Shown here piece after piece: positions 1 to 24,979 of a stretch of 24,979 bases of DNA. This DNA is from a virus. How positions within the stretch are numbered: position 1 is the first letter of the stretch; every line of letters begins with the position of its first letter. Location of the stretch: IMG/VR virus record IMGVR_UViG_3300034198_002891, positions 1 to 24,979 of that record. One strand, written 5' to 3'. A program made the position numbers and the translations under genes. Below the pieces are notes generated by a model. That model ran no database searches, was not told where the DNA came from, and saw only the letters and a program-made list of their open reading frames with translations.

Positions 1-191
1 CCTTTAATGTAGGCTAATTCCGTCTGGATAACCTGCACTTCAGCCGAAACCACATACTTGTGCGCCTCCAACTCGTGCAAACTATTCTTAACTGCTCGAT
101 AATCCAGGCCAATAATAGAAACAAGTACACCGATTGCAGCCTTTATAATAATGTCTAGCCAGTATTTAAGCTCTGTTACATCCCCAGTCAT
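1..191 (-). CDS. Holin-like small membrane protein, partial (N-terminal 63 codons)
   Basis: An ATG at 191 overlaps the stop of the preceding gene as TAATG, and a strong GGAGG-type ribosome binding site lies about 8 nt upstream, so the start is well supported. The frame stays open to the window edge, so the C-terminus is missing. Residues 12-29 form one hydrophobic segment (IIIKAAIGVLVSIIG) after a short acidic N-terminus. They are followed by a heptad-like helix (VKNSLHELEAHKYVV...). One N-terminal membrane helix plus a short coiled coil is common in small phage holins and related lysis proteins. The place directly after the tail fibre and DUF5675 genes supports a lysis role by inference. No family-specific motif is visible, and a membrane-anchored spanin-like or XhlA-like protein is also possible. 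Confidence 0.55.
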   Translation of the reverse strand, partial: MTGDVTELKYWLDIIIKAAIGVLVSIIGLDYRAVKNSLHELEAHKYVVSAEVQVIQTELAYIK

Positions 192-607
192 TAGTGCACC
201 CTCCCTCCGCCGTAAGAATCGATAATTACCAATTCTGCTTCGGGAGTACCTGCCATTAAGTCTAGGAAACGATTGAACGCCGACTTACTAGCTAAGATAG
301 CCGATTCATTGCCAATAGTACCAAACTGCATACCAAGTAAGATGCATCCGTTTGTGTCTTTGTGGGTATTCCCAGCATGAAACAAAATATGATCACGCTC
401 TGGCACATCCATTACCTGCCAAGTCTTGCCAAACTTAGGGCTAACCCTTGGTTTAATTGTGTACCTTCCAACTGGTATGCAACTAATTCTGCGCTCATTA
501 TCTCGCCAAGCATCTTCTAAGGTAACAAACTCAGGGGCATCATCGATGCAAAGGACGCCTAAAGTAGCGCCATTGAACTCTGACACCCTTACAAGCCGAA
601 GTCTCAT
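191..607 (-). CDS. DUF5675 family protein, probable phage lysis-module or cell-wall protein
   Basis: A 138-residue protein whose start overlaps the tail-fibre stop as ATGA. The N-terminal pattern (RLVRVSEFNGATLGVL), the central PVGRYT and the block HAGNTHKDTNGCILLG (residues 77-92) match the DUF5675 family as I remember it. That family occurs in phages, prophages and bacteria and has no firmly established function. The conserved His77, Asp84 and Gly87-Cys88 recall the His/Gly-Cys catalytic arrangement of YkuD-type L,D-transpeptidases. A peptidoglycan role is therefore plausible but is only inference. There is no signal peptide. The next gene is a holin-like protein starting on its stop codon, so the two are translationally coupled and probably belong to the same lysis cassette. 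Confidence 0.8.
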   Translation of the reverse strand: MRLRLVRVSEFNGATLGVLCIDDAPEFVTLEDAWRDNERRISCIPVGRYTIKPRVSPKFGKTWQVMDVPERDHILFHAGNTHKDTNGCILLGMQFGTIGNESAILASKSAFNRFLDLMAGTPEAELVIIDSYGGGRVH

Positions 608-1656
608 CCTATTGCCACCTGGGTTTGTAACATTTCTATCTGCGCCTCAAGACTTTCTACTTTAGTGTTTAATTGTTTTATTGCGTTAATTAAAGCAAAA
701 GTAATTGCATGACCATTATAATTTAGAATATCCGTCTCTTCCTCATCGGCTTCTTCTAACTTACCTCGATACGATCCAACACACTCAGGGAAAATAGTTT
801 GTAACTCTTGAGCAAGAATTGAAACTCCACCAGGCCCAGCAGCGATACCCCCCTTACCATTGTAATCATAAGTAACCGGCGCCACCTGACATATTTCAGC
901 TAATCCTTTTGTATAAGGCTGAATATTGGTTTTAATTCTAGCATCAGAGCTAATTGTCCAAGTGTTTGTAGTTGGCTTTGCTGCCGAATCTGTCGAAACA
1001 TGTAACTGATAACTTGGACTTGTACCAATACCTACTCGTCCAATGGGATCAATACGCATGCTTTCAGTCCATGTTGCAGAACTTTGCCGTCGCGCAATTA
1101 CAAGACTCGCATCATCAAATCCAATAATACGAGAGCCATAACCAGATCCTGTCGTGCTACCTTTAAATTCTAATCCGCCATTTTGTGTTAAAGCTGATAT
1201 ACCCGACTCATCAATCTGAACTGTACCTTTATTTGTTGCTCCAGACGTTGCCGAAGAAGTTGTTCCGGTGACATGCAATTTGGTTTGGGGACTAGTAGTG
1301 CCAATTCCAAGAAGACCAGCGCTATCAAGTCTGACTCGCTCAACACCATTAGTAGCAATTCCAATGTTATCTGCATTTGGAGAATAAATGCCGGTATTCA
1401 CATCATTGCCAGCACACAAGGCAGGAGCAGCAGCAGTACCAGCGCCCAAGTTGGTAGGAATAAATCCACCAAGATTTGGATTGCCTGTAAAAGCATTAGA
1501 TCCATCCTTATTGACGCACTGGTTAATACCCGTAGCAAAGTCGTTATCCTGGGTATCATGACGACCGGCTTCTATACCTATACCAAGACTGGCATCACCA
1601 GCCCAACCGCCTGTCCCTACATTACCCTTTGAGTATGACCCTCCGCTCCAGCCCAT
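604..1656 (-). CDS. Tail fibre/spike with virion-anchor domain and C-terminal S74 intramolecular chaperone
   Basis: A 350-residue receptor-binding protein. Residues 1-60 (starting WSGGSYSKGN, with RHDTQDNDFATGINQC and NKDGSNAFTGN) match the N-terminal virion-attachment segment seen in many podovirus fibres and spikes. Residues 85-225 are Gly/Ser/Thr-rich beta repeats of the type GIGTTSPQTKLHV and GIGTSPSYQLHV, typical of the region before an S74 domain. Residues 233-246 (WTISSDARIKTNIQ) are the S74 peptidase signature. By analogy with the endosialidase chaperone, Ser237 would be the cleavage-site nucleophile and Lys242 its partner. Residues 323-348 form the final trimeric coiled coil. The domain should trimerise the fibre and then cut itself off. 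The gene starts 2 nt after the ejection protein stop, with a GAGAGAGG ribosome binding site inside that gene's end. At 350 residues it is short for a fibre. Confidence 0.88.
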   Translation of the reverse strand: MGWSGGSYSKGNVGTGGWAGDASLGIGIEAGRHDTQDNDFATGINQCVNKDGSNAFTGNPNLGGFIPTNLGAGTAAAPALCAGNDVNTGIYSPNADNIGIATNGVERVRLDSAGLLGIGTTSPQTKLHVTGTTSSATSGATNKGTVQIDESGISALTQNGGLEFKGSTTGSGYGSRIIGFDDASLVIARRQSSATWTESMRIDPIGRVGIGTSPSYQLHVSTDSAAKPTTNTWTISSDARIKTNIQPYTKGLAEICQVAPVTYDYNGKGGIAAGPGGVSILAQELQTIFPECVGSYRGKLEEADEEETDILNYNGHAITFALINAIKQLNTKVESLEAQIEMLQTQVAIG

Positions 1657-1657
1657 A

Positions 1658-4264
1658 TTATGCCTCTCTCTCGTTAGTTAATACTTTATTGACGTACAAT
1701 CTGGTTTCCATGGGTACTTTAACTGTCTGCATGATATTAGCCCAAGTAACACGCTTACCATCAGCTTTTACTGCTCTAATAGCTTTGTCAACATTACCTG
1801 GGCCCCAGTTGTATGCAGCCAAAGTAATATCTTTTTTGCCGTATTTATTAAGTAATTGCTGTAAGTATTTACTGCCACCTTCTACGTTCTGTTGAGGATC
1901 TTTAGGATCAACTCCAAGCTGTCTAGCCGTTGCTGGCATAAGCTGCATCAAACCCCTAGCGCCTTTAGGGCTAACGGCTTCTTGTTTGCCGCCTGACTCT
2001 ACTTTCATTACAGCCTTAACAAGGCTAGCTGGCGCAAAGTCTTCGCCTGTAGGGATGCTGATGTTTTGCTTGCCTACTTTAACAGTTTGAGGCTCAGGCG
2101 TTGGTTCCGGAGTCGGAGATGTTTCAGCCATTGTTCCAACCGCAGATTCTAACTCTGCCCAAGGGTCGGATTCAACCATAGGTGTTGTAGTCGCTGGAGT
2201 TGCACTTGGAGTCGTTGCTTGTTGAGCTATTGGCTCAGGAGATCCAAGCCCCATAACACCACGCCCAAACGCAGCGGCTTGTGGTGCTATAGTATTAAGA
2301 GCGTCGGTTAGTTGTTGAGAGCGCAAAGCTGCTTGTGCTGGCGCACGTTGAGCTAATTGTTGTGCATCGTAAACTAATTGAGCTGCAAAATTTGGATTTT
2401 GCAACGCTTGTGTTAATGCTTCTGCGGCTAAGTCAGTGCCACGTTGAACAGTAGGTATTCCCAACCCTAATGCTGCTGTAGAAAGAGCCCCTGATATTTT
2501 GCCGCCTAGTGTACTCGTTGCACTAGAACGAGCAATATTTCCCATCGCTGATACTGTAGCATCTTCTCCTGCTGATGCAGCTAATACTCGCTCAGAACCA
2601 CCTAACGCTCTAACTAAACTTTTAGCTTGAATATCAATGTTTTTAGGAGACAACGCAGGAACGTCTGCGGCCTTAGTCGCTTTTGCAGTGCGAGTTAAAA
2701 TATCCTCCCAACCTTGTACTAGCGGCCATATAGGGCTATCTGCATATACTGCACGTTTATCTCTAATCCACTTTAGCTTTTCGTCTACAGTTTGCTTATT
2801 AGCAAAGTCTGCCATTTCAGTAGCTAGCTTGTTAGGTTCTAAGCCACCTAATACCTTAGCATACTCATCGGACACCGCAGACTTTTTGCTTACGTCGGCA
2901 ATAATATCTTCAGGGCTTTGCTTGCGTAGTAGTTTGTTTAATGGCGCTCTTTGTCCGCTCTCATCAAAAAACCATCGCTGCTTATATTCTCGCCATGCTG
3001 CTCTAGCAGCGGTTAGCCCTTTAGTGCCTTCTACTGAATCAATTTGCTTTGCTATTATTTCAGATAAGCTATCAGCAAACGCTTCATCACGAGTTCCAGT
3101 TTTTGCCGTTCTTCCAGCATCTAAAATCGCACTTCTTAACTCTTGTAATCTTCCTACTGTAGTAGTAACTGCCTCGCCTTTTTTTAATTTACCTTTAGGC
3201 GTAACCTCTTCTATTAACTTTTTATATAAATCCCATAACTCATTGTTTGTTGTGTTTATGTCAGATTGTGGAAAGAATTTAATAAAAGATGCTTTGGCTT
3301 CTTTGCCTAACCCCTTAACAGGAACGGGAATTGATTTTACCTCATCTGTAAATAATTCAGATGCCGCTTGACGTTGTCTTTCTTCTGCGCCTTGAAGTAA
3401 TGCTTTAGCAGCTTCTCCGGCACGTTTAGGATTAGGGTCTCCTAAATCAGTTAGTTGTAATGCTGATTGATTTATATCTTCTAGTTTTTGTCTAGCATTA
3501 GCAGCAAACTCAATGTTTGCATTTCCCGCAGGCTGTGTTTTTAACAATCGCTCTGCTTGCGCTAAAGTATCAGAGCCAGTCATTTCTGCGGTTGTAAGCG
3601 TCTCTGCTGGTAATGTAGATGACAATGCTTTTTTGGCTTCCGAAGCGTTAGCTAATTCGTCTAGTGTAGTAAGTCGCCCTAATTCTTCTCCAACTAAAAA
3701 CTCAGCTTTTTGTGCGGTTTGTGGGCCGAAATAATCTGCTAAAACACTCCCAATTTTTTTTGCATATGGAGATGCTGCTTTAGCGACAGGACCAGCCACT
3801 CTAAACGCTGATTCAATCCCAGCTCCTAAAATAGCTTCTTGTGTAGCTTGCTCTAATCGGCTTTCAGTTGGGGTAACTCCAGTAAAATAATCAATGGCTT
3901 TCTGTACTGGAACGTCAGCATATGAGCCTAATGCTCCACCTAAAACCGCTCCTGCTGGAATACTAAATCCTCCAGTAAACGGAGCTAATGGCACACCTAA
4001 AGCGCTACCAATGCCACCTCCAACAATACTACCGCCAATGCTTGCAGCTTCCTCTGGTATCATTCTAGGGTTTTCTAGCGCCGATAATCCCATGCCTCCA
4101 AGCGACCTAAACGGCTCTGGAATTGCATAAGCACTTTGACGCATACGCTCTAATAGCCCTAGTTCTGGCGTAGGCGTAGGTGTAGCGGTAGGAGTTAAGC
4201 TAATAACAGGATTAGCGCTAGGGGTACTAACCGCTTCTGCTAACTCATCCCAAACGTCTGCCAC
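1658..4264 (-). CDS. Ejection/internal virion protein with C-terminal SLT lytic transglycosylase domain
   Basis: An 868-residue protein. Residues about 743-862 are a soluble lytic transglycosylase (goose-lysozyme-like) domain, with [10 protein letters not shown] giving the catalytic Glu756, then [18 protein letters not shown], the NVEGGSKYL helix and [15 protein letters not shown]. It cleaves peptidoglycan, presumably to let the ejection channel cross the wall. Residues 50-125 are a Gly/Ala-rich hydrophobic stretch that could insert into a membrane. The middle (about 190-600) is long, charged and helical. A motif DxWxELxxAV followed by Thr/Pro repeats occurs twice, at residues 3-12 and 700-709. 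Translation starts at a GTG that overlaps the upstream stop as TAGTG. Functionally it would resemble the transglycosylase-bearing T7 gp16, but no homology along the rest of the chain is claimed. Confidence 0.85.
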
Positions 4265-5820
4265 TATTGCCCCCTAGCTTGTAATAACGCTGCTGCTGCT
4301 GTCTTTTCCGCAGGTGTCATTTTGGTTTTCCAATCAGCGCCATACTTTGTTTTAAGTTCTTGCACAAATGTTTGCGCCGCCCCTGCCGCTCCTCCTGTAG
4401 CCGTTGTAACCATCCCTGGCATACCAAAAGATGTAATACTGTTATTTGCCAAGCTATCTTCTACGGCTTTAACAAATGCGCTAGTAGATTGAGCGCCGCC
4501 TTTCATATTGGAAATAGCAGCCTTCTTTTCCTCCATAGCAAAGCGTCGTAATAATGCAGCCTTAACTTCAGGACCAGACGTAAAATCTCCATTTAGCATT
4601 TCATCAATAGACTGGCGTTCGCCTTCGGTAGAGGCAGTTCCTGTCAAAGCTAATCTTTCTTCCATGCTAAGTTTAGCTATTCTAGATCGTAACAAAGCTT
4701 CATCTGTAGCTGAGAATTTTGTACCAATTCGATAAGTGGCGTAGTTTTGATATTTTTCTATATCAGCAGCTATTTCTAATGCTGTATCTGCAATAGTAAC
4801 TCGTTTTGCGCTTTGGGTACGAAGAGCAGCCGGAACATTTGGCATCTCTAGATCTATTTGCTTTTTAAACGTAGCTTCCTTTTCTCTTTCCTCACGAACT
4901 TTTTCAATTTTCCTTATATCTGATTCTTCTTTAATCTTAACAAGGTTTGTTTGCATGTCCTTAGTTAGCGCAGCTTTTACTTGTAATCTTGCTACTTCTG
5001 GATCTATGTTCTTGTTTATTAAATCCATTTCAAGACTAGCCAGCTCTTGAGCTTTCTGTGTAGCCGCCTGAACGCCAAGGTCAGCTTTGTATTTAAGAAT
5101 AGCTGCCTCATATTCTTGATCTGTTTTCTTGGTTTTATCTTTCCACGCTTGAGTCGCTTCTCTTTCGCCTCGTTGAAATCCTTGTTGCATAACTTTTAGT
5201 TCTTTGGTCTGCTCAAACCCTAAGCCTTTTAATTGCAAGCGATTTTGTTGACCTATATCAAGAAGTTCTTTTTTCTGATTTTGTTCAAACATTTGTTTTT
5301 GAACCCACTCATCCATCGGAATTCGTCTTGCTTCGGCTTCTTCTCGTATCTTATTTAATTCAAATTCGCGTTGCGTTTCACCTTCTGGACTGGCATAAAA
5401 CTCTTGCAAAGCTTTCATTTTGCCCGTTTCTAATCCAACAGCGCGATTGATTGCATTTTTGTTTTCAAGTTCTTGAGCATTTAGCGCAGTTGCTAAAGTA
5501 GATAATCTTCCCTGATATGTTGGGTCTTCTACGGACTTAATAAAATCAGTACGAGATTGAGCTGTCCCCAAATCCTGCATACTGTTTGCAAGAGTATTTA
5601 GTTCTAGCGTATCTCTGGAAGCTTGCTGTCTAGCCTGATAACCTAGTAAAGATTGAAGCAGAATCGATCCTAAACCAATACCTATAGCCTTACCAGTTGA
5701 AGTGTAAGGGGTGATCAGTTGCGGTGTACTTGCGGCAAGTCCTTGTGCAGCAATCCCATAAGGATCTTCAGCCGGTGTAAAGTTTAACCCAAGGAGCGCT
5801 TCTGCTAATCCGTCTGCCAT
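4264..5820 (-). CDS. Internal virion (ejection) protein candidate, coiled-coil
   Basis: A 518-residue protein I do not recognise by family. Residues 40-70 hold a short hydrophobic segment ([17 protein letters not shown]) leading into helices. About residues 85-330 are dense in Lys, Glu and Gln with heptad-like spacing, predicting long coiled coils. The C-terminus has a Gly/Ala/Thr segment ([12 protein letters not shown]) and ends in a short helix. It lies between the transglycosylase ejection protein (1-nt TAGTG overlap downstream) and another Q-rich helical protein (1-nt gap upstream). This is the usual place for the three internal virion proteins of podoviruses, so an ejection-channel role is inferred from position, helicity and the hydrophobic N-terminus. 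ATG start at 5820. A structural role outside the ejection apparatus cannot be excluded. Confidence 0.6.
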
Positions 5821-5821
5821 A

Positions 5822-6787
5822 CTATTTTCCCATTCTATTGATTACGGCTGGGCCAATGTTACTAACTAAAGAGCTAATACCTGTAGCCCAGGGATTTGGT
5901 TGAGGAGTTCCTTCATTATAACGACTCATTGTTTGAGCTAATTCATACTGCTGGTAAGGATCTAACCCTCCACCTCCTCCTCCACCGCCACGAGGAGTAG
6001 CTCTTATTTGCTGCAATCTATATTTGTTCTCCAACGCTGCTAGTTCTTTAGCATATTGCTGCTGTTGAGCGAGTTGAGACTGATTAGCCGCTTGACCATA
6101 TTGAGCCATAACTGGGGCCTGATACTGAGCTTGAATTTCGCCCGGTAACCTAGCCGTTCCAGTAGCCTGTTGATAACCTTGTGCTTGGATACCGTAAGCA
6201 GCTTGCTCAGCAGCGTTTAAAGCCTCTTGTCGTGCTCTATCCTGCCTATCAGTTAAGCCTTGTAATTCAGCTTGATACTGTTGGCTTCCTGGGGATGCTC
6301 CGCGATTAGCCATAGTTGTCTCAAAATCCTGCCGTTCTTTAGCAAAACTTTGTGCGTTACGTTGTTCAAACTGATTCATAACGCCTTGTCTGGCCCTGTC
6401 CATGGCCTGTTGAAACTGCGGCTCATATTCCTGCTGAAAAGTTTCAGGATTAAAGTTTTGAGCAAACTTAGCCATACGACTATAAATATCACCACCGATG
6501 TCAGCCATCTGGTTTATCTGTTGCTCAGGAGTTTGTTCGGCAAAAGGAATAGCGTTAACTGTTTGCTGACTTGGAACTGGAGCTTTACCAGGTTGTCTTA
6601 CAGGTTGACCTGATGTTTGTCCTAAATAGGTGTTTGCTGCTGAACGGCCTTTTGTCTTAAGTAACTCCTGATATCTTCGCTGCTTTTGTGGGTCTAACGA
6701 TTCATAGGCAGTCTTATTCTCGCCATACTTAAATGTTGGTGCCTCTACTTGTTTTGGATCTCTGGTTAATGCGCCTTTTTTAGCCAT
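5822..6787 (-). CDS. Internal virion protein candidate, Q-rich helical
   Basis: A 321-residue protein very rich in Gln and Ala. The segment NRGASPGSQQYQAELQGLTD (about residues 162-181) with the adjoining RQDRARQEAL resembles a helical motif (RG-x-P-x-G-S-x-x-Y...) that I associate with podovirus internal virion or ejection proteins. This is from memory and has not been tested by search. A run of eight glycines near residue 270 separates the helical body from the C-terminal part. The C-terminus (GISSLVSNIGPAVINRMGK) is an amphipathic, membrane-seeking helix. It begins MAKKGALTRDP, and the 154-aa protein two genes upstream also begins MAKKGA. It sits 1 nt upstream of the 518-aa candidate ejection protein and 2 nt downstream of the nozzle-like gene. 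Confidence 0.6.
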   Translation of the reverse strand: MAKKGALTRDPKQVEAPTFKYGENKTAYESLDPQKQRRYQELLKTKGRSAANTYLGQTSGQPVRQPGKAPVPSQQTVNAIPFAEQTPEQQINQMADIGGDIYSRMAKFAQNFNPETFQQEYEPQFQQAMDRARQGVMNQFEQRNAQSFAKERQDFETTMANRGASPGSQQYQAELQGLTDRQDRARQEALNAAEQAAYGIQAQGYQQATGTARLPGEIQAQYQAPVMAQYGQAANQSQLAQQQQYAKELAALENKYRLQQIRATPRGGGGGGGGLDPYQQYELAQTMSRYNEGTPQPNPWATGISSLVSNIGPAVINRMGK

Positions 6788-6789
6788 GA

Positions 6790-8334
6790 CTATACCTGCC
6801 CTCCCATATCGTAACGAATCTCAAATCCGTATAGGTCTAAAGTTGTGTTTTTAATAGCTCCACCAAATCTAACCGCTGCACAATGTCCCTGACCCTTAAC
6901 AGCATATCTGTCATAAGTGTAAGTAACATCAGCCGACCAAGGACTGCCCCAAGGACTGCCCCAGGCGGTAAAACTTCCAGCTGGTACAGTTACGTTTGTA
7001 GTCACAGCTCCTCGCTTAAAATCAGTATCCAAACCTAAGCTTAGTGTAACGCCTCGCTTCACTTTTAATAAAGGTCTAATATCTTTAAATGCCTTATAAT
7101 TTCCACGGCTACCATAAAAGCTAAATGCGGTACGTCCAGAAAATAGAATAGCCTGACCAGATGACGTAGATGTTACAGCATCGGCTTGTCCAATCTCACC
7201 TACATAAACAATCCCTGTGAGGGAACCGTAAAACGGTTGTTCAAAGGCGTAGCACGACGAATTGGCATGAGCGCCATCATTTAGTCTAAAGGTTGTCCAT
7301 CCTTTAGTATCCATTGAGTAAACCAGAAAGTAGTTTTCGGTGCTGGACTGAGGTATTGAAACATAAACTCGTCTGCCTCTAGGCCAAACAAATCCTGACC
7401 AATCATGGGAAAAAGGAAACGTCTCAGCAGCGCTAGAAATAATTGGATTAACCTTACCGCTGATTAAGTTAATGACTACGTTTGAATCAGCTTGGAATAG
7501 CGATGAAACAGCAACTATACCGTCTTGAGTAATAATCCAAATATCAGCATCAAATCGAATAAATGCACGATAGCCAACTGGCTTGGCTATATAAAAATGA
7601 GCTACTAATGACCAATCCAATGGGCCAGTCCCACTGTAAAAAAGCACTTCACCTTCAGAACTACAGGCAAAAAATAAGTCTTGAGAGGTGGAAGCTATTT
7701 GATTGGTATAGCTTCCCGCAAATAGCAAATGTCCACCTTTTTTAAGGGAATAGGTAATATCAACAATTTCATCTAATTTTGGGGATCCTGAAGTTCCAGG
7801 CGTGTCAACCGAAGCATGAGCCCAAACAGAAGTGGTATTTTTCTGTATAAAGTACAATCGTCGCTTCCAAGTAGCGCAGGTTATTAAATTGGATAGTCCA
7901 GCACTACATGTAAAAGTGACATTACTAGCGTTACCAGTGCCGGTATAAACTTGAGGGGTATCTACACCATTTAATAGGTAAAGGTTATTAGCAAAGATTT
8001 CAGAGTTAAATCGACCATCCGTATGCGGCGTAGCGTTGGTTACAGTAGCTACCGATCCATCTGATAATATCTTATAAAGATTAGTATCAGTAGCAGCTAT
8101 AAGATGCTTTACACCAGTTTTTAGCGGTAGTTCCCGCATAAAGTTAATTGGCGAAGCAGGAATAGTTGTGCCACTGGTATTAAACTGCTGATACCCCAAT
8201 CTTACAGTTGGGGCTCCGGCTCCCGGGAACACGTTCACTAGCTCCAGAGCAAAGGCTGGATCCATGTTATCTATTGGACTTACTGTATCCAACCCGCCAT
8301 AAGGCGGTGACATTGTGAACCCTTGAAAGGCCAT
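6790..8334 (-). CDS. Tail nozzle / DNA stabilisation protein (beta-propeller type)
   Basis: A 514-residue protein, all-beta by composition. The N-terminal part (PPYGGLDTVSPIDNMDP followed by ALELVNVFPGAGAPTVRLGY) is the characteristic opening of podovirus nozzle or DNA-stabilisation proteins: a conserved Gly-Gly-Leu, an Asp-rich turn, and a 'NxFP...R.GY' strand. The rest has repeated aromatic beta strands (NLYLLNGVDTPQVY, RRLYFIQKNTT, DIWIITQDGIVAVSSL, RRVYVSIP), consistent with propeller blades as in T7 gp12-like tail proteins. It would form the distal part of the short tail and hold the packaged DNA in. The ribosome binding site is AAGG just upstream, overlapping the end of the preceding gene. 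A tandem GSPWGSPW duplication lies near residue 465. Confidence 0.78.
   Translation of the reverse strand: MAFQGFTMSPPYGGLDTVSPIDNMDPAFALELVNVFPGAGAPTVRLGYQQFNTSGTTIPASPINFMRELPLKTGVKHLIAATDTNLYKILSDGSVATVTNATPHTDGRFNSEIFANNLYLLNGVDTPQVYTGTGNASNVTFTCSAGLSNLITCATWKRRLYFIQKNTTSVWAHASVDTPGTSGSPKLDEIVDITYSLKKGGHLLFAGSYTNQIASTSQDLFFACSSEGEVLFYSGTGPLDWSLVAHFYIAKPVGYRAFIRFDADIWIITQDGIVAVSSLFQADSNVVINLISGKVNPIISSAAETFPFSHDWSGFVWPRGRRVYVSIPQSSTENYFLVYSMDTKGWTTFRLNDGAHANSSCYAFEQPFYGSLTGIVYVGEIGQADAVTSTSSGQAILFSGRTAFSFYGSRGNYKAFKDIRPLLKVKRGVTLSLGLDTDFKRGAVTTNVTVPAGSFTAWGSPWGSPWSADVTYTYDRYAVKGQGHCAAVRFGGAIKNTTLDLYGFEIRYDMGGQV
6937..6960 (-). repeat. 12-bp tandem duplication inside the nozzle gene
   Basis: The 12-base unit ccaaggactgcc occurs twice in direct tandem on the plus strand and is read on the minus strand as a repeated Gly-Ser-Pro-Trp. 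It is in frame and does not disturb the gene. It looks like a recent slippage duplication in a surface loop. Confidence 0.85.
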
Positions 8335-8337
8335 TTA

Positions 8338-8802
8338 TTACCTTTTTGGAACTTGTGGCATTGTCATTGGCTGATACAGCTGTTGCATCTGCTGATTTAA
8401 TTGATCCATAGCTTGCTGCTGAGTACCGTATACATTTGGACTTAAACGATACTGACCACCCATATTGGCAGATGGTTGTGGCATTTGCTGGCCTTGAGGC
8501 CAACGGTACATTTTATCCATTGGCATATTTGTTTGATTAGCATTAAACCCAGGATCCAAATATATCCCTTGCTGAACTTGCTGCCCATTAGGCATTTGCA
8601 TTCCAGGATTAAAAGCCCCCGGGTCTATTTGCATTGGGTTATTTTGTGGCGGTGCTACTGGTGGGGGCACTTGTGGCTGGCGTCTAATTTGCTGTCCACC
8701 TTGACCAACTAATCCGCCTTTGCTTCCACGGTATACGCCAGGAGATAAACGCTCTCCAGCAGTTTCGCGCGGCATTCTAACCATTGCACCTTTTTTAGCC
8801 AT
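8338..8802 (-). CDS. Small Q/P/M-rich virion-associated protein with two RLSPxVY motifs
   Basis: A 154-residue low-complexity protein rich in Gln, Pro, Met and Asn; no folded domain is recognised. It begins MAKKGA, as does the 321-aa protein further along the operon. Two copies of a short motif occur: RLSPGVY at residues 18-24 and RLSPNVY at 119-125. A third version (RVSPGMY) lies near the C-terminus of the protein encoded immediately upstream. The motif in residues 18-33 is followed by a Lys-Gly-Gly-Leu-Val-Gly turn that is also matched there. The region between the motifs is disordered, with PPPVAPP and repeated QQ/MP. It sits in the tail/ejection block with a 2-nt gap to its upstream neighbour. 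A role as a flexible linker or packing protein in the tail or ejection complex is a guess from position. Confidence 0.6.
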   Translation of the reverse strand: MAKKGAMVRMPRETAGERLSPGVYRGSKGGLVGQGGQQIRRQPQVPPPVAPPQNNPMQIDPGAFNPGMQMPNGQQVQQGIYLDPGFNANQTNMPMDKMYRWPQGQQMPQPSANMGGQYRLSPNVYGTQQQAMDQLNQQMQQLYQPMTMPQVPKR

Positions 8803-8804
8803 AA

Positions 8805-9968
8805 TTACTTTTTCCCTTTTGATTTTTGATAGTTTGTTTCTAGTGCTTGTCGTACAGTTTTAGCTGGCCCAACATGACCTTTATCGTTGACGTACATACC
8901 AGGACTAACGCGAACGACTTGTCCTTGAGGAGCTTTTGCCGGAGGTGGAGGGGTTACACCAACACCGGCCTGTTGAGCAAAAGTTGATTTGCCTAGCATA
9001 GTTTGTATGTTGGCTAATACATCCTTATCGGTTTTAGCATTACTTGTGGCGGCATTAACCAGCATTCCTGTGTACTGTTCAGGTCTAATACCTGCCTTTT
9101 CTGCATCTGGCCCATAAATGTTACGAATCATTGGATCAATTTGACTGGCAGCATACTTTGCCAATGGATTACTAAAATCTATGTCATAAGCACGACGAAT
9201 TGTTTTGCCGTCAATGTTTTCGCCAACATTTTTAAAAGTATTTTTACCGTCTAACCCGATATTAAACTTAGTACCATCAGCCAAAGTAACATGATAATTA
9301 TCATCGGCTACACCAGTTTCTTTTAGTTTGCTTCTAAAATCATCACGTAGCTGTTGAGCGTCTGATTTGCCGGTGGTCATCATTTTACCGATAGATCGCT
9401 TTCCAGCGAGTCTTAACGCTAAATTAGGCAATCCACCTAAGCCACCGGTACCCACCATTAACCCAGTATTTATATAATCTTCTCGTGTTCCACGGCCACG
9501 AACTATATCTTTCATGCCGTTTTCCCAAAGTTGATTTGCTCCAATAGCTCCTAAAGCAGCAAGTCCAGCAGCGGTACCCAATCCCATGCCACCAACAGTT
9601 GTTGCGCCGCCAGTCGTACCGGTCGTAGTTGCGGCTGTAGAGCCTAAAGCTTGTGTTCCACCTAACAATGTTGGCTGAGCAATTGCACCTGTTGGTGTAG
9701 CACCAGGAAGTAAGTTTAATAATTGCGAGCCTAAATAAGCACCTCCAAGTGTTCCACCTAACTGCCCTGCCACCTGTGCATAGCCGGCCTTTTCTCTTTC
9801 ACCGGCTTCTCTTTTTGCTCTTTGCTCTAACGTTTCTCCAGCGCCAAATCTTTGACGTACTAAGCCATCAATTTGAGCAGGGTTCATTCCTCTGGTGCGT
9901 AAGTAAAGAATATACGCTTTTGGATCGCTATAGGTTAACTCAGGATCTCTAGATTGCTCTTTAATCAT
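8805..9968 (-). CDS. Glycine-rich, membrane-prone virion/ejection protein candidate
   Basis: I place the start at the ATG at 9968, giving 387 aa. It forms an ATGA overlap with the upstream stop and has GGGA about 7 nt upstream. A GTG two codons earlier (9974) is open but has no room for a ribosome binding site. Residues about 5-60 are helical and charged. Residues 65-150 are Gly/Ala/Thr-rich with long uncharged stretches (LGGTLGGAYLGSQLLNLLPG and GTAAGLAALGAIGANQLW) that could cross or perturb a membrane. A basic region (around RLAGKRSIGKMM) and a mixed domain (about 225-290) follow. The C-terminus carries RVSPGMY plus NDKGHVG, shared with the neighbouring 154-aa protein, and ends KSKGKK. Family not recognised. 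Position and composition suggest an ejection or internal virion protein. Confidence 0.6.
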   Translation of the reverse strand: MIKEQSRDPELTYSDPKAYILYLRTRGMNPAQIDGLVRQRFGAGETLEQRAKREAGEREKAGYAQVAGQLGGTLGGAYLGSQLLNLLPGATPTGAIAQPTLLGGTQALGSTAATTTGTTGGATTVGGMGLGTAAGLAALGAIGANQLWENGMKDIVRGRGTREDYINTGLMVGTGGLGGLPNLALRLAGKRSIGKMMTTGKSDAQQLRDDFRSKLKETGVADDNYHVTLADGTKFNIGLDGKNTFKNVGENIDGKTIRRAYDIDFSNPLAKYAASQIDPMIRNIYGPDAEKAGIRPEQYTGMLVNAATSNAKTDKDVLANIQTMLGKSTFAQQAGVGVTPPPPAKAPQGQVVRVSPGMYVNDKGHVGPAKTVRQALETNYQKSKGKK

Positions 9969-10822
9969 ATCCACGTCCCAAACGCTACAACACCATCTCT
10001 TGCAAACTGAGTAGGACGACTGATCCCACCCGCATATATAACTTTACCAGCTGCGGTTCTGCTAAACTCCTCATGAAGTTGCATATCAAATCGTGGCTTT
10101 ATACTGTCCAAACCATGAATTTCAGCAAACCGCTCTAATACGCCCTGCTCGAGTAATTTCTCTTGAAAGATGCTTGTATCTGTATCGGCTAAGAATTCGC
10201 TATAAGCGCCGTTATAGTAAGTCCATGTCACACCACCATCAGACACGCTTCCGCTTGTGTGCGTTGGCGCTGTAGCCCCTGTAGTGCCTCCAGCAGTCGT
10301 CTGATAGTAATTGCCGTTATAAATGCAGTAAGCATTAGCAGCAAAGCTTGTAGATACTGTCCAGGTTTTAGGAACAACGCATCTGTCTGAGATGTATTCA
10401 AAGATTAAAACTTGCCCTGATGTTTGTGGAGTTGGGCTAATTAGAAGCTCTGTGTTTGACATGCCTCTAATTTGAAAGCGTTGGTAAATAGTAGGCATCA
10501 ATCCAAAACCTTGGATCTGGGCATAATCTTGCTCAGATATTGGCCCTAAGACTCTCCACCTAGTACTTTGATTCCAGAATGTTTCGTATTGATAATAGGA
10601 AAAAGCCGCTGGTAGGGCATATGTAGCTTGGCCAGCTACCAGCGTTATAGAACTTGTGGCGTAACACTTAGGCCAGGGATACGCCTCAAATATGTCACGG
10701 TTGATACGTTGTGCTATGGCTAGTAACTGTTTTGTCGTAGTTTCTGAAGATGTCAGAATGTTTGACTCAACGGTGTAACCAGCCTCATTTGCTACATTTT
10801 GTATAACCGTGGCTATGCTCAT
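9965..10822 (-). CDS. Head-tail adaptor / tail tubular protein A-like, with inserted small domain
   Basis: A 285-residue protein. The N-terminal helix region (VIQNVANEAGYTV, then LLAIAQRINRDIFEAYPWP), the strand signature ITLVAGQATYALPAAF and EYISDRCVV, and the C-terminal helix around LLEQGVLERFAEIHGLD are arranged as in podovirus adaptor or tail tubular A proteins that dock under the portal. Residues 154-205 look inserted: WTVSTSFAANAYCIYNGNYY, then GGTTGATAPTHTSG and DGGVTWTYYN. This is a W...Y-x-x-G-x-x-Y...TAP...DGxVxW pattern that I associate with small carbohydrate-binding-like domains in phage neck proteins. Ends overlap both neighbours as ATGA. The adaptor assignment is by pattern; the carbohydrate-binding idea for the insert is inference. 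Confidence 0.72.
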   Translation of the reverse strand: MSIATVIQNVANEAGYTVESNILTSSETTTKQLLAIAQRINRDIFEAYPWPKCYATSSITLVAGQATYALPAAFSYYQYETFWNQSTRWRVLGPISEQDYAQIQGFGLMPTIYQRFQIRGMSNTELLISPTPQTSGQVLIFEYISDRCVVPKTWTVSTSFAANAYCIYNGNYYQTTAGGTTGATAPTHTSGSVSDGGVTWTYYNGAYSEFLADTDTSIFQEKLLEQGVLERFAEIHGLDSIKPRFDMQLHEEFSRTAAGKVIYAGGISRPTQFARDGVVAFGTWI

Positions 10823-11496
10823 ACTTTTCTTGGCCTACCCCTTGGTTTTGGTGAATCATCTAAATCAAGATCTTCCTCGGCCTCGATTGACTGGATCACC
10901 TCCTTTCGTGCTGTCCGAAGGTCTGTCCCTTCGTTAGCGCTTAGTCGTTGTAGTAACAGTTCCACCTTCTCTTCAAGCTTGGCAGTGCGAGCCTGTTCGT
11001 GCTCTAGCTTAGTTTTTAGCTTTACTACTTCATTCTGAGTTGAATTAGCAGCAGCTAACCACTCCTGAGCGAGCTTAACAAACTTGGATAATGTACCTAA
11101 CTTTCGCTTGGCTTCATCAGTTGCGTTAGCTACCTGCTCAACGGTTTTAAATCCTAAGTACTGCAACTCCCGCATGGCTGAGCCATTCATCATTGACCAT
11201 TCAGCAAGTGGAGTTCCTTCGGTAACAGGCTCAGAATTAGCCTTAAAACGTGCGTAGGCTTCGGGATATTCTTGAATATCTTGGGGCTCTATACGTCTAA
11301 CGGTCTCATCCATACCAGGCCATTGAATACTGATGGATGGTATTTCATCAAATATCGGACGGCCTTCTCTTAGAGACTTTTCTTCATTCTCGTTGTAAGC
11401 GTAAAAGAATTTGACATTAGCTCCGGCGAATCGTTTCTTTTGAACGACTACTCCGTTAGCTTGCTGTCTTATAGTTTCCCAGTCTATCTGTGGCAT
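10819..11496 (-). CDS. Conserved phage coiled-coil protein with AT-hook-like C-terminus
   Basis: A 225-residue protein. The N-terminal half (to about 110) has short beta segments and the motif EGTPLAEWSMM, followed by a helix-hairpin-like segment YLGFKTVEQVANATDEAKRK. This arrangement (GTPLxxW then LGxxTVEQLA) is familiar from conserved proteins near podovirus head-tail genes, whose function I do not know. Residues 125-190 form a coiled coil. The last ten residues contain RGRPRK (219-224), an AT-hook core, after an acidic stretch (EAEEDLDLDDS), which suggests contact with DNA. The start has AAGGA upstream and lies directly after a 10-bp-stem inverted repeat. Its stop overlaps the adaptor start as ATGA. 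A head-completion or DNA-end-binding role is inference only. Confidence 0.65.
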   Translation of the reverse strand: MPQIDWETIRQQANGVVVQKKRFAGANVKFFYAYNENEEKSLREGRPIFDEIPSISIQWPGMDETVRRIEPQDIQEYPEAYARFKANSEPVTEGTPLAEWSMMNGSAMRELQYLGFKTVEQVANATDEAKRKLGTLSKFVKLAQEWLAAANSTQNEVVKLKTKLEHEQARTAKLEEKVELLLQRLSANEGTDLRTARKEVIQSIEAEEDLDLDDSPKPRGRPRKV

Positions 11497-11512
11497 AAAA
11501 TTTCCTTAAAAA

Positions 11513-11543
11513 TTAAAGGTTACATAATATATATAACCTTTAA
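11513..11543 (-). terminator. AT-rich hairpin between the small 29-aa ORF and the 225-aa gene
   Basis: A perfect 10-bp inverted repeat (ttaaaggtta / taacctttaa) surrounds an 11-nt AT loop. On the minus-strand transcript the 3' arm runs into a short U tract and then the AAGGA ribosome binding site of the next gene, ending 17 nt before its ATG. The stem is AT-rich, so termination would be weak at best. It could equally act as an RNA processing or mRNA-stability hairpin. Confidence 0.5.
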
Positions 11544-11563
11544 CTTCATATTTAGCACTAACC

Positions 11564-11653
11564 TTATGGGCCTTCTGGTGGTGGAGGAGCATTTGGGGTT
11601 GTACTAACTATTCCTCCTTGAATATCGGCTGAAATCCCTATCCCTATTCCCAT
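11564..11653 (-). CDS. Putative 29-aa microprotein with GIGIGIS start and proline-rich end
   Basis: The ATG at 11653 is preceded by AGGAAGG ending 2 nt upstream, one of the better ribosome binding sites in this region, and the frame closes with TAA after 29 codons. The peptide starts MGIGIGISADIQGG and ends NAPPPPEGP. It starts 7 nt after the stop of the 84-aa gene and fills what would otherwise be the only sizeable gap in the head block. No homologue is recognised. Spacing, ribosome binding site and a non-random sequence favour translation, but the length makes this uncertain. Confidence 0.5.
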   Translation of the reverse strand: MGIGIGISADIQGGIVSTTPNAPPPPEGP

Positions 11654-11660
11654 AACCTTC

Positions 11661-11915
11661 CTAAAAAAAAGCTACTATTAAAGTTGCAGTCGTAGCCGCC
11701 ATTACCTTCTTAACAAAGATAGGTAATAACGTACCGGCTGGAACTGTTAAAGAAACTGCTGAAGTATCGTTGCAAGCTATGATGCTAACAATCCCTGTAC
11801 CGCCAATGTAAAGACCACGGCATCCAGTTAATTCAGTTGTATCCGAAGGAGTAACAGCTCTTAATTGATAAGCTGGAAAAAGTGCTCCAGGGTTTGAAGG
11901 GGTAAAATCTGGCAT
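11661..11915 (-). CDS. Small conserved head-block protein (spike-base/decoration-like)
   Basis: An 84-residue all-beta protein. The layout AVTPSDTTELTGCRGLYIGG, then GIVSIIACNDTSAVSLTVPAGTLLPIFVKKV and a final TTATLIVAFF, fits a widespread small phage protein pattern. In it a 'VTPSDTTxL' strand is followed by 'xLYVGxxGxVxV', 'VPAGTxLP' and a 'TxxxIVAL' end. I associate such proteins with spike-base or capsid-surface functions, but this is by remembered pattern, not a search. The start has AGGTGA upstream. It lies after a GC-rich hairpin and before the 29-codon ORF, in the run of small decoration-type genes downstream of the capsid gene. Confidence 0.6.
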   Translation of the reverse strand: MPDFTPSNPGALFPAYQLRAVTPSDTTELTGCRGLYIGGTGIVSIIACNDTSAVSLTVPAGTLLPIFVKKVMAATTATLIVAFF

Positions 11916-11927
11916 AAATCACCTATA

Positions 11928-11951
11928 AAATAAGGGGCATTTCGCCCCCTT
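11928..11951 (-). terminator. GC-rich hairpin with U tract between decoration-type genes
   Basis: The arms aaggggc and gccccctt (one bulged C) enclose a 5-nt loop, atttc. On the minus-strand transcript the stem is followed by AUUUUAU and then the AGGUGA ribosome binding site of the 84-aa gene. This is a plausible weak or partial intrinsic terminator just after the stop of the 135-aa gene. Confidence 0.6.
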
Positions 11952-11956
11952 TTAAA

Positions 11957-12364
11957 CTAAGTTGCCTTAGTGTGTACTAGTGCAATCCAGTTTGTGCTCG
12001 ATTGACGAACACACTGGACTGCTTGAGTTGTAGCTACTGAAGTTCCAGTTGCTCCAGCTATACTTGTATTTATGGTTTGCGAACTTTGAGCGTAAACACG
12101 AACCGCATTTGCTCCATTGTTTGCAATATAAACACACGTTCCAATCGGAACATCTATCGGCAATTTAACACCACTATTTAGCGCCGCTGTACCAACCAAA
12201 TTGACAAAAGAGGTTAGTGCAAGAGCATCGCTGATAGTAGTGCCACTAGCCGTTAAAGTTCCCGAAGATGACAGTGCTGTAGCTGAGGATATTGTCTGAC
12301 TCGACAAAGTACCCGCCAACTCGCCTGGCATTCCCAGTCCCATTAAATCTGTTAAAAGTGACAT
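11957..12364 (-). CDS. Small virion protein, Ser/Thr/Ala-rich (decoration-type)
   Basis: A 135-residue protein. The N-terminus (LLTDLMGLGMPGELAGTLS) is a short helical head. Next comes a Ser/Thr/Ala stretch, then a beta domain with VKLPIDVPIGTCVYIANNGA and NAVRVYAQ, followed by a turn region and a final C-terminal strand (NWIALVHT). The pattern 'LPxxxPxGxxxxVxNxGAxxxxVYxxxxxxI' ending in an aromatic strand is common in small phage head proteins. I do not know an assigned function. It has a good ribosome binding site (GAGGAUUUU-AUG) just after an intrinsic-terminator-like hairpin. Location after the decoration-like gene suggests a capsid-surface or head-fibre role (inference). Confidence 0.6.
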   Translation of the reverse strand: MSLLTDLMGLGMPGELAGTLSSQTISSATALSSSGTLTASGTTISDALALTSFVNLVGTAALNSGVKLPIDVPIGTCVYIANNGANAVRVYAQSSQTINTSIAGATGTSVATTQAVQCVRQSSTNWIALVHTKAT

Positions 12365-12375
12365 AAAATCCTCAC

Positions 12376-12400
12376 AAAAAGGGGGGTATTGCTACCCCCC
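12376..12400 (-). terminator. Intrinsic terminator-like hairpin downstream of the decoration protein gene
   Basis: A perfect 8-bp stem (plus-strand arms ggggggta at 12381-12388 and tacccccc at 12393-12400) has a 4-nt loop. On the minus-strand transcript it is followed by UUUUUG, the classic form of an intrinsic terminator. It sits 7 nt after the stop of the decoration-like gene, and the next gene's GAGGA ribosome binding site lies directly beyond it. It probably terminates part of the transcripts and so lowers expression of later genes. Confidence 0.8.
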
Positions 12401-12407
12401 AGTTAGG

Positions 12408-12893
12408 TTAGTTGACTCGGAGATGATCTACCGAACCAAGCTCTACAGCTGCCGCAGGAGTTGTTGAAGCAAGTCCAACACCACCCTTGATAAGCGTAGT
12501 CGAGGCATCATCAGCCACACCAGCCGTAGCCGTTGTGTTTAGGTTAGCCTTAGCAACAAAGTTAGCAGCTACCTTTCCACGAATACCCTTACCTACACCA
12601 CCGCCCATTGGGCCGCCAATCCATACCCAAAGGTACTCATTGTCAGCAGCAGCTACTTGAGCCACACCAACTAAGAGTGCACTTGAACCAGCATTTGTAG
12701 TTGTTAGCATAGCAGCCTGACCATCAGCTTCGATTTTCACAAAACCATACTGATCAATAGCTCCATCAGCCTGAACAAATACAAAGTCTCCCTCTACTAA
12801 CGATCCTACTGTTCCAGCCGGAGTTGGAAGCGGAACGTTAGTATCAGTAAACGTCTTCCTGTAATTAACACCAAAAGATCCTACTTGTGACAT
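12408..12893 (-). CDS. Head decoration (cement)-like protein
   Basis: A 161-residue beta-rich protein coded directly after the major capsid gene (16-nt gap), which is the usual position of capsid decoration or cement proteins. The N-terminal half has strands with LVEGDFVFVQADGAI and YGFVKIEADGQA. The centre has SSALLVGVAQVAAADNEYLWVWIGG, then a Gly-rich loop (PMGGGVGKGIRGKV), followed by AKANLNTTATAGVADD. This 'VGVAQ...yxWVxxxG' organisation is typical of decoration proteins in many phages, in my judgement. The start has AAGGA about 8 nt upstream. No extra binding domain is visible. The terminator-like hairpin after it suggests that capsid and decoration protein are meant to be made in excess over the genes that follow. 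Confidence 0.72.
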   Translation of the reverse strand: MSQVGSFGVNYRKTFTDTNVPLPTPAGTVGSLVEGDFVFVQADGAIDQYGFVKIEADGQAAMLTTTNAGSSALLVGVAQVAAADNEYLWVWIGGPMGGGVGKGIRGKVAANFVAKANLNTTATAGVADDASTTLIKGGVGLASTTPAAAVELGSVDHLRVN

Positions 12894-12909
12894 ACTCTAA
12901 TCCTTTTTA

Positions 12910-13866
12910 TTAAGCGTAAATAACACCCTGGAGAGCCGGAGCAGAGCAGCATAGGTTTCCTTCAACGATAATAACCGTGAAGAAAGCATCCTGATCAAAC
13001 GGGCGATCCATAGTTGGTGCTAGTGGCTTGAAGTCGCTTCCTCGAACTAAATCGAAAGTCCAATACTTAGTATTAAGCAATCGACATGAGTTAGTCTCAA
13101 GTACGCTAGAATTAAATCCACCATCGAACACGAAATCGCATCCGTCATAGCTAAGAACACGGAAACCAGCTACAGCCTTCTTTGTAGGAAGCTGAATACG
13201 CTGAATAGCCGTTAGTGAGCTATGAAGGAACTTCCATGCTGTACGATCCATAAGACCAAGATCCGGTGCCTCAGAACCACGGGTTAGGCGGCTGATAACA
13301 TCGGTGATAGTCTCCTGAACGTTTGCAGCAGTAAGCGTTACGTTGGTTGCATAGTTTCTAGCCCATGAGTTAGAAACACGGTCAATTCCACCGTAAGTAC
13401 CAGATGAAGGCGAAGTCGAAACTGCCTTCTTGATACCGTCAAACTCAAGTCCACCTGAACCAGTTCCGTCACCACGAAGTGATGTTGAAACCGTATTCTT
13501 TAGGCGCTCGATTGCAGCTTCCATCTTTGCTTCAGCTAGGTCGAGGAGCTGTGCATCTCCACGGTTAGCGCGGCGCTCACGTCCGCTCATCGCTACAGGC
13601 TCATAGCACTGCTTGATGTTGAAACGGAAAGCCGTTAGGTCATCGATTGAGCTTAAATCAAATGACTGATATCCCTGATAAAATCCGCCAACTGCCGTGT
13701 CATTATACATAACAGGCTTACGAAACTCACTTCCACCTTCAGTTTTCTTAATTCGCCCATTCTCGTCCAGAACGGAAGTAAGCGGATTGTGATGAAGCAC
13801 TAAATCCGCGATCTCCGATGACTGGTCGAAAAGGGTACTTACGATTGCCTCTTCTAAATTAGCCAT
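12910..13866 (-). CDS. Major capsid protein (probable HK97 fold)
   Basis: A 318-residue protein following the acidic scaffold gene. The N-terminus (TLFDQSSEIADLVLHHNPLT, then LDENGRIKKTEGGSEFRKPV) matches the N-arm and first strands of a podovirus capsid family whose members read 'xxSxxIADxxxxxNxLxxxLxxxGxxKxxxGGxxxxxP'. The body has a spine-helix-like region (LDLAEAKMEAAIERLKNTV), a glycine-rich loop (RGDGTGSGGLEFDGIKK) and the C-terminal segment PFDQDAFFTVIIVEGNLCCS. HK97 fold is inferred from layout and length. There is no cleavage-prone delta domain, consistent with a separate scaffold protein. Its ribosome binding site (AAGGGA) is part of an inverted repeat, so translation initiation is probably controlled. 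Normally the most abundant virion protein. Confidence 0.85.
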   Translation of the reverse strand: MANLEEAIVSTLFDQSSEIADLVLHHNPLTSVLDENGRIKKTEGGSEFRKPVMYNDTAVGGFYQGYQSFDLSSIDDLTAFRFNIKQCYEPVAMSGRERRANRGDAQLLDLAEAKMEAAIERLKNTVSTSLRGDGTGSGGLEFDGIKKAVSTSPSSGTYGGIDRVSNSWARNYATNVTLTAANVQETITDVISRLTRGSEAPDLGLMDRTAWKFLHSSLTAIQRIQLPTKKAVAGFRVLSYDGCDFVFDGGFNSSVLETNSCRLLNTKYWTFDLVRGSDFKPLAPTMDRPFDQDAFFTVIIVEGNLCCSAPALQGVIYA

Positions 13867-13867
13867 T

Positions 13868-13941
13868 GTTATCCCTTTTTAAAGTTTTGGGATAACCGAA
13901 TAGCTTATTCGCCGACAAATCGACGCCGCAGGTTATCCCTT
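13868..13941 (-). promoter_or_regulatory. Alternative RNA pairings controlling the capsid ribosome binding site
   Basis: On the minus-strand transcript, GGGAUAACC (13939-13931, inside the scaffold reading frame), GGUUAUCCC (13897-13889, just after the scaffold stop) and GGGAUAAC (13875-13868, overlapping the capsid ribosome binding site and ending just before its ATG) occur in that order. The middle element can pair with the first (9 bp) or with the third (8 bp), but not with both. Pairing with the third buries the AAGGGA that should recruit the ribosome. A ribosome at the scaffold stop (13905-13907) would cover part of the middle element. The repeats are seen directly; the switching is inference. 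Confidence 0.65.
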
Positions 13942-14930
13942 AAATTTTGAGCTTGTATCCTGGGAGTCCCACTACCAGCGGAGCCAGATATTGTTTTGGC
14001 AGCGGCCTTGGCCTTTTGAACCTTAGCTTGCTGCTGTTGTACCACCGGCCCGGCAGCCATTTTAGAATTAAGGCTGGAAAAGGTCGGGTTGCCATTCACC
14101 ACATAATTGTAGGCAGTTTCTAGCACTTGCTCAGGGGAGGAATACCGCCCTGTGGCATTAAGCGCCTGAACTACCGGAGCCATTTCAGTCTCTAATTGAG
14201 AGGCTGTTTCTGGATCTCTAAACAGTGGCTTGTTAGCTATCCATGAGTTTACCACCTGTTGATTATAGTATTCAAGATTCTTCTTGTCCTGAACCTGCTG
14301 TAAAGCGTTATATCGCTCCTCAGCGATTTTTTCGGCCTGTTGCCTTGTTAGGTATTCAGCCTGAGACGTTTGCGGCTGTTGTTGGCCTACAAGGTCATTG
14401 ACGCTTAACCCGTGAGCATCTAGCCAATCTAAAGCTGTGGCAACTGGGTTAGTTTCCATAGCCTTATCCCAAGCGATTGCCTTTTTGGTAACGTCAGTTA
14501 ACGAAATGCCGTCTCTAGCGTAGTAATCCTCGTACTGCTTAATTGTTTCGTATAATCCAGCGGTTTGTTTTTTTAGTTGCTCTACCTCTTGCATTTTGCG
14601 ACCATAATCCGAGCGAGTCTCGTAGGCGCGTCTATTTAGATAGGATTGAAGAATATGAGCATTAGCTGGAGTAGGATTAAGGTACGCTTCTTTTTCCACC
14701 GCATTCATATCAGCCGGTGGTACAAGTTGAGGCTTTTCGATCTCGGTAACTGGTTCCGTCGCCGGAGCTTCTTCTGTTACTTCCTGTTCAGTTGTCTCTG
14801 TTGGCTCAGTATCATCTTCATGTTTAGAACCATCATTCAACTGCTGGCTTAATTTTTCTCGAATAGACAACTCAGAGATCGACCGGTTTGGCTTAACTTC
14901 AGTATCTTCAGTCTCGTATTTATCTTCCAT
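13905..14930 (-). CDS. Capsid scaffolding protein
   Basis: I use the ATG at 14930 (341 aa), which has AGGU about 7 nt upstream. A TTG five codons earlier (14945) is open but weak. The first 80 residues are strongly acidic and Thr-rich (DGSKHEDDTEPTETTEQEVT and following). The centre is helical with coiled-coil Gln/Glu runs (around YGRKMQEVEQLKKQTAGLYE and RQQAEKIAEERYNALQQVQD). The C-terminus is basic (VQKAKAAAKT... then NLRDNLRRRFVGE). An acidic helical body with a short basic coat-binding tail, coded directly before the capsid gene, is the hallmark of podovirus scaffold proteins. The start overlaps the upstream 107-aa gene by 11 nt. The last codons double as one arm of the capsid-start RNA structure. 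Confidence 0.8.
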   Translation of the reverse strand: MEDKYETEDTEVKPNRSISELSIREKLSQQLNDGSKHEDDTEPTETTEQEVTEEAPATEPVTEIEKPQLVPPADMNAVEKEAYLNPTPANAHILQSYLNRRAYETRSDYGRKMQEVEQLKKQTAGLYETIKQYEDYYARDGISLTDVTKKAIAWDKAMETNPVATALDWLDAHGLSVNDLVGQQQPQTSQAEYLTRQQAEKIAEERYNALQQVQDKKNLEYYNQQVVNSWIANKPLFRDPETASQLETEMAPVVQALNATGRYSSPEQVLETAYNYVVNGNPTFSSLNSKMAAGPVVQQQQAKVQKAKAAAKTISGSAGSGTPRIQAQNLRDNLRRRFVGE

Positions 14931-15243
14931 TTCTATACCTATCAATTATTTCACTTTTTAGTTTGTTGATTAGTTTACGTTCGGGTGCGCCAGATTCTCG
15001 ATCTGGGATGTACCCTTTGTCGTAAGCATCACCAACTTCAATAGCTCCAGCCGCTCGATAAGCAGCTCTGAGCTTTGATTTACTGGTATAAATCTCGTTA
15101 GGATTGAGCGGATTGCGCGTCGGTGCCATTTCATCCTGTATAAATAGATCTCTAGCATAACTTTGATATCCTCGATCTATTTGTTCTATTGGCACTACTT
15201 TTTGTTTAACTGGACAATATTGAAATAATTTATATTTACTCAT
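14920..15243 (-). CDS. Conserved small phage protein upstream of scaffold
   Basis: A 107-residue protein starting KYKLFQYCPVKQKVVPIEQI and continuing with IQDEMAPTRNPLNPNEIYTS and KSKLRAAYRAAGAIEVGDAY. The order 'DEMxPTRxPLxxxxYTSKSxxRxAYRxAGxxEVGxxY' is a conserved pattern I associate with podovirus genomes near the head genes; the function is unknown to me. A basic helix (RKLINKLKSEIIDRYRNGR) ends the protein. It has two cysteines at most and no metal-binding set. Its start overlaps the upstream stop as ATGA and its end overlaps the scaffold start, so it is translationally coupled to both. A role in head assembly is inferred from this coupling. Confidence 0.7.
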   Translation of the reverse strand: MSKYKLFQYCPVKQKVVPIEQIDRGYQSYARDLFIQDEMAPTRNPLNPNEIYTSKSKLRAAYRAAGAIEVGDAYDKGYIPDRESGAPERKLINKLKSEIIDRYRNGR

Positions 15244-16223
15244 AAGTCTATTTTAGCTAACCACATTAAAGCTTTTAATCGTTTTATACGGTTATTTCGT
15301 TTGCGGGTAAACTCTTCCGCTTTTCGTTCAGCATCTTGTAATTGTAAAAACGCTTGAAGCTCCATTTGTCTTGCCGCTTCTACAGCTACAGCATGACGTG
15401 TCATAACTTCTTCTTGAAGTTGTTTTATAGCATTGATTGCTTGTTTTTGTGCTTCAATTCTATCGTTTATTTGTGATTCTAATTGAGCCGCCTTTAGTGA
15501 CGCCTCTTCCATTTTAAGCTTAATTTCAGCTCGACGAAGTGCTTTTTGTTCTTCTATTTCCGCAAGTACTGCTGCTACAACTTCGGGGGAATCTACTGGA
15601 ACTGGCGGAGCTGTGATTGCGTCTACTTCTTCTACAGTTTCTGCACCATAGATAGCGTTATAAATAAGCTTTTTCCAATTTCGTAATTTTCTAACTTTTT
15701 GTTCGACTTGCGGTCGTTTTTGCCTAGCTTTGAGTAGCTGTGCGGCAATTTCTTCCTCTTCTTTGGATTCTGACCGTTTGCGCCTATATCTGTTGAGAAT
15801 GTCAGATGTATCAACAAAGTTAGAAATTTGAGCAATAGTTGGAAGATAAATTTGAGTAGTAGAGTTAAGCCTGTTAAGTGTTATTGTTTGAGGGCCAGCA
15901 GCTTGAACAACGGTAGGAAGATAAATTTGAGTAGTGGATGCAATTCTATCTAAAGTAACAGTTTGAGTTCCACCAGCTTGAACTACCGCAGGAAGATAAA
16001 TGCTTGTAGTAGATGCAATCTGATTAAGAGAGATTAACTTTGAAGCTTGTCTGCTAACTGTTGGATTATAAACAGTAGTAGTAGATGTAAGTTGATTAAG
16101 TACAATGGTTTGTGGGCTGCCGGTAGCCGCACTAATTGGAATACTAGGATACTGTTCGCCTACGGTTTGAATGTTACCGTATTTAAAACCAGTAAGATTT
16201 GCGTTACTGGTTAATCCACTCAC
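15240..16223 (-). CDS. Virion protein: four 25-aa beta repeats fused to a long coiled coil
   Basis: A 327-residue protein starting at a GTG that overlaps the upstream stop as GTGA. Residues about 33-135 contain four repeats of roughly 25 residues built around QTxxLxxIxSTTxIYLPTVV. Each has a hydrophobic strand, a Ser-Thr-Thr turn and an aromatic-Pro strand. Such 'STTxxYxPTV' repeats occur in phage structural proteins and predict a narrow beta-helix or fibre. The rest (about 140-327) is charged and helical: a basic segment (ILNRYRRKRSESKEEEE), a Pro/Val/Thr linker (TAPPVPVDSPEVV), then a long Glu/Lys/Ala coiled coil and a basic end (KRNNRIKRLKALMWLAKIDL). The design suggests a fibre with a helical anchor. 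Family and exact location on the virion are not known. Confidence 0.65.
   Translation of the reverse strand: MSGLTSNANLTGFKYGNIQTVGEQYPSIPISAATGSPQTIVLNQLTSTTTVYNPTVSRQASKLISLNQIASTTSIYLPAVVQAGGTQTVTLDRIASTTQIYLPTVVQAAGPQTITLNRLNSTTQIYLPTIAQISNFVDTSDILNRYRRKRSESKEEEEIAAQLLKARQKRPQVEQKVRKLRNWKKLIYNAIYGAETVEEVDAITAPPVPVDSPEVVAAVLAEIEEQKALRRAEIKLKMEEASLKAAQLESQINDRIEAQKQAINAIKQLQEEVMTRHAVAVEAARQMELQAFLQLQDAERKAEEFTRKRNNRIKRLKALMWLAKIDL
15841..16112 (-). repeat. Four tandem ~75-bp coding repeats
   Basis: Units beginning ggaagataaa (plus strand) start at 15841, 15916 and 15991, exactly 75 bases apart. A diverged fourth copy (ggattataaac) starts near 16063. They encode the 25-residue QTxxLxxIxSTTxIYLPTV repeats of the 327-aa protein. 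The spacing is a multiple of three and the copies have diverged most in the N-terminal unit, so this is an old protein repeat, not a spacer array. Confidence 0.85.
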
Positions 16224-17053
16224 GACAATACGCTCATATCAAAAATACATGAAGTAGTAGCTGCGGAAGCTCCAAAAACCGATAGAGTTGCTAATGTTGT
16301 TACCGTTCCAGAAGTTGCAGTTGCAGCAACTTGATTAGGTATTTTAAGTCCATATCCAGTAAAATAATCTGCTGTTAGTGCATTAGCGAAACAATTTACC
16401 GAAGGTTCAATTTCCTCTGCCAGCCATACCGTAGCAGCTCCAGTTGCGGATGCGGTACTTATTGCTACATCACTAACATCGCGAACTGCCCAATCCCCTT
16501 GTTCTAGTGGCAGAAAAAATGTTGAGCCGTTTGCTGTAGTAGCACTAGGAAATGTAAAAGTTCGTGCTCCTGTAACGCTACTTCCAGTTTGATTAACATA
16601 ATTAAAAGTTAATATAGCGGCTGTTGTTGTTAGCGCTGTAGTTACTTGAATTATCGGCCATAACGCTTGCGCCTTTCCTGAAACTCCAAATTCACTTCTT
16701 AATACAGGGAAGCTTGCTGCATCATGAGTAAATTGGCTCCCTGTTGCAGTTAAAGTTACAGTGCCAACCTTATAAAGTCTTAGAAAAATTAAGCCTCTTG
16801 CATTTAAGGTTAATCCTGTTAATGACGCTAAATTGATTAAATCTGATGTAATTCCCGAAGGAATAGGAAATTCTGTTATTGTAGATGGAAGAGTAGAGCC
16901 TATTGCGTTTCCACCTAGTGACAATGTAAAAAATCCACTAGCAGCAGCAGCAGCAGTCACGGATAAAAATGTAGCCCCAGCCCCCATTCTACTGGCATAC
17001 TTACCTCTAGCTTGCTGTTTAAATATATCATCGATTGTGCTGATATTAGGCAT
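16220..17053 (-). CDS. Virion beta-protein, paralogue 3 of a tandem trio
   Basis: A 277-residue Thr/Ala/Ser-rich protein. A short N-terminal helix (IDDIFKQQARGKYASRMGAG) precedes a hydrophobic Ala-rich stretch and then beta domains. It shares with the next two upstream genes a 'VGTxxLxxxGxxFTxD' strand, a 'NYVNQTGSSVTG' loop (YTNQDGSS and YTDQDGTT in the others) and a 'GDWAVRDVSDVAIST' segment. It is the most diverged of the three and has an additional C-terminal beta stretch (TSGTVTTLATLSVFG). No catalytic motif is visible. It starts on the stop codon of its paralogue (TAATG). Position between portal and scaffold and composition point to a head-surface or fibre protein (inference). Confidence 0.6.
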   Translation of the reverse strand: MPNISTIDDIFKQQARGKYASRMGAGATFLSVTAAAAASGFFTLSLGGNAIGSTLPSTITEFPIPSGITSDLINLASLTGLTLNARGLIFLRLYKVGTVTLTATGSQFTHDAASFPVLRSEFGVSGKAQALWPIIQVTTALTTTAAILTFNYVNQTGSSVTGARTFTFPSATTANGSTFFLPLEQGDWAVRDVSDVAISTASATGAATVWLAEEIEPSVNCFANALTADYFTGYGLKIPNQVAATATSGTVTTLATLSVFGASAATTSCIFDMSVLS

Positions 17054-17838
17054 TATGTAGTCTCCGGGGTTAGACTATAACCATAAAAAAACTCTGTTGA
17101 TGCTGTTGCGCCAAATCGATATGCGCCAATATATTCGTTTGGTTCAATTAAATAAGGAACCAATGGTGCGCTCATGCAATTTAATACAGTAGCAAGTGGC
17201 GAAACTGGCTGCTGACTAATCATTAAAGGAAGCACTCCATAAACTTTAATAGTTCCAGCAGTCCCGGTAGAAATGCTTATATTTGTTACGTCTCTCATTC
17301 CAGTATCTCCACTAGCTAAATGTGGAGTAACATAAAATCCTGTATTGATAGCGGGACTTGTTGGAAGAGTTAAACTAGCGGTATTGCCAGTAGTTCCATC
17401 TTGATCGGTATAGGTAATAGTAAGAGTTGGCGTAGTACTGGTAACTGCAACTGTAGCAACGGCAAATACGAGACTTGCAGCCGTTGTAATAGATGCTCCT
17501 CGCACTGTTTTAGTTGGCATAGGAACGCCATCTGTAAATGTATTTGAAGAAACTGCTAATGAACCTAATTCATATTCAAGTCCAAAAAACATCCCAGTTG
17601 CGGCCGCTCCGTTAAATCCCCAAACATTTGTTGCTATAAATCCGGATATTCCAGATCCGTTAGACGATGGCATTTGTATACGTTGAGGAGATCTAGTAAT
17701 AGAAACGCTTCCTGAATTTGTGGTAGCAGCTGTAATTGCGGCCGATCTAAAATAATACATTCTTTGCATCATGCCATTAGTGGCAGTTGCAGCTATCGCG
17801 GCATCAAGAGTTGGGGCTGCTGTTGTAAAATTAGCCAT
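17053..17838 (-). CDS. Virion beta-protein, paralogue 2 of a tandem trio
   Basis: A 261-residue protein with an N-terminal helix (TLDAAIAATATNGMMQRMYY) and two beta-rich regions. Landmarks shared with its neighbours are LGSLAVSSNTFTDGVPMPTK, LTITYTDQDGTTGNTASLTL, the GF..P block, SGDTGMRDVTNISISTGTAG and a YGVLPLM strand. The 'TYTxQDG' segment resembles immunoglobulin-like or sandwich loops seen in phage surface proteins. The C-terminus ends in an aromatic strand (TEFFYGYSLTPETT) that also resembles the paralogue's YFTGYGLKIP. It overlaps both neighbours by one base (TAATG). Function unknown; a capsid-decorating or fibre role is inferred from composition, duplication and place. Confidence 0.6.
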   Translation of the reverse strand: MANFTTAAPTLDAAIAATATNGMMQRMYYFRSAAITAATTNSGSVSITRSPQRIQMPSSNGSGISGFIATNVWGFNGAAATGMFFGLEYELGSLAVSSNTFTDGVPMPTKTVRGASITTAASLVFAVATVAVTSTTPTLTITYTDQDGTTGNTASLTLPTSPAINTGFYVTPHLASGDTGMRDVTNISISTGTAGTIKVYGVLPLMISQQPVSPLATVLNCMSAPLVPYLIEPNEYIGAYRFGATASTEFFYGYSLTPETT

Positions 17839-18596
17839 TATGCTTGCTCTCCAACAAAGCTTAAAGTTCCCTTCAATCCTCTAACTGTTCCAGGAGTGCT
17901 TAACAAATAAATGCTATCCCCAGCGCTCAGTAATGGAGGAGTTGGAAATTCAGTGAGAAAGTTTAAATTTGAAACTGTGCCAATTATTTGATGCGAACTA
18001 TTAAACATTCCGAGTGGAATAACACCCCAAAATTTTAACGTACACGTTCCAGTTCCTGATGCCCTTGTTGCTGTAGTTATATCTCTTGCTCCGTAATCAT
18101 TACCGTTCAGCGGAATAAATCCAGCAGAATATGCGGCTGATGTTGTAGTAATTGCTGTCGATGGAGTTGTTGCTGAACTTCCATCTTGATTAGTATATGT
18201 AATTGTAATATTTGCAGTGCCAGATCCAACAGTAGTCATTTCAACTAAAATAGGGGAATTTATTTGCCTTGATGAATTTCCTTCTGTCACGGTTGGCATA
18301 GCAGCCCCATCTGTAAAGGAAGTTCCAACCACTAAAGTCCCCATATCTATGAGCTTTGCTAAAATACATACTCCAGTTTGAATTGAGTTATATAAACTTG
18401 CATTAGTAAGTCGAAACCCAGTTACACCTGAGGGCATAGTTTCTACTGTGTAGATTGGAGGAGTTTTAGCAAAAATAAGAGTATTTCCAACTACCGCAGC
18501 AGTAGCTGTAGCAATTTCTGCACCCCAATGACGTTGTACCTCATATCCACTTGTAGCTCTATTTAAATAGTCATTAAAACTTGCAAGTGCGGCCAT
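17838..18596 (-). CDS. Virion beta-protein, paralogue 1 of a tandem trio
   Basis: A 252-residue protein and the first of the three paralogues to be transcribed. An N-terminal helix (ASFNDYLNRATSGYEVQRHW) is followed by beta regions with MGTLVVGTSFTDGAAMPTVT, NITITYTNQDGSSATTPSTA, the AGFIPL block, NDYGARDITTATRASGTGTC and FWGVIPLGMF. These align in order with landmarks in the next two genes. The end (SAGDSIYLLSTPGTVRGLKG) differs from the others. There is no signal peptide or enzyme motif. It lies one base after the 84-aa gene and its stop is the start of paralogue 2 (TAATG). It is presumably structural. Confidence 0.6.
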   Translation of the reverse strand: MAALASFNDYLNRATSGYEVQRHWGAEIATATAAVVGNTLIFAKTPPIYTVETMPSGVTGFRLTNASLYNSIQTGVCILAKLIDMGTLVVGTSFTDGAAMPTVTEGNSSRQINSPILVEMTTVGSGTANITITYTNQDGSSATTPSTAITTTSAAYSAGFIPLNGNDYGARDITTATRASGTGTCTLKFWGVIPLGMFNSSHQIIGTVSNLNFLTEFPTPPLLSAGDSIYLLSTPGTVRGLKGTLSFVGEQA

Positions 18597-18597
18597 G

Positions 18598-18852
18598 CTA
18601 ATTTACTCCGGTTATGCAAGTTACCATTTTATAACCATTTGGGAATTCTTGTAATGAAATAGTAATCCAATCCTTGCTTTCTGGATTATATGCTAACACA
18701 AAAGGATATGGTGGTACTGGTAATCCGCCAGAACGCGATATATCAATACCATTAGAATCTCTTGCTGTAATTAACATTTCGTCACTACTGTTAAAAGCGA
18801 CGTTAAATTCAGATAACGTTATCGTTGGCGCTACTCTTATTTCTGATGCCAT
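18598..18852 (-). CDS. Small hypothetical virion-block protein
   Basis: An 84-residue protein not recognised. It is mixed beta: a strand-rich first half (IRVAPTITLSEFNVAFNSSD, then EMLITARDSNGID), a Pro-rich turn (GGLPVPPYPF) and a second half LAYNPESKDWITISLQEFPN ending with two strands. It has one cysteine and no charged domain. The ATG at 18852 follows the upstream stop by 9 nt and its stop is one base before the first beta paralogue. It is retained as a gene because the frame is closed exactly between tightly packed neighbours. A small virion component is likely by location only. Confidence 0.6.
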   Translation of the reverse strand: MASEIRVAPTITLSEFNVAFNSSDEMLITARDSNGIDISRSGGLPVPPYPFVLAYNPESKDWITISLQEFPNGYKMVTCITGVN

Positions 18853-18861
18853 TTATCATGC

Positions 18862-19287
18862 CTATAACGCAAAGATTCCGGAAGCATTAAATTGAACATC
18901 GATATTATTACCATTTGGCGTTACAGGTAGTCCGCTTGCTGCTACATCAATGTAAGCAATAAGGGGAGAAGTGATTGTAGTTCCAGTATCTTTATAGATA
19001 ATAAGCGCTTCTATTGATACGCCCGTTACGGAACTAAATGTTACATCCGCAGCATCAAACACATTATCTGTTACCGTTTTAGAGGCAAGAGTTGCTGCTG
19101 TACCTACAATAGCGCTTGATGCTGATGACCAGTATTCATGCGTCTGTGAGAACGTATAAGTACCAGTATCTATCAGAGCTATTTTGATAGTATCATCCAG
19201 CAAATCGATACTATCACCTGAGGTAGTTCCAAGAGTTCCTGGAGCCATCCACTTATATTTTGCTTTATTATAAATTGCATTTGCCAT
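18862..19287 (-). CDS. Small phage structural protein (virion beta-protein family)
   Basis: A 141-residue protein. The start (NAIYNKAKYKWM), the segment DTIKIALIDTGTYTFSQTHE, the 'VTDNVFDAADVTFSSVTGVS' strands with EALIIYKDTGT, and the end (NIDVQFNASGIFAL) match a widespread small phage structural-protein layout. In it a 'NxxYNxxKxxxxxGxxxL' N-terminus leads to 'DTIKVALxxx', 'xxxFDAxDVTWxSxxxxxxxxxIYxDT' and 'xxIxFPxxGIxxL'. I recognise this layout from many tailed phages; its exact virion site is not settled in my knowledge. It starts on the portal stop codon (TAATG), so it is made together with the portal. Confidence 0.7.
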   Translation of the reverse strand: MANAIYNKAKYKWMAPGTLGTTSGDSIDLLDDTIKIALIDTGTYTFSQTHEYWSSASSAIVGTAATLASKTVTDNVFDAADVTFSSVTGVSIEALIIYKDTGTTITSPLIAYIDVAASGLPVTPNGNNIDVQFNASGIFAL

Positions 19288-21911
19288 TAGCTTAATTCAA
19301 TCCCACTAGGATTGCCTTCTTCATCAAGTGTTATACGTTGTACTTTCACTTCTGGTTGTTCAGTAATTTCGATTGCAGTCGGATTACCGTTATCATCAGT
19401 GATTATTTTTCCGGACTTTTTGCGTCCTGTCATGCCGCCCATACTCATAATTTTTGGGCTGCTGACTTGTTCCATTTGCAATCGAACACGCTCTAGGGCT
19501 TGTTCTGAAGCTAGTCTGCGTTCTTCCATGAGCTTTTCGGATTCTGATAGTCGAATCCTCATTTGCTCTAATTCTAGCTTTTGAATCTCTAAAATATGCT
19601 GCATCTGGCTTGATTCTTGTTTGATCAGGGCTTTGTCTGATTCGCTTTGTGCTGATGCTTGTACTTTAAGCATATCAACTTGAACGGCTGATTGTTTAAC
19701 TTGAATTTCCTGTTGAGCTAAAGCCAATTCTTGTTGTTTGAAGTATTCTTCGGTCTGTTGTTTTTGCACTGCGAGTTGAGCATCTAATTGATCGCGCTGC
19801 ATTTTAAGTTGCTGCTCTTGCGCTGCAAGTTGATTCTTAACGGCCTTATCTTGCATTTCCATCTGTGTGGCTTGAAGCCTGGCTTGAGACTCAACCTGTG
19901 CAATTTGCATTCTGCCTTGGATCTCAAGAGTTTTTGGATCTGGAGGTGGTGGTTGTTTTGCAGCTTCTTCTTTAGCTTTGGAGATTTCTCCGATTTGAGT
20001 TAGTGCTTTTGTAAAGATTCCGTCCAGTTCTTTACCGCCTTTGAACCGCTTAATCATGTTCTGAAATAGCGCTATACTAAATTCAATAAGCGGTGGGTAT
20101 TGATCAACTAAACCGCGCATTTGATCAAAGAACGCTCCGGCACTTTGAATAAGGGCTTGGCCTTCTGCCTGTTGCTGAGCTTGATCGATAGCTACCATTG
20201 AGTCGGAAGCAATTTGAATACGGTAGTTACGCTTTTTAGTATCTCGTAGGATATCGATAATTTCTGCTTCTACTTGTTCAAGTTGTGCTTCTGGATTGCC
20301 AGGCATTTGAGCTTCCATACCTTCTGGCGCTTCTGGCATTCCTTGCGGCTCTTCTACTGGTTCCCCACCAAAAGGCATCTCTGGCATTGGCGGTGGTGCC
20401 ATTGGCATAGGTGGTGGTGCGATTAGAGTTTCGGAAATGAGTCGATCTGCATCACCAACATCAAAAATAGTTTCTTCATCAAACTGTTCTGCAATAATCG
20501 TGCCAAGGTGCATAATGGCATCAGAGATGAACTTGCAGAACATATTTTGTCTTACAATTAGGCCAAGTGACGACCACTGTGATTCAAGCCTATTGGCCGT
20601 AGCGGACTTATATTGCTCTGAAGTCCCTCGGAGTAGGTCTGATACCTTTAGGGTTTCATAAAGCTGCTGGAGGGCTTGCTGGCGGGCTTGCTGAAGCGTA
20701 TTGAGTACATTTACAAACTGCTCGACTGGCAAGAATTCAATAGCGCCTTGTAATCCGCCCCGACCCTTGTTTGACGGCCAGTTTTTAACGCCAACGCCTT
20801 TGAGATCGTCTTGAAATAACTGCTCGACAATATCGGTCATCGCAGCATCGTAAGCAAAGTTAGGCCGAATTGCCTGGGTTAGTGCATGGATACGAGAAGT
20901 AAGTCGTTCAACTTCGAGTATTTGATCTTTTGCATGAGTGTAGTCAGATACGGGGATGATTGTATCTGGGTCTTGAGTTTGTCTAATAACTGAACACGGA
21001 TAGAACTTTTCAAAAGTAATCGGTGGGTCTAATTCCTCGATAAGTGGGTCTTGTTTGCTGGTCTGTATCCAATAAACCTTATTTGTCGCTTCGCACCAAA
21101 TCTCCCAAACTTCTGCTTTACCTTCAAACTTAGGTTCTTCTTTTGCAGCGTCCAGTTTATTTACTTCAGGGATACTATCGTAGCTTAGTTCCGCTGCTTT
21201 TTCCTCGCCAAATAGATCCTCTGCTTGGAACCTATCCAGGAAGGCGCGTTTGGCTTGCCATTCAATTTCTGATTCGTTTCTTGCGTCTGAGCATCGGTAA
21301 TCTGAGTACTGAACAACTTCGAGAACGGCTTTTTCAGATACTTTTTGCTCAACTTCGATAGAAGATACCAGAATGCCATTTCCAGCCTCCGTAAATCCTT
21401 CTGTGTCTCCCTCATAGGGTTTTCCATCGCCGGTTAGCAAAGTCCCTGATGGATCTTTGATTACAGCAATTTCCTGCATTATCTTTTGAAACTTTGGTGT
21501 GTACTTTGCCCAAAGAACTGCTTGGCCGGTTAAAAGAAACTGTAAAGCAGCGTTATAACCAATCTTGTCAAAGTCAAAATGGCAGTCCATGGCGTATTGA
21601 GTATTTCGCTCAAGGATGACGCTACCAAGCTCGTATGGGATACCACCGGAGCGTTTACGAAGATTTACTTCAGCTTTTGGGGTAGAACTATAGTAAGCGG
21701 GCAATAGTGTATTAACGCAGTACCACCATACGTTTAAACGACGCGGGGCATCTTTAAGAGTTTCAATGTTTTTAATTGCGTTAAAGACTTTGATTGATTC
21801 TTCTGCGGACTTGATAAACTTTTCAAATCGGCGATTAGAATGAATAATTTGAACTTTCCAATAGTCTGCTGAATACTTTTTTACCAAGGGTTTTAGAGAT
21901 TTTACTTTCAT
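19287..21911 (-). CDS. Portal protein with long Q-rich C-terminal coiled coil
   Basis: An 874-residue protein coded directly after the large terminase (ATGA overlap). Residues 1-480 carry the portal core: the N-terminal helices (RRLNVWWYCVNTLLPAYYSS), the wing/stem region with NTQYAMDCHFDFDKIGYN, a beta region (about 265-320) and the helical crown region LQQARQQALQQLYETLKVSD, RGTSEQYKSATANRLESQW. Residues 498-540 are a Pro/Met/Glu linker, and about 545-655 form further helices. Residues 660-815 form a continuous Gln/Glu/Met-rich coiled coil. The extreme C-terminus repeats a short beta motif: DDNGNPTAIEI (839-849) and DEEGNPSGIEL (863-873). It forms the twelve-fold ring through which DNA enters and leaves. 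It is longer than the P22 portal (about 725 aa), and the extra length is the coiled tail, which could form a barrel inside the head (inference). Confidence 0.85.
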   Translation of the reverse strand: MKVKSLKPLVKKYSADYWKVQIIHSNRRFEKFIKSAEESIKVFNAIKNIETLKDAPRRLNVWWYCVNTLLPAYYSSTPKAEVNLRKRSGGIPYELGSVILERNTQYAMDCHFDFDKIGYNAALQFLLTGQAVLWAKYTPKFQKIMQEIAVIKDPSGTLLTGDGKPYEGDTEGFTEAGNGILVSSIEVEQKVSEKAVLEVVQYSDYRCSDARNESEIEWQAKRAFLDRFQAEDLFGEEKAAELSYDSIPEVNKLDAAKEEPKFEGKAEVWEIWCEATNKVYWIQTSKQDPLIEELDPPITFEKFYPCSVIRQTQDPDTIIPVSDYTHAKDQILEVERLTSRIHALTQAIRPNFAYDAAMTDIVEQLFQDDLKGVGVKNWPSNKGRGGLQGAIEFLPVEQFVNVLNTLQQARQQALQQLYETLKVSDLLRGTSEQYKSATANRLESQWSSLGLIVRQNMFCKFISDAIMHLGTIIAEQFDEETIFDVGDADRLISETLIAPPPMPMAPPPMPEMPFGGEPVEEPQGMPEAPEGMEAQMPGNPEAQLEQVEAEIIDILRDTKKRNYRIQIASDSMVAIDQAQQQAEGQALIQSAGAFFDQMRGLVDQYPPLIEFSIALFQNMIKRFKGGKELDGIFTKALTQIGEISKAKEEAAKQPPPPDPKTLEIQGRMQIAQVESQARLQATQMEMQDKAVKNQLAAQEQQLKMQRDQLDAQLAVQKQQTEEYFKQQELALAQQEIQVKQSAVQVDMLKVQASAQSESDKALIKQESSQMQHILEIQKLELEQMRIRLSESEKLMEERRLASEQALERVRLQMEQVSSPKIMSMGGMTGRKKSGKIITDDNGNPTAIEITEQPEVKVQRITLDEEGNPSGIELS

Positions 21912-23317
21912 ATTGTTGGCCTTGCCACCCTGGCGCGTACTCTAGCTAAATAACTTTGCAACTTAATTACTCCCTTACCCCCTACTTCGGCGGGACTTTC
22001 CCATTCTGCGTCAATTAACCGTCCTTTGCAGAGATATCTCAAAGCGTCTACTCCGTGATCGTTTCCGGTCGTATCTAGATCCTCTGGTTTTCTTTTGTCT
22101 ATAGTCATTGATGGTAAGGTTTCTAACAAATATGGGCAAGTGGCGAATATATACAGCAAGGGTGGGTTAGCTACCAACCGTTGTCTGATTTGCGACCAAC
22201 CAGATTGGCGGTCGCTATCTGCTCGCCTAAAGGACGGGTGTTTGTACTTACTAAAGACTTGGGTTAGTTGGTCGTTAATGCTCGGGCCACCTTCATGGTT
22301 AAAAATGGATGGATCGGCAAATCCTACTGGATTTTCCCCCACGGAGACTGATGCGATTCTGTTGGCTTGATCGACGTTATCGACTCCTTTACCCCACATT
22401 TCTCGATATATAATAATTGACCCTTTAGGATATGGTACCTCCTTACCTCCGTCATCACGTCCAGAACTAACAGCACCCCATATACAGGCAAAAGGAGAGT
22501 GATAACCCCAATCATACCCAATATAACGGGGCCAATGTTCGGGCACGTTAAAAGGGCTAACAATATGTTTAGAGCTAAACTCAGGAAAGTAACTACCTTC
22601 ATGGATTTCAAAGTCTCCTTCTAGCCAAGCTCGCACAAGTTCTGGACTTCCGACCATATGCAAGCGGTTTATGTATTCAGGATCTCTAGCCAACAAGATT
22701 TGGTTATCGGTAACACGGCTTGGGATGTAAATGTAATCAAAGCTACTGCCATTGGGTAATTGCTTTGTAAGAACTTTTAATCCTTTTGGCGCTGGTTTGA
22801 TAAAAGTTTGTTTCAGCCAGTGATGTCCGACGCCACCAGGGTTAAACGTAAGGATAACCTGACCGCCTCCTTTGCCTCGTAGTGCTCCGAAAAGTTTCCA
22901 GATAGGGGAAGGGTCAGGATAGTTTCCTGCCTCTTCTATGGCGCAATCTGAGAGGTTTTGGCCCTGGTATTTTTCAGCATCAGCGTCACTGGCTAAAGGT
23001 CTAAAACGTAAACGACCACCCGAGAGGAAGGTAAATTGTTTTTTCTGGTCTTGCCAGTGCGCTTTAAGCGGTAAGTAAATTTGTTTGGCACGTTCAATAA
23101 GGTCATCAGCTTGAGGAAGTTCTTTACGAAAAAAGATAGCATTAAAGTCTGGCCCTAACTGTTCTTGCTTAATTGCAAATTTACCTAAAACTCCGTCGGT
23201 CTTACCTCCGCCTCGCGCACCGCCGTAGCCGATAAGTGTAATAGGGCAGTTTACTAGCGCCTCCTGAGGGCCTCTCTGCGGGCACCATACTACGTTTATG
23301 TCTAAAGGTTCAGTCAT
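21908..23317 (-). CDS. terL: Terminase large subunit (ATPase and nuclease)
   Basis: A 469-residue packaging motor. The ATPase domain has Walker A GGARGGGKT at residues 32-40 and a Walker B-like strand around NLSDCAIEEAGN (121-132), with Glu128 and Glu129 in place of the more common Asp-Glu. The coupling motif ILTFNPGG is at 155-162. The nuclease domain has the three expected acidic sites: Asp269 in YIGYDWGYHSPF, Asp335 in GFADPS and Asp420/Asp424 in NDHGVDALRY. All key residues are present, so it should both translocate and cut DNA. The start overlaps the stop of the zinc-ribbon gene and the end overlaps the portal start, both as ATGA. The Walker B wording is unusual but occurs in related TerL lines. 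Confidence 0.93.
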   Translation of the reverse strand: MTEPLDINVVWCPQRGPQEALVNCPITLIGYGGARGGGKTDGVLGKFAIKQEQLGPDFNAIFFRKELPQADDLIERAKQIYLPLKAHWQDQKKQFTFLSGGRLRFRPLASDADAEKYQGQNLSDCAIEEAGNYPDPSPIWKLFGALRGKGGGQVILTFNPGGVGHHWLKQTFIKPAPKGLKVLTKQLPNGSSFDYIYIPSRVTDNQILLARDPEYINRLHMVGSPELVRAWLEGDFEIHEGSYFPEFSSKHIVSPFNVPEHWPRYIGYDWGYHSPFACIWGAVSSGRDDGGKEVPYPKGSIIIYREMWGKGVDNVDQANRIASVSVGENPVGFADPSIFNHEGGPSINDQLTQVFSKYKHPSFRRADSDRQSGWSQIRQRLVANPPLLYIFATCPYLLETLPSMTIDKRKPEDLDTTGNDHGVDALRYLCKGRLIDAEWESPAEVGGKGVIKLQSYLARVRARVARPTI

Positions 23318-23496
23318 TTACCACTAACCATAACAGCGCTTGGGCTGTAAATACGTTCAACGTCGCATTTAGGGTTTTGGCAGATAAAATAACTACTGGT
23401 AGGCTCAGCGTACATACTAACATAGGGCAGGTCATCACCAACTTTTACGGTGCTAACATGAGCACAACTTGGACATCGACAGGTTTCTACTTCCAT
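23314..23496 (-). CDS. Small zinc-ribbon protein upstream of terL
   Basis: A 60-residue protein with two cysteine pairs, CPSCAHV (Cys8, Cys11) and CQNPKC (Cys39, Cys44), separated by 27 residues. This is a zinc ribbon. It ends with the strand ERIYSPSAVMV. The ORF immediately upstream encodes a second small protein with the same two pairs. The only possible start is the ATG at 23496. A perfect AGGAGG lies 13 nt upstream, rather far, and the ATG lies inside the last codons of the preceding 49-codon ORF, so coupled re-initiation may help. The stop overlaps terL as ATGA. A nucleic-acid or terminase-associated role is inferred from the ribbon and the location; no family name is claimed. Confidence 0.72.
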   Translation of the reverse strand: MEVETCRCPSCAHVSTVKVGDDLPYVSMYAEPTSSYFICQNPKCDVERIYSPSAVMVSGK

Positions 23497-23636
23497 ACTT
23501 TTTCGTAAGCCTCCTTAGTTATTCGGGCCTGACTAAAGTAGATTAATCGCCCACACCACCTAAAACCACAATAGGCATAATAAGTATAACTACCTAAAAT
23601 TCCAACATGAAAACAATGGTTACATTTATAATACAC
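23487..23636 (-). CDS. 49-aa zinc-ribbon protein, apparent paralogue of the next gene
   Basis: This short frame reads VYYKCNHCFHVGILG, then YAYCGFRWCGRLIYF and a helical end (TKEAYEKVWK), closing with TAG inside the next gene. It has two cysteine pairs, C-x2-C and C-x4-C, with the same local context as the neighbouring 60-aa ribbon: CxxCxHV in both, C-x4-C in both, and Arg plus Ile-Tyr a few residues later. That agreement is too specific for a chance frame. The start is unsure. GTG at 23636 gives 49 aa, and a TTG at 23663 would add MSRGKFCQI; neither has an ideally spaced ribosome binding site. It lies in the leader between TerS and TerL and overlaps the next start by 10 nt. Confidence 0.7.
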   Translation of the reverse strand: MYYKCNHCFHVGILGSYTYYAYCGFRWCGRLIYFSQARITKEAYEKVWK

Positions 23637-23676
23637 TATTTGACAAAATTTTCCTCTTGACAAGGTATATCTTTTG

Positions 23677-23785
23677 CCCCCCTAATACCCCTTAAGATAT
23701 CTCTTAACCCCCACCCCAACCTCCGTTTCCTTGAAATCTATTTCATACTCTACCTTCGTAGATACCCCCTACCCCTTAAAGGGGG
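23677..23785 (-). other. G-run-rich leader between terS and the zinc-ribbon genes
   Basis: This 109-nt stretch has no convincing gene. On the minus strand it contains G runs of 6, 4, 4, 5, 4 and 5 bases, in two clusters of the form AAGGGGTA-(TTA)-GGGGG. Between clusters lies an imperfect palindrome with perfect 6-bp arms (ttaaga / tcttaa, 23692-23707). Such runs could form a G-quadruplex in the transcript or the DNA, or a hairpin with the CCCCC after the terS stop. It is adjacent to terS, where packaging start sites often lie. None of these roles is shown. Confidence 0.5.
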
Positions 23786-23787
23786 AG

Positions 23788-24276
23788 TTACTCGTTTGTA
23801 AGATATTTAGCTATGAACTCATCTTTAGTCATAGGTTTATTACTAACTACACTCTTAACCTCACCACTAATCTCAATCTGATGCTGCTCACTCCACCCTA
23901 ATTTGGTTTTTAATAGGTGAAGTAAAATAGGAGTATTGCCATTCATAGCCTCAGCTATTGCTACCGTAGCTAACCCCTTCTGCATCTGACTCTGACCCTC
24001 CAGAAACTCAGCTGAATAATACTTATCCAGTAAGTAAGGCGTAATTCTAGCCGCTAACGCCGTAGAGCTCTTAGAAAGCCCTAAACGGCCCATATCGCGT
24101 ATCTGCAAAGCTAACTGCTCATCCCTTTGATGCTCCCTAGTTTGAGGCACCTCGCGCATTATAGGCGGTAATACCTCAGGTGTTAAAGTTTCCTGAACAA
24201 CTGAACTTTCAGGATTTTTTAAAATTGCCTCCGCCCCTGCAACTTCACCCCGTTTTAAATCGTCTTCATTTTCCAT
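23788..24276 (-). CDS. terS: Terminase small subunit
   Basis: A 162-residue protein two genes before terL. Residues 1-50 are acidic and Pro-rich and probably flexible. Residues 53-92 (DEQLALQIRDMGRLGLSKSS, then ALAARITPYLLDKYYSAEF) form a helix-turn-helix of the kind that small terminases use to bind the packaging site. Residues 96-130 form the oligomerisation helices ending LLKTKLGWSEQ, a motif 'LKxxxGWxE' that recurs in phage small terminases after a region reading 'AxxGNxxxLxxL' (here AMNGNTPILLHL). The C-terminus (KPMTKDEFIAKYLTNE) is a short tail suitable for TerL contact. The ribosome binding site AGGG lies 7 nt before the ATG, within the end of the preceding 42-codon ORF. Confidence 0.78.
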   Translation of the reverse strand: MENEDDLKRGEVAGAEAILKNPESSVVQETLTPEVLPPIMREVPQTREHQRDEQLALQIRDMGRLGLSKSSTALAARITPYLLDKYYSAEFLEGQSQMQKGLATVAIAEAMNGNTPILLHLLKTKLGWSEQHQIEISGEVKSVVSNKPMTKDEFIAKYLTNE

Positions 24277-24277
24277 T

Positions 24278-24406
24278 TTATAGCCCTATAATCGTAAAAC
24301 ATTGGTTAGATCTAATATCAGGAATTTTACGCGGATGTTGGTATATAGACTTAACCGGTACCCTACTCATTTTCAAATTTGCTACGTTTTTGGAATTTAT
24401 AGCCAT
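24278..24406 (-). CDS. Possible 42-aa basic protein directly upstream of terS
   Basis: An ATG at 24406 has AGGA 3 nt upstream and opens a 42-codon frame that closes one base before the terS ATG. The peptide is basic and unrecognised: MAINSKNVANLKMSRVPVKS, then IYQHPRKIPD, with a hydrophobic end. The close fit to the terS start, the ribosome binding site and the operon direction favour a real gene or a leader peptide that couples translation into terS. No family or domain is seen, and a chance frame of this size is possible. Confidence 0.4.
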   Translation of the reverse strand: MAINSKNVANLKMSRVPVKSIYQHPRKIPDIRSNQCFTIIGL

Positions 24407-24447
24407 GATTCCTAGCCAACTCCCTGAATTTACTACCTATATTTACC

Positions 24448-24468
24448 TAACTAGAATTAGATAACTAG
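24448..24468. repeat. Paired TAACTAG elements in the short gap upstream of the 42-codon ORF
   Basis: The heptamer taactag occurs at 24448-24454 and 24462-24468, separated by 7 bp, and once more at the very right end of the window (24973-24979). The rest of the 24407-24494 gap holds no gene and no clear promoter. Confidence 0.5.
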
Positions 24469-24494
24469 TAAACTAACCAGCATACCATAGGCAA

Positions 24495-24803
24495 CTATGC
24501 GATATCATTGAGTAATTGTAGGAACTCATCGCTCGTCATCCCGCTCAACTCGTGCAGCATAGCTATCTCCAGCGGGTAGTACATCACCTTGCTACGCTCA
24601 CGATATTGCCAGGCCTTCTGCGTGATACCTATTAGGTTACCGGCTTGTGTTTGTGTGATCCCTAGCCTACGCCTCAGCTCGTAGTAGATGTTCCCTTTTG
24701 GCTTGCCAATAGTGTGCTTAAACCTAGCCCTAAGCTTTTGCGAGTAAATCGACTTAAGCCGTGTAGCTTTCTCATCCACTGAATATCTTAATCCCTCAAG
24801 CAC
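24495..24803 (-). CDS. Cro/C1-type helix-turn-helix regulator
   Basis: Up to 102 residues. The N-terminal third is basic (KATRLKSIYSQKLRARFKHT). Residues 42-98 form an XRE-type helix-turn-helix: LRRRLGITQTQAGNLIGITQ gives the first helices, KAWQYRERSK the recognition region, and EIAMLHELSGMTSDEFLQLL the closing helices. It should bind an operator such as the inverted repeat at 24920-24941. The start is uncertain. GTG at 24803 lacks a ribosome binding site; a GTG at 24779 (94 aa) has GAGGGA upstream but too far for comfort. It stands at the head of the leftward morphogenesis operon. It may be a repressor, a Cro-like protein or a late-operon regulator; the sequence does not say which. Confidence 0.75.
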   Translation of the reverse strand: MLEGLRYSVDEKATRLKSIYSQKLRARFKHTIGKPKGNIYYELRRRLGITQTQAGNLIGITQKAWQYRERSKVMYYPLEIAMLHELSGMTSDEFLQLLNDIA

Positions 24804-24812
24804 AAGATCAGA

Positions 24813-24979
24813 TTACGTACTGTCTTCAGTTATTGCAAGCGCGATCTCGTAACCTACTGATCTCTGATAGTTCTGATATTTTTCTTCAGTTATTTTTATT
24901 TTTACCGATTCTATTGTTGACAGTGTGCCATCATACACTGTATACTGTGGATATAGGCTCAGTAAAGAGCAATAACTAG
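24813..24979 (-). CDS. Open frame to the window edge: C-terminal end of an upstream gene, or chance frame
   Basis: On the minus strand a frame is open from the window edge to a TAA at 24813, 54 codons, 10 nt before the regulator's GTG. It includes LSLYPQYTVYDGTLSTIESV and then KIKITEEKYQNYQRSVGYEI, which has the look of a real charged, amphipathic protein end. There is no ATG; the best internal start is a GTG at 24938 without a ribosome binding site. It would therefore most likely be the tail of a gene lying outside the window. Against this, the same bases carry a near-consensus promoter and operator on the other strand. Confidence 0.35.
   Translation of the reverse strand, partial: SYCSLLSLYPQYTVYDGTLSTIESVKIKITEEKYQNYQRSVGYEIALAITEDST
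24824..24894. repeat. 11-bp direct repeat upstream of the regulator
   Basis: cttcagttatt occurs at 24824-24834 and again at 24884-24894, exactly 60 bp apart, upstream of the helix-turn-helix gene. Three ctgat pentamers lie between the copies. The spacing is close to six helical turns, so the copies could be binding sites on the same DNA face. This is inferred from spacing alone. Confidence 0.45.
24917..24946 (+). promoter_or_regulatory. Rightward sigma70-type promoter with operator palindrome
   Basis: A perfect -35 (TTGACA, 24917-24922) and a 5-of-6 -10 (TATACT, 24941-24946) are 18 bp apart and read rightward, opposite to every gene here. Between them is a perfect 7-bp inverted repeat, acagtgt at 24920-24926 and acactgt at 24935-24941, overlapping the -35 and touching the -10. 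A repressor bound there would block the promoter. A further half-site-like atactgt follows. The layout is that of an early rightward promoter divergent from a regulator gene in temperate phages. Its gene would lie outside the window. Confidence 0.65.

Follow-up and report, generated by a model that had tools for sequence, protein, structure and literature searches.

A candidate termination-gated RNA switch, backed by covariation in two competing helices, at a phage scaffold/capsid gene junction

The ermBL-ermB leader forms two hairpins with one common strand, and one of these hairpins hides the start (PMC11264731). In phage MS2, a pairing with coding sequence is gated by the ribosome (PMC11339067). 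Coupling by RNA unfolding has been reviewed for f1 VII/IX, MS2 coat-lysis and E. coli rpmI-rplT (PMC12548453), and coupling without a ribosome binding site has been proposed for SPP1 late genes (PMC6316719). Here, the junction between a putative scaffolding protein gene and the major capsid protein gene was analyzed in a viral DNA of 24,979 nt. This whole stretch is called the window, and all positions refer to it. As in coupling by unfolding, the capsid Shine-Dalgarno sequence and start are sequestered in a conserved structure, and the upstream gene is co-directional and ends near that structure. As in erm-type systems, two exclusive hairpins share a strand, and the strand that forms the alternative hairpin lies inside the upstream frame. 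The short leader ORF with a programmed arrest that belongs to the erm type is not found here; the upstream ORF encodes a conserved protein of 341 aa. The literature searched, which lay mostly outside the subscription journals, held no earlier description of an alternative-pairing switch at a scaffold/capsid junction.

Both genes are located on the minus strand. The putative scaffolding protein gene is an ORF at 13905..14930 (341 aa from ATG). It is followed after 38 nt by the major capsid protein gene at 12910..13866 (phrog_9953 major head protein, E 9e-67), with its ATG at 13866-13864. An earlier note on this DNA had placed three complementary strands, in a defined order, within 13868-13941. 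They were seen on the minus strand in that order, and the span was correct to within 2 nt. The 5' arm GGGAUAACC (GGGATAACC as DNA; 13939-13931) is the putative anti-sequestering strand and lies in the scaffold codons for R-D-N-L, which read AGG-GAT-AAC-CTG in the window. The scaffold stop UAA (TAA; 13907-13905) is located 23 nt past the end of the 10-nt arm segment. The shared middle strand GGUUAUCCC (GGTTATCCC as DNA; 13897-13889) comes after this stop, and the 3' arm GGGAUAAC (GGGATAAC as DNA; 13875-13868) lies over the capsid Shine-Dalgarno region. When both strands of the 24,979-nt window were searched for exact GGGATAAC sites, only these three junction copies were found.

The upstream 341-aa ORF gave no Pfam or PHROG match. 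Its AlphaFold2 model (mean pLDDT 72, pTM 0.31) was all-helical, with a disordered acidic N-terminus and an isolated basic C-terminal helix of residues 330-339. The best Foldseek matches were weak and included two phage proteins that carry the name Scaffolding protein (E about 0.01); the model had no fold match in the PDB. The ORF encodes a conserved protein and is positioned directly before the capsid gene. Based on the gene order, the acidic disordered N-terminus, the all-helical model and the weak fold matches, the gene is likely a scaffold. In the model, the codons of the 5' arm (13929-13940, minus strand) encode the start of the C-terminal helix, so that a single stretch would serve both protein and RNA.

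Other features of the window were also recorded. A 225-aa ORF (10819-11496) is preceded by an imperfect inverted repeat of 16 bp, AGTTAAAGGTTATATA / TATGTAACCTTTAATT, in the 130 nt upstream of 11496 on the minus strand. Three consecutive ORFs of 277, 261 and 252 aa at 16220-18596 appeared similar in size and composition by eye, which may point to paralogous copies of a virion protein. At 191-607, the last ORF of a cluster matches DUF5675 (Pfam PF18925, E 2e-33).

Related junctions, from uncultured aquatic phages, were taken from IMG/VR loci found by capsid searches and by matches to the three-arm DNA pattern. This resulted in 232 usable junctions, 90 of them distinct, with capsids at least 81% identical. 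In 232 of 232, the order of the three strands and their placement with respect to the stop and start codons were kept. The 5' arm consisted of scaffold codons for R-D-N-L or close variants in every junction, and the distance from the end of its segment to the stop was 23 nt in 75 of the 90 distinct junctions, 26 nt in 13 and 20 nt in 2. In all junctions the core of the middle strand begins 6-19 nt after the scaffold stop, and 4 nt usually separate the end of the 3' arm from the AUG. Loops and spacers were variable in length and sequence, and conservation was concentrated in the pairing strands. Where the spacer between stop and middle strand is long, a small hairpin is found at or just after the scaffold stop (e.g. 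L292, L102, L084). This hairpin was present in 33 of 41 distinct junctions with a long spacer, compared to 2 of 49 with a short one.

The arms were aligned gap-free, giving 61 distinct arm sets; for L110 and L111, the arm registers were set by hand before counting. The pairing of the 5' arm with the middle strand is referred to as the open helix, and that of the middle strand with the 3' arm as the closed helix. In the open helix, 97.6% of cells were standard pairs (24-55% in slid registers) and 17 cells were changed in both partners, against a shuffle mean of 5.3, with none of 500 shuffles as high. The closed helix had 96.5% standard pairs (33-63% in slid registers) and 28 double-changed cells, against 11.9 in shuffles and again none of 500 as high; two of its five measures, pairs and pair types, were not significant (114/500 and 500/500). 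The cells are not independent, and the changes were therefore mapped on a tree of capsid DNA. On the tree, nine branches altered both partners of the open helix, where weighting by branch length predicted 0.88 (none of 3000 simulations as high), and five branches altered both partners of the closed helix, where 1.19 were expected (P 0.004). Slid controls on the tree were non-significant except for one closed-helix register (P 0.006), which came from one column pair. The tree evidence is thus strongest for the open helix. This result is useful, because the open helix is the one that a sceptic would doubt.

When the pair states were reconstructed, the open helix showed nine double changes from one Watson-Crick pair to another. 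Of these, four were independent C-G to U-A swaps (L147, L098/L099, the L126 group and L294) at the pair nearest the 3' end of the 5' arm, a pair that is unique to the open helix and uncounted in the closed one. In the closed helix, eight double changes were found over the eight counted pairs, and four of these swaps affected the terminal pair, which is effectively unique to the closed helix and at which the 5' arm was unchanged. Part of the covariation of the two helices thus lies in different columns, which is what the formation of both would lead one to expect. The earlier note had proposed mutually exclusive pairings that share the middle strand, one of them occluding the capsid start, and had named in advance the lack of compensatory change in relatives as a reason to give this up. 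The relatives do carry compensatory changes, in both helices. Evolution has retained both foldings by matched mutations, and the two alternative RNA pairings are very probably real.

The R-D-N-L peptide is near-invariant across 34 scaffold homologues, and peptide conservation alone could therefore preserve the 5' arm. Codon choice was considered for this reason. The arginine codon of the arm was CGG in 91 of 101 cases, compared to about a quarter at the next three arginine positions. The asparagine codon was AAC in 101 of 118 cases and the leucine codon CTN in 109 of 118, while the preceding leucine position prefers TTA. Where the arm leucine is TTR, the middle strand carries A and not G opposite in eight of nine cases by hand count; the exception, L293, retains a G-U pair. 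These codon choices argue for synonymous sites in the 5' arm being held beyond conservation of the peptide.

The RNA folding that had been suggested as a check was carried out. The 101-nt junction gave -26.8 kcal/mol, compared to -17.5 +/- 3.1 for shuffles (z -2.95), and one of 200 shuffles was as good as the native sequence. The minimum-energy fold of the window junction was the closed pairing, extended by a helix that the earlier note had missed, in which GCUAUU (13904-13899) pairs with AAUGGC (13867-13862) across the capsid AUG. With this extension the AUG itself would be buried in this window; the extension is confined to the window and its near relatives. The gene starts were also scanned for a middle strand that could pair with the start region as well as with an upstream arm. 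The capsid junction scored 8.0, against at most 6.5 for the other 24 gene starts tested in the window and at most 7.0 for 200 shuffles; of the 25, only the capsid start lay above the shuffle maximum. An intrinsic terminator or transcription attenuator was rejected as a reading of the stems: there is no U run, AAAACUUUAAAAA follows the middle strand, and the capsid start follows the closed stem. Rfam gave no match over the window, and none at E up to 1 in 13780-14000.

The energies of the two states were compared by keeping the 3' arm single-stranded for the open state and the 5' arm for the closed state. The median difference was 0.7 kcal/mol, and the states were within 3 kcal/mol in 55 of 90 junctions. 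This near balance of the predicted energies, like the synonymous constraint, is consistent with two exclusive pairings. In predicted ensembles with no ribosome, the closed helix was dominant in 78 of 90 junctions, and the median Shine-Dalgarno accessibility in the closed state was 0.02. Population of the open state would therefore need kinetics or ribosomes. Ribosomes were represented by masking an approximate footprint of about -14 to +13. When the 5' arm was masked in this way, the closed-helix probability was 1.0 in the median and 0.95 in the mean. A mask at the stop raised the mean AUG accessibility from 0.32 to 0.61 and the open-helix probability from 0.15 to 0.22, with Shine-Dalgarno accessibility almost unchanged and a mean probability of 0.61 retained by the closed helix. 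Hence, in the model, termination alone does not give full opening. The predicted masking figures only show that the geometry is workable.

Since both foldings are kept by matched mutations, how much capsid is made probably depends on whether ribosomes complete the scaffold gene. We favor, with some reserve, a reading in which the junction RNA would be a two-state, protein-free translational switch gated by termination, where the capsid start opens once the scaffold is completed. The middle strand would, in the closed state, pair with the 3' arm and hide the capsid Shine-Dalgarno sequence, in the window also the AUG. In the open state, it would pair with the 5' arm in the R-D-N-L codons and leave the capsid start free. 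While a ribosome covers the 5' arm, only the closed pairing would be possible. Once it reaches the stop, the 5' arm would be just uncovered behind it and its leading edge would press on the middle strand, which by geometry starts within or just beyond that edge. Termination would then peel the closed stem from its AUG-proximal end, the 5' arm would capture the middle strand, and the open helix would hold this state until the next ribosome resets it. Each completed scaffold chain would thereby give capsid initiation a chance. That the RNA alternatives control capsid initiation appears quite probable. A choice of state by scaffold translation would make geometric sense and, given control, a positive sign of the coupling seems fairly likely.

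The opposite sign would amount to translational attenuation: ribosomes crowded at the scaffold end would sit on the 5' arm and leave the closed pairing as the only option, with abundant scaffold translation repressing the capsid, while under sparse or stalled translation the 5' arm would capture the middle strand and open it. Masking of the arm alone, with its mean closed-helix probability of 0.95, fits this order of events, as does the logic of ermB with its two hairpins and one common strand (PMC11264731). The 5' arm is also transcribed first, from which untranslated RNA would be expected to fold open first. However, a ribosome covers the arm only during its passage over roughly the last dozen codons, and at the stop it goes on to disturb the closed stem. 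Repression by scaffold translation is also less intuitive given that more capsid than scaffold is required, and no stall signal was noticed, short of a systematic search. We regard this sign, the main rival, as rather unlikely. A simpler arrangement would have the closed hairpin regulate by itself, as plain coupling by unfolding, the common form of such hairpins (PMC12548453), with the 5' arm complementarity a by-product of the conserved RDNL peptide and of selection on the middle strand for pairing with the 3' arm. The near-invariance of the peptide in the 34 homologues is in line with such a by-product. The by-product does not account for the synonymous constraint in the arm, the A opposite TTR leucines in eight of nine cases or the C-G to U-A swaps on four independent branches at a pair unique to the open helix, and the tree test was stronger for the open than for the closed helix. 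This arrangement is improbable.

Short motifs of 8-9 bp in inverted and direct copies between genes can also be protein sites on DNA, and the repeats might then be an operator, a promoter or a recombination signal with no role as RNA structure. DNA sites would lack strand asymmetry, however, and the non-Watson-Crick cells of the open helix on the mRNA strand were 43 G-U against 5 C-A/A-C. In the closed helix they were 37 against 16, the latter nearly all at the terminal pair, and no exact copy of the motif was found elsewhere in the window. We consider DNA-level sites very unlikely. The same low standing is given to an RNA-binding protein that would bind one of the folds, for example the scaffold itself through its basic C-terminal helix. 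The P22 scaffolding protein is autoregulated post-transcriptionally, and the modeled scaffold ends in the basic helix RDNLRRR; yet here the pairing strands are conserved and loops and spacers vary, unlike in a typical protein-binding hairpin. The termination-gated switch is the reading that we prefer.

The distribution of the element was analyzed in more distant capsid relatives with 26-37% identity, comprising Mx8, Bradyrhizobium phage ppBjS10J-1, BUCT555, Ruegeria 45A6, Microcystis Mwe-JY13 and 160 IMG/VR loci. By eye and by scan, the three-arm layout was absent from this set, and the relatives L313-L472 have ordinary Shine-Dalgarno sites. Thus, the gene pair has no general need of the switch. 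The scans made, including one with a hybrid query for intermediates, gave no capsid relatives between 37% and 81% identity, and with this gap in the sample the device appears to have arisen within a single clade. In an IMG/VR-wide search with the three-arm DNA pattern, capsid junctions predominated. The 68 other matches were about the number expected by chance and hence give no evidence for the device at other genes; besides L256, a truncated capsid locus, only L172 among them has an ATG-started ORF directly past the 3' arm. A search for prophage relatives in bacterial genomes found none, and no host was identified by that route.

Procapsid formation requires a workable ratio of scaffold to capsid protein. 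To our knowledge, the setting of this ratio at the level of translation is poorly described in dsDNA phages, and it is uncommon for both states of a bistable mRNA to be supported directly by evolution. At this junction, both competing pairings are backed by compensatory evolution over about 90 distinct natural sequences, and one of the RNA states reuses the codons of a conserved protein helix. If the proposal is true, it would be a protein-free device that coordinates two partners of procapsid assembly, apparently undescribed for this gene pair. We judge the odds to be even that, in a clade of dsDNA phages, capsid synthesis is linked to the completion of each scaffold chain, with the codons of the C-terminal helix as the anti-sequestering strand. 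Among the natural variants, compensated mutants for use in reporters are already at hand, and the element itself could be of use as a compact expression part gated by termination.

Mechanically, the proposed switch resembles ermB translational attenuation and MS2-type coupling, with a structural gene as the upstream frame. As in ermB, the position of the ribosome on the upstream frame would select between hairpins that share a strand. In contrast to the short, drug-sensing ermB leader with its programmed arrest, the upstream frame is a structural gene of 341 aa whose conserved C-terminal codons contain the arm, with no sign of a drug or an arrest peptide. As in MS2, coding sequence of a phage structural gene pairs to control the start of the next gene, with ribosome gating proposed here. 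In MS2, it is the coding strand that shuts the downstream site, whereas the coding arm of this junction would free the site by removing the sequestering strand, which is located past the stop codon. The sequestered downstream ribosome binding site, thought to be opened by upstream translation, is shared with unfolding-type coupling. That type has a single inhibitory structure according to the review, whereas the junction adds a covarying helix that competes for the inhibitory strand. The SPP1 case likewise concerns virion genes of a dsDNA phage, where termination-coupled initiation is proposed to set protein ratios. It uses adjacent or overlapping stop and start codons and is not described for scaffold and capsid, whereas this junction would use an RNA switch.
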